From NCBI GenBank assembly GCA_009692615.1, contig SHYW01000029.1:1-49908 (forward strand): a stretch of DNA of 49,908 nucleotides, given 5' to 3'. The position numbers were made by a program, and so were the translations under genes. Origin of the DNA: Deltaproteobacteria bacterium (GTDB taxonomy: Bacteria > Desulfobacterota > Binatia > UBA9968). The notes beneath the pieces are model-generated. The model had not been told where the DNA came from and searched no databases. It worked only from the letters and a program-made list of their open reading frames with translations. This document shows, in pieces, positions 1 through 49,908 of the stretch; position 1 is the stretch's first letter; the number at the start of each line of letters is the position of its first letter.

Positions 1-85
1 CGGCCTCAACCACGGTGATCTCGCTGCGATATACTCGTTGAATTACGTCTAGTCGTTTCTCGTCTTTCATTGTCAGGGTTGTCAT
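1..85 (-). CDS. ISNCY-family transposase, N-terminal fragment
   Basis: Twenty-eight codons of a transposase that continues beyond the left edge. It starts MTTLTMKDEKRLDVIQ and continues RVYRSEITVVEA. I recognise this as the start of ISNCY/IS1202-like transposases, which open with a short helix-turn-helix segment. A purine-rich GGAAGG lies directly before the ATG. A second in-frame ATG at codon 6 is also possible. The catalytic core is outside the window, so family assignment rests on the N-terminus only. Confidence 0.75.
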   Translation of the reverse strand, partial: MTTLTMKDEKRLDVIQRVYRSEITVVEA

Positions 86-147
86 CCTTCCACCCTGACA
101 TAATTACGTTGCCGTTAACCCCTGACATAATCACTTTGCTACAACAG
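1..147 (-). mobile_element. Left IS end (ISNCY-type insertion sequence, partial)
   Basis: Positions 3-147 are the exact reverse complement of 49764-49908, so this is one end of a repeated element. The outer tip, read on the minus strand, is CTGTTGTAGCAAAGTG. The true terminus is probably TGTAGC or a few bases outside it. The dodecamer ATTATGTCAGGG occurs twice in direct orientation 27 bp apart, with an inverted TGTCAGGG copy just inside the transposase start; these are typical of transposase-binding subterminal repeats. The body of the element runs off the left edge, so the other terminus and any target-site duplication cannot be seen. Confidence 0.9.
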
Positions 148-252
148 GGTTATTTGCGAATAGACAAAGGTAAGAGTTATATTGGAAACATGAATTTCAA
201 TTTGCCTGGTGTACAAATGGAAGTGAGTTTTCCTACCGGAGGCAAGGTATGA
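148..252 (+). pseudogene. 3' remnant of an HATPase-like gene cut by the IS
   Basis: An open frame leaves the IS at about position 148 and gives 34 residues before a TGA at 250-252. The tail GVQMEVSFP resembles the last beta-strand of GHKL/histidine-kinase-type ATPase domains, which commonly end GTxVxLxLP. The stop overlaps the ATG of the next gene by 4 bp (ATGA), the usual arrangement of a translationally coupled pair. ATP-binding proteins of this type are known partners of STAS-like DUF4325 proteins, which supports the reading. The whole 5' part, including the nucleotide-binding motifs, has been lost or displaced by the insertion. The HATPase identity is inferred from a short tail plus context. 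Confidence 0.55.
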
Positions 253-620
253 GAAAAACCATCGACATAAAATCGTTAACGTCAAGGACTCTTACACGCC
301 CCAGGGGGACAGAAGCCTTCCAGCAACTTTTACCCTTGCTCTTGTCGAATGCTGAGATTGAGCTGTCACTAACTTCGAAAGACCCTGTTTCCAGTTCGTT
401 TCTTGATGAAATTGTTTTGCGGAGTTCCGAGAAGCAGGTACTCAAAAGAATCGTATTTGTAATCGACTCAGCTGAATTACTGAGAAAATTGGAACGAATA
501 TTCTCGTTCCGTCTTGAGTGTGGCAGGTATCGGTGGGTCAATGAGAATACCGTCAAGAATATCGATGCCATTTCGTCTGAGATGGAAAGTCCCTCGGAAG
601 AAATAAAGGATAGGCTTTAG
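249..620 (+). CDS. STAS-like domain protein (DUF4325)
   Basis: A 123-residue protein with the DUF4325 pattern: an RPxGxEAF segment near residues 18-24, an LLPLL helix, a beta-strand, then a V-S-x-S-F-x-D-E turn near residues 47-54 where STAS domains carry their phosphorylatable or contact serine. The family is thought to act as a small regulatory partner of an adjacent HATPase, in the manner of anti-sigma/anti-anti-sigma pairs. Here the partner gene survives only as a 3' remnant overlapping this start codon. The stretch is visibly more AT-rich than the rest of the window and sits at an IS junction, suggesting acquired DNA. With its upstream cistron decapitated, expression probably depends on the IS or is lost. 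Confidence 0.65.
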   Translation: MRKTIDIKSLTSRTLTRPRGTEAFQQLLPLLLSNAEIELSLTSKDPVSSSFLDEIVLRSSEKQVLKRIVFVIDSAELLRKLERIFSFRLECGRYRWVNENTVKNIDAISSEMESPSEEIKDRL

Positions 621-643
621 ACGAGATTTACATTAGAAGGATT

Positions 644-1813
644 TCACCAAATCTGTCTCGCCATCTCCACGATCGTATCTAGCTTCCGCCACATCTCGTC
701 TTCGCTCAAAACTTTCGAGTCGATGCCGCCAAAGCCACACTGGGGGCTGAGGGCTAATTGTTCTAGCGGCAAGTATTTGCTTGCTTGATCGATGCGGCGT
801 TTTAGGTCGTCGACGGTTTCCATGTCGGAGTTTTTTGTCGAGACCAAACCGAGGACAACGACTTTGTCTTTCGGCACCAGGCGGAGCGGTTCGAAGCCGC
901 CGGCGCGGTCGCTGTCGTATTCTAACAGCAAGCGTTGGTGTTTGAGGGTGTTGAAGAGTTCTTCGGCGATGGCGTCGTAGCTGCCTTCACGGTGCCATTG
1001 GGGGACGAGCTTGCCGGTTTTGGGATCGATCGTGCGGGCGTTGCCGCGGCAGATGTGAATGCCAAACGTCACGCCGGGGAAGCCTTCGATGAGTGCGTTG
1101 TCGGCGTCGATGGAGCGTTGGAAATTTCTTTCCGGGTCTTCGCCGCGGGAGCGCATTCTCTCCAGCGAGACTTTGTCGACGTAGGCGGTGTAGCCTGGGG
1201 CGTCGATTTGAATGTACTTACAGCCGGCGTCTACTAGTTCCGCGATGATCTTCCTTTCGATTGCGACGAGATGTTCGACGAAGTCGTCGAGGCCTTTGTA
1301 GACATTCAACGACGCTTCCCATTTGAAACGCTGGGCGATGCGGTCCGGGCCGAGGACCGTGACCTTGGCCGGAACTTTGGCGACGCTCTGAGCGTAGCGA
1401 AACTCTTCCAGCGGCAAGTTGCGTACGAGCGTTAGCCGCTCAGCGGCGCCGCGCCGGGTGATGATCGCCGGGCCGGCTTCTTCGAAGTTTTGCTCGGCAC
1501 GCTCCAGCGGCGTTTCGTTCAAGTCACGCTTCTCGTAGTAGAGGCCAATGTTCTTCGGCACGTCGAAACCGGTGACGCATTCGGAAAAACTTTCTTGAAA
1601 GCTGTGGCGGCGAAACTCGCCGTCAGTGACGACGGGGAAACCGTGGGCTTCTTGCTTCTCGATGACGTCGCGAATCGCTTGGTCCTGGGCCTGCGCCAAT
1701 TCAGCTTTCGACGCTTGACCGCGGTCGTAGCGGGCGAAGACATCTTTCAAATTTGCCGGACGCACCATGCTGCCGATGTGATCGATGCGCAGGTTGTTCA
1801 ATTCATTTGTCAT
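644..1813 (-). CDS. MetE C-terminal-like cobalamin-independent methyltransferase
   Basis: A 389-residue protein matching the catalytic (C-terminal) barrel of cobalamin-independent methionine synthase and lacking the N-terminal half of full-length MetE. The zinc ligands of the family are visible: H253 and C255 in HICRGN, E298 in LLLEYD and C359 in SPQCGFGG. The QIDAPGY strand is also typical. Stand-alone proteins of this type are annotated as methionine synthase II or as 5-methyltetrahydropteroyltriglutamate-homocysteine methyltransferase-like; some transfer methyl groups from other donors, so the physiological substrate is unknown. I chose the ATG at 1813 because TTGGAGGAAATT precedes it; the longer TTG start would lie inside this ribosome-binding site. 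It converges with the DUF4325 gene. Confidence 0.85.
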   Translation of the reverse strand: MTNELNNLRIDHIGSMVRPANLKDVFARYDRGQASKAELAQAQDQAIRDVIEKQEAHGFPVVTDGEFRRHSFQESFSECVTGFDVPKNIGLYYEKRDLNETPLERAEQNFEEAGPAIITRRGAAERLTLVRNLPLEEFRYAQSVAKVPAKVTVLGPDRIAQRFKWEASLNVYKGLDDFVEHLVAIERKIIAELVDAGCKYIQIDAPGYTAYVDKVSLERMRSRGEDPERNFQRSIDADNALIEGFPGVTFGIHICRGNARTIDPKTGKLVPQWHREGSYDAIAEELFNTLKHQRLLLEYDSDRAGGFEPLRLVPKDKVVVLGLVSTKNSDMETVDDLKRRIDQASKYLPLEQLALSPQCGFGGIDSKVLSEDEMWRKLDTIVEMARQIW

Positions 1814-1847
1814 AATTTCCTCCAAGAAAAATCGCTGATCGCTGAGA

Positions 1848-3008
1848 CTACATGAATTCGACGAAAATTGAATTGGCGAGCATCAACCCCTTGGGCGTCA
1901 TGCTGAGAAATTTGCCGCGCTGTTGTAAAAATTCAGCTTCGAGCCAAGTGGCGATGCGCGGATAGAATGCTTCCGGCGATTTGCCGAATCTGCCGCGAAA
2001 CAATTCGCTGGAGATCCCTTCGGTCAGCCGCAGCCCAAGAAACAGAAACTCGCCGGCGGCCTTGGCGAAATCTATCTCTTCATGTTCGGCGATCGCTTGG
2101 TTGGTTTCTTTCACCTGCGCCATGTAACGGGCGGGATTTTTTTCGTCGCTCCAGCGCCGGCCGGTGACGCCGTCGGCGTTGCGCCGGTAACTATGGGCGC
2201 CGGCGCCGATGCCGAGATAGTCGCCGATGCGCCAGTAGTTGACGTTGTGGCGCGAGTGCAAACCGGGGCGCGCGTAGTTGGAGATTTCATAACGCGGCAA
2301 ACCGGCGGCGCTGAGTTTGCTCTCGATCAATTCCGCCATGGCGATCTCGTTGTCTTCGCTCAGGTGCGCCAGTTTTCCCGAGCGATAGTCGTGATGAAAG
2401 GGCGTGCCTTCTTCGAAAGTTAAATTGTAGGCGGACAAATGGGGCGGTTGAAATTCCAGCGCGATGTCTAAATCGAGCGCCAATTCTTCGACCGTTTGCC
2501 CAGGATTGGCGTAAATCAGATCGAAGCTGAAGTTGTCGAAGCCAGCGTTTTTGACAATCTTGAGCGCTTGCTTGGCTTCCTCAGCGTCATGCACCCGACC
2601 GAGAAATTTCAGCAGCCGCGCTTGGAACGACTGCACACCGACGCTGATGCGGTTGACGCCAGCGGCACGATAGCCGGCGAAATAGGCCGCATCGACGGTG
2701 CCGGGATTGGCTTCCATGGTGATTTCGCAGTCGGCGGCGACGGGAAACGTCGTGGTGGCGCGCTCCAGTAAAGTCGCGATGCTCGCGGGTTTGAAAGTCG
2801 ACGGCGTGCCGCCGCCGAAAAAGATTGTCTGCACCGTACGGCCGTGCCAGTCATCATTCGCGCCGTAAAACTCCAGCTCGCGCAGCAAGGCGCCGGTATA
2901 ACGGCTCTCCGGAATGTCCGCGACGACGTGGGAGTTGAAGTCGCAGTAGGGACACTTGCTGATGCAGTAGGGAATGTGGATGTAGAGAGAAAACGGTTCG
3001 GCGGTCAT
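1848..3008 (-). CDS. hemW: Radical SAM heme chaperone HemW
   Basis: A 386-residue radical SAM protein. The 4Fe-4S/SAM cysteines are C15, C19 and C22 in PYCISKCPYCDF, followed by the GGGTP motif that binds SAM. The CPYCDF form and length fit HemW (heme chaperone, formerly called HemN-like) rather than true oxygen-independent coproporphyrinogen oxidase HemN, which is longer and carries an extra N-terminal region and cysteine. HemW binds heme and delivers it to membrane targets. It lies 34 bp upstream of the MetE-like gene on the same strand and is likely co-transcribed with it. I see no strong ribosome-binding site before the ATG. Confidence 0.9.
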   Translation of the reverse strand: MTAEPFSLYIHIPYCISKCPYCDFNSHVVADIPESRYTGALLRELEFYGANDDWHGRTVQTIFFGGGTPSTFKPASIATLLERATTTFPVAADCEITMEANPGTVDAAYFAGYRAAGVNRISVGVQSFQARLLKFLGRVHDAEEAKQALKIVKNAGFDNFSFDLIYANPGQTVEELALDLDIALEFQPPHLSAYNLTFEEGTPFHHDYRSGKLAHLSEDNEIAMAELIESKLSAAGLPRYEISNYARPGLHSRHNVNYWRIGDYLGIGAGAHSYRRNADGVTGRRWSDEKNPARYMAQVKETNQAIAEHEEIDFAKAAGEFLFLGLRLTEGISSELFRGRFGKSPEAFYPRIATWLEAEFLQQRGKFLSMTPKGLMLANSIFVEFM

Positions 3009-3150
3009 CTTGGTGTCATCTTAAGCGCAGGCCCTGGCTCAGTTCAAATCGATTACTCAGTCAGTTTGCCATTTGGACGAGCGATTGTGTACCATGAACG
3101 TCACTTTCACGTCCGATTGAGCGACGACAATTCCAATCGATGGAGGCAGC

Positions 3151-4146
3151 TTGGCAACGACCCTGGCATCGCAAACTCCAGCGCTTCAACCACAAGCGCA
3201 TCCCTCGCCGGTTTCCGCAATTGGTTTTCACGGCCAGGGCGGTACGCTGTTCGGCATTCAGATCGTCAATCTGTTTCTAATCATCATTACTTTGGGAATT
3301 TATTCCTTTTGGAGCCGCGTCCGAGTGCGTCGCTATATGTTGAGCCAGACCGAGTTCGAAGGCGATCGCTTTGCCTATCATGGCACCGGCCGAGAACTGT
3401 TCAACGGCTGGCTCAAGGCGATGTTGATCTTCGCCCTGCCGTTGACGGTTCTGGGCGTGTTGCAGGCGTGGGCCGATATGGAGTCCGGTTTCTACGCGCT
3501 GCTGCAAATTCTTGCCTACATGATCGCGGTATTTTTTATTCCGATTGCCACGGTGAATGCGCGCCGTTACCGGCTCAGTCGTTGCTCTTGGCGCGGCATT
3601 CGTTTTTCGTTTCGCGGCGGGGTACGCGACTTCGTCAATATTTATGTCAAAGGCTGGTTGCTCACGTTGATCACCTTTGGACTCTACTATCCGATCTGGC
3701 AGAATCGCCGGCAGAGCTTTCTCCTCGGCGATTCCTATTTCGGCAATCAACGATTGGCCTTCGATGGCCGAGGCAAAGATATCTTTCTTGGCTTTGTGCT
3801 CCATTTGCTGCTTACTTTACCGACGCTGGGACTGTGTTGGGTTTGGTATGGGGCGCGGGTGCAGCGTTACTTCGCGGCGCACACGCTCTTTCAAGCGGCG
3901 CGTTTTCGCTCCAGCGCCACCGGCGGCGGCATTCTCGGTTTATGGCTCGTGAACGCGCTGCTATTCGTTTTCACGCTGGGCTTAGCGTGGTCGTGGATCA
4001 CGGTGCGTAACGCGCGCTACTATCTCGGCCATCTCGCGGTGGTCGGCGATTTCGATGTTACGAACGTGACCCAAGAGGCGCAGAGCGCAACGGCGACCGG
4101 CGAGGGGTTGTCCGGCTTTCTCGATCTTAACTTCGATCTCGGTTAG
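3151..4146 (+). CDS. YjgN/DUF898 family membrane protein
   Basis: A 331-residue polytopic membrane protein of the DUF898 (YjgN) family; function unknown. It shows an internally repeated pattern in which a hydrophobic segment ending TLGIYxFW or TFGLYYPIW is followed by basic residues and a Y-R-Y/F motif, then a short F-x-G-x-G-x-D/E-L-F segment (for example FAYHGTGRELFNGW and LAFDGRGKDIFLGF). About six membrane segments are evident. The start is a TTG preceded by GGAGG at a normal distance; an ATG a few bases upstream is in another frame. The next gene, an M48 protease, follows after 18 bp. DUF898 and M48-type proteases are often neighbours, suggesting a shared membrane-quality role. Confidence 0.8.
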   Translation: MATTLASQTPALQPQAHPSPVSAIGFHGQGGTLFGIQIVNLFLIIITLGIYSFWSRVRVRRYMLSQTEFEGDRFAYHGTGRELFNGWLKAMLIFALPLTVLGVLQAWADMESGFYALLQILAYMIAVFFIPIATVNARRYRLSRCSWRGIRFSFRGGVRDFVNIYVKGWLLTLITFGLYYPIWQNRRQSFLLGDSYFGNQRLAFDGRGKDIFLGFVLHLLLTLPTLGLCWVWYGARVQRYFAAHTLFQAARFRSSATGGGILGLWLVNALLFVFTLGLAWSWITVRNARYYLGHLAVVGDFDVTNVTQEAQSATATGEGLSGFLDLNFDLG

Positions 4147-4164
4147 TGGATAATTTAAATTACT

Positions 4165-5286
4165 ATGCAGCTGCAATGGTCCGGCCACTATCTCGACGGC
4201 AAGAGCGCCAAGCGCCAACGCGCGGCGATCTATCTGGAGCCCACCGGTTTGCGTATCGATATCGATGGCGGCGCAACGCTGCTCTGGCCCTATGGTGAAA
4301 TCAATCAGACCCAGGGCGCCTATGCCGGCGAGCAGGTGCGGCTTGAACATGGCGGCGATTTGGCCGAAGCGCTGCTGATCGACGATGAAAGATTTTTAAC
4401 TTCCTTCCACGAATTATTATTGGGGCGACCGAGCGGATTCTTCGATCCGCGCACGAGTAATCGGCGGCTGCGGCTGACCGTCGTCGCGGGCTGTGCGTCA
4501 GTCGTGCTGGTCGTCAGTCTTTATTTATGGGGCATTCCGACGCTGGCGCGCGTGGCGGCGCCCTGGGTGCCGGTGTCGTGGGAAGAGCGACTCGGGCAAA
4601 ACACGCTCGAATATATCGCGCCGGAAAATCAGCGCTGCCACGATCCGGCGCGTCAGGCGAAGATCGAAGCGATCGTGCAAACGCTTTTGGCGGCCCAGGG
4701 CGAGAGCAATTATCGCTTCAAGATTTACATCGTCAATCAACCGATCTTCAACGCGCTGGCGGCTCCCGGCGGCCATATCGTGATTTTTCGCGGCCTGCTC
4801 GATCGCACCGAGAATGCCGAGGAGCTTGCCGGAGTTCTCGCCCATGAACTGCAACATGTGCTCAAGCGCCATGTGACCCGGGCGCTGCTCGAATACGCCT
4901 CCTCGAGCTTTCTTTTCGCCGCGCTGGTGGGCGACGTGAGCGGCATCGTCTCCTTCGGTGTCGAGGCGGCGCGGATGCTGGCGCAGATGCGCTTTAGCCG
5001 GCAGCATGAACTGGAAGCCGATGAAGCCGGTGTGAAGATGCTCCATGCGGCGCGGGTCGATCCCGCCGGTATGATAGCTTTCTTCGAAGCGATTAAAAAA
5101 GAAGAGGGCAAGCTGCCGGCGGCGCTCGCCTATATTTCCACCCATCCGCAAACCGACCAACGCATCGCGCGCTTGACCGCACTCACCGCAGCGACCCCAA
5201 CCAAAGCGCAAAAACTCCTACCCAATGATTCATGGGATGATTTGAAAAAACTCTGTCCGGCCCCAGCGAAAACTGCGAAAGAGTAG
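4165..5286 (+). CDS. M48-family zinc metallopeptidase
   Basis: A 373-residue membrane-associated peptidase. An N-terminal domain of about 100 residues without evident homology is followed by one membrane segment at about 103-125, then the M48 catalytic domain. The zinc site is HELQH (H227, E228, H231) with the third ligand E284 in ELEADEAG, and the family's THP motif (STHPQTDQRI) closes the domain. M48 peptidases of the HtpX/BepA/LoiP type act in envelope protein quality control. The domain order suggests the catalytic part lies on the periplasmic side. The gene forms a two-gene unit with the DUF898 gene, 18 bp apart. Confidence 0.88.
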   Translation: MQLQWSGHYLDGKSAKRQRAAIYLEPTGLRIDIDGGATLLWPYGEINQTQGAYAGEQVRLEHGGDLAEALLIDDERFLTSFHELLLGRPSGFFDPRTSNRRLRLTVVAGCASVVLVVSLYLWGIPTLARVAAPWVPVSWEERLGQNTLEYIAPENQRCHDPARQAKIEAIVQTLLAAQGESNYRFKIYIVNQPIFNALAAPGGHIVIFRGLLDRTENAEELAGVLAHELQHVLKRHVTRALLEYASSSFLFAALVGDVSGIVSFGVEAARMLAQMRFSRQHELEADEAGVKMLHAARVDPAGMIAFFEAIKKEEGKLPAALAYISTHPQTDQRIARLTALTAATPTKAQKLLPNDSWDDLKKLCPAPAKTAKE

Positions 5287-5299
5287 AAAATTCAGTGGT

Positions 5300-5328
5300 T
5301 TGAATTCACCCAGAGCGGTTGTTATAGT
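5300..5328 (+). promoter_or_regulatory. Sigma-70-type promoter for moaB-moaD-moaE
   Basis: TTGAAT (-35) and TATAGT (-10) are separated by 17 bp, giving a start site about 35 bases before the moaB ATG. It is the first good promoter after the M48 gene and would drive the moaBDE cluster. Confidence 0.6.
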
Positions 5329-5370
5329 CGCCGCTGGAAATTCGATCGAGAGAATTCTAGCGAGGCGCCC

Positions 5371-5877
5371 ATGGCGGTTCACGAGCATAAAGAAAAAGGC
5401 AAAAAAAGCATTCGCTGTTTCGTCATTACCGTGAGCGATACCCGCGACGAGACGAGCGACACCAGCGGCCAGACGATCAAGCAGTTTTTAATCGACGAAG
5501 GCCATCCCGTCACGGGCTATCGGATCGTCAAAGACGAGCCCGTCGACATTAACGCACTACTCGAGCAAGCGCTGGGGCAAAGCGATGTCGATGCGGTGAT
5601 CGTCAACGGCGGCACCGGCATTTCGCCGCGGGACGGCACGTTCGAAGTGGTCGATCGCTTCTTAGAGAAAAAACTCGACGGCTTCGGCGAACTGTTTCGC
5701 TACTTGAGCTATCTCGACATCGGTTCGGCGGCGATGATGAGCCGCGCCGCCGCCGGTACGGCGCGCGGCAAAGTGTTGATCTCTCTGCCCGGCTCCAAAG
5801 GCGCGGTGACTTTAGCGATGGAAAAGTTAATCTTGCCGGAAATTCGCCACATGGTGTCGCAGCTTCAGGGCAAATAG
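5371..5877 (+). CDS. moaB: Molybdenum cofactor biosynthesis protein MoaB
   Basis: A 168-residue MogA/MoaB-type protein that acts late in molybdenum cofactor synthesis, where the family adenylylates molybdopterin before metal insertion. The MoCF-domain signature is clear: SDTRDETSDTSG near residues 22-33 and the nucleotide/pterin-binding NGGTGISPRD loop at 79-88, then GSAAMMSRA and the SLPGSKGAV motif. It is the first gene of moaB-moaD-moaE, with moaD starting 5 bp after the stop. A basic, His/Lys-rich N-terminal tail precedes the domain. MogA-like function is equally possible, as the two cannot be separated by motif alone. Confidence 0.9.
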   Translation: MAVHEHKEKGKKSIRCFVITVSDTRDETSDTSGQTIKQFLIDEGHPVTGYRIVKDEPVDINALLEQALGQSDVDAVIVNGGTGISPRDGTFEVVDRFLEKKLDGFGELFRYLSYLDIGSAAMMSRAAAGTARGKVLISLPGSKGAVTLAMEKLILPEIRHMVSQLQGK

Positions 5878-5882
5878 GGCAG

Positions 5883-6131
5883 ATGAAGATTCGCGTCAAA
5901 TTTTTCGCCATCCTGCGCGAGCGCGCGGGCTGCGGCGCCGTGGAAAAAGAATTGGCCGACGGCTGCACGGTTGCCGATCTGTGGCGCGAGCTGCAGAAAG
6001 ATTATGCCAAGCTCGATGTGCCGGGGATTCGCATGTTGTACGCCGTCAACCAGAACTATGTCGGCGTCGATCAACAGCTCAAGGATCAAGACGAGGTGGT
6101 TTTTATTCCGCCGGTAAGCGGAGGTTGTTAA
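5883..6131 (+). CDS. moaD: Molybdopterin synthase sulfur-carrier MoaD (ends Gly-Gly-Cys)
   Basis: An 82-residue ubiquitin-fold sulfur carrier. The start MKIRVKFFAILRERAG and the C-terminal FIPPVSGG are canonical for MoaD. Active MoaD must end in an exposed Gly-Gly that is adenylylated and thiocarboxylated. Here the stop codon comes one residue later, after a cysteine: codons GGA GGT TGT TAA. Either a protease trims the cysteine, as happens for some carriers with residues after GG, or this carrier works differently. moaE follows after 2 bp, so the pair would form molybdopterin synthase, converting cPMP to molybdopterin. Confidence 0.9.
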   Translation: MKIRVKFFAILRERAGCGAVEKELADGCTVADLWRELQKDYAKLDVPGIRMLYAVNQNYVGVDQQLKDQDEVVFIPPVSGGC

Positions 6132-6133
6132 GA

Positions 6134-6565
6134 ATGTTTCAGGTCACGAACCAAGCGATCGATTTGCAGAAGCTGATCGACTACGTCACCGACCCCGAGG
6201 CCGGCGCCATCGCGACGTTTATCGGCACGACGCGCAATAGCAACGAAGGCCGCAAAGTCATCGCGCTCGACTACGAAGCTTACGGCGAGATGGCCGAGAA
6301 AGAGTTGGCGCGCATCGGCGCCGACGCGGCCAAGAACTGGCCGATCTGCCGTATGGCGATCTTGCATCGTCTGGGGCCAGTGCAGATCGGTGAAGCGAGC
6401 GTGGTGATCGCGGTTTCCTCGGCCCATCGCGATGCGGCGTTTGCCGCTAGCCGTTTCGCCATCGAAGAGATCAAGAAAACCGTGCCGATCTGGAAAAAAG
6501 AAGTATTCGAGGGCGGCGAGGTGTGGATCGGCACGCAGACCGGACAACGGCTGCCGCAGAGATAG
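6134..6565 (+). CDS. moaE: Molybdopterin synthase catalytic subunit MoaE
   Basis: A 143-residue MoaE. The family marks are the GAIATFIGTTR segment at 24-34, LDYEAYGEMAEKEL near 45-58, the HRLGPVQIGEASVVIAVSS core and the VPIWKKE motif at 117-123, whose lysines line the active site that binds cPMP and the MoaD C-terminus. The ATG at 6134 is chosen because the protein then begins exactly where MoaE does; a longer open frame begins inside moaD and is not supported. It is the last gene of moaBDE; a word-repeat hairpin with a T-tract follows 8 bp after the stop. Confidence 0.92.
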   Translation: MFQVTNQAIDLQKLIDYVTDPEAGAIATFIGTTRNSNEGRKVIALDYEAYGEMAEKELARIGADAAKNWPICRMAILHRLGPVQIGEASVVIAVSSAHRDAAFAASRFAIEEIKKTVPIWKKEVFEGGEVWIGTQTGQRLPQR

Positions 6566-6572
6566 AGAATCG

Positions 6573-6638
6573 AGACAGAGACAGAGACAGAGAGGGGGGA
6601 GGCGGAGCGGTCTCTGTCTCTTCTCTCTGTCTATTTTT
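6573..6638 (+). repeat. GACAGA-word hairpin with T-tract, terminator-like
   Basis: The left arm (6573-6593) repeats AGACAG; the right arm (6611-6632) is its near-perfect complement, pairing about 20 bp with one small bulge around a G-rich 17-base loop. TATTTTTAT follows, so it can act as an intrinsic terminator of moaBDE. It ends only 5 bases before the ATG of the next gene. It is one of four such elements in the window (others at 39112, 45563 and 46709). Confidence 0.75.
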
Positions 6639-6643
6639 ATCAC

Positions 6644-7354
6644 ATGGAACCTACATTGTTCGCCGCGTTCGGCTTGGGGCTGGTATTGGGTATTCAGCAT
6701 GCTCTCGATCCCGATCATTTGATCGCGGTGTCGACCATTGTTAGCGAGCAGAAAAATTTCAAGTGGGCTTCCCTGATCGGGGCGTTCTGGGGCTTGGGCC
6801 ATACCACAACGTTGTTTTTGGTGGGTCTAGTCGTCATCGGTTTGCGTGTGACGATTCCGCCGCGGCTGGGATCCAGCTTAGAACTCTTGGTCGCGCTGAT
6901 GTTGGTGATCCTCGGCGTCAATGTCCTGCGCAAAACCTTCGGCGCCGAGCGCGTGCATTTACATACCCATAGCCACAACCCGGAAACTCACACGCACTTT
7001 CATGTGCATGAAAACCCGCAGCAAGACCACGGCCATCTGCATCAGTTCAAAGCCATGCGCCGGCCGTTCATCGTCGGCATGGTGCACGGCTTGGCCGGCA
7101 GCGCGGCGCTCATGCTGCTGGTGTTGTCGACCATCGAATCGCCGCTTGGCGGCTTGCTCTACATCGTGATTTTCGGCTTGGGCTCGGTGGGCGGCATGCT
7201 GCTTTTGAGCGGCATCATCAGCTTGCCGTTCATTCTCACGGCGCAGCGATTCACCGTGATGAACCGCTGGATTAGAATTTGCGCCGGCATCGCCAGCATC
7301 GTTTTCGGAATATTTTTAGTCTGGGAGATCAGCACCGGGCTCGGCTTGCTTTGA
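6644..7354 (+). CDS. Nickel/cobalt transporter-like protein (NicO/UreH type)
   Basis: A 236-residue integral membrane protein with about six segments. The N-terminal GIQHALDPDHLIAV motif and GLGHTTTLF match the HX4D-like signature of nickel/cobalt permeases and UreH-type proteins; HGLAGSAALMLLVL forms the second conserved block. Between the two halves lies a loop at about residues 105-135 with many histidines (HLHTHSHNPETHTHFHVHE), a probable metal-binding loop. Nickel is the likeliest substrate, but the family also includes sulfite-exporter-like members, and no nickel enzyme gene is present here. No good ribosome-binding site precedes the ATG, which sits directly after the hairpin at 6573-6638. 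Confidence 0.75.
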   Translation: MEPTLFAAFGLGLVLGIQHALDPDHLIAVSTIVSEQKNFKWASLIGAFWGLGHTTTLFLVGLVVIGLRVTIPPRLGSSLELLVALMLVILGVNVLRKTFGAERVHLHTHSHNPETHTHFHVHENPQQDHGHLHQFKAMRRPFIVGMVHGLAGSAALMLLVLSTIESPLGGLLYIVIFGLGSVGGMLLLSGIISLPFILTAQRFTVMNRWIRICAGIASIVFGIFLVWEISTGLGLL

Positions 7355-7402
7355 TCCAATCCATGCCGATGGCGGGCTACGTCAATCGCTATACTCGAGC
7401 CG

Positions 7403-8131
7403 TCAGGCAATCCGCTGCACGGAATCTTGTGGTAGGGAAGCGACGAAAGCTTTCAACGCACGATCGAGATATTCAGCGTCCTTCGATTCCAAGGTCACTT
7501 TAACTTTGTACTCCGGCAGATCGAGCACCGGATAGGAGCCGAGCATGAGCTCGGGAAACTTGACCAGCAGATCGTTCAACATGGTCGCGATGACGCCTTC
7601 GCCGTGGCGCACGTAGACATTCTTCAAAAAATAGGGCGCGTCACGGAACAGCTCTTTAATGGCGTGAAAACGTTCTTGTAAAATCTTCGGGATGCCAGGG
7701 AAAACATAGACATTGTGCATCTGCACGATGGGCGCAAACGGCGCCTCGGCGCAGAGCAGCGCGGCGCCCTCGGGAACATTGGCCATGCGCAGCCGGGCTT
7801 CGTTCAAATCAGTGCCGAGGCGCCGGCGCATGCGCGCTTCGATGTCGGGATGGCGCACGACTTTGACGCCGAAACCATGGGCGATGCCTTCGATGGTGAC
7901 ATCGTCATGGGTCGGACCGATGCCGCCGGAGGTGAAAACGAAATCGCAGCGTTGGGAAAATTCCAGAACCTCACGGCCGATCAACTCGATTTCGTCCTGG
8001 ATGGTCGAAATCTTTTTTACTTCGACGCCGAGCTGGCGCAGCTCGGTGCAGAAAAAATGCGAGTTGATGTCTTGGGTTTTGCCCGAGAGGACTTCGTTGC
8101 CGATGATGACGATGCCGGAGGTTTTCGCCAT
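7403..8131 (-). CDS. CinA-like MoCF-domain protein
   Basis: A 242-residue protein homologous to the N-terminal MoCF domain of competence/damage-inducible protein CinA. GNEVLSGKTQDINSHF near residues 11-26 and the FTSGGIGPTHDDVT loop near 66-79 are the family's nucleotide/pterin-binding marks. The C-terminal deamidase domain of full-length CinA (about 400 residues) is absent. Single-domain members have been linked to ADP-ribose or FAD metabolism, and their exact role is uncertain. It is convergent with the nickel-transporter-like gene and lies downstream of the small zinc-ribbon gene on the same strand. Confidence 0.82.
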   Translation of the reverse strand: MAKTSGIVIIGNEVLSGKTQDINSHFFCTELRQLGVEVKKISTIQDEIELIGREVLEFSQRCDFVFTSGGIGPTHDDVTIEGIAHGFGVKVVRHPDIEARMRRRLGTDLNEARLRMANVPEGAALLCAEAPFAPIVQMHNVYVFPGIPKILQERFHAIKELFRDAPYFLKNVYVRHGEGVIATMLNDLLVKFPELMLGSYPVLDLPEYKVKVTLESKDAEYLDRALKAFVASLPQDSVQRIA

Positions 8132-8180
8132 AGTGGGTATTCCTTAGCGCAAAGGGATTGAGTTCGCCAGCGGTTCCACA

Positions 8181-8333
8181 TCACAGGTCGAATTCACTAC
8201 AACTCATGAAAAAATTACATTTGGCGCTGGGGCAGACGTACTTGCACTTCTGATTGACCAGCTTGGTATTGCAGATGGGACAGAAGTCCCACCAGTTTTC
8301 CGGCTCTTCGGGCTCGGTTTCCGACTCATTCAT
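8181..8333 (-). CDS. Small zinc-ribbon protein (50 aa)
   Basis: A 50-residue protein with an acidic N-terminus (about 13 residues) followed by WWDFCPICNTKL and a cysteine pattern C18-C21, C30-C34, C39 and C45. The first pairs form a likely zinc ribbon. The ATG at 8333 has GGAG nine bases upstream; the longer frame from a GTG lacks this support. I do not know its function. The WWDFCPxC opening and SCSEFD ending look like a conserved domain rather than random coding, and it probably shares a transcript with the CinA-like gene. Confidence 0.65.
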   Translation of the reverse strand: MNESETEPEEPENWWDFCPICNTKLVNQKCKYVCPSAKCNFFMSCSEFDL

Positions 8334-8441
8334 ACGAGTTAGCTCCGGCAATGTTCTCTGAATAGCCAAACAATAACTCACTGCGGTGAAACTTTAAAGC
8401 CGCGGCGCGCCTTGGCGTGGCAGAATCCATGAATATTTCCT

Positions 8442-8469
8442 TTGATTGAACCGCAAGTTACTTTATAAT
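8442..8469 (+). promoter_or_regulatory. Sigma-70-type promoter for glmU-glmS-MFS
   Basis: TTGATT (-35) is followed after 16 bp by a perfect TATAAT (-10) at 8464-8469, 28 bases before the glmU ATG. This is the best -10 element in the window. Confidence 0.7.
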
Positions 8470-8497
8470 TCTAACTTCGGACAACGACGCGAGACAA

Positions 8498-9892
8498 ATG
8501 CACGAACTTGGGGTAATTCTATTGGCTGCGGGGCAGGGTACTCGGATGCGCTCGGCTCTGCCCAAGGTCCTGCACCCGCTTGGCGGTAAAGCGCTATTTC
8601 TTCACGCTTTGGAGCGGGCCCAACAGTTGAAACCAAAGCGTATCGCCGTGATCATCGGCCACGGCGCCGAGGCGGTACGCGAAGCTTACACCGGCAGCGA
8701 TGTCACTTGGGTGATTCAAGAGCAACAGTTGGGCACGGGACATGCGGTGCTCTGCGCCAAAGATGGGTTTAAAGATTTTGCCGGCGAGCTGCTGATTTTG
8801 AGCGGCGACGTGCCGCTGATTCGCGAGCAAACCTTAAGAGCGATGCTCGAGCGTCATCATCGCGCGCAGGCAGCGGCGACGTTGCTCACCGCGGTGCTGG
8901 AAAATTCTCACGGCTATGGACGGATTGTGCGCAGCGGCGCGGGTGCGATTACCGGTATCGTTGAAGAGAAAGATGCCAGCGACGACCAGCGCCGGATTCA
9001 CGAAGTGAATGCCGGCGTTTACGTCGTTTCGGCGCCGTTTCTGTTCGCCGCCTTGGGCGGGGTGAATAACAACAACCGGCAAGGCGAATATTATTTGCCC
9101 GACATTGTCGCCATCGCTCTGGAACAAAATAAATCGGTGGAAACCTTTGAAGTCGACGACCGGCGCGAAATGATGGGCGTCAATACGCGACAGGAGCTCG
9201 CCTTTATGGAAAAGACTTTACGCGAGAGCGTTAATCATAAGTGGCTGCTGGCAGGCGTCACCATGAAGGATCCTGACACCACTTACATCGATGAGGGCGT
9301 GGTTATTGGCAAAGACACGGTGATCGGCCCTAACACCCAGCTGCGCGGCAAAACCGTCATCGGCGAGCGTTGCCAAATCGACGGCAGCGCATTTTTAACC
9401 GATGCCGAGATTGGCGACGACGTGCATATTCGCTTTTCCGTGGTGATGGCGAGCTGCCGGGTGGAACAGGGCGGCATCATCGGTCCCTTCGCGCATCTCA
9501 GACCGGGCACGGCGCTCGGCCCCAACGTGCACATCGGTAACTTTGTCGAAGCGAAGGAAGCGAAGTTGGGCGCCGGCACCAAGGCGAACCATCTCACCTA
9601 TCTCGGCGATGTCACCATCGGCCGCGACACCAACATCGGCGCCGGCACGATTACTTGCAACTACGACGGCTTTCAAAAATATAAAAGTAAGATCGGCGAT
9701 CGCGTCCAGGTCGGCAGCGATACCACGTTGGTCGCGCCGATTACGTTGGGCGACGATGTTTACGTCGCCACCGCGAGCACGGTGCGCCACGACGTGCCGG
9801 CGGGATCGTTGGTGTTCAACACGCGCGAAGAAAAAGTGCGCGAAGGGTGGACAGCGCAAAAGCGTCAGCAAATGAAAGGTAAGAAAAAATAA
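8498..9892 (+). CDS. glmU: Bifunctional GlcNAc-1-P uridyltransferase / GlcN-1-P acetyltransferase GlmU
   Basis: A 464-residue GlmU, close to the usual length of about 456. The N-terminal pyrophosphorylase domain starts with LAAGQGTRM and has the GTGHAV and LSGDVPLI motifs. From about residue 250 a left-handed beta-helix of hexapeptide repeats carries the acetyltransferase, including RPGTALG, VEAKEAKLG and the GAGTITCNYDG motif. It acetylates glucosamine-1-phosphate and then makes UDP-GlcNAc for peptidoglycan and lipid A. Its TAA stop overlaps the glmS ATG by one base (TAATG), so translation is likely coupled. Confidence 0.95.
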   Translation: MHELGVILLAAGQGTRMRSALPKVLHPLGGKALFLHALERAQQLKPKRIAVIIGHGAEAVREAYTGSDVTWVIQEQQLGTGHAVLCAKDGFKDFAGELLILSGDVPLIREQTLRAMLERHHRAQAAATLLTAVLENSHGYGRIVRSGAGAITGIVEEKDASDDQRRIHEVNAGVYVVSAPFLFAALGGVNNNNRQGEYYLPDIVAIALEQNKSVETFEVDDRREMMGVNTRQELAFMEKTLRESVNHKWLLAGVTMKDPDTTYIDEGVVIGKDTVIGPNTQLRGKTVIGERCQIDGSAFLTDAEIGDDVHIRFSVVMASCRVEQGGIIGPFAHLRPGTALGPNVHIGNFVEAKEAKLGAGTKANHLTYLGDVTIGRDTNIGAGTITCNYDGFQKYKSKIGDRVQVGSDTTLVAPITLGDDVYVATASTVRHDVPAGSLVFNTREEKVREGWTAQKRQQMKGKKK

Positions 9893-11721
9893 TGTGCGGG
9901 ATTGTCGGCTACATCGGTCATAGAGAAGCGGCGCCGTTGATTTTAGCAAGTCTGCGCAAACTCGAGTATCGCGGCTACGACTCGGCGGGTATCGCGGTCT
10001 TGCACGACGGCCAGGTGGCGATCCGGCGCGCCGAGGGCAAACTCAATAATCTCGAAACTTTACTCCAGCGCCAGCCCATGACCGGCGCCGTCGGCATCGG
10101 CCATACCCGCTGGGCGACCCATGGGCGGCCAGCGGAGACCAACGCCCATCCGCATCGGGCCGGTGATGTCGTCGTGGTGCATAATGGCATCATCGAAAAT
10201 TATCTCGAACTGAAAGAGCAGCTGAGCAAGCGCGGCACCCATTTTAGCTCGGAGACCGATTCGGAAATCGTCGCCCATTTAGTCGCGGAGAAAGTTGCCA
10301 AGGGCGTCGATTTTCTCGACGCGGTGCGGCGCACGCTCAAAGAAATTCACGGCTCCTACGCTTTGCTGTTTCTCAACCGGCGTGATCCTGAGCGTTTGAT
10401 CGTGGCGAAAAACTCCACGCCCATCGTCATCGGTTGGGGCGAGGGCGAAACTTTTATCGCGTCGGATATTCCGGCGCTGCTCGATCACACGCGCAAAGTG
10501 ACGTTTCTCGAAGATGGCGAAATCGCCGAAGTAAAGGTCGGTTCCTATCGATTGCTCAACGGCAAGGGGCAGACGATTCGCCGGCCGGTCAAAGAAATCA
10601 CCTGGGACGCGGTGGCGGCGCAGAAGGGCGGCTATGCGCACTTCATGCTCAAAGAGATCCACGATCAACCGCGCGCCCTGGCCGATACGTTTCGCGGCCG
10701 CATCGCTCTCAATGACGGCCGGGTGTCGCTGGAAGATATCCAGCTCAAGGCCAGCGAAGTGAAGCAGATCACTCGGGTTCATTTGGTCGCTTGCGGCACC
10801 GCGTGGCATGCCTGTCTCGTCGGCAAGTTTTTGCTCGAGGAGATCGCCGGCATTCCCGCCGAAGTCGATTACGGCTCGGAGTTTCGTTACCGCTCGCCGT
10901 TGATGGATCCCAAATCGATTCTACTCATGGTCAGCCAGTCCGGCGAGACCGCCGACACGCTGGCCGCCACCGATATCGCTCAAGCGAAGAAGGCGAAGAT
11001 TCTCTCGATCTGCAACGTCATCGATGCCTCGATCCCACGTAAATCCCATGGCGTGCTTTACACCCACGCCGGGCCGGAGATCAGCGTCGCAAGTACTAAG
11101 GCTTTCACCACGCAGTTGACAGCGCTTTATTTATTGGCCGTGGCTCTCGGTCGGCTCAACGGCAAGCTCAAAGCTGGCGCGGCGCGAAAATTACTCCGCG
11201 ACTTGATGCATCTGCCCAGTTGGATCGAAAAAGCTTTGGAGTGTGAAGAGCAGGTCAAAGAGCTGGCGCAGGATTTGATGCATAGCCGGGATTTTCTCTA
11301 CCTCGGCCGGGGCATCAATTATCCGATCGCGCTTGAAGGCGCGCTCAAGCTCAAAGAGATTTCTTATATCCACGCCGAGGGTTATCCCGCCGGCGAGATG
11401 AAACATGGGCCGATCGCCTTGATCGATGAAACCATGCCAGTGGTGGTGCTGGCGCCGCGCGATCGTTACTTTCAAAAAACCGTGAGCAATCTGCAAGAAG
11501 TCCACGCCCGCGGCGGCAAAGTGATCGTTCTCACCGACGACGCCAAAGCCGCTCGTGAGTTAAATGCCCACCGGGTCTTGACGCTGCCGAAGGCTTCGCA
11601 TTATCTTACGCCCATCGTGATGACGATTCCGCTGCAACTGTTGGCTTACTATATCGCTGTGCAGCGCGGCACGGACGTCGATCAACCACGCAATCTCGCC
11701 AAAAGTGTAACCGTCGAATGA
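9892..11721 (+). CDS. glmS: Glucosamine-fructose-6-phosphate aminotransferase GlmS
   Basis: A 609-residue GlmS of typical length. C2 in MCGIVGYIGHR becomes the N-terminal nucleophile of the glutaminase domain after Met removal. The two SIS domains carry VACGTAWHACLVGK, SQSGETADTLAA, EISVASTKAFTTQ and GRGINYPIALEGALKLKE, and the C-terminus DQPRNLAKSVTVE is diagnostic. It makes glucosamine-6-phosphate from fructose-6-phosphate and glutamine, supplying GlmU, which is encoded directly upstream. I saw no glmS ribozyme; the one-base overlap with glmU leaves no leader for one. Confidence 0.96.
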   Translation: MCGIVGYIGHREAAPLILASLRKLEYRGYDSAGIAVLHDGQVAIRRAEGKLNNLETLLQRQPMTGAVGIGHTRWATHGRPAETNAHPHRAGDVVVVHNGIIENYLELKEQLSKRGTHFSSETDSEIVAHLVAEKVAKGVDFLDAVRRTLKEIHGSYALLFLNRRDPERLIVAKNSTPIVIGWGEGETFIASDIPALLDHTRKVTFLEDGEIAEVKVGSYRLLNGKGQTIRRPVKEITWDAVAAQKGGYAHFMLKEIHDQPRALADTFRGRIALNDGRVSLEDIQLKASEVKQITRVHLVACGTAWHACLVGKFLLEEIAGIPAEVDYGSEFRYRSPLMDPKSILLMVSQSGETADTLAATDIAQAKKAKILSICNVIDASIPRKSHGVLYTHAGPEISVASTKAFTTQLTALYLLAVALGRLNGKLKAGAARKLLRDLMHLPSWIEKALECEEQVKELAQDLMHSRDFLYLGRGINYPIALEGALKLKEISYIHAEGYPAGEMKHGPIALIDETMPVVVLAPRDRYFQKTVSNLQEVHARGGKVIVLTDDAKAARELNAHRVLTLPKASHYLTPIVMTIPLQLLAYYIAVQRGTDVDQPRNLAKSVTVE

Positions 11722-12992
11722 CGGCGCTGGGCGCGCGCGGATCAGCGCAACTCCAGCGCACACTGATTTCGCTGCGTCATCGTAACTTCCGATTGCTGTT
11801 CTGCGGCACCAGTCTTTCCCACGTCGGCGATTTCATCCAAGCCATGGCCCAAAGCTGGCTGGTGTGGACCATGACCCATTCACCGTTTCTGCTCGGCGTC
11901 ATCGGTTTTTGCCAAGCGGTACCGCGCTTGCTGCTCGGCGCCGTCGGCGGCGCCATCGTCGACCGCTTGGAGCGGCGCCGCTTGTTGATCACCACTCAAG
12001 TGTTGGCGATGCTGCAAGCGTTTTGCTTTTGGGCCTTGGTCTATTTCGAGCTGATTCAATTTTGGCATTTGGTGCTTTTGGTGTTGGCCTTGGGCACGAT
12101 CAATTCGCTCAACCAGACCGCGCGCCATTCCTTGATCAACAATTTAGTGCCGCGCGAAGATCTGATGAACGCCATCGCGCTCAATTCATCGCTAGCCAAC
12201 TTGGCGAAAATCATCGGCCCGTCCTTGGGCGGCGTGCTCATCGGCGTCATCGGCGTGGCCGGCTGTCTGTTCGTCAACGCCGTCAGTTTCGTCGCGATCA
12301 TCGTCACGCTGGTGGTGATGGAGTTTCCCGAAATCAAAGGCCGGTCCATCGAAGAGACTCCGTTCTGGCAAGAGGTCAAAGAAGGGTATCAATTTTTACG
12401 CGGCGAACGCCGGCTCTATTCCGTTCTCTTGTTGACTTATGCGGTGGCGCTGGTCGGCACGCCCTATTCGCGATTTCTCCCAGTGATCGCCACCGACGTG
12501 CTCCACGCCGGGCCGACGACTTTCGGTTTACTCTTGGCCGCGCCGGGCGTGGGCGCGGTGATCGCCGGTTTGGGCATCGCGTCATTGGGCCGGCTGCGGC
12601 GCCGAACTCATTTTGTCGCCATGAGCGTGTTCGCCTTTTCGGCTTCCTTGATAATGTTTTCGTTTTCCCGCTCGCTGCCGTTTTCAATCTTGTTCCTCTT
12701 TCTCGTCGGTGCCAGCAACATCGCTTTTCGCGCGGTATCGAACTCCATCGTGCAGATGGAATCGCCACCGGAACTGCTCGGCCGCATGCTCAGTTTATTT
12801 TTCATGGACAAAGGGCTGTGGTCGTTCGGCACATTGTTTATCGGCAGCGTCGCCCATCTGATCGGCACGCCGCGGGCGATGACGATCTCTGGGATCGCCT
12901 GCGCGCTCGCCGCTTCGGCGTTGCTCTACCAACAGCGGCAAGTCAGAGACCTGCCGCCGCCGGAAAAATTAAAGCAGCACGTCGCGCAATAA
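11718..12992 (+). CDS. MFS transporter, EntS/DUF894-like
   Basis: A 424-residue major facilitator with about 12 membrane segments. The start LRHRNFRLLFCGTSLSHVGDFIQAMAQSWLVW and the first-loop GAVGGAIVDRLERRRLL are typical of the EntS/MFS_3 group of putative exporters. The substrate cannot be told from sequence. Its ATG overlaps the glmS stop by 4 bp, so it is translationally coupled to amino-sugar synthesis, though this may be only operon economy. Its 3' end overlaps galT, on the opposite strand, by 24 bp. Confidence 0.85.
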   Translation: MTALGARGSAQLQRTLISLRHRNFRLLFCGTSLSHVGDFIQAMAQSWLVWTMTHSPFLLGVIGFCQAVPRLLLGAVGGAIVDRLERRRLLITTQVLAMLQAFCFWALVYFELIQFWHLVLLVLALGTINSLNQTARHSLINNLVPREDLMNAIALNSSLANLAKIIGPSLGGVLIGVIGVAGCLFVNAVSFVAIIVTLVVMEFPEIKGRSIEETPFWQEVKEGYQFLRGERRLYSVLLLTYAVALVGTPYSRFLPVIATDVLHAGPTTFGLLLAAPGVGAVIAGLGIASLGRLRRRTHFVAMSVFAFSASLIMFSFSRSLPFSILFLFLVGASNIAFRAVSNSIVQMESPPELLGRMLSLFFMDKGLWSFGTLFIGSVAHLIGTPRAMTISGIACALAASALLYQQRQVRDLPPPEKLKQHVAQ

Positions 12993-13967
12993 TCTCGCGG
13001 CGTCTTCCGGTGCCACCGAATTGATGTGCGATCCCGAGCCCAATTCAAAACCGGCGGCGCGTGACAACTGGGGCAAGATTTCCAGATGCCAGTGATAGTG
13101 TTGGCTGTGATTGGCATCGGTGGGCGCCGAGTGGAGAAAATAATTGAACGGCGGATTGTTCAATCCACGGTTAAGCCGGGCGATGATTTCGCGCAGGGCG
13201 CGGCCGAATTCAATCAAGTCTCGGTCGGCACACTCCTCAAAAGCAGCGCTGTGAATTTTCGGTAGAATCCATGTTTCGTATGCAAAGCGCGGCGCGAACG
13301 GACACATGGCGATAAATCTTTCCTGGCTGAAGATCACCCGTGCGGGCGCTGCGCTTTCGCGCTCAATGACATCGCAGTAAATGCATCGATTGGTTGCTAA
13401 GTAATGCACCTGGGCGCCGTCGAGTTCATCGGCGGCTTCTCTCGGTATATGGGGCAAGGCGATCAATTGCGAGTGAACATGCTCAAGCGTCGCGCCGGCG
13501 CGATCGCCTTGATTCTTGTAGAGCAAGAGATAGCGCCAGCGCCGGTCTTTGCTCAGCGCGCGCATGCGTTCGCGGTAGGCGCGCAGCAAGTTGGCAATTT
13601 CATCTTCATCGAGCGTGCCGATATTGACCACGTGCGCCGCGCTTTCGACGATCACATCATGGGCGCCGATGCCGTTCTCCGCTTGGTAGAAATCATCGCT
13701 CGCGCCCTGCCATTGGCTGGCGGTTTCCACCGCGGAATATTTGTTGGGGACCACGCGCACGCGCCAACCGGGTCCATTGGCTTGACTGTCGGGATCGCGT
13801 AACGCCCAGAGTTCCGGCGGCGTTTGCGCTTCGTTGCCGGCGCAAAAGGGACAGGGTTCCGATTGCTGCTCGGAGTTGTTCCTGCCCAATTGGCGCGGCC
13901 GCTGAGCGCGCTGGGTGGCGATGGTCACCCAACGATTGCTGATCGGGTCTTTTCGGAATTCCGCCAC
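12969..13967 (-). CDS. galT: Galactose-1-phosphate uridylyltransferase GalT
   Basis: A 332-residue HIT-superfamily nucleotidyltransferase of GalT type. It starts EFRKDPISNRWVTIATQRAQRP. Zinc-type cysteine pairs CPFC (39/42) and CIYC (195/198) are present, and the catalytic site reads LEHVHSQ, with H163 and H165. In most GalT proteins the middle residue is Pro (HPH); here it is Val. The second histidine site NHSQHYHWHLEILPQ is intact. It moves UMP between UDP-glucose and galactose-1-phosphate; relatives acting on ADP-sugars exist, so specificity is not certain. rlmE ends 3 bp upstream on the same strand. Confidence 0.85.
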   Translation of the reverse strand: MAEFRKDPISNRWVTIATQRAQRPRQLGRNNSEQQSEPCPFCAGNEAQTPPELWALRDPDSQANGPGWRVRVVPNKYSAVETASQWQGASDDFYQAENGIGAHDVIVESAAHVVNIGTLDEDEIANLLRAYRERMRALSKDRRWRYLLLYKNQGDRAGATLEHVHSQLIALPHIPREAADELDGAQVHYLATNRCIYCDVIERESAAPARVIFSQERFIAMCPFAPRFAYETWILPKIHSAAFEECADRDLIEFGRALREIIARLNRGLNNPPFNYFLHSAPTDANHSQHYHWHLEILPQLSRAAGFELGSGSHINSVAPEDAARLLRDVLL

Positions 13968-13970
13968 GTG

Positions 13971-14588
13971 TTAGACCGTTTGGCGCGCATTCGTCCTTCG
14001 GACAAGTCCTTTGGCGTAAAAATAAAATTCCGACGAGCCGTGGCGGGTGGCGTCCGGTTTGGTGCGCTGGACATCGGCGAACTGTTGTTTCAATTCCGCG
14101 GTAAAAATTTGCAGGTCGGTGCTGATGAAGCTTTTGATCAACAGCACGCCGCCGGGGCGCAACATGGCGTTGGCGACCGCCAGCGCAGTGCGATTCAATT
14201 CCAAGCAGCGCGCCATGTCGGCGTCGCGAATGCCGCTCAGCCTGGGAGACAGGTCGGAGAGCACGCAGTGAGCCGCGCCGCCGAGCAGTTCGTTGATCTG
14301 GCGCTGTACTTCGGCGTCGGTGATATCGCCGTTGATCAGCATCACATTGCGTTCGGCCAGCGGTTGGATCGGCTGGAGATCGACGCCAATCACCTTGCCG
14401 CTGGGGCCGACCAGCTTGGCCGCGACTTGCAGCCAACCGCCGGGGGCGGCGCCCAGATCGAGGACGCCGTCGCCAGGTTTCATGAGGCGGTAATGCTGTT
14501 GCAGTTCGAGCAATTTATAAGCGGCGCGGGAACGATAGCCATCCTGTTTGGCTTTTTTGAAATAACTGTCTTGAGGCTTATAGTGCAT
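13971..14588 (-). CDS. rlmE: 23S rRNA 2'-O-methyltransferase RlmE (FtsJ)
   Basis: A 205-residue SAM-dependent methyltransferase of the FtsJ family that methylates the ribose of a uridine in the 23S rRNA A-loop. The K-D-K-E tetrad is visible in RAAYKLLEL, LSDLSPRLSG, LLIKSF and GSSEFY, and the SAM-binding LDLGAAPGGW motif is at about 43-52. The length is normal. galT follows after 3 bp, so the two are probably co-transcribed although functionally unrelated. Confidence 0.94.
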   Translation of the reverse strand: MHYKPQDSYFKKAKQDGYRSRAAYKLLELQQHYRLMKPGDGVLDLGAAPGGWLQVAAKLVGPSGKVIGVDLQPIQPLAERNVMLINGDITDAEVQRQINELLGGAAHCVLSDLSPRLSGIRDADMARCLELNRTALAVANAMLRPGGVLLIKSFISTDLQIFTAELKQQFADVQRTKPDATRHGSSEFYFYAKGLVRRTNARQTV

Positions 14589-14615
14589 GGCCAGTTGTAC
14601 AATTTATGCGGCGAA

Positions 14616-14658
14616 ATTAAAAAGGCCCAGCCTGAGACGCAGACTGGGCCTTTTTAAT
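14616..14658 (-). terminator. Intrinsic terminator, bidirectional, after the OmpA-like gene
   Basis: ATTAAAAAGGCCCAG (14616-14630) pairs perfectly with CTGGGCCTTTTTAAT (14644-14658) over 15 bp, with a 13-base loop. The A- and T-tracts on the two sides let it work in either direction. It lies 16 bp after the OmpA-like stop and insulates that gene from rlmE. Confidence 0.9.
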
Positions 14659-14674
14659 GCGATTCAAATTTATT

Positions 14675-15463
14675 TCAGCGCGCGGCTTTGACTTGAAATT
14701 CGACGCGGCGATTGACGGCGCGCGCCCAGGCGGTGTCGGTGCCGATCAACGGTTTGTTCTCGCCCAAGCTGGCGGTCGAGATGCGGCCGGTGTCGACTCC
14801 CTGTGCGACGAGCTCTTTCATCACCATCTGCGCCCGCTGCAGGCCGAGTTTTTGATTGTAGTCGTCGCTGCCAAGGCTGTCGGCATGGCCTTCGATGACC
14901 ACTGTCACGTCAGCTTTTTCCTTGAGCCGTTGGGCGGCCAAGTAAACCTGGCCTTTGCCGAGGTCGGTGAGATTAGCCGAATCGAAGGCGAAGGCGACCT
15001 GGGGAAAAACTAGTTTTTCGACTTCGACGATTTTCTGCACCTGGACTTCTTTGACGACGATTTTTTCAACCGGTACCTCGACGATTCTGACGGTTTCCGG
15101 TGGGGCGAGCGACGCCGGCGCTTTGGGCGGCACGGCGGCGAGCCGAGTCGGGGTTTGCGCTTGAGCTTGGGGCATTGAGCGAGAATAACTTGCACTTGAC
15201 GCGCGGCCCGGTTCGACGAGCAGCGACGGATGGGGCCGATGACCGAAAAAGGCTTCCTGGGGCTCGGTGGCGCTGACAATGAAATGAAACGGCCGCATGA
15301 CCGTCCACTCGGTGAGCCAGCCGATCGGATGCATCAGATAGGCGGCGAGGCGTAGTGGGTGGGACTGAGTGTCCTCGTAGTCGTCCCAAGCCGCCCACGC
15401 CGGCCGAGCGCTAAGCGCCAGGGCGCACAACGCTGCGCCGAGCAAAATTCGTGAAGCCTTCAT
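14675..15463 (-). CDS. OmpA-family outer-membrane/peptidoglycan-binding protein
   Basis: A 262-residue envelope protein. A signal peptide (MKASRILLGAALCALALS, cleavage likely after AWA near residue 24) leads a 130-residue middle region rich in Pro, Ala and Val, including a VEVPVEKIVVKEVQVQKIV stretch. The C-terminal OmpA domain begins at about FAFDSANLTDLG and contains VIEGHADSLGSDDYNQKLG and LSLQRA-type residues (LGLQRAQMV), then NRRVEF. This domain binds diaminopimelate in peptidoglycan. There is no N-terminal beta-barrel of classical OmpA; it is more Pal-like, but no lipobox cysteine is seen. GGAGG precedes the ATG. A promoter with an unusual dyad lies directly upstream. Confidence 0.88.
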   Translation of the reverse strand: MKASRILLGAALCALALSARPAWAAWDDYEDTQSHPLRLAAYLMHPIGWLTEWTVMRPFHFIVSATEPQEAFFGHRPHPSLLVEPGRASSASYSRSMPQAQAQTPTRLAAVPPKAPASLAPPETVRIVEVPVEKIVVKEVQVQKIVEVEKLVFPQVAFAFDSANLTDLGKGQVYLAAQRLKEKADVTVVIEGHADSLGSDDYNQKLGLQRAQMVMKELVAQGVDTGRISTASLGENKPLIGTDTAWARAVNRRVEFQVKAAR

Positions 15464-15480
15464 GAGACCCCTCCTTAAAA

Positions 15481-15524
15481 CAACGATTAAAAATGAGTTT
15501 AAGGGCTACCGTAATCGTTGTCAA
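15481..15524 (-). promoter_or_regulatory. Promoter and operator-like dyad of the OmpA-like gene
   Basis: On the minus strand TTGACA (15519-15524) and TAAACT (15496-15501) are 17 bp apart, a good sigma-70 promoter. A perfect 9-bp inverted repeat, CAACGATTA (15481-15489) and TAATCGTTG (15512-15520), brackets the -10: one arm overlaps the -35 edge, the other lies at about +1. The arm centres are 31 bp apart, close to three helical turns. Confidence 0.65.
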
Positions 15525-15632
15525 ATTTTTGTTTTGGCGGTTATTTCATCCTTCTACTTGTAACCGGCCGGTGCTTGGACTATGAGAAGAAGCGATTTTG
15601 CCGAAACCAATTCGATAGGTTGAGCGAGAACG

Positions 15633-16400
15633 ATGACTATGGCTGTAAGCAGCGAAAAAAAAGGCCGAGCGTTGTGGATTACCTGGGAGCGGCCACCGCT
15701 CAATGTCCTCGATATCGGGCTGTTGCGTGAGTTGGACCAGGCGTTGGTCAGCTGCGCGGCGGACCCTGAAGTTGGCGTTGTTGTGCTTCAAGGCGCCGGC
15801 GTGCGCGCTTTTTCCGCCGGTGTCGACATCAAAGATCATAGCGCCGCCAAGGTGCCGGAGATGCTTGAGGTCGTCCATGGCGTGATTCGCAAATTACTCG
15901 CTCTGCCGCAAGTGACGATAGCTTTAGTGCGCGGCGTTTGTCTCGGCGGCGGCTGTGAAGTCGCAAGCAGCTGCGATTTCATCGTCGCGGCGGAGGATAG
16001 CGTTTTTGCCACGCCGGAGATTCTCGTCGGCTGCTATCCGCCGGTGGCGCTGGCGCGCTTTGCGCGCTTGATCGGCTATCATCGCGCCGCGGAAATGATT
16101 CTCACCGGCCGGCGCTTCAGCGCCCAGGAAGCACAAACCATGGGGCTGATAAATCGCGTCCATGGGGCGGGCGAGCTGGATGCCGGCATGCAGGCGCTGT
16201 TGGACGAGTTGCTGGGGAAAAGCGGTGCGGTGCTGCGCATAACGGTCAAAGGGCTTCGAGAACTATCCCTGAACGAATTCGACGCTGCGCTCAAGCGCTC
16301 CGAGCAAATCTATTGTCAGGAACTATTGTCGACCCATGACGTTGAAGAAGGTGCCCAAGCATTCCTCGAAAAGCGCCCGCCGCTTTGGCGCCATCGATAA
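15633..16400 (+). CDS. Enoyl-CoA hydratase/isomerase family protein
   Basis: A 255-residue crotonase-fold protein. The oxyanion-hole blocks FSAGVDIKDH (about 54-63) and VRGVCLGGGCEVASSCDF (about 98-115) are intact, followed by FATPEILVG. The phrase SAGVDIKDHSAAKVPEMLEVVHG and the ERPPLNVLDIGLL opening recall cyclohexa-1,5-diene-1-carbonyl-CoA hydratases of anaerobic benzoyl-CoA degradation. No other aromatic-degradation gene is near, so the substrate stays open. An ATG two codons downstream is an alternative start. Confidence 0.8.
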   Translation: MTMAVSSEKKGRALWITWERPPLNVLDIGLLRELDQALVSCAADPEVGVVVLQGAGVRAFSAGVDIKDHSAAKVPEMLEVVHGVIRKLLALPQVTIALVRGVCLGGGCEVASSCDFIVAAEDSVFATPEILVGCYPPVALARFARLIGYHRAAEMILTGRRFSAQEAQTMGLINRVHGAGELDAGMQALLDELLGKSGAVLRITVKGLRELSLNEFDAALKRSEQIYCQELLSTHDVEEGAQAFLEKRPPLWRHR

Positions 16401-16508
16401 AGATTTCCCAAGCATTTCAGGGAGCTAAGCGATATTCGCCGTTGTCAATTCAATTCCCTGTGCAAGTCGGTTTCCAAAACCTCACTCATATGTTAAGTTT
16501 TCGCTTCC

Positions 16509-17276
16509 ATGGCTGATTTCGAGGTCAAGATCGCCACCGAGCCTGGTGAAATTGAAGAGGCGCAGCGCCTCCGCTTTGAGGTTTTTAACCTTGAGCTTAA
16601 CAAGGGGCTTCAGGAGTCGTACGCGCGCGGCCTCGATATCGATGAGTTCGATCCGTTTTGCCAGCATTTGATCGTCCGCCATCTCAAAAGCGGCGACGTC
16701 GTCGGTACCTACCGCTTGCTGCTCGGCAGCCAAGCGCGCCGTCATATCGGCTTCTATTCGGAAAAAGAGTTCGACCTTAGCAGAATTAAAATGCTCGACG
16801 GCGAGCTGCTCGAACTGGGCCGCTCCTGCGCGCGCAAAGATTATCGAGATCGCGCCCTGGTGCCGCTCATGTGGGAAGCGATCACGGCTCATGCGCGCCA
16901 GCATAAGGCTCGTTACGCCTTCGGCTGCGGCAGTCTTTACACCACTGGAACGGACCAAGTGAGCGCCATGTTTGCGCTGTTGAAAAAGAAATATTACGCG
17001 CCCGAAGCGCAACGGGTCATGCCGCTGGAAGCTTGCCGATTCAAAGATTTGGCGGAAGATTTCATCATCGAAAATGAACCGGCGCTGTTTCAAAAGCTGC
17101 CGGGCTTGATCAAGGGCTATCTGCGCGCCGGCGCGGTGGTCTGCGGGCTGCCGGCGTTGGATGCCGAGTTCGGCACGGCGGATTTCTTCGTCATGCTCGA
17201 TTTCGCCAAGTCGAAGAAAGAATATTTTAAGCGCTTGGGCATGGCGGCTGAAAAGGGCAATGATGCGCCTGCTTAA
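16509..17276 (+). CDS. olsB: Ornithine-acyl-ACP N-acyltransferase OlsB-like
   Basis: A 255-residue GNAT-fold acyltransferase of the OlsB (hemolysin-like) family. Typical blocks are EEAQRLRFEVFNLEL near 17-31, DEFDPFCQHLIV, VVGTYRLL and LELGRSCARKDYRDRALVPLMW. OlsB attaches a 3-hydroxy fatty acid to the amino group of ornithine, giving lyso-ornithine lipid. The acyltransferase olsA overlaps its 3' end by 17 bp, which is the classic olsBA arrangement and strengthens the call. Other amino-acid acceptors (glycine, glutamine) are known for relatives. Confidence 0.85.
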   Translation: MADFEVKIATEPGEIEEAQRLRFEVFNLELNKGLQESYARGLDIDEFDPFCQHLIVRHLKSGDVVGTYRLLLGSQARRHIGFYSEKEFDLSRIKMLDGELLELGRSCARKDYRDRALVPLMWEAITAHARQHKARYAFGCGSLYTTGTDQVSAMFALLKKKYYAPEAQRVMPLEACRFKDLAEDFIIENEPALFQKLPGLIKGYLRAGAVVCGLPALDAEFGTADFFVMLDFAKSKKEYFKRLGMAAEKGNDAPA

Positions 17277-18099
17277 GTTAACCGCATTTCTATCGATCTG
17301 GGCGTTCTTTTTCGGCTTGGTCGCTACCGCCCATCTGTGGATTTGCATTCTCGGCCTGGCCAACCGTTGGAAGATCATCACCCGCTTGAATCGCAGCTTC
17401 ACCTTGCTGATGCGGGCGATTCTCAATATCAAAGTTACCGTCGAAGGTGACGAGGGACAATTGGAACGGGGCGGCTACGTGATCATCGGCAACCACGTCA
17501 GCTACGTCGACGGCATCGTGCTCGGCAGTATTTTCCCCATCGTGTTCGTCTCCAAACGCGAGGTCAAAGGCTGGCCGGTGGTCGGCCAGTGGAACACCCT
17601 GTGCGGCTCGATCTTTATCAATCGCCAGCGCAAAGAGCTGGTCGGAGCGCTGGTCGAGGAAATGTCGCGTAAGCTCAAACAGGAAGCGAACATTCTACTG
17701 TTTCCCGAAGGCACTTCGACCAACGGCGAACGGATGTTGCCGTTTCAAACCGTGCCGCTGGCGGCGCCGCTGCGCAGCCGTTCGATCATCGTGCCGACCA
17801 CCATCGCTTACACCAGCATCGACGACAAACCGATAAACGCGGCCAATCGCGATCGGGTCTTTTGGTACGGCGATATGGATTTCATCTCGCACTTTTGGAA
17901 GTTGCTGGGGCTCTGCAGTGTCGAAGTGTTGGTGACGATTCAGCCGAAGATCGAGTGCTTTCGCTACCCGGACAATTCCAATGGCAGAAAAAAACTGGCC
18001 GAGGACTGCTACAACAGCGTCCTCGGCCGGGTGACGGAAAACAAAGCGGAAGAGGATGACGATGGCGTGGAAGAAGGCGAGCCGCTGCAGCCCAGTTAG
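17260..18099 (+). CDS. olsA: Lysophospholipid/lyso-ornithine-lipid acyltransferase OlsA-like
   Basis: A 279-residue 1-acyl-glycerol-3-phosphate acyltransferase-family protein. A hydrophobic N-terminus (about residues 8-32) anchors it in the membrane; the catalytic HX4D is NHVSYVD (H79, D84), followed by the substrate-binding INRQR and LLFPEGTSTNGE motifs. In olsBA pairs this enzyme adds the second acyl chain to lyso-ornithine lipid. Two adjacent ATG codons (17260 and 17263) lie inside the end of olsB; either could be used. The C-terminal tail is very acidic (KAEEDDDGVEEGE). Its stop overlaps that of coxG on the other strand by 4 bp. Confidence 0.87.
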   Translation: MMRLLKLTAFLSIWAFFFGLVATAHLWICILGLANRWKIITRLNRSFTLLMRAILNIKVTVEGDEGQLERGGYVIIGNHVSYVDGIVLGSIFPIVFVSKREVKGWPVVGQWNTLCGSIFINRQRKELVGALVEEMSRKLKQEANILLFPEGTSTNGERMLPFQTVPLAAPLRSRSIIVPTTIAYTSIDDKPINAANRDRVFWYGDMDFISHFWKLLGLCSVEVLVTIQPKIECFRYPDNSNGRKKLAEDCYNSVLGRVTENKAEEDDDGVEEGEPLQPS

Positions 18100-18542
18100 C
18101 TCAACTGCTTTTTAATATTCTCGACAAACTCTTTGAGCATGGAGTCGGCTTTTTTGCGGATGATCGGTTGGCCGAACTCGCCGATCTTGCCCAAAATATT
18201 CACATCGGTCTCGACCACCAGCTCGGTCAGATTGGCGCTAATCTCTTTCAGGCTCATGGTGGTTTTACCATTGACCGCGCCGGCCGCCATGCGGTCTTTG
18301 GCTTCGGCCCGTAGCGCGGCGCGCCAAGCGGTTTTATTTTGCTCTTCGAGAATGATCTTACCTTGAAGATTTAACTTGATCGGGCCGACGCGCACGGTGA
18401 GCGCGCCCTCGTAAGTGGTATCGTCGATCTTGCTGACGGAGTCCACTCCGGGCAGCGACTTGGCGACCTTCGGTACGTCCATGAGAAAATTCCACAAAGG
18501 TTCGCGGGCTACGGGAATCTGCGCGGTCTGGCTAAATTTCAC
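18096..18542 (-). CDS. CoxG-like SRPBCC protein
   Basis: A 148-residue SRPBCC (START-like) protein of the carbon monoxide dehydrogenase subunit G family: VAREPLWNFLMDVPKVAKSLPGV near 11-33 and TYEGALTVRVGPIKL near 44-58 are the family hallmarks. CoxG helps recruit CO dehydrogenase to the membrane; related proteins accompany many molybdenum hydroxylases that do not act on CO. It overlaps the FAD-subunit gene by 4 bp and is the last gene of the three-gene set. Confidence 0.85.
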   Translation of the reverse strand: MKFSQTAQIPVAREPLWNFLMDVPKVAKSLPGVDSVSKIDDTTYEGALTVRVGPIKLNLQGKIILEEQNKTAWRAALRAEAKDRMAAGAVNGKTTMSLKEISANLTELVVETDVNILGKIGEFGQPIIRKKADSMLKEFVENIKKQLS

Positions 18543-19480
18543 TTCTTTTTGCCTTTCTTCTTGGCGCTTTTCTTTTTCGCCGCGGGTTTCGGCGCGGCTT
18601 TGACTTTCGCCTGTTGGCGAATGTCGGCGAGAGCTTTTTCCAGCGCGCGCCGGACAAACACCGCGGCCATGTCTTTTTTGTAAGCCGCCGAGCCCCGGAA
18701 ATCGCTCACTGGGTCCACCGCGCCTTTGGCTTTCTCGCCGGCTTCGGCGAAGGCTTCGGCTTTGAGCGGTTGGCCGCGCAGCACCGCTTCCGCTTCGGTG
18801 GCGCGAATCGGCGTGACGCCGACACTGCCCAGGGCGATGCGGACATCGGTGATGATCTTATTGTTCTTATCGAGAGTTAACACCGCGGCTGCCGACACCG
18901 TGGCGTAATCGTCCGCTGTGCGCGGTAGAAATTTGATATAAGCCGCGCCGCTGTTGGCCGCCACTTTGGGCACGAACACTTCGGTGATGATTTCATCGGC
19001 TTTGAGCACGGTCTCATAATAATCGGTAAAAAAGGCGTCGAGAGGGATGATCCGGCTACCGTTGGCCGAAGTCACTTTCACCGTGGCGCCGAGAGCGATT
19101 AAGCTCGGCGGCGGATCTTGGTTGGGATCGGCATGGGCCAAGCCGCCGCCTACCGTCGCCATGTTGCGCACTCGTAGCGTGGCGACATGGTGATAGGTTT
19201 CCGCCAACATGGGCAAGCGCCGACGCACCAACGAGGAACTTTCGACTTCTCTGTGGGTGGCCAAACCGCCGATGCTCAAGCCGCCATCCTTGATTTCAAT
19301 TCCGTTCAAACCGCGCACGTTGCGCAGTGCGACTAAGCAGCTCGGGCGCACGAGGCGCTGCTTCATCATAATCACCAGCGCGGTGCCGCCGGCGATCAAC
19401 TTGGCTTCATCGCCAAACTCTTTCAGCGTCGCGTGGACTTCTTTGAGATTTTTCGGGGTGCGGTATTCAAAAGGTATCAT
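18539..19480 (-). CDS. Molybdenum hydroxylase FAD-binding (medium) subunit, CoxM-like
   Basis: A 313-residue FAD-binding subunit of the xanthine dehydrogenase/CO dehydrogenase family. The two FAD loops are AGGTALVIMMKQR near 31-43 and TVGGGLAHADPNQDPP near 108-123, followed by the usual FFTDYYET and the C-terminal CO-dehydrogenase flavoprotein domain. It carries electrons from the 2Fe-2S subunit to FAD. The extra C-terminus is a run rich in lysine and alanine (about 25 residues, ending KKSAKKKGKKK), unusual for the family. The gene lies between coxS-like and coxG-like genes, with no large subunit nearby. Confidence 0.88.
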   Translation of the reverse strand: MIPFEYRTPKNLKEVHATLKEFGDEAKLIAGGTALVIMMKQRLVRPSCLVALRNVRGLNGIEIKDGGLSIGGLATHREVESSSLVRRRLPMLAETYHHVATLRVRNMATVGGGLAHADPNQDPPPSLIALGATVKVTSANGSRIIPLDAFFTDYYETVLKADEIITEVFVPKVAANSGAAYIKFLPRTADDYATVSAAAVLTLDKNNKIITDVRIALGSVGVTPIRATEAEAVLRGQPLKAEAFAEAGEKAKGAVDPVSDFRGSAAYKKDMAAVFVRRALEKALADIRQQAKVKAAPKPAAKKKSAKKKGKKK

Positions 19481-19493
19481 GGCTGTGTCCTTA

Positions 19494-19961
19494 TTATTTG
19501 GCGAATTGATGCGCTTTTTGAATCGACTCGATGATTTTGTAGTAGCCCGTGCAGCGGCATAGGTTACCCATCATCCAATCTTTGATCTCTTCTTCATTGG
19601 GCTTGGGATTTTCTTTCAGCAGGGCGGTGGCCGCGACCACTTGGCCCGGCGTGCAGATGCCGCACTGAAAGCCGCCGTATTGGATAAAACTTTTTTGCAC
19701 CGGATTGAGTTCGCCGTTCTTGGCCAAGCCTTCCACCGTGGTCAGGTCGTGACCGTCTGCCATGACCGCGAGGGTCAAGCAGGAGCTGATCATGTCGCCG
19801 TCCATCAGCACCGTGCAGGCGCCGCAGACACCGACGCTGCAACCTTCTTTGGTTCCGGTGAGGCCGACATCGTAGCGGATGCAATCGATTAACATCCGGT
19901 TGGTCGGAACGTCTAATTCGACCTTTTTGCCGTTGACCTTAAATTTGATCTTCTTATTCAT
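19494..19961 (-). CDS. Molybdenum hydroxylase 2Fe-2S (small) subunit, CoxS-like
   Basis: A 155-residue iron-sulfur subunit. The plant-type ferredoxin cluster cysteines are C41, C46, C49 and C61; the second, C-terminal cluster uses C100, C103, C135 and C137 (CGICTPG and [10 protein letters not shown]). It passes electrons from the molybdopterin subunit to the flavin subunit. It is first in a coxS-coxM-coxG order read on the minus strand, 13 bp before coxM. A good promoter lies upstream. The molybdopterin-binding large subunit (about 780 residues) is absent from the whole window. Confidence 0.92.
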
Positions 19962-20031
19962 CGTGGTTCCTTTCTCGACAAACGCTGGCGCGGAGTTTTC
20001 AGTGCGGACCGGAAAAACTCGCTAAGGTTTG

Positions 20032-20060
20032 GTTATAGAAAGAAATAGACGAAACTGCAA
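20032..20060 (-). promoter_or_regulatory. Sigma-70-type promoter for the coxS-M-G set
   Basis: On the minus strand TTGCAG (20055-20060) and TATAAC (20032-20037) are 17 bp apart, about 70 bases before the coxS-like ATG. This implies that the set is transcribed from here and is not the tail of a longer operon with the large subunit. Confidence 0.6.
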
Positions 20061-20139
20061 GCCGTTTTTACACCAAATTTCATAGTAAATTACGACTTGT
20101 CGTCGAGTTCGCCGCGAGCTGATCGGCGCCGTCGCTAAC

Positions 20140-21315
<1,176 letters not shown>

Positions 21316-21362
21316 TTAATTAAAATCGCCGGCTGCGATCCGAATTTCCCCCGCGTATGTCT

Positions 21363-21431
21363 CGCGCCACGGGCACCGATTGGTGGCGCGCCGCAGGGGC
21401 GCTGGTGCCCTGCGGAGCCGTCTCAATCGGC
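21363..21431. other. Candidate structured RNA element with pseudoknot
   Basis: Two perfect 8-bp hairpins stand side by side: CGCGCCAC (21363-21370) with GTGGCGCG (21383-21390), and CCGCAGGG (21391-21398) with CCCTGCGG (21408-21415). The loop of the first contains CCGATTG (21376-21382), which is fully complementary to CAATCGG (21424-21430), giving a possible 7-bp pseudoknot. It matches no riboswitch family I can name. It lies in the 507-bp gap between frmA (minus) and the giant gene (plus), so it could belong to either leader. Confidence 0.45.
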
Positions 21432-21530
21432 GCAATCGTCGTCGTCGCCCGATTACTTCAAAAAAAGCGATGGTGCGATTAACGACACATCGGGCCATTC
21501 GAGATTAGTTGGCCGCGAGTCGAAAGAATC

Positions 21531-21621
21531 TCCGCGCGGCATGGGAGCTGCTCTATGCAGCAGAAGCCCTCGGAGTATCCGGGTCGCGCGACGGACCGGC
21601 TCAACCAAGAAGGCGCGGTCC
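21531..21621 (+). other. Second structured segment upstream of the giant gene
   Basis: TCCGCGCG (21531-21538) can pair, with one bulge, to CGCGCGACGGA (21585-21595), enclosing two small hairpins: CTGCT/AGCAG (21548-21552 and 21559-21563) and CGGA-GTA-TCCG (21571-21581). GGACCG/CGGTCC (21593-21598 and 21616-21621) forms another stem. The layout resembles a riboswitch-like three-way junction, but the GCAAAGCC core of c-di-GMP-I riboswitches is absent. The rest of the 21250-21756 gap shows nothing else I can name. Confidence 0.3.
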
Positions 21622-21756
21622 CTGGTTCGACGTTCGTGAGACGAGAATTTTGAGCATGAAAGCAGCGTGAAGCTAATGTTGGATCAAGCGATGGAATCGG
21701 AGTCGTCAATGTCAATTGCGTCAATTGCCAGCACTACAGAGCGCGGAGGTCTGCGT

Positions 21757-24700
21757 ATGAAACGGTCGATCACAGCAGCGATGGTCGTCATGATGAGCAT
21801 GCTCTATGCGGTGTTTTGCCAAGGGCAAATCCTCGGCACGGGGCAGCTCGGCACGGCGCGCCGCAGCCACACGGCGACGCTCATGCAGGACGGCAAGATT
21901 CTCATCGTCGTCGTCGACGACGCCAACGGCCTGGTCGGCCAGGCGGAAATCTTCGATCCCGCTTCGCTCACTTCATCTAATATAGCGGCGAGTCCGATCG
22001 CTTTGCGCACCGATCACACGGCGACTTTGCTTTCTGACGGCCGCGTCTTGATCATCGGCGGTGTCGACAGCAACGGCTTGCTCGGTTCCACGGAATTTTA
22101 TAACCCTTCCAGCGTTCCCGCTCCTTCATTTAGCGCCGGCCCCGCGCTCATGCGCGCGCGCAGCGGCCATTCGGCGACAATGCTTAGCGATGGAAAAATT
22201 TTGATTGTTGGCGGCGAGTCCAGCGGCAGCGCAGAAATTTTCGATCCGGCGACGCAAAGTTTTTCACTAGCGAGCGGCAGCCTCAACACGCCACGCCAAT
22301 ACCACAGCGCGGCTTTGCTCAACAGCGGCAAAGTTCTGATCGCCGGCGGCGTGGTCGGCACCAACACCACGCTCATCTCAGCGGAAATTTACGACCCGCA
22401 AACGCAAACGTTCACTCCCGCAAGCGGCCAGATGCAAACTCCGCGCGGCTTCGCGCTGTTGCGCGTATTGCCGGACGGCAAAGTTCAAGTGATCGGCGGC
22501 GACGGCGAATTTTCCATGGAGATGTTCGATCCGGCGACCAATTCGTTCATCGCGCTCGCCCATATTCCGCTGCACCAAGATTATCTCGATAGCATTCTCG
22601 CCAGCCGCACGCGCTCGGCGTTGATCACCACGATCATCCAACAAAATCCCGTGCTCCAAGGACAGCCGGAATTGACCGCGGAAATCATCGCGCTGCTCAA
22701 TCGTTTGGATCACACGGTAACGGAAATCCCGCAGTTGAACAAAGCCTTGATCGCCGGCGGCGTCAACGACGCCGGGCAGATCTTAAATTCCGCGACAATG
22801 GTGAGCAGCTCAGCCGCGACGATCACGACCGATAAATTCGACTACGCGCCGGGCCAGACGGTCACAATCACGGGCAGCGGCTTTCAGCCGAACGAAACGG
22901 TGTGGATGCTCTTCCACGAAGAGCCGGAGACACACGCAGACGTAACGATATCTTCGGTGGCCGATGGCCAAGGAAATTTTACCAATTTGGATTTCGCGCC
23001 AGCCGAGAACGATCTAAATAGAAATTTTACGCTGACGGCGATCGGTCAGTCTTCAGGTTTTACGGCGCAGACGGCGTTTAGGGATGCGCGGCAATGGACA
23101 CTCACTCTTGCGGGAGCTGGCGCCGGCTCCGTGACGATCGACACGACTTCTGGCGCGAACCCAGGAACCGTCAATGCCCCTGTGTCTTGTGGCGGTACCG
23201 GTACCAATGTGACGTCTCAGACAGTCATGAGTACCTGCGCACCAAACATCTCTCTTTCCAACAACAGTGCGACTGGCACGTTGACAGCGACGCCCAATGG
23301 TACGTCGTTCTTCGCCGGGTGGAGCGCTGCTGCTAATTTTATAGGCTGCACTACCACGAGCCCGTGCAGCTTTAGTGTGACAGCAGCTAGTCCGGCGCTG
23401 ACCGTCACGTTCAGCCCTAGAACCGCCACAACAACGACGGCAGCGAACGCGACGTCAACTTTCAAAACAACCAGTCAGACAGTGACATTGAGTGCAACGG
23501 TGACGTCAACATCGACCGTGAACGAAGGGACAGTCACCTTTACGGTGAAGGACGGCGCGACGATGATCGGCAGCGCGACGACATCGGGCACAGTCACTGC
23601 AGGAAGCGCCAGCGTGAGCTACTCATTGCCGGCAGCTACGGCAGCGAAGGTGTATACAATTCAGGCGGTGTACAATCCGGCTGCTTCGAATCCGCGGTTC
23701 AACACGAGCAGTGACAATACCAAGACGTTAACGGTCAACGCTGCGAGCACGACAACGACCGCGGCGAATCAGACGACGACGTTCAGCACGAGCGCGCAGA
23801 ACGTGACTCTGTCGGCGACGGTGACTTCAGCGGCGGGAACGGTGAACGAAGGCACGGTTACATTTACGGTGAAAGACGGCGCGACGACGATCGGTAGCGC
23901 GACGACATCGAGCACGGTGTCCGGCGGCAACGCCAGCGTGAGTTATTCGTTACCCGCGGCGACGACGGCGAAGACGTATTCGATTCAAGCGACGTACAAT
24001 CCATCTACCAATTACACGACGAGCAGCGACAACAATAAGACTTTAACGGTCAACCCAGCAAGCACGACGACATCGGCAGCGAATCAGACGACCACGTTTA
24101 GCCAAGGCGCGCAGAACGTAACTCTTTCGGCGACGGTGACTTCGGCGGCCGGCACGGTGAACGAAGGCACGGTTACATTTACGGTGAAGGACGGCGCGAC
24201 GACGATCGGCAGCGCGACGACATCGAGCACGGTCTCCGGCGGCAACGCGAGCGTGAGTTACGCATTGCCAGCAGCGACGACGGCGAAGACGTACACGATT
24301 CAAGCGACGTACAATCCGGCTGCCTCCAATCCCAACTTTACGACCAGCAGCGACGCCACCAAAACGCTGACGATACAAAAGGCTGACACCACCACATTAG
24401 CGGCGAACAAGACGGCCACTTTCAGCAGCACCGATCAAACGGTGACTCTAACCGCGACGGTAACGTCGGCGGCCGGCACGGTGAACGAAGGGACAGTTAC
24501 GTTTACAGTGAAACAAGGCGCGACGATTATTGGCAGCCCTGTGACTTCAGCGACGATCACCACCGGCAGCGCCAGCGCTAACTTCACGTTGCCTGGCGAC
24601 ACGGCGGCGGTCACGTACACGATTGAAGCGGCCTACAGTGGCGGCACCGACTTTAACACCAGCAACGACAACACTAAGACACTTACAGTGCAGAAGGCCG

Positions 24701-27700
24701 ATACCACAACTGCAACGGTCAATGCCAGCGCTACGTTTAGCAACGCGGATCAGACCGTTTCGCTGAGCGCGACGGTAACCTCGACGGCGGGCACGGTGAA
24801 TCAAGGCACCGTGACTTTCACGATTAAAACGCTGGACGGCTTGACCACCATCGGCACTCCGATCACTTCGGCCACGGTTTCAGGCGGCAATGCGAGCGCA
24901 AGCTTCACCTTGCCTGCAAACACAGCGGCTGGGGATTATAAAATCGAAGCAGTCTACAGCGGCGGCAGTAATTTCAACGGCAGCAGCGACACCACTAAGA
25001 AGCTAACCGTAACCAAGGCAGCGATCGTAACGACGGTTACAGTCGCCGATGCGACGTACGATGCATTACCACATGGCGGCACCGCCTCGGTGACAGGTCC
25101 TGGCCTTAACCAAGCGCTGACAGTCACCTACACTGGCATCAGCGGTACCACTTATGGTCCGTCGACGACCGCGCCGACCAACGCGGGCACCTACAGCGCG
25201 TCGGCGAGCTACGCGGAGAGTGCTAACTACTTCGGCTCAAGCGACAGTAAGAACTTCACGATCAACAAGGCCGACAGCGCGACCACGCTCTCGGGCACCG
25301 GCAGCTTTACTTACGACGCTCTCGCTCATGCGGCGACCGCGAATGTCACCGGCGTTGGTGGATTGAATCAGGCAGTTCCAGTTGTTTATAGCGGCAACTG
25401 CTCCGCGGCGCCGATCAACGTGGCTGAAACTCCATGTACCGTCACGGCAACTTTCGCAGGCGATGCCAACCACAACGGTAGCAGCGCAACGGGAACAATC
25501 ACGATCACCAAGGCCACGAGCACAACGACGGTGACCGTCGTTGACGCGACCTATGACAGCAATCCGCACGGCGGCAGCGCAGTGGTGACAGGCGTGGGTG
25601 GACTCAACCAAGCGTTGACGGTTTACTACGCAGGCACGGGCAGCACCGTTTATCCTTCGTCGACAATTGCGCCGACTAACGCGGGCGATTACAGCGCTTC
25701 GGCGAGTTTTGCCGGCGACGCCAATCACAACGGTTCGAGTGATTCCAAAAACTTCACGATCAACAAAGCGGCTAGCATAACCACGGTCACAGTGGCGGGC
25801 GGCGTGTCGTTCCCCTACGACGGCAACTCGCATCCTGCGACGGTGTCTGTGACTGGCGTCGGCGGATTGAGCTTAACTCCAGCGCCGCTGTACAGCTGCG
25901 GCCATGCGCCGATCGATGTCGCGGACACCGGCTGCACGGCGAGCTACACCTACGCTGGTGACGCCAACCACAACGGTTCGAGCGATTCGAAGACCTATAC
26001 GATCACCAAAGCGGCGAGCACGACCACGGTGACCGTCTCTGATGCGACCTACGACGGCAATCCGCATGGTGGGATCGCGAGTGTCACAGGTGTTGGCGGC
26101 CTCAACCAAGCGTTGACTGTTTACTACGCCGGCACGGGCAGCACGGCTTATCCTTCGTCGACAATTGCGCCGACCAACGCGGGCACATACAGCACGTCGG
26201 CAAGTTTTGCTGGCGATGCCAATCATGACGGTTCCAGCGATTCGAAAAACTTTACGATCAACAAAGCTAACCCAATCGTCACGGCGACGGGCAATACTTG
26301 CACCTACGATGGCAACCCATGCGCGGGTAGCGGCTCGGCGATCGGCGTGCAGGGTGAAAGCCTGACGCCGGTAACGGTGGCGTACAAGGATGCGCTAAAC
26401 AATCTGCTGACCTCAGCGCCCGTGGCCGCGGGGGTGTACTTAGTGGCGGCTCGCTACGCGGGCGACGCGAACTACAACCAGAAGCAAAGCGCGCCGGCGG
26501 CGATTACGATCAACAAAGCCGCGAGCACGACGGTGGTGACGGTTGCCGATGCGACCTACGACAGCAATCCGCACGGTAGCAGCGCAGTGGTGACAGGCGC
26601 CGGTGGCCTCAATCAAGCGTTGACGGTTTACTACGCAGGCACGGGCAGCACGGTTTATCCTTCGTCGGCCATTGCGCCGATCAACGCGGGCAGCTACAGC
26701 GCGTCGGCGAGCTACGCCGGCGACGCCAACCACGATGGCAGTTCGGACTCTAAGAATTTCACGATCAACCAAGCGTTCCAGACGATCACGGTGACGCTGG
26801 AACCGCCGTTGAACGCTTACTTCGGTCAGACGTTTACGGTCGCGGCGACGGCGAACTCGGGTCTCGCGGTCTCAATCGGCAGCTCTGGAAGCTGCTCCGG
26901 TTCCGGCAGCGGCTCGGCGCTGATTACGATGAATGCGGGGTCTGGAAACTGCGCGATTACTTTCGATCAGATCGGAGATTCCAACTATCAAGCGGCGGCG
27001 CAGGTGTCGCGCAACGTCACCGCGCTCAACACCGCGCCGGTGGCGCAGGCGCAGAGCTTGACGACACCCGAAGACGCGCCGTTAGTGGTGACGTTAAGCG
27101 GCAGCGACATCGACAACAGCGGATTGACCTTCAGCATCGTCAACCTTGTCAACCTCCCGGCACATGGATCGCTCGGTATCATTGGCGCGCAGTCCTGTAC
27201 CGCGAGCGGAATCGGCGCCAACTGCACGGCGACTGTGACTTACACCCCAGCGGCTGATTTCAACGGTAGCGACAGCTTTAGCTTCAAGGTCAACGATGGC
27301 CAAGCTGATAGCAACGTCGCCGCCGTCTCGATCACGGTCAGTCCGCTGAACGATACGCCGACGGCTAATTCACAGACGGTGACGGCTAACTCTGGCGCAC
27401 CGCAGTCGATCAGCTTAACAGGGATCGACATTGAAACGCCCGACGGGTTCCTAACGTTGAAGATTGTCACGCTGCCCGGGCAAGGCACCTTGACGGATGG
27501 GCTTAATAATATTCTCGCGGTGGGCAGCACGCTCACCGGCAGCCCGGCGAGCGTAATTTACACGCCACTTTCGAGTTACGCGGGACCGGACAGCTTCAAG
27601 TTTACAGTGACAGACCGCGGCGACCCCGATGGTTGCGCGAGCGCTCCTTGCTCGCCTGCTTTGACAAGCCCGGAAGCGATGGTGTCGATCAGCGTCACGG

Positions 27701-29469
27701 ACGCGACTGCCCCTGACACGATCATCACCAGCATGCCGGCGTCGCTGAGCAACAATCCTGCCCCGACCTTTGAGTTTACGGGTACTGACAACGTGAACAC
27801 GGCGGGAGAATTAGTGTTTGAGTGTAAGCTCGACACCGGTGTTTTCCTGGCTTGCACGAGTCCAGTACATTATTCCGGCCTATCGGAAGGCGCGCACACC
27901 TTCCAAGTCCGTGCCAAAGACAGCACAGGTAATCTCGATGGCATAGAGGCGAGTTACACCTGGACGATAGATTTGACGCCTCCAGACACAGTGATCGACT
28001 CAGGTCCTTCGTCATTCAGCAATACCGCGACGGTCACCTTCACTTTCCATTCGACGGAGAACCGCAGCACGTTCCTGTGCACGGTTGACAGTTTGCCAGT
28101 GGCCTGCGGCGGTGGAACCTACACCACCGCCAGCTTGAGCGATGGCCAACACACTTTCACCGTGGCCGCCGTGGACCTGGCTGATAACGTCGATCCGACT
28201 CCTGCCACTGCGACCTGGACGATCGACACGTTGGCGCCCGATACCACCATCAACAGCAATCCAGCCAATCCGACGACCAGCACCAGCGCGACGTTCGTTT
28301 TCAGCAGCGCCAATTCGCCGGGCGACACCTACGAATGTCGTCTCGATGGAATCCCAGCTAGTTTCACGCCGTGCTCAAGCCCGGCCAGCTACACCGGTCT
28401 TGCCATGGGCACCCACACCTTCGAGGTCCGAGGTAAAGATGTTGCGGGGAACATGGAAACCAGCCCGGCCATGTACAACTGGACGATCGGCGCAGTCACG
28501 CTGGAGAACTACACCATGGACAGCAACTTCAAGCGCTTCGACGGCTTCGATGTGGTCTTTGGCAAGGGCTCGGGATCGTCTTTAAAGATCAACAGCACGA
28601 ATCCCGATTCGTTCCACTACCAGATCAAGCTGACAAACAATACCGGCACGCCGATCGGCGCCGCTTACGGCAACTTGGCGACGGCGATCATCACCGTACC
28701 CGGTTTGACCTCCTGCGGCGGCGTGCCATGTAGCACGATGATAAGTTCTTCGTTGGCAGATCCCGCTTTCATCGTTAGGGGTAAAAAGGTCGTCCATGTG
28801 TCACCCGGCCATCACGAGCGTGATGACGGCGACGATGATGACGACATGCCGGTCACGATTCAGTACAAAAGCAGTGGTAGCTGCGAGGTCAGCGGCGGCT
28901 ACAGCTCGACGCTGCCGTCGAATGGCGCGCCCAAGTGCATCAAGATCACCGGTTTCTCGATCCCGGTGAAACACGCCGCGCGCATTCGTCTCAACTTCCA
29001 ATTCCGCCTTAAGGGCACGGACGGTTGGAATGCCAATGCGCAGCAGCTCTTCTACGCGGGCTTCGTGTTCCGCGCGGCGACGTCAGTGAACTTTGGCGGG
29101 AACATTCAAACCGCTACCGACGCCACAGGCCTCGTCGGCGCTGGCAAGAAGGCGACAGCGATCGGCGGTTACGCTTTCAACAACCTGGGTGCGCCGCTCA
29201 GCGGCTACGCGGTTCGCATATTCACCAAACCTGGCTATGCCTCCTGCACGGACAACTCAAAGCTGATCGCCCAAGAATCGGTGGATACCAACGGTTTCTA
29301 CTACATCTGGCGGTCGGGCCTGAGCCAGACCAACACTAACGCGCCCAGCTTACCGTCGGGTGTGCAGTACGCGGTCCAACTCTGTAACGGCGCCACGCAG
29401 GTCGGCTTGAAGTCGATCGACAGCAAGCTGCGCGACAAGGAGTTCGAGCAAGTGGACTTCGATTTGTAA
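21757..29469 (+). CDS. Giant secreted kelch/Ig-like repeat protein (2,570 aa)
   Basis: Function unknown; probably a cell-surface or extracellular structural or adhesive protein. The ATG at 21757 is chosen because GGAGG lies 7 bases upstream and a signal peptide (MKRSITAAMVVMMSMLYAVF) follows directly; a longer frame from GTG 21667 would bury it. Approximate domain order: five kelch repeats (25-350) with GKILIVGG-type strands and FDPAT turns; a TIG/Ig-like domain (about 350-445); an InlB B-repeat-like domain with paired cysteines (445-558); five Ig-like repeats of about 105 residues (558-1088); seven MBG-like repeats (1089-1672); one Ig-like domain; two cadherin-like domains with APVAQ and TYTPAADFNGSDSF motifs (about 1757-1986); three Ig-like repeats with paired cysteines (1986-2247); and a unique 320-residue C-terminus with an Asp-rich loop (HERDDGDDDDDM), possibly calcium-binding. 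No LPXTG, TPS or autotransporter barrel is seen. A terminator follows. Confidence 0.85.
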   Translation: MKRSITAAMVVMMSMLYAVFCQGQILGTGQLGTARRSHTATLMQDGKILIVVVDDANGLVGQAEIFDPASLTSSNIAASPIALRTDHTATLLSDGRVLIIGGVDSNGLLGSTEFYNPSSVPAPSFSAGPALMRARSGHSATMLSDGKILIVGGESSGSAEIFDPATQSFSLASGSLNTPRQYHSAALLNSGKVLIAGGVVGTNTTLISAEIYDPQTQTFTPASGQMQTPRGFALLRVLPDGKVQVIGGDGEFSMEMFDPATNSFIALAHIPLHQDYLDSILASRTRSALITTIIQQNPVLQGQPELTAEIIALLNRLDHTVTEIPQLNKALIAGGVNDAGQILNSATMVSSSAATITTDKFDYAPGQTVTITGSGFQPNETVWMLFHEEPETHADVTISSVADGQGNFTNLDFAPAENDLNRNFTLTAIGQSSGFTAQTAFRDARQWTLTLAGAGAGSVTIDTTSGANPGTVNAPVSCGGTGTNVTSQTVMSTCAPNISLSNNSATGTLTATPNGTSFFAGWSAAANFIGCTTTSPCSFSVTAASPALTVTFSPRTATTTTAANATSTFKTTSQTVTLSATVTSTSTVNEGTVTFTVKDGATMIGSATTSGTVTAGSASVSYSLPAATAAKVYTIQAVYNPAASNPRFNTSSDNTKTLTVNAASTTTTAANQTTTFSTSAQNVTLSATVTSAAGTVNEGTVTFTVKDGATTIGSATTSSTVSGGNASVSYSLPAATTAKTYSIQATYNPSTNYTTSSDNNKTLTVNPASTTTSAANQTTTFSQGAQNVTLSATVTSAAGTVNEGTVTFTVKDGATTIGSATTSSTVSGGNASVSYALPAATTAKTYTIQATYNPAASNPNFTTSSDATKTLTIQKADTTTLAANKTATFSSTDQTVTLTATVTSAAGTVNEGTVTFTVKQGATIIGSPVTSATITTGSASANFTLPGDTAAVTYTIEAAYSGGTDFNTSNDNTKTLTVQKADTTTATVNASATFSNADQTVSLSATVTSTAGTVNQGTVTFTIKTLDGLTTIGTPITSATVSGGNASASFTLPANTAAGDYKIEAVYSGGSNFNGSSDTTKKLTVTKAAIVTTVTVADATYDALPHGGTASVTGPGLNQALTVTYTGISGTTYGPSTTAPTNAGTYSASASYAESANYFGSSDSKNFTINKADSATTLSGTGSFTYDALAHAATANVTGVGGLNQAVPVVYSGNCSAAPINVAETPCTVTATFAGDANHNGSSATGTITITKATSTTTVTVVDATYDSNPHGGSAVVTGVGGLNQALTVYYAGTGSTVYPSSTIAPTNAGDYSASASFAGDANHNGSSDSKNFTINKAASITTVTVAGGVSFPYDGNSHPATVSVTGVGGLSLTPAPLYSCGHAPIDVADTGCTASYTYAGDANHNGSSDSKTYTITKAASTTTVTVSDATYDGNPHGGIASVTGVGGLNQALTVYYAGTGSTAYPSSTIAPTNAGTYSTSASFAGDANHDGSSDSKNFTINKANPIVTATGNTCTYDGNPCAGSGSAIGVQGESLTPVTVAYKDALNNLLTSAPVAAGVYLVAARYAGDANYNQKQSAPAAITINKAASTTVVTVADATYDSNPHGSSAVVTGAGGLNQALTVYYAGTGSTVYPSSAIAPINAGSYSASASYAGDANHDGSSDSKNFTINQAFQTITVTLEPPLNAYFGQTFTVAATANSGLAVSIGSSGSCSGSGSGSALITMNAGSGNCAITFDQIGDSNYQAAAQVSRNVTALNTAPVAQAQSLTTPEDAPLVVTLSGSDIDNSGLTFSIVNLVNLPAHGSLGIIGAQSCTASGIGANCTATVTYTPAADFNGSDSFSFKVNDGQADSNVAAVSITVSPLNDTPTANSQTVTANSGAPQSISLTGIDIETPDGFLTLKIVTLPGQGTLTDGLNNILAVGSTLTGSPASVIYTPLSSYAGPDSFKFTVTDRGDPDGCASAPCSPALTSPEAMVSISVTDATAPDTIITSMPASLSNNPAPTFEFTGTDNVNTAGELVFECKLDTGVFLACTSPVHYSGLSEGAHTFQVRAKDSTGNLDGIEASYTWTIDLTPPDTVIDSGPSSFSNTATVTFTFHSTENRSTFLCTVDSLPVACGGGTYTTASLSDGQHTFTVAAVDLADNVDPTPATATWTIDTLAPDTTINSNPANPTTSTSATFVFSSANSPGDTYECRLDGIPASFTPCSSPASYTGLAMGTHTFEVRGKDVAGNMETSPAMYNWTIGAVTLENYTMDSNFKRFDGFDVVFGKGSGSSLKINSTNPDSFHYQIKLTNNTGTPIGAAYGNLATAIITVPGLTSCGGVPCSTMISSSLADPAFIVRGKKVVHVSPGHHERDDGDDDDDMPVTIQYKSSGSCEVSGGYSSTLPSNGAPKCIKITGFSIPVKHAARIRLNFQFRLKGTDGWNANAQQLFYAGFVFRAATSVNFGGNIQTATDATGLVGAGKKATAIGGYAFNNLGAPLSGYAVRIFTKPGYASCTDNSKLIAQESVDTNGFYYIWRSGLSQTNTNAPSLPSGVQYAVQLCNGATQVGLKSIDSKLRDKEFEQVDFDL
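23430..25020 (+). repeat. Five in-frame Ig-like repeats (about 315 bp unit)
   Basis: Five tandem copies of a domain of about 105 residues with the core TVTFTVKDGATTIGSATTS. Copies 2 and 3 are nearly identical at DNA level over about 100 bp, offset by 315 bp (23851 versus 24166); copies 1, 4 and 5 are more diverged. This shows recent duplication or homogenisation inside the gene. Confidence 0.85.
25022..26776 (+). repeat. Seven MBG-like repeats in alternating A-B order
   Basis: Seven repeats of about 83 residues. Repeats 1, 3, 5 and 7 (type A) share LNQALTVYYAGTGSTVYPSS-like sequence and DSKNFTINKA ends. Repeats 2, 4 and 6 (type B) are shorter or diverged and carry two cysteines each. Equivalent positions in successive A copies lie about 498-507 bp apart, so the duplicated unit was a two-domain A-B block. 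Confidence 0.8.
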
Positions 29470-29502
29470 AACTAAGCCAGTCGATCGATAGATTGGCGCC
29501 AA

Positions 29503-29540
29503 GCAAAAAGGGGGACTCCGGCGAGTCCCTCTTTTTTTGC
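29503..29540 (+). terminator. Intrinsic terminator after the giant gene
   Basis: GCAAAAAGGGGGACTC (29503-29518) pairs with GAGTCCCTCTTTTTTTGC (29523-29540) around a CGGC loop, followed by a run of seven T within the arm. It lies 33 bp after the stop of the giant protein. Confidence 0.85.
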
Positions 29541-29662
29541 TAAAATCACCAGCAGCAAGCCGTTGGCCGATCCACTCCGATGGCCGCGAAACCGGGCGTT
29601 GCTGTTGCAATTCTTCGGTCATTTGTGGGAAAGGTTAGAGACTAATTGAAGGAGGTGACGCG

Positions 29663-30280
29663 ATGTTTCTTGAAATGAGAACCTATGTGTTGAAACCCGG
29701 GATGACGAATAACTTCGTCGAACGGTTTGCCGAGGGGTTGACGGCTCGGCTGCAATTTTCCAAATTGCTCGGACTATTCTGCTCGGAAGTGGGCGGGCTC
29801 AATCGTGTGACTCATGTCTGGCCCTACGAGAGCTTCGAAGAGCGCGAGCGGATCGGCGGCGAGGCGCGCAAGACCGGCAAGTGGCCGCCTAAGACTCAAG
29901 AGTTTATCGTCACGCAAGAAAATAAAATCATTCAGCTGGCGCCCTACTCACCGCCGCTGCCGGAAAAGAAAATGGGCGAACTTTATGAGTTTCGTACCTA
30001 CACCTATCAGCCGGGCGCGATGCCGACGGTCTTTGAGCGCTGGGGCAAAGTCATCGGCGCGCGCACCAAAGTCTCGCCGCTGGTTTTCGCCGGGCAGACG
30101 GTCATCGGGCCGCTTAACCAATATATTCATGTTTGGGCCTACAAAGACGCTGGCGAGCGCGAGCGCCTGCGCGCCGAAGCGTCCAAGACTGTCGAAGGCT
30201 GGCCGCCGCCGACCCGCGAGTTGTTGGTCATGCAGGAAAACACCATCATGACTCCCGCGCCCTGCGCGCCGTTCAAATAA
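29663..30280 (+). CDS. Tandem NIPSNAP-domain protein
   Basis: A 205-residue cytoplasmic protein made of two NIPSNAP domains (about 1-100 and 107-203). Both start with an E-x-R-T-Y motif (FLEMRTYVLKPG and LYEFRTYTYQPG), contain an HVWPYES/HVWAYKD strand and end QENKI/QENTI. NIPSNAP proteins have a dimeric ferredoxin-like fold and no settled biochemical role; in bacteria they often lie near catabolic genes. A strong GGAGG is at the right distance before the ATG. It stands between two terminator-like hairpins, so it is probably monocistronic. Confidence 0.88.
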   Translation: MFLEMRTYVLKPGMTNNFVERFAEGLTARLQFSKLLGLFCSEVGGLNRVTHVWPYESFEERERIGGEARKTGKWPPKTQEFIVTQENKIIQLAPYSPPLPEKKMGELYEFRTYTYQPGAMPTVFERWGKVIGARTKVSPLVFAGQTVIGPLNQYIHVWAYKDAGERERLRAEASKTVEGWPPPTRELLVMQENTIMTPAPCAPFK

Positions 30281-30337
30281 GCCAACAATCGATTCGCTCG
30301 TTTCACCGCGCGCTACGACGGCGGCGGTTAGGATTTT

Positions 30338-30372
30338 ACGCGGGAGAGCTCAACGGCTCTCCCGCGTTTTTT
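30338..30372 (+). terminator. Intrinsic terminator or attenuator just before pyrD
   Basis: ACGCGGGAGAGC (30338-30349) and GCTCTCCCGCGT (30356-30367) form a perfect 12-bp stem with a 6-base loop, followed by six T. It terminates the NIPSNAP transcript, yet lies only 14 bases before the pyrD ATG, leaving no room for a pyrD promoter after it. Confidence 0.85.
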
Positions 30373-30386
30373 AAATCGCGGATTCA

Positions 30387-31496
30387 ATGCCCATGCTTTA
30401 CAAATCGCTGATTCGCCCCATTCTGTTTCGCAAAGATCCCGAGGAAAGCCATGAACTGATCCTGCGGATGTTGGCGCGGATGGAATTTCTCTACGGCACG
30501 CTGGAGGATTGTTACCGAGTCGAAGATCCGCGCTTGGCGGTCAAGATAGATTCGCTGACCTTGGAAAATCCCGTCGGCCTAGCCGGCGGCTTCGATAAGA
30601 ACGTCACCGCGCCGAAGATGATCTCGGCGTTCGGTTTCGGTTTCATGGAAGTCGGCGCGATCACCGCCCAGGCCCAGCCTGGCAATCCCAAGCCGCGGCT
30701 CTACCGCTTGCCCGAAGACAACGCGCTGATCAATCGGCTCGGTTTCAACAACGAAGGCGCGGCGGCGCTGGCGATCAAGCTCGATCGTTTGCGCGCGCGA
30801 GGCGGCCGGCCGAAGATTCCTCTGGGCATGAACATCGGCCGGACGAAAATCGTCGAGACCAAAGATGCGGTGGGAGATTTTCTCGCCTGTTTCGAATTAT
30901 TATTTCCCCACGGCGAGTTTTTTACCCTCAACGTCAGCTCGCCGAACACTCCCAACCTGCGCGACTTGCAGGAAAAAGGATTGCTGCGAGAATTATTGAC
31001 CGCCGTGCAGGAGAAAAATCGCGCGTTGTCGGCGCGGGCAAACAGCGCGCTCAAGCCGGTGTTCGTCAAGATCGCCCCGGATATGGAATTCGCCCAAGTC
31101 GACGAGATCATCGATGTGGTCGAGCAGGTAAAACTGAGCGGCATCGTCGCCACCAACGCGACGGCGTTCATGCGCGACGGTTTAAAATCGCCCAACGGTC
31201 CCCAGCCCGGCGGTTTGAGCGGCCGGCCGATCACAGCGATGGTGACCAACTTCATCGCGCATATTTATCGGATCACTCAGGGCCGCCTACCGATCATCGG
31301 TGTCGGCGGCATTTTCACCGCTCAAGACGCGTACGACAAAATCATGGCCGGCGCCAACGCGGTGCAGATTTATACCGGCTGGATCTTCGAAGGCCCGGGG
31401 GCGGTGAAACGGATCAATAAAGGTTTGTTGCGCTTGCTGGAGCGCGACGGCTTAAAAAATATTTCCGAGGCCGTCGGGCGCGGCGTGAAACTTTAG
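30387..31496 (+). CDS. pyrD: Dihydroorotate dehydrogenase (quinone), class 2, PyrD
   Basis: A 369-residue class 2 DHODH that oxidises dihydroorotate to orotate in pyrimidine synthesis and passes electrons to quinone at the inner membrane. The N-terminal amphipathic extension (about residues 1-48) is typical of class 2. The flavin and substrate residues are visible: GLAGGFDKN (65-72), INRLGFNNEG (115-124), and NVSSPNTPNLR at 182-192, with S185 as the class 2 catalytic base. The C-terminal GVGGIFTAQDA and the phosphate-binding QIYTGWIFEGP are intact. No ribosome-binding site is seen before either of two close ATG codons (30387 and 30393). It converges with mocA. Confidence 0.94.
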   Translation: MPMLYKSLIRPILFRKDPEESHELILRMLARMEFLYGTLEDCYRVEDPRLAVKIDSLTLENPVGLAGGFDKNVTAPKMISAFGFGFMEVGAITAQAQPGNPKPRLYRLPEDNALINRLGFNNEGAAALAIKLDRLRARGGRPKIPLGMNIGRTKIVETKDAVGDFLACFELLFPHGEFFTLNVSSPNTPNLRDLQEKGLLRELLTAVQEKNRALSARANSALKPVFVKIAPDMEFAQVDEIIDVVEQVKLSGIVATNATAFMRDGLKSPNGPQPGGLSGRPITAMVTNFIAHIYRITQGRLPIIGVGGIFTAQDAYDKIMAGANAVQIYTGWIFEGPGAVKRINKGLLRLLERDGLKNISEAVGRGVKL

Positions 31497-31503
31497 CGGC
31501 GAA

Positions 31504-32094
31504 CTACGCCAGTCCTTTGATTCGTTCGTAGTCTTCCGGCGCGTCGATGTCCATGAACGACACTTCGTCCTGCCAATCGACTAGCGCCAGTTTCTCGCGA
31601 TGGGTTTCCAACAGCGCGCGGCCGCCGCGGTCGCCGGTGAGCTTCAACAAATCGGGAAACAGCTCGCGGTGAAACAACACCGGATTGCGCGCTTCGCCGT
31701 TGAAACTGGGCGCGACGATGCGCGCGTCGCTGGCGGCAAATTTCTCGATCAACGAGTTGATCAACTCTTTGCCAATCAAGGGCTGGTCGCCGAGCAAAAA
31801 CATCACGCCTTCGCTTTGCGGGTTGGCGGCCCACAAGCCGGCGGTCACTGAAGTGCTCTGGCCGTGGTCGGCGGCGTAGTTGAGCAGCCAAAACAGGCGC
31901 TCGTCGGCGACGCGGATCTCCCGGCGCACCGCGGTCAAATCCCGGGCGACGCAAATGATCTCACCGAGATCGGAAGCCAGCGCGCTTTCCAAGACCCATT
32001 GCAGCACAGGTTTGCCGCCCAGCGGCAGAAACATTTTCTGCTCGCCCATCATGCGTTCGGCGCGGCCGGCCGCCAAGATTACAGCTGAGATCAT
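31504..32094 (-). CDS. mocA: MocA-like molybdenum cofactor cytidylyltransferase
   Basis: A 196-residue nucleotidyltransferase of the MobA-like/NTP_transf_3 group. AVILAAGRAERMMGEQKMFLPL near residues 4-25 is the nucleotide-binding loop, LGDQPLI the metal-binding site, and the GEARNPVLFHRELF motif is typical of MocA, which makes the cytosine dinucleotide form of the cofactor used by xanthine-dehydrogenase-type hydroxylases. yqeC lies 21 bp upstream on the same strand; YqeC-MocA pairs are commonly found near such hydroxylases, which favours MocA over the GMP-adding MobA. Confidence 0.85.
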   Translation of the reverse strand: MISAVILAAGRAERMMGEQKMFLPLGGKPVLQWVLESALASDLGEIICVARDLTAVRREIRVADERLFWLLNYAADHGQSTSVTAGLWAANPQSEGVMFLLGDQPLIGKELINSLIEKFAASDARIVAPSFNGEARNPVLFHRELFPDLLKLTGDRGGRALLETHREKLALVDWQDEVSFMDIDAPEDYERIKGLA

Positions 32095-32115
32095 GATCTT
32101 GATGGGTCCGTTTTA

Positions 32116-32874
32116 TTAGCTCTGGACAACTTCTTTGACCGGTTCTTGGCCGGCGTAGCTGGTGATCACGGTTCTTTCGACGCCGCAGCCGAGCAGTTTT
32201 TGCGCCAGACTTTGCGCTCGCTCCACCTGCTCCGGGCTGTCGGCTTGATTGATCACGGCGACGCGGCGACTCGCCGCTGGTATCCCTTTCCAACAGCCTG
32301 CTGGATGTTGGACCAGTTCAACGATTCGTTCCTCGGTCATCATTTCTTTTTCGTCAACTTGCAACAGCGCTGTGGCCCGTTCGGCGCGATGGATCCAAGC
32401 CGGGTCAAGCGGCTTGTCGAGCACGCCGATCGCCATCAACCAAATGGTTAACTGAGAACTCGCGGGAATCACCGGCTCGCCGTCGCCGGGAATTTTGAAC
32501 AATCGTGACGCCGCGCCGTCGGCCTCGACTAGGATCGCATCGAATTGACTGGACTGGTTCATGGCATCGAGCCAATCAGGGGGAATGCCGAGCAACTTGC
32601 CCTCTTCATTGATCGCCGCGCCGGCGCCGATCACCACCGGCGCCGCGATGTCGGCGCAAGCTTCGCGCAACGCCGCGAGTTGCTCGACGAGAAACAGGCG
32701 GTCGACATGGGGCTTGTTGGGCTTGAACATTTTGGTCGTGGTGGTGACGAGAACTTTGCTGCCTTGGTCGCGCAGTTCGCGCGCTAGACGGAACAGCGTC
32801 GTGGTTTTGCCGCCGGCGCCGATCAAGGCCGCCATCTCGCCGCGGCGCAAGCCCAGCGCTTCGCTCAACTGCAT
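32116..32874 (-). CDS. yqeC: YqeC-family molybdenum hydroxylase accessory protein
   Basis: A 252-residue P-loop protein of the YqeC family, annotated as an accessory factor of selenium-dependent molybdenum hydroxylases. The Walker A-like loop is ALIGAGGKTTTLFRL near residues 15-29; LVTTTTKMF and ILVEADGAASR are the other hallmarks. The precise role is not established; it may take part in cofactor or selenium insertion. An ATG 26 codons upstream (32952) would extend it. I prefer 32874 because it gives the usual family start and leaves room for promoters towards the divergent pterin gene. It is followed by mocA. Confidence 0.82.
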   Translation of the reverse strand: MQLSEALGLRRGEMAALIGAGGKTTTLFRLARELRDQGSKVLVTTTTKMFKPNKPHVDRLFLVEQLAALREACADIAAPVVIGAGAAINEEGKLLGIPPDWLDAMNQSSQFDAILVEADGAASRLFKIPGDGEPVIPASSQLTIWLMAIGVLDKPLDPAWIHRAERATALLQVDEKEMMTEERIVELVQHPAGCWKGIPAASRRVAVINQADSPEQVERAQSLAQKLLGCGVERTVITSYAGQEPVKEVVQS

Positions 32875-33000
32875 GGCCCTGTCACCTAACTCTTTCACCG
32901 TGGAGATGCAAGCAAAAAGTCTGGTTTTCGTTTTGATCGAGCTTGCGTCCATGACGGCTTCGGCTTGAAAGGGTGAACGCTTTTGGTTAACGTCCGTGCC

Positions 33001-33492
33001 ATGTCACGAACGTTTAGCATCGAAGTGGCCAAGGATTATTTCAACTTCGCGTCGGCGCATTTTCTCATCTTCGCCAACGGCCAGCGCGAACCTTTGCATG
33101 GCCACAACTATCAAGTGTCGGTGAAGCTCGAAGGCGAGTTGGACCGCGCCGGCGTGGTGTTGGATTTTATCTCGTTCAAACCGATGGTGAAACGGATCTG
33201 CGATGGCCTCGATCACCGCACGCTGATTCAGCGCGACAGTCCCAACCTCAAAGTGCGCCGGCGCGCCAGCGAGATCGAAGTGCGCTATCGCCGGCAAAAG
33301 ATCATTTTGCCGAAGCAAGACGTCATTCTGCTACCGCTGGTGAACACCAGCACCGAGCTGTTGGCCGAACATGTGGCCAATCTGATCCGCCGCGGCATCA
33401 AGCAAAAATTTTCCGGTGCCAAGATCCGCTCTCTGGAAGTCGGCGTCGAAGAGGCGCGCGGCCAACGGGGCATTTACCAAGGCGAGTTTTAG
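33001..33492 (+). CDS. 6-pyruvoyl-tetrahydropterin synthase family protein, PTPS-III-like
   Basis: A 163-residue QueD/PTPS-fold protein. Zinc ligands are H20 in FASAHF, and H33 and H35 in LHGHNY. In QueD and eukaryotic PTPS a catalytic Cys precedes the HGH motif; here the equivalent segment reads GQREPLHGHNY with E30, the pattern of the PTPS-III group, which replaces dihydroneopterin aldolase (FolB) in folate synthesis. The LDHRTL motif is present. An insertion of about 25 basic residues (near 75-100) lengthens the protein. No que gene is adjacent. The ATG at 33001 is preferred over an upstream TTG. Confidence 0.78.
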   Translation: MSRTFSIEVAKDYFNFASAHFLIFANGQREPLHGHNYQVSVKLEGELDRAGVVLDFISFKPMVKRICDGLDHRTLIQRDSPNLKVRRRASEIEVRYRRQKIILPKQDVILLPLVNTSTELLAEHVANLIRRGIKQKFSGAKIRSLEVGVEEARGQRGIYQGEF

Positions 33493-33518
33493 CCGAGGAT
33501 TAGATTCACCGCGCTCGG

Positions 33519-34541
33519 CTATTTCGGCAGCAGAAAAATTTGCCGCATGTCGTCGCGCAGTTTCTGGAATTCTTCCGCGCTCGGCTCTTCCATGAAAATC
33601 GTCCGCTGCGGCACTTGATCGGCGCCGGGAAATGCCGGCGCGACTTGTGGGTAGAGCACGAATTCCCCGGTCTCGGCCATGGCTTTCTGACCTTCCAACG
33701 AGCAAATATATTCGATGTAGAGGCGGCCGGCGTTGCCATGGGGCGCTTTGCGGTTGACGCCCAAGTAATTCACGTCGGCGAGATATTTATTCAACCGGGC
33801 GAAGTCGATGGGGCCTTTGTATTGTCCGACATATTTTAAATAGGTCAAACCCAGCGCGGCTTCGCCTTTGACCACGGTGTTGACGATGGGGGCGAAGGAC
33901 TCGACCATGAACGGTTGCTGCTGGGCTAAGCTCTTGGCGAACTCGCGCCACTTGACGCCTTCGTACTTGTCCAAGTCGGCGAGAAACTGCGCCGTCGTCG
34001 TATGGCGCGCCGGATCGGGGATCGTGATCTTGCCTTTCCATTTGGCGAGCAGCAGATCTTGAATGGTTTTCGGCGCCTCGTCCTTCTTGACCAAAGTCGT
34101 GTTGTACAGAATGCTGATGGGATTGAAGCGCCACGGCGTGAGCAGCTGATCGGCTTCGAGAAACTGCTTGGGATATTTGCCCGCCGCCGGCGGTTGGTAC
34201 TTGGCAAAAATACCTTCGGCCTTGAGAATATATTGCGGCCCCTTGTTGCCCTCGATAACATCGAAGGGCGCCGTGCCGACGCGCCACTCGTTGAGCGCGC
34301 GGTCCAACACGCCGGTGGTCGAGGCACGCCAGTATTCGACCTTGATGCCGTATTTTTTTTCAAAAGGTTCATTGATGACCTTCATGGTCTGCGGCGGCAC
34401 GGCGGCGTAGACGACGACTTTGGCTTCTTTTTTTGCCGCCTCGATGTCGGCGCTTTGGGCGGTTGCCCGAGAAGCGCCGCACAGACCGGCGAGCATCAGT
34501 AAAGGGGCGAGCGCATAGTAGGTCCGGCAATATTTTTTCAT
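33519..34541 (-). CDS. ABC-type extracellular solute-binding protein (iron/Fbp-like), orphan
   Basis: A 340-residue periplasmic binding protein with a signal peptide (about 1-28, ending ATAQ). The segments AKKEAKVVVYAAVP, YGIKVEYWRASTTGVLDRALNEW and GKITIPDPARHTTTAQFLADL are shared with the binding protein at 48654-49664, so the two are paralogs. The family includes ferric-iron and small-organic binders; the ligand is unknown. Neither permease nor ATPase is adjacent. A promoter at 34574-34602 drives it, and it is divergent from the ornithine-cyclodeaminase-like gene. Confidence 0.85.
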   Translation of the reverse strand: MKKYCRTYYALAPLLMLAGLCGASRATAQSADIEAAKKEAKVVVYAAVPPQTMKVINEPFEKKYGIKVEYWRASTTGVLDRALNEWRVGTAPFDVIEGNKGPQYILKAEGIFAKYQPPAAGKYPKQFLEADQLLTPWRFNPISILYNTTLVKKDEAPKTIQDLLLAKWKGKITIPDPARHTTTAQFLADLDKYEGVKWREFAKSLAQQQPFMVESFAPIVNTVVKGEAALGLTYLKYVGQYKGPIDFARLNKYLADVNYLGVNRKAPHGNAGRLYIEYICSLEGQKAMAETGEFVLYPQVAPAFPGADQVPQRTIFMEEPSAEEFQKLRDDMRQIFLLPK

Positions 34542-34573
34542 CGTCAGCTCTCCGTGATCGTCAATCTCGGCCG

Positions 34574-34602
34574 ACGATAGGCACGGCGTCGTGGCTTGTC
34601 AA
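34574..34602 (-). promoter_or_regulatory. Sigma-70-type promoter of the orphan binding protein
   Basis: On the minus strand TTGACA (34597-34602) and TATCGT (34574-34579) are 17 bp apart, 33 bp from the start codon at 34541. Confidence 0.6.
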
Positions 34603-34658
34603 TGCAACAGTCGGTGTAGTAACTGTCTCGTTCAACCATGTTTTAAGGAGAACCTTCA

Positions 34659-35702
34659 ATGCCATTCTTAATTCGCGCCGAGGAAGTCACCGGATTGTTG
34701 ACCATGGAAGCGGCGATCGATGCGGTGGAAGCGGGCTTCCGTGAATGGGGCCGTAGCGCCGAGCTCAACGGCCCGCGCCGGCGCATCACCACTCCCGAGG
34801 GTGTGCGCGTGAGCGTTCATCCCGGCGGCGTGCCGTCGCTGGGCGGCATCGGCGTGCTCGCCCACGCCGAACATGTGGCGGTGTCGAAGGAAGTGCAGAC
34901 CTACCACAACATGGGCGGTCCGGTGACGGTTCTGTTCGACACCAAAGACGCGTCGCTCCAAGGGATGATCGTCGGTCGAATTGGGTTGCGCGAAATCGAA
35001 GCGGAGCGGCCGACGCCGATGCGCACGGCGGCGACCAGCGCGGTCGGAACCCGCTGTCTGGCCCGCAAGGACGCCACGAGGCTCGGTATCCTCGGCGCTG
35101 GCGGCGAAGCCAAGTATCATTTGTTGGCGCTATCAAAAATTAGCAACTTTCAAAGCGCTAAAGTTTTCTGCCGCACGGAGAAAACCCGCAATGAATTTTG
35201 CCGCATGATGGAAAAAATCGTTCCCTGCGATTTGCAACCGGTGGCGAGCGCGCAACAAGCGCTGCAAGGCGCCGACGTGGTTTTGACCGCGACCAATTCC
35301 AATGTCGCGGTGTTCGACGGCGACTGGTTGGAGCCCGGCACCCATGTGACGTCGATCATGGGCGGCAACGTCGGTTTGGTCAACGCCGGCATCGCCGCCA
35401 CCAAACGGCGTGAACTCGACGACACGACGATCCGGCGCAGCGACGTGATCGTGGTCAATTCCCGCGAACAGGCGATTCAAGACGAGCAGGGCGATCTTTA
35501 CGATCCGGTTCAGGCAGGCTTTTTAACCTGGCAAAGAGTTGGCGAACTTGGCGCGTTGCTCAATGGCATGATTCCGGGACGTGTCGATGAAAAGCAGATT
35601 ACGCTATTCAAGAACAATGCCGGGCAAGGCATCGCGGACGTGGCGATTGCTAGCAAAGTTTTTTCATTGGCGCGCGCGCAGGGCATGGGCATTGAATTCT
35701 GA
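34659..35702 (+). CDS. Ornithine cyclodeaminase / mu-crystallin family protein
   Basis: A 347-residue protein of the OCD/mu-crystallin family, which binds NAD(P) and acts on amino or imino acids. A typical N-terminal substrate-binding half contains GGIGVLAHAEHV and the PMRTAATSAVGTRCLAR segment; the dinucleotide-binding fold starts LGILGAGGEAKYHLLAL near residues 146-162. Members include ornithine cyclodeaminase, alanine dehydrogenase and ketimine reductases; the substrate cannot be set here. A clear AAGGAG precedes the ATG. It is divergent from the binding protein, possibly a transport-catabolism pair. Confidence 0.85.
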   Translation: MPFLIRAEEVTGLLTMEAAIDAVEAGFREWGRSAELNGPRRRITTPEGVRVSVHPGGVPSLGGIGVLAHAEHVAVSKEVQTYHNMGGPVTVLFDTKDASLQGMIVGRIGLREIEAERPTPMRTAATSAVGTRCLARKDATRLGILGAGGEAKYHLLALSKISNFQSAKVFCRTEKTRNEFCRMMEKIVPCDLQPVASAQQALQGADVVLTATNSNVAVFDGDWLEPGTHVTSIMGGNVGLVNAGIAATKRRELDDTTIRRSDVIVVNSREQAIQDEQGDLYDPVQAGFLTWQRVGELGALLNGMIPGRVDEKQITLFKNNAGQGIADVAIASKVFSLARAQGMGIEF

Positions 35703-35771
35703 CATTGCGCAACGACTGGTTAATGGAATGATCGACACGATTGACGGGAGACAGCCATCTGCTCGTCAACG

Positions 35772-36587
35772 TCACTGCGCCAGCACCCAGCGCGCGACTT
35801 GGTCGTGGCGCGCGAACCAGACATCGGGGAAACCTTTCATGTAGCGGAGCAGTTCGTGCAACATCGCCGACATCAGCGGCCGGCCGCCGAAGTGGCAATG
35901 GACGGTGAGATTGAGCAGCGACGGCGCTTCGTGTTTATGCAGGTAGTCGAAGGTATCTTTATGCACGTTGTAAAAATCCCGCGGGCTCGAGCGCAGCGTG
36001 CGGTTGTCGGTGAAGTCGCTGTGGGCGATGGCGACCAGTTGGCCTTTTGGAGTTTCGACTAAGTAGGGCAGGTCGGTGTCGTTGTAGTCGCCGTGCCAAA
36101 TAAAATTTTCTTCCGCTAAGAATTCCGCGGTGTGCACCGTGGGTGCCGCCACCGGGCTGAACCAACCGACCGGCGCTGTGCCGACCGCTTCGGTGATGAT
36201 CCGCTTACAGCGTTGAATCACTGCCTTTTCTTCTTCCGGTTCGAGATAGGGCAATACTAAATCTTGAGTGTAAGAATGGCCGGCGATCTCATGGCCGCTG
36301 GCGTGTAATTTTTTTACCGCTTCGGGAAACAGCTCCGCTGCTTTGGCGTTCAAACAGACGGTCGCTTTGACATCGGTGTCGTCGAGGATGCGCATGAAGC
36401 GCCAGATGCCAGTCTTGCCACCATACTGCGACCAAGAGATGCCCAACAAATCCGGCGTGCCCGGCTTGAGCGAAGTGGTCATCGGCGAATAGGGCGGCGC
36501 TTTGCCGTCCGACCAGACTTCGAACATGATCGTCACCATGACGGTGAGTTTTTTTTCGGCGGGCCAGTTGGTGATTGTTTGCGCCAT
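35772..36587 (-). CDS. Polysaccharide-deacetylase-family protein (PuuE-like)
   Basis: A 271-residue NodB-homology protein. The metal-binding His pattern is seen in ASGHEIAGHSYTQD; PVGWFSPVAAPT and FIWHGDYNDTDLPY follow the form of the allantoinase PuuE and related cytoplasmic amidohydrolases rather than chitin or peptidoglycan deacetylases, and no signal peptide is present. The early MFEVWSDG segment stands where DxD motifs often occur. The ATG at 36587 is chosen because GGAG lies just upstream; a longer frame would run into the next gene. It follows an aldo/keto reductase gene by 44 bp on the same strand. Confidence 0.78.
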   Translation of the reverse strand: MAQTITNWPAEKKLTVMVTIMFEVWSDGKAPPYSPMTTSLKPGTPDLLGISWSQYGGKTGIWRFMRILDDTDVKATVCLNAKAAELFPEAVKKLHASGHEIAGHSYTQDLVLPYLEPEEEKAVIQRCKRIITEAVGTAPVGWFSPVAAPTVHTAEFLAEENFIWHGDYNDTDLPYLVETPKGQLVAIAHSDFTDNRTLRSSPRDFYNVHKDTFDYLHKHEAPSLLNLTVHCHFGGRPLMSAMLHELLRYMKGFPDVWFARHDQVARWVLAQ

Positions 36588-36631
36588 GATTGCTCCGTGT
36601 GATGGTCGTGTTCGTGTTCGTGGGCAATTCG

Positions 36632-37576
36632 CTAAATTCTGAAACCGTTTTGCCACAGGGTGGCGACTTGGTTGAGATCGCTCTGGGGAATTTCCACTTC
36701 CGCTGCGGCGGCGTTGTCGCGCATTTGCGCTTGGTTGCGCGCGCCGGGGATGGTGATGCTTACCGCCGGATGGGCGACGCAGAACGCCAGCGCCGCTTGC
36801 GCCATGGTTTGAACCCCGCCGTGAACTAAAAGGCGCAGCTGCTCGACTTTGGCCAACTCCTGTTTAAACGGCTCGCCTTTGAAACTGCGGGCGCGGACAT
36901 CTTCGCCTTGAAAGCGTTGTTCGTCGGCGACGGTCATCTTGCCGCTGAGAATTCCTCGGCGCAGCGGCACGCGGGCGATGATGCCGACATTGGCTTGCCC
37001 GGCCAAGGGAAAAATTTTCTCGGCCGGTTCCTGGGCCAGCAAGTTATATTCGACTTGAATGGTTTCGGCGCGCCCGTCTTTGACCGCGGCGACGCCTTCC
37101 TCCATGGAATTGATCGACACGCCGTAGTGGCGGATTTTGCCCGCTTGTTTGGCGCGCGCCAACACCTCCCACACTTCGCCTCGTTCGATGACGTCGACAG
37201 TGGGATTGTGCAGTTGATAGAGATCGATATAGTCGGTTTGCAGCCGCTGCAAACTTTCGTCCATCACCCGGCTGATGTAATCCGCGGCGAAGATGCGCTT
37301 GCCGCGGTTCGGCCCGGTCATGACGTTGCCGCCCTTGGTGGCGAGTATGACTTTGTCGCGCTTGCCTTTGAGCGCGCTGCCGAGCAAGGTTTCCGAGTAG
37401 CCGGCGCCGTAGGCGTCCGAGGTGTCGATGAAGTTGACGCCCAAATCGAGGGCGGTATCGATGGCGCCGAGGGATTCGTCATCTTTCATCGGCCCGAAAT
37501 GGCCGGCGTGCACCATGGTGCCGAGGCCGATGACGCTGACGCGGAGGCCGGTTTTGCCGAGCAGGCGGTATTTCAT
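36632..37576 (-). CDS. Aldo/keto reductase
   Basis: A 314-residue NADPH-dependent oxidoreductase with a TIM-barrel fold. The catalytic tetrad is D51 (in FIDTSDAYG), Y56, K81 (VILATKGG) and H123 (DLYQLHNP). The N-terminal MKYRLLGKTGLRVSVIGLGT is canonical, so I use the ATG at 37576; an in-frame ATG four codons upstream is also possible. The substrate is unknown; carbonyl or sugar reduction is usual. It likely shares a transcript with the deacetylase-like gene downstream and is divergent from the ECF sigma gene. Confidence 0.88.
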   Translation of the reverse strand: MKYRLLGKTGLRVSVIGLGTMVHAGHFGPMKDDESLGAIDTALDLGVNFIDTSDAYGAGYSETLLGSALKGKRDKVILATKGGNVMTGPNRGKRIFAADYISRVMDESLQRLQTDYIDLYQLHNPTVDVIERGEVWEVLARAKQAGKIRHYGVSINSMEEGVAAVKDGRAETIQVEYNLLAQEPAEKIFPLAGQANVGIIARVPLRRGILSGKMTVADEQRFQGEDVRARSFKGEPFKQELAKVEQLRLLVHGGVQTMAQAALAFCVAHPAVSITIPGARNQAQMRDNAAAAEVEIPQSDLNQVATLWQNGFRI

Positions 37577-37693
37577 GACACTCAACATAAAACAGCGACG
37601 CGGTTTACTGCAAGTGTCTGGTGCACAACGGCTGCAAGCGGTCTGGGAACTTTTTCGCCGAGCGGTTCGTTATGGCCGTGGAGAACCACGCGA

Positions 37694-37723
37694 TTGGACA
37701 CGACCTACACGCTCTATTACAAT
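37694..37723 (+). promoter_or_regulatory. Promoter candidate for the ECF sigma operon
   Basis: TTGGAC (-35) and TACAAT (-10) are 18 bp apart. The predicted start, near 37730, falls within a few bases of the in-frame GTG codons at 37733 and 37748, so the transcript could be leaderless or have a very short leader. Confidence 0.45.
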
Positions 37724-37732
37724 GGCCCGGCC

Positions 37733-38308
37733 GTGACTCGAAGCGATGTGCGCCAGCAAGTAGCAGGGCGGGAGAGATTTTCTTCGGAGATCCTCGGCTA
37801 TCTCGATCATCTCTACCGGGTGGCGTTTCATCTGGTGCGCAACGATGACGAAGCGCGGGACTGCGTGCAGGAGACCTGCGCCCGGGCGTTCAGCGCCTAC
37901 AGCCAATTCACTCCCGGCAGCAATCTGAAGGCCTGGCTGACGCGAATACTCTATAATTTCTTTTTCGATTCTTATGCGCGTAACAAACGGATGGTCGCCA
38001 TCGACGATTTATCCGACGCCGACCAGGGTAAGGATTCTTGGCAAACTGTGCGCACCGATCAAGCGGCACCGGATCAACAATTCTTGCAAAAGGATCTCGG
38101 CGTCAAGGTTGGCGCGGCATTGAAAAAAATCCCCGAAGAATTCCGCGCGCCGATCGTCTTGGTTGACATGGGCGACTTTTCTTACGCCGAGGCGGCGGAA
38201 ATTCTCTCTTGCCCCATCGGCACGGTGCGTTCGCGTCTGTCGCGCGGTCGCAAACTGATGCACAAACAATTGAGCGGATACCTGGGCAAAAGCGGGGCGG
38301 ATCGATAA
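37733..38308 (+). CDS. ECF-type RNA polymerase sigma factor
   Basis: A 191-residue sigma-70 family factor. Region 2 spans about residues 15-85 (YRVAFHLVRNDDEARDCVQETCARAF; LKAWLTRILYNFFFDSYARNKR) and region 4 about 120-180 (IPEEFRAPIVLVDMGDFSYAEAAEILSCPIGTVRSRLSRGRKLMHK). The frame is open far upstream over the divergent aldo/keto reductase, but that part is antisense shadow. No ATG start exists near region 2; GTG 37733 fits the promoter best, with GTG 37748 as the alternative. The anti-sigma gene starts 3 bp after the stop. This is an SigE/RpoE-like stress-type pair. Confidence 0.85.
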   Translation: MTRSDVRQQVAGRERFSSEILGYLDHLYRVAFHLVRNDDEARDCVQETCARAFSAYSQFTPGSNLKAWLTRILYNFFFDSYARNKRMVAIDDLSDADQGKDSWQTVRTDQAAPDQQFLQKDLGVKVGAALKKIPEEFRAPIVLVDMGDFSYAEAAEILSCPIGTVRSRLSRGRKLMHKQLSGYLGKSGADR

Positions 38309-38311
38309 GCC

Positions 38312-39109
38312 ATGCGTTGCGAGGAAGCCCAAGAACTGATCACGGCGCGAGTCGACAACGAGCTGCGCGCTGACGAACGAGTCGCTATCGACGCGCATTT
38401 AAAAATTTGCGCCGATTGCGCGCTGACGTTCGAGCAGGAAAGTCTCTTGAAGCGGCAGATCCAAGCCAGCAGCCAGGAGGTTACGGCGCCGCTGGCGCTG
38501 CGTCGCGAGATCGAAGGCAAGCTCGCCGGCCGTGAATCCAGACAGGCGGCGCGATTCGGCGCGTGGTTCGAAGCTTTCACCTGGCGGCCGACCATTGCGT
38601 TGGCGGCTGTGCTGATTGCGGCAGCGACGCTGCTTTACGTGAAATGGCCAGCGCCGAACGTCGGCATGGCGGCATTGGCGACGCATCAAAAGATTCTCAG
38701 CGGCAAAACTACTTTGGTTCGTTCCAACGATCCGGTTGAAGTACGGCGTAAATTGGCGCGCGCGGTGGGCGAGCGCTTTCAGCCGGTGGTGTTGGATTTC
38801 TCGATGATGAAGCTCTACCCGGTCGCGGGCTTCGTCGAGCGCATCGGCGGCCGCGAAGTGTTAGTGACGGTTTACCAAGGTGAAGGTCCGGCGGTCACCT
38901 GCTTTACCTTTCTCGGCGGCGAAACCGACGCGCCCGGCGAAGCGGAAAAGTTCTACGACTCCGACATGCGGCTTAACTTCTACTCGTTTTCGCGCGATGG
39001 CCTGAACGGCGTGCTGCATCGCGAAGGCGGCGTGATCTGTTTGCTAGTTTCAAAAATGGCGCCGGCGGATTTGCTGGCCTTGCTGCGCGGCAAATCGGCG
39101 CACGCGTGA
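38312..39109 (+). CDS. Anti-sigma factor with zf-HC2 domain
   Basis: A 265-residue membrane-bound anti-sigma factor. The N-terminal zinc finger has C3, H29, C33 and C36 (CEEAQ and HLKICADC), the form that binds and inhibits ECF sigma factors. One membrane segment lies at about 92-110. The C-terminal domain of about 150 residues, outside the cytoplasm, looks sensor-like; its VDF/YPVAGFVERIGGREVLVTVYQG segment recalls DUF-type anti-sigma tails, and I know no ligand. It is directly downstream of the sigma gene. A word-repeat hairpin begins 2 bp after its stop. Confidence 0.85.
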   Translation: MRCEEAQELITARVDNELRADERVAIDAHLKICADCALTFEQESLLKRQIQASSQEVTAPLALRREIEGKLAGRESRQAARFGAWFEAFTWRPTIALAAVLIAAATLLYVKWPAPNVGMAALATHQKILSGKTTLVRSNDPVEVRRKLARAVGERFQPVVLDFSMMKLYPVAGFVERIGGREVLVTVYQGEGPAVTCFTFLGGETDAPGEAEKFYDSDMRLNFYSFSRDGLNGVLHREGGVICLLVSKMAPADLLALLRGKSAHA

Positions 39110-39111
39110 TC

Positions 39112-39205
39112 GGGTGGGATTGGAGTGTTGGAGTATTGGAATGATGGAGTGATGGTTCGGTCCGGATCGCCCAACACTCCAGCACTCCACACTCCAATCT
39201 CCCAG
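39112..39205. repeat. TGGAGT-word inverted repeat after the anti-sigma gene
   Basis: TGGAGTGTTGG (39121-39131) is fully complementary to CCAACACTCCA (39171-39181), and ATTGGAGTGT (39119-39128) to ACACTCCAAT (39189-39198). Both arms are built from variants of the word TGGAGT[G/A]TT. It starts 2 bp after the anti-sigma stop and ends just before the tRNA promoter. No T-tract follows. Confidence 0.75.
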
Positions 39206-39211
39206 CTCTGA

Positions 39212-39240
39212 TTGACAACCTGGCGCCAATTCCTTACTCT
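39212..39240 (+). promoter_or_regulatory. Promoter of tRNA-Gly
   Basis: TTGACA (39212-39217) and TACTCT (39235-39240) are 17 bp apart, 27 bp before the mature tRNA 5' end. Confidence 0.6.
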
Positions 39241-39267
39241 TCACTTGCCCATCTACCCTGGCGCTGA

Positions 39268-39342
<75 letters not shown>

Positions 39343-39503
39343 TTAATCTTTCATCGCTTTATCGACCAAAGATCTGAAGAATCTACAAGTCATTTCAACA
39401 TTATCGTTGCATCCGCGCACTCGCGGGCTCCTCGTTGCCGTTTCGGGTGGACAATCAGCGGGAAAATGAGTAAGCAGAAACGAGACGTTGGTTGGGAGAG
39501 ATT

Positions 39504-40475
39504 ATGGCGCAACTGAAACTTACTTTGGCTTTATCGCATTATGATCGGCATCTGCCGTTGTTCGACGGTTCGGTGACGGCGAATGGCGTTGACTTGCAGG
39601 TCTTGGAAGTCGGCCAGTCGAGTCCGCTCAAGCATGGCCAGGATCGTCACGAGCGCATGCTGCAAAAGAGCGAGTTCGATATTTGCGAGCTGTCGCTATC
39701 ATCGTATCTGATCGCCAAGAGTCGCGGCATGCCGTTTACGGCGATCCCGGTGTTTCCCCGCCGGCTGTTTAGCTTGTCGCAGATGTGGGTGAACAAGAAC
39801 GCGGGAATCAACTCGCCGAAGGATTTGCTCGGCAAGAAAGTCGGCCTGAGCACGTTTCAGACTACTCTTTCGGTGCTGGCCAAGGGCGATTTGCAATCCG
39901 AATATAGTGTCCCATGGCGCGACATCGACTGGTATATTTCCAAAGACGAAGCGGTGCCGCTGAAGCCTATGGACGGCGTGCGTATGCAGCTTGTCAAGCC
40001 GGGACAAAAAATCGGCGCGATGTTGGAGCAAGGCGAGATTGCCGCGCTGATGGTGCCTCATCCACCCAAGGAAGCGCTACGTGGTGGCGGTAATATTCGC
40101 CGGTTGTTCGCCGATCCTAAGACGGAAGAGGCGAAGTACTTTAAAAAAAATGGTTACTATCCGATCATGCATGTGGTGGCGTTCAAAGATTCCGTCCTAA
40201 ATAAAGATCCTTGGCTGGCGAAAAGCGTCGCTGGTGCCTTCGACAAGGCGAAAAAGGCTTGCCTCGAATACTATGACGATCCCAACTGGTCACGCTTCGT
40301 TTGGGGGCGCCATTTATTCGAAGAAGAGCGCGCCGCTTTCGGCGACGATCCGTGGCCCCACGGTCTGAAAATGAATCGCGCCAATCTTGAACGCTTTGTC
40401 GGCTATTCGCTCGATCAGGGGCTGATGGAGAAAAAGCTCGCGGTCGAAGAAATGTTTGTCGACACGGATGATTGA
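39504..40475 (+). CDS. 4,5-dihydroxyphthalate-decarboxylase-like / binding-protein-fold protein
   Basis: A 323-residue protein with the fold of periplasmic binding proteins but no signal peptide. [37 protein letters not shown] and [13 protein letters not shown] are the marks of a family that includes 4,5-dihydroxyphthalate decarboxylase (Pht5) and many proteins annotated as ABC or NMT1-like. It shares the same blocks with the protein at 45659-46651, a paralog. Whether it is an enzyme, or a cytoplasmic or exported binder, is open. The ATG at 39504 is preferred because GGGAGAG lies just before it; a TTG four codons earlier is in the same region. yacG follows after 14 bp. Confidence 0.7.
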
Positions 40476-40489
40476 CCGCGGAGACGTTT

Positions 40490-40690
40490 ATGGCGCTCGT
40501 GGTGAAATGTCCAACTTGCCGTAAAGAAGTTTCCTGGGAAGGAAATCCCTGCCGGCCGTTTTGCAGCGAGCGTTGCCGGACCATCGATCTCGGTGCCTGG
40601 ACCGAAGAGCGTTTTAAGATTCCTGGCGATGATGACGATTTGGACGCGCTGCTGAGCGAATTAGATGACGACGACGATGAAGCTCGTTAG
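40490..40690 (+). CDS. yacG: DNA gyrase inhibitor YacG
   Basis: A 66-residue zinc protein with C7, C10, C25 and C29 (CPTC and CSERC), followed by the [17 protein letters not shown] segment typical of YacG, which binds GyrB and restrains DNA gyrase. The C-terminus is strongly acidic ([18 protein letters not shown]). The ATG has GGAG 7 bases upstream. It lies between a binding-protein-fold gene and lpxA on the same strand. Confidence 0.9.
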
Positions 40691-40702
40691 CTGGTTTTTC
40701 CC

Positions 40703-41479
40703 ATGACCATTCATCCCAGCGCTATTATCGATCCCAAAGCTGAGATTGACTCGGAAGTTGAGATCGGTCCTTACGTGGTCATCGAAGGGGCGGTCAAGAT
40801 CAAGCGCGGCACCCGGGTGATGGCCCATGCTTATCTCACCGGTTGGACCGAGATCGGCGCGGACAACGAGATTCATCCCGGCGCGGTGCTTGGCGACGCG
40901 CCTCAGGACAAAGCTTACAAGGGGCAGGAAAGCTATTTAAAGATTGGCGACGGCAACATCTTTCGCGAATATGTTCAGGTGCATCGCGGCACGGCGGCAG
41001 GCTCGGCGACGGTGATTGGCAATGATAATTTTCTCATGGCGACTTCCCACGTCGGCCATAACTGCAAGCTCGGCGATAACGTTATCCTCGCTAACGGCGC
41101 TTTACTCGGCGGCCATGTTGAGGTTGGCGATAATGTGTTTATTTCCGGCAACTGCGTGGTGCATCAGTTCGTGCGCGTCGGTGATTTTGCGCTGATGCGC
41201 GGCCTCAGCGGCACCAGCCGCGACGTGCCGCCCTACGCGATCATGGATTGGCAACACACCGTGCGCGGCGTCAACGTGGTGGGTTTGAAACGCGCGGGAT
41301 TCGACGACAAACGGATACGCGCGATCCGGGCGGCGTTTCGCATCTTGTTCCGCAAGGGGCGGAATTTGGCATTGGCGGTCAAAGAAGTAGAGGAAGTCGG
41401 GACGGCCAACAGCGATGTGTTGGCCGTCTTGAATTTCATCAAAAGTTCGAAGCGCGGAGTCTGCTTCGGCGCCGATTAG
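40703..41479 (+). CDS. lpxA: UDP-GlcNAc acyltransferase LpxA
   Basis: A 258-residue left-handed beta-helix acyltransferase that starts lipid A synthesis by O-acylating UDP-GlcNAc. IHPSAIIDPKAEI begins the hexapeptide repeats; the catalytic histidine is H119 in SHVGHNC. GDAPQDKAYKGQESYLKIG and HQFVRVGDFALMRGLSG are LpxA-specific. It proves an outer membrane with LPS capacity. It stands alone, without lpxD, fabZ or lpxB. Its stop overlaps by 4 bp the stop of the small gene on the opposite strand. Confidence 0.94.
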   Translation: MTIHPSAIIDPKAEIDSEVEIGPYVVIEGAVKIKRGTRVMAHAYLTGWTEIGADNEIHPGAVLGDAPQDKAYKGQESYLKIGDGNIFREYVQVHRGTAAGSATVIGNDNFLMATSHVGHNCKLGDNVILANGALLGGHVEVGDNVFISGNCVVHQFVRVGDFALMRGLSGTSRDVPPYAIMDWQHTVRGVNVVGLKRAGFDDKRIRAIRAAFRILFRKGRNLALAVKEVEEVGTANSDVLAVLNFIKSSKRGVCFGAD

Positions 41480-41865
41480 GGTCGTGGTGTTGACGGAGCG
41501 GCGGCGATCTTCTCGGGTTGCGGCGCATCCGGCGCGGCACCGACGAAATAAATCGGCTCGCTGCCCTTTAAGTGACTCGGCGTGACCACGTAGTTGCCGC
41601 GCACCGCCGGATAGATGATGTTGTTGGCGACATCCGCGCGACCGCCGCTCAACACGTAACCAATCCCGCCCGTGAGCAATCCCAATCCCGCGTAGGTGAC
41701 CTTGGCGGGAATGTAAAAGACGCTAGCGAGAGCCGCTCCGACACCGTAACCCGCCTCTTGGCCGACAGGCTCAGCGATTTGATCCGCTGACTGCGCGAAC
41801 AAAGGGCTCGACATTACGGTAACCAATGACGCTAGGGCAATGCCCTTGAGCAATTGTGTTTTCAT
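41476..41865 (-). CDS. Small exported hypothetical protein
   Basis: A 129-residue protein with a signal peptide (about 1-24, ending FAQS). After it come a Gly/Ala-rich hydrophobic stretch (YGVGAALASVFYIPAKVTYAGLGLLTGGIGYVLSGG) that may insert into a membrane, and a conserved-looking end, RADVANNIIYPAVRGNYVVTPSHLKGSEPIYFVG. I do not recognise the function. A promoter (TTGACA/TATCTT) is placed directly upstream. The Pro/Ala-rich tail is short. Confidence 0.65.
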   Translation of the reverse strand: MKTQLLKGIALASLVTVMSSPLFAQSADQIAEPVGQEAGYGVGAALASVFYIPAKVTYAGLGLLTGGIGYVLSGGRADVANNIIYPAVRGNYVVTPSHLKGSEPIYFVGAAPDAPQPEKIAAAPSTPRP

Positions 41866-41871
41866 GCCCCG

Positions 41872-41900
41872 AAGATAACGCAGAGATGTGTTACTGTCAA
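41872..41900 (-). promoter_or_regulatory. Promoter of the small exported protein
   Basis: On the minus strand TTGACA (41895-41900) and TATCTT (41872-41877) are 17 bp apart. The -10 ends 6 bp from the ATG at 41865, so the leader would be absent or the -10 is shifted. Confidence 0.4.
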
Positions 41901-42051
41901 TAATTGAATTTTATAAAAATTTAAATTTATGGGATAAATTTATTATTGCTTAACGTCAGAGTAACGGCCAACTTAGTAGTTAGTGATTACAGTCAATAAA
42001 ATACTCAGCCTGTTCTGAGTAACGATAGATTTTCAGAATAACGTTATTCAA
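41881..42051. other. AT-rich intergenic island with small dyads
   Basis: A markedly AT-rich stretch between glnE and the small exported gene. It contains GTCAATAA twice (41896, 41991), a 7-bp hairpin TACTCAG-CCTGTT-CTGAGTA (42002-42021) and a perfect 14-bp palindrome GAATAACGTTATTC (42036-42049) 2 bp after the glnE stop. GAGTAACG occurs twice. No open frame is present. Confidence 0.5.
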
Positions 42052-45000
42052 TTACCCAGCTAAAAAGTAGCGCTGATAGCAGGCGCGGATTTTTTCCCGA
42101 CGCTGTCGATAGTCTTGCAAGAGTTTAGCGCCGAGTTTTGGCGCTGAGCGCGGGCCGGTTTTGGTCGCATGGCCGTAGCCTAACGCTTTGGCGATACCAT
42201 CGATGCGGCCGGGCTCGGCGTCGAAGGCGTCGATGGATTGGTCGCGCTCCAGGCGCAAGCGGTGATCGAGCCGGCGCAGGAATAGGTAACCGTCGGCGAG
42301 CAACTTATGCTCTGCCGTTGTGATGATCTTGGTTTCTTGCAGAGCGTTGAGCGCCGCCAAGGTTTCGCGCTGGCGCAGCCGGGTCAAACGATGGCCGTGG
42401 GCGAGCTGCAACATTTGGCTGAGAAACTCGATATCGACCAAGCCGCCGCGGCCTTTCTTGAGATTGAAGCGCGTGTCATCCTCGCCGGCAAGCTCGCGCT
42501 CCATGCGCATGCGTAGATGATGGATCTCCGCGACGCCGTCAGTTGGAAGTTCGTCGCCGTAGGCAAAGCGTTCGATGATTTTCTCGACCGCTTTGCCGAG
42601 GCTTGGGTCGCCGGCGATGAAGCGAGTCTTGATCAGCGCTTGGCGCTCCCACAATTGCGCCGCGCTTTGGTGATAGTCGCGATAAGCGTCGAGCGCGCAG
42701 ACAATCGGCCCCGCCTTGCCTGACGGGCGCAGTTGCATGTCGATCTTATAGGCGATGCCTTCTTTCGTTGGCGCCGATAAGTATGTAGGAAGCTTTTGGC
42801 CGAGGCGGACGAAATATTCATGAGCCGGTAATTTCCCCTGCGGTCCGCCGGCGCTCTCGGCGTTTTCCGCGGCATCATAGATAAACACCAGATCGAGATC
42901 GGAATTGTAGTCTATCTCTCGGCCACCCAACTTGCCGCCGCCGATGACTACGAATCGGCCTTTCGTCACCGCGCCAAATTTTGCCGTCAGTTCTCTCAAT
43001 GTTAGATCCAGCGCTGCCTGCACACAGGAGTCAGCCAAGTCGGCAAGCTGGTGCAACACCGGCATCAACTCAATGCTGCCGCCGAGGTCGTGTAAGCCGA
43101 TGCGGATGAACTCTTCGGTCTTGTAACGGCGCAGGGCGTTGAGCTGGTCTTCGAGGTCGGTGAATTCTGCTAGCGCGGTGCTAAGTTCGGCGAGCATCGT
43201 GCTCTTCGATTTCTCGATGCGGGTCAGGTCGACGCGAATCAAGGTGTCGATGATCTCTGGGCGCTTGAGGAACAGATCGGTGAGAAACTGGCTGTCGGCG
43301 AATAGCGTGATGAGCAGCCGCATCGTCTCGGGCTTCTCCGCCAACAGCGTCAGAAAGCCGGTGCGCCCGCCGATGCGGTGGCTGAAATCGGCGAGATTGA
43401 ACAGCGCCCGATCCGGTGCGCCTGACTTGGCGATCTCGGCGATCAGCGCCGGGCCCAACGTGCGCATGACTTTCAAGCGTTTGGGGCTCGGCGGCGAGTA
43501 GATTTCGCCGTCGCGCACGGCGAGCAGATTTTCATAAGCTTTTGCCGGCTCGGCGAAGCCCACCTTGGCCAATTGCTTGGTGATCGCCGGCTCATTGTCG
43601 AGATCATTCCAGATCGCGCTCTCGAGGCTGGCGCCTTCGCTCGCGATCTCTTTTTGCGCGCTGTAAAAGAGCCGATCGAAGATGCCGCGCACGGTATTGG
43701 TGTAGCGATGATGATCGCGCCAGAAAAGTTCGCGCTCGCTTTGCTTACCTTTGCGTGTGTAGCCCATGCGGCGCGCGTAGGCTTGCTCTTCGTCTTGACC
43801 TTCGGGGATCGAGTGGACATGGCCTTCCTGGACGATTTGCACTTTATGCTCGGCTTGGCGGAGAAAGCGGTAGGCTGCGATCAGTTGGTCGCGCTCTTCT
43901 ATTGAAATGAATTTCAGCCGTGCCAATTCCGCCAACGCTGGCAGCGTGCTCGGCCCGCGTAAACTCACCTCGTAACCGCCGTTGACCAGTTGCAGCGCTT
44001 GAGTGAAGAACTCGATCTCGCGAATGCCGCCGTAGCCGAGCTTTAGATTTCGCTCTTTGCCGTCGCTGGTGAGCAGTTCGTTTTCGATGCGCGACTTCAT
44101 ATGGCGCAGCTCGTCGACCGTGGTGTAGTCGAGGTAGCGTCGATAGATAAACGGTTCGAGTTCTTTGAGAAAGTTAACGCCGAGTTCGACATCGCCTGCT
44201 ACCGACCGCGCTTTGATCATCGCGGCGCGTTCCCAACATTGACCCCAGGACTCATAATAGAGCATCGCCGAATTCACCGACTGCACCAACGGACCGTTGG
44301 CGCCGAGCGGGCGCAAGCGCAGATCGATGCGAAAAACGAATCCGTCTTCGGTGACATCGCCCATGGCGTTAATAATTTTCTGCCCGACGGCGCTGAAAAA
44401 TTCCCGCGGACCGACTTTGCCTTTGCGCCCACCGCTGCTCTCCCCTTCATCGTCTTGGTAGAGAAAGATGACGTCGACATCGGAACTGAAGTTAAGCTCG
44501 CGCCCGCCCAACTTGCCCATGCCGATGACGACGAAACGATTGGGCTTGTTCGATCCCGGCGAGTTGAGTTGGCCAAAATCTTTTTCCACTTCGGTGCGGG
44601 AAAAACGGTAAGCCGCGTGCAGTGACGCTTCGGCCAAGGCGGTCAGCTCGCGCACGGTTTCTTCCATGGTCACCGACGCCAGCAGATCGCGTGTGCCGAT
44701 GCGCAGGTATTCGCGCTGTTTGTGGCGGCGCAGGGCGGCGCAGAAATCGTCGAAGCTCGCGGCTTTCTTGATGACGGCTTGGAGATAGTGCTGGTGTTTG
44801 GCGACGGTTTTCTGACGAAGGGAAATTTGGCGTCTAAAGAAATCGGGCCAGTTTACTCCGGTATGGATCAGCACGTCGCTGAGAAACGCGCTGCTGCCGA
44901 GGAGACGGAGCAGGTCGATTAGCTGCTTGTTAGGGATCTTTATGAGTGTCTGAGGATGGCTTGCGGCGATGAGCCGCTGCAAATTATTTTCCGCGAGCCG

Positions 45001-45072
45001 GGGCGACGGACTTTCTTCGAGCAGTTTTCGGTAGCGACGGGTGATGACCGACGGGCTTATTTTCATAGCCAT
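42052..45072 (-). CDS. glnE: Glutamine synthetase adenylyltransferase/adenylyl-removing enzyme GlnE
   Basis: A 1,006-residue bifunctional enzyme that adds AMP to, or removes it from, glutamine synthetase in response to nitrogen status through PII. Both nucleotidyltransferase domains are intact: GKLGGRELNFSSDVDVIF at about 186-203 (deadenylylase half) and GKLGGREIDYNSDLDLVF at about 709-726 (adenylylase half). Each is followed by the RLRPLGANGPLV or QLRPSGKAGPIV motif. Length is slightly above the usual 950. Neither glnA nor glnB is in the window. Confidence 0.95.
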   Translation of the reverse strand: MAMKISPSVITRRYRKLLEESPSPRLAENNLQRLIAASHPQTLIKIPNKQLIDLLRLLGSSAFLSDVLIHTGVNWPDFFRRQISLRQKTVAKHQHYLQAVIKKAASFDDFCAALRRHKQREYLRIGTRDLLASVTMEETVRELTALAEASLHAAYRFSRTEVEKDFGQLNSPGSNKPNRFVVIGMGKLGGRELNFSSDVDVIFLYQDDEGESSGGRKGKVGPREFFSAVGQKIINAMGDVTEDGFVFRIDLRLRPLGANGPLVQSVNSAMLYYESWGQCWERAAMIKARSVAGDVELGVNFLKELEPFIYRRYLDYTTVDELRHMKSRIENELLTSDGKERNLKLGYGGIREIEFFTQALQLVNGGYEVSLRGPSTLPALAELARLKFISIEERDQLIAAYRFLRQAEHKVQIVQEGHVHSIPEGQDEEQAYARRMGYTRKGKQSERELFWRDHHRYTNTVRGIFDRLFYSAQKEIASEGASLESAIWNDLDNEPAITKQLAKVGFAEPAKAYENLLAVRDGEIYSPPSPKRLKVMRTLGPALIAEIAKSGAPDRALFNLADFSHRIGGRTGFLTLLAEKPETMRLLITLFADSQFLTDLFLKRPEIIDTLIRVDLTRIEKSKSTMLAELSTALAEFTDLEDQLNALRRYKTEEFIRIGLHDLGGSIELMPVLHQLADLADSCVQAALDLTLRELTAKFGAVTKGRFVVIGGGKLGGREIDYNSDLDLVFIYDAAENAESAGGPQGKLPAHEYFVRLGQKLPTYLSAPTKEGIAYKIDMQLRPSGKAGPIVCALDAYRDYHQSAAQLWERQALIKTRFIAGDPSLGKAVEKIIERFAYGDELPTDGVAEIHHLRMRMERELAGEDDTRFNLKKGRGGLVDIEFLSQMLQLAHGHRLTRLRQRETLAALNALQETKIITTAEHKLLADGYLFLRRLDHRLRLERDQSIDAFDAEPGRIDGIAKALGYGHATKTGPRSAPKLGAKLLQDYRQRREKIRACYQRYFLAG

Positions 45073-45134
45073 GAAGCGAAGCTAAATCCTCGGTCGTAGC
45101 ATTGCAACGAGTCGGCGATTTCTTGTTTCTCGAC

Positions 45135-45560
45135 TTAGAAATTGCCCCAACTCGTCACCCGCACGGGTGTGATCGCGATCATTGGCCGCTTGCCGATGGC
45201 CATGGTCCAGTACTGGGGATATTTTTTGCGCAATCGTTGCACGGCTCGCCGATGGTTTTCGCCGCGGCTTAACACGCGCGCTTTGCCGAATACCAGAACG
45301 TAAGCCAGCTTGCGCCAGTCTTCATCATAACGATCGATGACCAAAGCGACGTTGGGATTTTCGGCGATGTTCTTCAGCCGCTTGAGTTTGCTCGGCGCGG
45401 CGCGTTTGGGTTTCTCGTCGATGGGCGAGAAGAATCGTTTGCCGTCGTAGACGAAACAGATCGGAATGACGTGGGGCTGGCCGGAGTTGTCTGACGTCGC
45501 GAGATGCGCCGTGCGGGCGGAGCGGAGAAGGCGCGAGGCACGAGCCGTGAGGAGCGACAT
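45135..45560 (-). CDS. PPOX-class, probable F420-dependent oxidoreductase (Rv0121-like)
   Basis: A 141-residue split-barrel flavin/F420-binding protein. HLATSDNSGQPHVIPICFVYDG near 27-48, then KPKRAAPSKLKRLKNIAENPNVALVIDRYDEDWRKLAYVLVFGKARV, is the pattern of the TIGR03668 (Rv0121) group. The cofactor, F420 or FMN, cannot be decided here. I place the start at ATG 45560; the longer frame begins inside a repeated hairpin (45563-45657) and its extra ten residues are not credible. It is the only gene between glnE and that hairpin. Confidence 0.78.
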   Translation of the reverse strand: MSLLTARASRLLRSARTAHLATSDNSGQPHVIPICFVYDGKRFFSPIDEKPKRAAPSKLKRLKNIAENPNVALVIDRYDEDWRKLAYVLVFGKARVLSRGENHRRAVQRLRKKYPQYWTMAIGKRPMIAITPVRVTSWGNF

Positions 45561-45562
45561 AA

Positions 45563-45657
45563 AAGGCGATAGGCAGCAGGCATTAGGCAATAGTGAGCAG
45601 CAAAGAGTCTCGGAATTCTCCTCTTACTATTGCCTGTTGCCTCATGCCTATTGCCTT
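45563..45657. repeat. AGGCAATAGGCAT-word inverted repeat
   Basis: A 35-base arm (45563-45597) faces its imperfect complement (45623-45657) with about 29 of 35 positions matching and a 25-base loop. Both arms are made of the word AGGCA[A/T]TAGGCA. The element starts 1 bp after the stop of the binding-protein-fold gene on the minus strand and ends 2 bp before the next ATG. Confidence 0.8.
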
Positions 45658-45658
45658 C

Positions 45659-46651
45659 CTAGATCTTAAACTCTCCCACCACATTGGGCGCGAAGATTTC
45701 TTCGACGGTGAGTTTGCGCGCCAACAAACCCTGGTCGCCCATGTAGCGAATTAAATGTTCGAGCAAGTGGCGGTTGGCTTCGACGCCGTAGGGCCACCAG
45801 TCGGGACCGAAGATCTCGCGCATCTGTTCGCGCTCCCAAGGCAGCCACGGCAGGGTGCAGGCCATGGTGTTCGAGATGTGCATGTTTCTAATCGCTACGT
45901 CTTTGGCTTCGCAAAAGGCTTTGTACAGGCTGCGGGCGATCCATTGGTTTTTTTCGTAGACTTCTTTCTTGATCACCAACACATGCATGATCGGAAACAT
46001 TTTCGTGCGTTTGTAATATTCGATTTCCACGTCTTTGTAGTTGGGGAACAAGCGCTTTACTTTGGGACTGCCTTTGACGAAGCATGACGGCGCGCGCGCC
46101 GAAATCAGCGCGTCGATCTCGCCGCTCTCCAACATTCCATTCAACGTTTTGTCATCGGCGATCGGGTCGAGTTTGATTTCCGGCGGCAGGGTGAGCTTGA
46201 CCCGCTCTTTTCGGCCGGCTTCTTCCTGGCCGCCGGTAAACCAGTGCATGTCGGCGGTCTTGACGCCGTAGTCGTCGTTCAAAAAGCCGCGAATCCACAC
46301 CGCCGCGGTGATCGAATATTCCGGCGCGCCGATTTTCTTGCCTTTGAAATCGGCCGCCGTTTTGATGCCCGAGTCGGTGTTGATGAACACGCACGAGTGG
46401 CGGAAGTAACGCGACGGAAAAATCGGGATGGCGACAAACGGCGAGTTGCCGCGGCTGATCATGGTGACGTGATTGGACAACGACATTTCCGAAACGTCGA
46501 ATTCCTGATGATGGCCCATGCGCCAGAAAATCTCTTCGGCTTCCAGCGGCACGTAGTTGATGCGAATGCCTTCAGCTTGCACGTCGCCGGTGCGCAGCGC
46601 GACGGTGCGGTCGTAGTTGCCGCAGCCGACGGTTAGAAATAATTTTTCCAC
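45659..46651 (-). CDS. 4,5-dihydroxyphthalate-decarboxylase-like / binding-protein-fold protein
   Basis: A 330-residue paralog of the protein at 39504-40475. FLTVGCGNYDRTVALRTGDV, FDVSEMSLSNHVTMISRG, FVAIPIFPSRYFRHS and DFKGKKIGAPEY are the shared blocks, and both end with an L-x-V-E-E-M/I-F motif. It has no signal peptide. It may be a decarboxylase-like enzyme or a small-molecule binder. The start is GTG with GGGAGG 8 bases upstream. It lies downstream of the iron-type ABC operon, separated by a word-repeat hairpin. Confidence 0.72.
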   Translation of the reverse strand: MEKLFLTVGCGNYDRTVALRTGDVQAEGIRINYVPLEAEEIFWRMGHHQEFDVSEMSLSNHVTMISRGNSPFVAIPIFPSRYFRHSCVFINTDSGIKTAADFKGKKIGAPEYSITAAVWIRGFLNDDYGVKTADMHWFTGGQEEAGRKERVKLTLPPEIKLDPIADDKTLNGMLESGEIDALISARAPSCFVKGSPKVKRLFPNYKDVEIEYYKRTKMFPIMHVLVIKKEVYEKNQWIARSLYKAFCEAKDVAIRNMHISNTMACTLPWLPWEREQMREIFGPDWWPYGVEANRHLLEHLIRYMGDQGLLARKLTVEEIFAPNVVGEFKI

Positions 46652-46708
46652 TTTTTATCCTCCCGAAAATCTATGCGTGAGTCGTGACGCTGAGTCGCTA
46701 AACCAAAA

Positions 46709-46880
46709 AAATCCGAAATTCGAATATCGAAAGCGGCCCCGCGGATCGAAACAAACGAGGGCCAAACAAAACCCAAAGAAAATCCAAAACGCCGAATCCG
46801 AATAGTCCGTGCTTGGAACATTCCCTTTGTTTTTGGTCATTTGAATTTGTTTTGGATTTCGTGCTTCGAAATTCGGATTT
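46709..46880. repeat. CGAAATTCGAAT-word nested inverted repeat
   Basis: AAATCCGAAATTCGAA (46709-46724) pairs with the complement at 46865-46880 (15 of 16), and nested inside AAATCCAAAAC (46780-46790) pairs perfectly with GTTTTGGATTT (46849-46859). The whole 230-bp gap between the permease and the binding-protein-fold gene is built of such AT-rich words. The element starts 3 bp after the permease stop. Confidence 0.75.
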
Positions 46881-46883
46881 GTC

Positions 46884-48641
46884 TTACTTCGTGTCCCAGC
46901 GCGAGTAGCGTTGGGCGATGGCGATTAGAATTACCGAAATCAGCGAGATGACCAGACCGATGGCGGCGACTCGGCCGCGCATACCGTCTAAATAGAGAAA
47001 ATAAAGCAGCGGGCCGAGCGGTTCGGCGCCGGGGCTGTATAAAAATAACGTCGCGCTGAACTCGCGCATGAAGATGGTCACGAGAATGATCCAGCCGGCC
47101 ATCACGCCGGGACGCATCATCGGAATCAATATGCGCCGAAAGGTGGCGAGAAATCCGGCGCCGCAGACGATGGAGGCTTCTTCCAATTCTTTGTGCACTT
47201 GGATGATCGTGCTGGTGACGGCACGCAGGCCGTAGGGCAAAAAGCGGGTGACGTAGGCGATGAGAATGATCCAGATCGTCGCATAAACCGGAATCGGAAA
47301 ATCGACATAGGCCCAGAGCAATCCTAGCGCCATGGCCGTGCCGGGAAACGCCCAAGGGATGAATACCAAACCTTCGATCAAGCCGCGCCCGGCGATTTTC
47401 GTTCTAACGGTAATGTAGGCGGCCAGCGACGCCAGCAACATGCACAGCGTGGCGCCGACCAGCGAGAGGATCAGACTATTGATAAACGCCTTGTGGACGC
47501 GCGGCGTGGCCCAGACATATTGAAAATGCGAGAGAGTTAAATTGTGCCAGGTCTGCCAGGTCGGCACGTGGTAGTAGGGGAGGATTGACACTAACGTTAA
47601 AACTAAAATCGGCAACACGACTAGCAGGATTAGCAAAAAGAATGCGACACCGGTGGCGGCGTAGCGCCAGGGGCCGAGCTCGATCTGGTGCGGGCGAAAG
47701 CCTTTGCCGGTGACCGTAGAAAATGACTCTACTTGGGAAGTGAAGCGTCGATAGAGATAGACGAAGAACAAGGCGACGAAGAGAATGCCGACACCGTAGG
47801 CGGCGGCGAGGTTGTGATTGGTCGGAAACGAGCCCAACGCTTCGCGCCAAATCTTCGTCGTGAAGACTTCGATGCGCGCGGGCAGGGCGATGATCGCCGG
47901 CGTGTCGAAACTCTCCACGGCACGGACGAAGTTCAGCGTTCCCGCGGCGAGGATTGCCGGTCGGATGAGCGGGAAGGTTATGCGGTGCATGACGCCGAAT
48001 TCGTTCGATCCCAAAGTCTTGGCCGATTCTTCCAGCGACGGGTCCATGCTTTTCATTGCCGCGGCGACGATCAAAAACGCCAGCGGCGTCAGGATCAGTG
48101 CCTCGACGAAGATCAACCCCGGCATGGAGTAGATGTTGAACGGCCCCTTCTCCATGCCAAAGAGCCTCACGAACAGGCCGTTGATCAAACCATTGCTCGG
48201 GTTGAGCAACATCACCCAGGAGATCGAAACTAAGATCGGCGGCAAGATGTTTGGGATGATCGCCGTCAATTCAAACAAGCGGCGCCAGGGCGCGTCGGTG
48301 CGGATCGTGATCCACGCCAACGCCAGCGCGAAGAGCACCGAAAGTCCCGAAGCGCCGATGCCGAAGATGAACGAGTTCAACATCAGCGAATAGGCTTCGG
48401 GATCGCTGTAGGCTTTGACGTAGTTTTGCAGCGTGAAGTGGCCGGGGACTCCCAGCGGCGCGTCGGTGAGGCTGCCGTAAAAAAGAAAATAGGTCGGGTA
48501 GAGACTAAGAAAGGCGATGATGCCGCCGACGATGAGAAACACCCAACTGATCGGTTGGCTCAAGAACGCACCGACGCGGGAGCGACTCCAGGCTGAAGTC
48601 AGCGGCGGCTCGCCAGCAATAATAGTTTGGTCGACCGACAC
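46884..48641 (-). CDS. ABC transporter permease, fused two-domain (iron/Fbp-type)
   Basis: A 585-residue permease with two homologous halves and about 12 membrane segments, as in FbpB/AfuB-type ferric-iron importers. Each half has the EAA-loop for the ATPase: EESAKTLGSNEFGVMHRITFP in the first and EEASIVCGAGFLATFRRILIP in the second. It starts 12 bp after the stop of the binding-protein gene on the same strand, clearly one operon. No ATPase gene follows; the next gene is the binding-protein-fold paralog at 45659. Confidence 0.88.
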   Translation of the reverse strand: MSVDQTIIAGEPPLTSAWSRSRVGAFLSQPISWVFLIVGGIIAFLSLYPTYFLFYGSLTDAPLGVPGHFTLQNYVKAYSDPEAYSLMLNSFIFGIGASGLSVLFALALAWITIRTDAPWRRLFELTAIIPNILPPILVSISWVMLLNPSNGLINGLFVRLFGMEKGPFNIYSMPGLIFVEALILTPLAFLIVAAAMKSMDPSLEESAKTLGSNEFGVMHRITFPLIRPAILAAGTLNFVRAVESFDTPAIIALPARIEVFTTKIWREALGSFPTNHNLAAAYGVGILFVALFFVYLYRRFTSQVESFSTVTGKGFRPHQIELGPWRYAATGVAFFLLILLVVLPILVLTLVSILPYYHVPTWQTWHNLTLSHFQYVWATPRVHKAFINSLILSLVGATLCMLLASLAAYITVRTKIAGRGLIEGLVFIPWAFPGTAMALGLLWAYVDFPIPVYATIWIILIAYVTRFLPYGLRAVTSTIIQVHKELEEASIVCGAGFLATFRRILIPMMRPGVMAGWIILVTIFMREFSATLFLYSPGAEPLGPLLYFLYLDGMRGRVAAIGLVISLISVILIAIAQRYSRWDTK

Positions 48642-48653
48642 GAATAGATCCAG

Positions 48654-49664
48654 TTAGCGGAGAAAAATTTTCTCGTACTCTTTTTTCTTGTCGGCGAACT
48701 CTTTGGTGCTGAGATCGTCCATCTCGACGAAGCCGAGCTTGTCGGCACCGGCCAGCGGCGGCAAGATGCCTTTGCGGTTGACGAATTCGCCCAGTTTCGA
48801 CATCGTGTTCATGCTCTCGTCGTCGAGGAAGTAGTCGATGAAGGCTTTGCCGGCATTGACATGAGGCGCTTTACTTCCCAGCGTAATATAGCTGGCGTCG
48901 CCGATTAATTTGGCGTCTCTGACATAATCCACCGGTGCGCCCTGTTTACCGTGAATGTAAGCGTACTTGACGTAGGTGATCGCGACGGGGAATTCACCGC
49001 TGGCGACGCGTTCGGCGGCGGGCAAGAGCGATTCGACCCAGGCCGGCTTGTTGGCGGCGAGGTCGCGCATGAATTTTTCGCTTTTCTCCTTGCCCATGAT
49101 TTTATACAAACTCGCCAGCCACTGGGTCGTCGTGGTGTGCTGGGTCGGGTCGGGCATGACGATCTTGCCTTTGTATTGCGGCTTGGCGAGGTCGTCCAAC
49201 GATTTGGGATATTCAGTGGGCTTCAAACCAGACTTATTATAGACCACGCCGATGACGACGTTGCGGTAGCGCGGGCCAAGCAGGGGATCGATGACATCCT
49301 TGGGAAAATCGCTATTGGTCGGCGAATCGTATTTCTGAAAGAAGCCGTCTTTCTGCATCAGGCGCATGACGTTGTCGGCGGTGACGATCACATCGGCGAG
49401 CGGTTTACCGGCGCGAAACTCGCTCATCGCCCGGTCCATCACTTTGGTTGCTGAGGCGCGAAAGTATTCGACCTCGATGCCGAACTTTTTGTGAAAGGAC
49501 TGCATGATCGAGTCCATCGTGTCGGACTCGAGGGAACCGTAGGCGACGATCTTGCCTTCCTTTTTGGCGGCTTCGATAAGTTTGGCGTTTTGCGCGTCAG
49601 CGCCGGTGGAAATGACTAGCACGCCAAACAGTAGGCTTATGAAGGCGGATAATTTTTTGCTCAT
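48654..49664 (-). CDS. ABC-type extracellular solute-binding protein (iron/Fbp-like)
   Basis: A 336-residue periplasmic binding protein with a signal peptide (about 1-24, ending ADAQ). Segments AAKKEGKIVAYGSLESD, FGIEVEYFRASATKVMDRAMSEF, GKIVMPDPTQHTTTTQWLASL and SKAPHVNAGKAFIDYFLDDE fit the Fbp/thiamine-like group and match the orphan protein at 33519. Ferric iron or a small organic acid is the likely ligand. AAAGGAA precedes the ATG. The right-hand IS copy begins 99 bp upstream, so its native promoter region has been shortened or replaced. Confidence 0.87.
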   Translation of the reverse strand: MSKKLSAFISLLFGVLVISTGADAQNAKLIEAAKKEGKIVAYGSLESDTMDSIMQSFHKKFGIEVEYFRASATKVMDRAMSEFRAGKPLADVIVTADNVMRLMQKDGFFQKYDSPTNSDFPKDVIDPLLGPRYRNVVIGVVYNKSGLKPTEYPKSLDDLAKPQYKGKIVMPDPTQHTTTTQWLASLYKIMGKEKSEKFMRDLAANKPAWVESLLPAAERVASGEFPVAITYVKYAYIHGKQGAPVDYVRDAKLIGDASYITLGSKAPHVNAGKAFIDYFLDDESMNTMSKLGEFVNRKGILPPLAGADKLGFVEMDDLSTKEFADKKKEYEKIFLR

Positions 49665-49763
49665 GCTGCCACGGTTCCTTTATATTACGTTGACGGATGG
49701 TCGGCCCGAAGCGGAGCCGATGTTTTCAGATTTCACCTGGTGAGTCAAGCAAAGGTTTGCCGA

Positions 49764-49908
49764 CTGTTGTAGCAAAGTGATTATGTCAGGGGTTAACGGC
49801 AACGTAATTATGTCAGGGTGGAAGGATGACAACCCTGACAATGAAAGACGAGAAACGACTAGACGTAATTCAACGAGTATATCGCAGCGAGATCACCGTG
49901 GTTGAGGC
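49764..49908 (+). mobile_element. Right IS end (ISNCY-type insertion sequence, partial)
   Basis: Inverted copy of the sequence at 3-147, identical over 145 bp. The element starts near CTGTTGTAGC (49764) and reads outward to the right. ATTATGTCAGGG occurs at 49780-49791 and 49807-49818 with an inverted CCCTGACA at 49833-49840. Confidence 0.9.
49826..49908 (+). CDS. ISNCY-family transposase, N-terminal fragment
   Basis: The first 27 codons of the transposase, continuing past the right edge. The peptide is MTTLTMKDEKRLDVIQ followed by RVYRSEITVVEA, the same as on the left. The ATG is directly preceded by GGAAGG. See the left copy for family reasoning. Confidence 0.75.
   Translation, partial: MTTLTMKDEKRLDVIQRVYRSEITVVE

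Follow-up and report, generated by a model that had tools for sequence, protein, structure and literature searches.

We report that a genome of the Binatia (Desulfobacterota) carries hairpins whose two arms are inverted arrays of short degenerate words, that pure word arrays of this kind lie close behind stop codons, and that at the same junctions in related genomes such hairpins are found with the same, with drifted or with different words. Each word combines an invariant core with free letters, here as in the related genomes, and neighbouring words are identical less often than expected. We tentatively interpret these elements, at a little under even confidence, as old, tolerated DNA hairpins of degenerate words in the spacer from a stop codon to the following gene, with the words spread by copying. 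With them, concerted change of inverted word arrays can be put to the test: site and hairpin stay while the words change together. They also separate structure from sequence in a hardly described kind of bacterial repeat. Three measures (core versus free letters, neighbour non-identity and a loop tag) are given by which such repeats can be recognised elsewhere and, if confirmed at the strain level, the findings would reveal how such hairpins originate and are maintained downstream of genes.

Genome, sample and hairpin scan

The window, i.e. the whole stretch of DNA that was analysed (49,908 nucleotides), is one whole contig (C29) of an assembly of 5.05 Mb in 186 contigs that is 98.7% complete. 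The relatives used for comparison are Candidatus Binatia bins; orthologs of the gene adjoining the hairpin at 46709 (79-94% identity) were found in metagenome bins titled Candidatus Binatia, Deltaproteobacteria and, in one case, Syntrophobacter, and groundwater is named in several of these titles. The last ~115 bases of the contig (window 49760-49876) match many contig ends of the relative G004 at 86-90%, and bases 35-148 of contig C11 (stretch L080) match the same places in G004; assemblies of the genus hence seem to break at a common repeat.

Sixty stretches of 20 kb and the window, 1.25 Mb of the genome, were searched for hairpins using an arm-alignment scan. The number of hairpins over the threshold was 190 compared with 4 in shuffled sequence, and these were intergenic in 149 of 190 and 2 of 4 cases, respectively. 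Genes were called with a hexamer model of the genome itself, and start codons are therefore less certain than stops. The hairpins fall into many families: class A, i.e. arrays of words of mostly 7-8 bases (TGGAGTRN, AGGCANN, ATTCCAR, GAGACA, GTTTCGN and others), arrays of 9-base words (CACGAAGNN, CGCAAAG, CACGGAG) and families whose sequence is fixed (GTCATTCCGGC, CTTCGACNNGCTCAG, GTAGGGGC, CCCTTTGAAAAAGGG), of which the GTAGGGGC hairpins look like REPs. Class A was set post hoc, after the list had been viewed and partly through exclusion of the named families by pattern. Clustering gave 23 vocabularies, with family sizes that are not free of bias (nor are those of a further set of word arrays used for wobble counts) since loci L001-L069 were recruited by searches for these families; most vocabularies besides ATTCGAA, TGGAGT and AGGCA are single in the sample, and the words of these three have dispersed copies in the genome. 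Unlike the other families, L110:3882-3958 is an inverted repeat of 38 bp without mismatch, has a loop of a single base and is situated between two start codons.

Four hairpins in the window

The hairpins of the window and the features next to them are as follows (hairpins and word runs carry no strand; arms by alignment).

6134..6565, plus strand, MoaE gene upstream of the 6573 hairpin (Pfam MoaE, E 1.5e-41)
6573..6632, GAGACA word hairpin, arms 6573-6593/6611-6632
38312..39109, plus strand, gene with a zf-HC2 zinc-finger domain upstream of the 39118 hairpin
39118..39199, TGGAGTRN word hairpin, arms 39118-39147/39171-39199
45530..45556, GAGGC word run beside the 45563 hairpin (by eye)
45563..45657, AGGCANN word hairpin, arms 45563-45597/45623-45657
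45659..46651, minus strand, phosphonate-type substrate-binding protein-like gene (weak; Pfam Phosphonate-bd 22.1 bits, below the cut-off of 27)
46709..46880, ATTCGAA/CCGAAA inverted element of 172 bp, arms 46709-46732/46857-46880
46884..48641, minus strand, ABC transporter permease gene (Pfam BPD_transp_1, E 4e-22), whose orthologs placed the junction

The elements at 6573, 39118 and 45563 are clean inverted word arrays. The GAGACA hairpin, which has few relatives within its own genome, occupies most of the spacer between the TAG ending at 6565 and the start codon at 6644. The TGGAGTRN hairpin, which has a family in the genome, follows the TGA ending at 39109 and lies ahead of a tRNA-Gly(CCC) gene (39268-39342); its start is 39118 for the aligned stem and was 39112 in the first reading. 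The AGGCANN hairpin fills the spacer from the minus-strand TAG (45659-45661) to the next start codon, and this TAG ends the gene that lies downstream of the permease gene. The run of GAGGC words next to it resembles, by eye, the arms at the same junction in the relatives G004 and G009 and may be a relic of an older vocabulary. The right end of the fourth element is 3 bp from the minus-strand TAA (46884-46886) of the permease gene. RNA folds of the four hairpins on both strands gave z values between -2.6 and -8.6 against 200 shuffles. Reading, arm alignment and these folds thus confirm the original prediction that the four hairpins are real and that each directly follows a stop codon.

An Rfam search matched nothing but the tRNA. 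Terminator-type motifs (G+C-rich stem and T run) between 38900 and 47200 numbered 18 compared with 11.8 in shuffles; few were within hairpins, and two matches, one per strand, were inside the 46709 element. Elsewhere in the window there is a near-perfect, terminator-like palindrome of 43 bases, whose ends are runs of A and T, between two minus-strand genes (14616-14658), and an open frame of 2600 amino acids (21667-29469) that includes a 315-base tandem repeat in 2.5 copies (23518-24318).

The 46709 element differs from the other three in being a member of a dispersed family of 170-bp palindromes. Relatives were found at 13 other places in the genome (at least 140 of 201 query bases covered, 67-81% identity), and the four sampled members are 3 (the focal element), 29, 57 and 59 bp from a stop codon, so the closeness of the focal element to its stop may be due to chance. 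At the orthologous junction the ATTCGAA family is absent from all 15 listed spacers of relatives. The element is more readily understood as belonging to a dispersed palindrome family, and as having taken a place where relatives have other words.

Anatomy of words and loops

The words are 7-9 bases long and consist of a fixed core and one or two free letters. Among 81 class A elements the best repeat lag was 7 in 43 and 8 in 24, and it was 9 in 31 of 65 elements with nine-base words. When the two arms were compared, by a phase fit that in itself favours the core, mismatches for TGGAGTRN were 1-9% at the six core positions and 27% and 60% at the last two; corresponding values for core and free positions were 2-8% and 44% plus 31% for AGGCANN, 2-11% and 31% plus 33% for CACGAAGNN, and 0-19% and 50% for ATTCCAR (5 elements). 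Of the 158 letters at position 7 of TGGAGTRN, 151 were purines (A or G).

In-register pairs of free letters, arm against arm, agreed near chance for TGGAGTNN (9/47, 7.2 expected) and CACGAAGNN (7/26, 7.6 expected) and above chance for AGGCANN (8/20, 4.5 expected; reached in 232 of 5000 trials); when the first free letter of TGGAGTNN was considered by itself, 32 of 47 pairs agreed (23.0 expected). Adjacent TGGAGT words were identical in only 7 of 117 cases where 19.0 (sd 3.8) were expected, a value as low as this appearing in 1 of 3000 shuffles. No effect was seen at distance two (10/69 and 11.2), and at distance three there was a slight excess (8/25 and 4.1). Non-identity of neighbours went in the same direction for CACGAAG (0/21, 4.8 expected) and AGGCA (2/32, 6.6 expected).

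Being inverted repeats, the word hairpins read alike on both strands. The 5' arm has more G than C in 19 of the 23 vocabularies, the reverse in 3 and neither in 1. Moreover, CGGA or TCCG is present in the loops of 41 of 62 class A elements, where intergenic controls gave 10.7 (sd 2.7); for nine-base-word elements the count was 28 of 47 loops compared with 7.8.

Placement relative to stop codons

Both neighbouring genes were known for 144 hairpins, including 32 of class A (three of them from the window) and 87 of other families, among which the 46709 element was counted here. The class A hairpins were distributed over 29 same-direction and 3 convergent gaps and were absent from divergent gaps; the latter make up 124 of the 599 gaps of at least 70 bp, and the chance of finding none there is 6e-4 by number and 3e-5 by room. 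In the same-direction gaps 21 of 29 were at most 10 bp from the stop codon, compared with 13.9 (sd 2.0) under uniform placement in the same gaps, and without the window 18 of 26 (12.4 expected; reached in 12 of 3000 trials). The excess near stops was also present when bases at the start codon were kept free: 17/23 against 11.5 for 8 bp (3 of 3000), 11/16 against 6.6 for 12 bp (21 of 3000) and 8/11 against 4.0 for 20 bp (8 of 3000). Omission of the window weakened the 12-bp result (10/15 against 6.6; 86 of 3000). When three ATTCGAA elements, and one CGCAAAG element that the same pattern had picked up, were moved into class A, 22 of 32 were within 10 bp (14.3 expected).

The other families are likewise rare in divergent gaps (5/87); in same-direction gaps they showed no excess at stops (14/66, 12.7 expected). 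The stop rule is thus real for pure word arrays but does not extend to every hairpin of this genome. Consequently, the suggestion that one placement rule governs unrelated words, for which a comparison of hairpin-stop distances with random placement had been proposed, holds for the pure word arrays and fails for the other families, with which the 46709 element was counted. An exception among the word hairpins is junction 10 of L122, where the hairpins of the two genomes compared are 8 bp from the next start codon and that of our genome is 76 bp from the stop. Clustering behind stop codons is as such known for stem-loops and REPs (PMC1590033, PMC3733652).

Orthologous junctions with the same or other words

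We compared 208 syntenic junction pairs over 72 junctions of the genome; 172 of the pairs are in same-direction gaps. Among the stretches of our genome, L080, L084 and L094 were picked as queries for their several word hairpins. Junctions with N numbers may come from genomes that also have a G number (identical spacers of more than 30 bases were dropped), and L256 and L258-L260, with proteins of 32-33% identity, were left out of the ortholog loci. With class A taken to include the 46709 element for these counts, a relative had a hairpin in 17 of the 52 same-direction pairs in which our genome had one and in 3 of the 120 in which it had none (Fisher 1e-7, for pairs that are not independent). 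One or more relatives likewise had a word hairpin at ten of the 11 junctions where our genome has one.

Where our genome has AGGCANN words, at the 45563 junction, those of the relatives are GAGGCGN in G001 (and in G004, as judged by eye), GGATGGA in G010, TGCAAAA in G007, TTAGGGG in G006 and GAGGATGGAGAATCGA-like words in N248; G008, N249 and N253 have short spacers with no hairpin, and N246 and N251 are under the threshold. The 46709 junction carries GGATNGA words in G010 and G005, CGTGNT words in G007 and G009, a one-armed array in G004 and G001 (by eye) and a CGCAAAG-type hairpin in N248. No hairpin was found there in G006, G008, N244, N245, N246, N250 and N251, and N253 is under the threshold.

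For 18 pairs of hairpins at the same junction, reading of the list gave 4 with the same words, 7 of intermediate similarity and 7 with little or none; in these last 7, replacement is as likely as drift. The mean similarity of the 18 pairs was 0.555 compared with 0.325 when permuted (0 of 5000 reach), and the 14 pairs with different vocabularies still gave 0.400 compared with 0.290 (sd 0.033; 12 of 5000 reach). The best alignments keep the 7-base register and the centre while the words of both arms change. Specifically, at junction 7 of L122 the centre GTTAACTC is common, with one short gap elsewhere, and TCTGGCG is changed to TTTTGCG/TTTCGGG, and at junction 14 of L094 GTTTCGN of our genome corresponds to GTCTAGN in G001, in both arms and around a common centre. 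The left arm in G001 at the latter junction also has GTTTGGA and GTTTAGC, which by eye look intermediate. That a hairpin is kept at a junction with other words points to copying or rewriting of the words at the site itself. We found no in-place word change of this kind in the mainly open-access literature on tandem, heptamer and octanucleotide repeats, repeats of Binatota, REPs and RAYTs, quasipalindromes and concerted evolution of inverted repeats. The new part is accordingly the change of words at orthologous places; inverted pairs of word arrays are themselves already known from Geobacter.

Distribution beyond this genome

Of 395 genomes of the phylum, 14 contain the pattern TGGAGTRNTGGAGTRNTGGAGT. 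Our genome has 79 matches, three genomes of other families have 213, 76 and 34, and each of the other ten has 1-15; with the control, the same pattern reversed, there were 2 matches, both in one genome. Twelve TGGAGT loci, one of them our own, were fetched, and the distances in bp of the exact double word to the closest stop were 5, 6, 16, 19, 58, 68, 109, 183, 223 and 281, as measured with genes called by the model of our genome and from array ends, which are not hairpin ends. Locus L345 (G161:C5:3036-3057) has its array between two start codons, and L348 lacks a left neighbour. As far as shown the stop rule therefore holds for this family only, and the TGGAGT arrays at the loci from other families do not clearly hug stops. 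The genome with 213 matches is G161, of another family, in which placement may differ.

A plasmid search with one TGGAGT hairpin gave no match, and a scan of viral contigs for the TGGAGT pattern returned 38 stretches. In three of the IMG/VR contigs (L358, L371, L383) the words form direct runs at 24-base spacing and are perhaps coding repeats. For the CACGAAG hairpin (L080:6553-6634) there are many copies of about 90% identity in the relative G002, where this family looks recently active.

Writers, mobility and RNA-level tests

Across the genome, which is 98.7% complete, the profile PF00078 (RVT_1) had no match at E≤0.001, compared with matches in 3 of 14 control genomes, and a reverse-transcriptase writer was therefore rejected. 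Two Y1_Tnp (RAYT-like) genes were identified (L068, C78:2693-3025; L069, C21:44397-44720), and by eye no class A words were seen in the 660 and 720 bases around them; a RAYT writer was rejected. There was no strongly conserved letter, such as in a GTAG or CGTC type of outer end, within 15 bp outside the 81 class A elements (162 flanks). The idea of a common writing mechanism with a linked reverse transcriptase or RAYT is thus not borne out. The words GGGTCAGG in front of the second Y1 gene resemble the hairpins L114:4581 and L118:16933, and these are perhaps the true REPs of that transposase. The target duplication expected of MITE or IS remnants was not seen: the longest common flank word averaged 3.27 compared with 3.21 for mispaired flanks of the 81 class A elements, whose ends are uncertain by a few bases.

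On the sense strand the mismatches of class A comprised 63 G.U and 74 A.C, i.e. no excess of G.U, and a further set of word arrays gave 116 G.U and 109 A.C. At junction 10 of L122 a terminator-like stem with a T run, common to both genomes, is situated between the stop codon and the word hairpins, which differ between the two genomes, and the hairpin is therefore probably outside the upstream transcript. Selection of the structure at the RNA level, as had been proposed, is supported neither by the wobble counts nor by this junction.

Comparison with known repeats

Heptamer repeats known from other bacteria include the cyanobacterial STRR. The closest likeness is to the Gmet_I classes 1-3 of Geobacter metallireducens, described as 3-5 tandem degenerate words of 7-9 bases (GTTGCTYN, TCTCCGTS[Y], MTYCTGA) that are multicopy and mostly paired, in classes 1 and 2 on opposite strands (PMC2700814). 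They are reported as predicted sites of a global regulator, possibly IHF/HU, and are called unique to that genome (PMC2700814). Both systems consist of inverted pairs of tandem, partly degenerate 7-9-mers, GTTGCTYN has the same 6+2 build as TGGAGTRN, and by eye the class 2 consensus resembles our CTCCGTG/CACGGAG family; Gmet_I has three vocabularies, whereas here there are 23, with pure word arrays near stops and with words that change at orthologous junctions (PMC2700814). The consulted parts of that report hold no statement on the distance of Gmet_I arrays from stop codons.

Those GGGNATC heptamer arrays of Xanthomonas and Nostoc that follow genes are reported to lie mostly within 50 bp of the stop or to overlap it (PMC4692102), and TAACTGA heptamers of Beggiatoaceae and cyanobacteria mainly before start codons (PMC4679880). 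Both are tandem, mainly intergenic 7-base words as in our genome, but they are described as direct arrays (with one indirect repeat for TAACTGA) and not as inverted pairs (PMC4692102, PMC4679880). REPs are palindromic, multicopy elements that follow genes and occupy chiefly same-direction and convergent gaps, and are reported to form two super-families with a GTAG or CGTC end (PMC3733652); class A resembles them in palindromy, copy number and gap type and differs in having no common outer end and no link to Y1 genes that we could see. Template-switch mutation, a replication error described as creating and mending hairpins and as making two arms alike (PMC8794818), could bring a new word from one arm to the other but should copy the free letters too, and these are near chance in two of three vocabularies.

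Origin and maintenance of the word hairpins

The tentative explanation given at the outset draws on the placement, the persistence at 10 of 11 junctions, the residual homology between hairpins with different words, the pruning expected from slippage and the lack of RNA asymmetry. A new word variant would arise in one hairpin and spread through both arms by template switching or conversion between words or arms during replication, and some vocabularies would also be copied to other junctions. Slippage would remove identical neighbours so that mixed arrays survive, and selection would clear hairpins from promoters and genes while sparing those behind stops; the hairpin would require no particular word and probably no dedicated enzyme. 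Several data argue against such copying. The arms are not plain copies, as judged from free letters near chance where simple template switching should copy both free letters, and the low variation of the cores (1-9% for TGGAGT compared with 27% and 60%) looks like core constraint. Of all observations, the common CGGA/TCCG loop tag, which copying leaves unexplained, and the near-chance free letters fit worst. In addition, 7 of 18 same-junction pairs lack clear residual similarity, TGGAGT arrays of other families do not clearly hug stops, and the patchy occurrence of TGGAGT (79 matches here, 213 elsewhere, 14 of 395 genomes) suggests that some vocabularies spread by another route.

In a rival account the vocabularies are separate small mobile palindrome families (REP/MITE-like) that insert repeatedly at the few harmless places, the spacers behind stops, a reading that we regard as possible but rather doubtful for the word hairpins as a whole. 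The recurrence of TGGAGT, AGGCA and ATTCGAA words at many genome places, a patchy, high-copy distribution over families and the lack of ATTCGAA at the 46709 junction of relatives are in keeping with it, as is the avoidance of divergent gaps known from REPs (PMC3733652). Furthermore, junctions 8 and 9 of L084 hold TGGAGT, GTCATGCC or REP-like hairpins across relatives, and at junction 8 G002 has a scrap of TGGAGT beside another element. It does, however, leave the residual homology of different-word hairpins at one junction unaccounted for, and neither target duplication, a conserved outer end nor class A words beside the two Y1 genes were seen. Mobile families explain the dispersal of TGGAGT, AGGCA and ATTCGAA better than copying in place does, and may be the true account of these and of the focal element. 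Word arrays serving as binding sites of a protein that binds DNA or RNA (HU/IHF or cold-shock type) and that reads the core and ignores the free letters would explain the fixed phase of core and free letters in four vocabularies, have a parallel in the opposite-strand pairs of Geobacter GTTGCTYN (PMC2700814) and agree with the reported binding of heptamers one by one by CspB (PMC4679880); we consider this unlikely given the many unrelated vocabularies per genome and the switching of some orthologous junctions within the genus, which a fixed protein would forbid. Equally improbable in our judgement is a transcribed hairpin that protects or terminates the upstream mRNA, with the structure selected and the sequence free: stable folds, placement behind stops, absence from divergent gaps and persistence with other words at two window junctions in several genera would all follow, but the absence of a G.U excess, the often mismatched free letters and the hairpin behind a terminator-like stem at L122 junction 10 speak against it. 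Finally, one system might sense the hairpin shape and the CGGA/TCCG loop tag and rewrite or seed word arrays of any vocabulary behind stops; fixed-core words would then be its product, and vocabularies would turn over between species while the site stays. We give this last possibility little credence.
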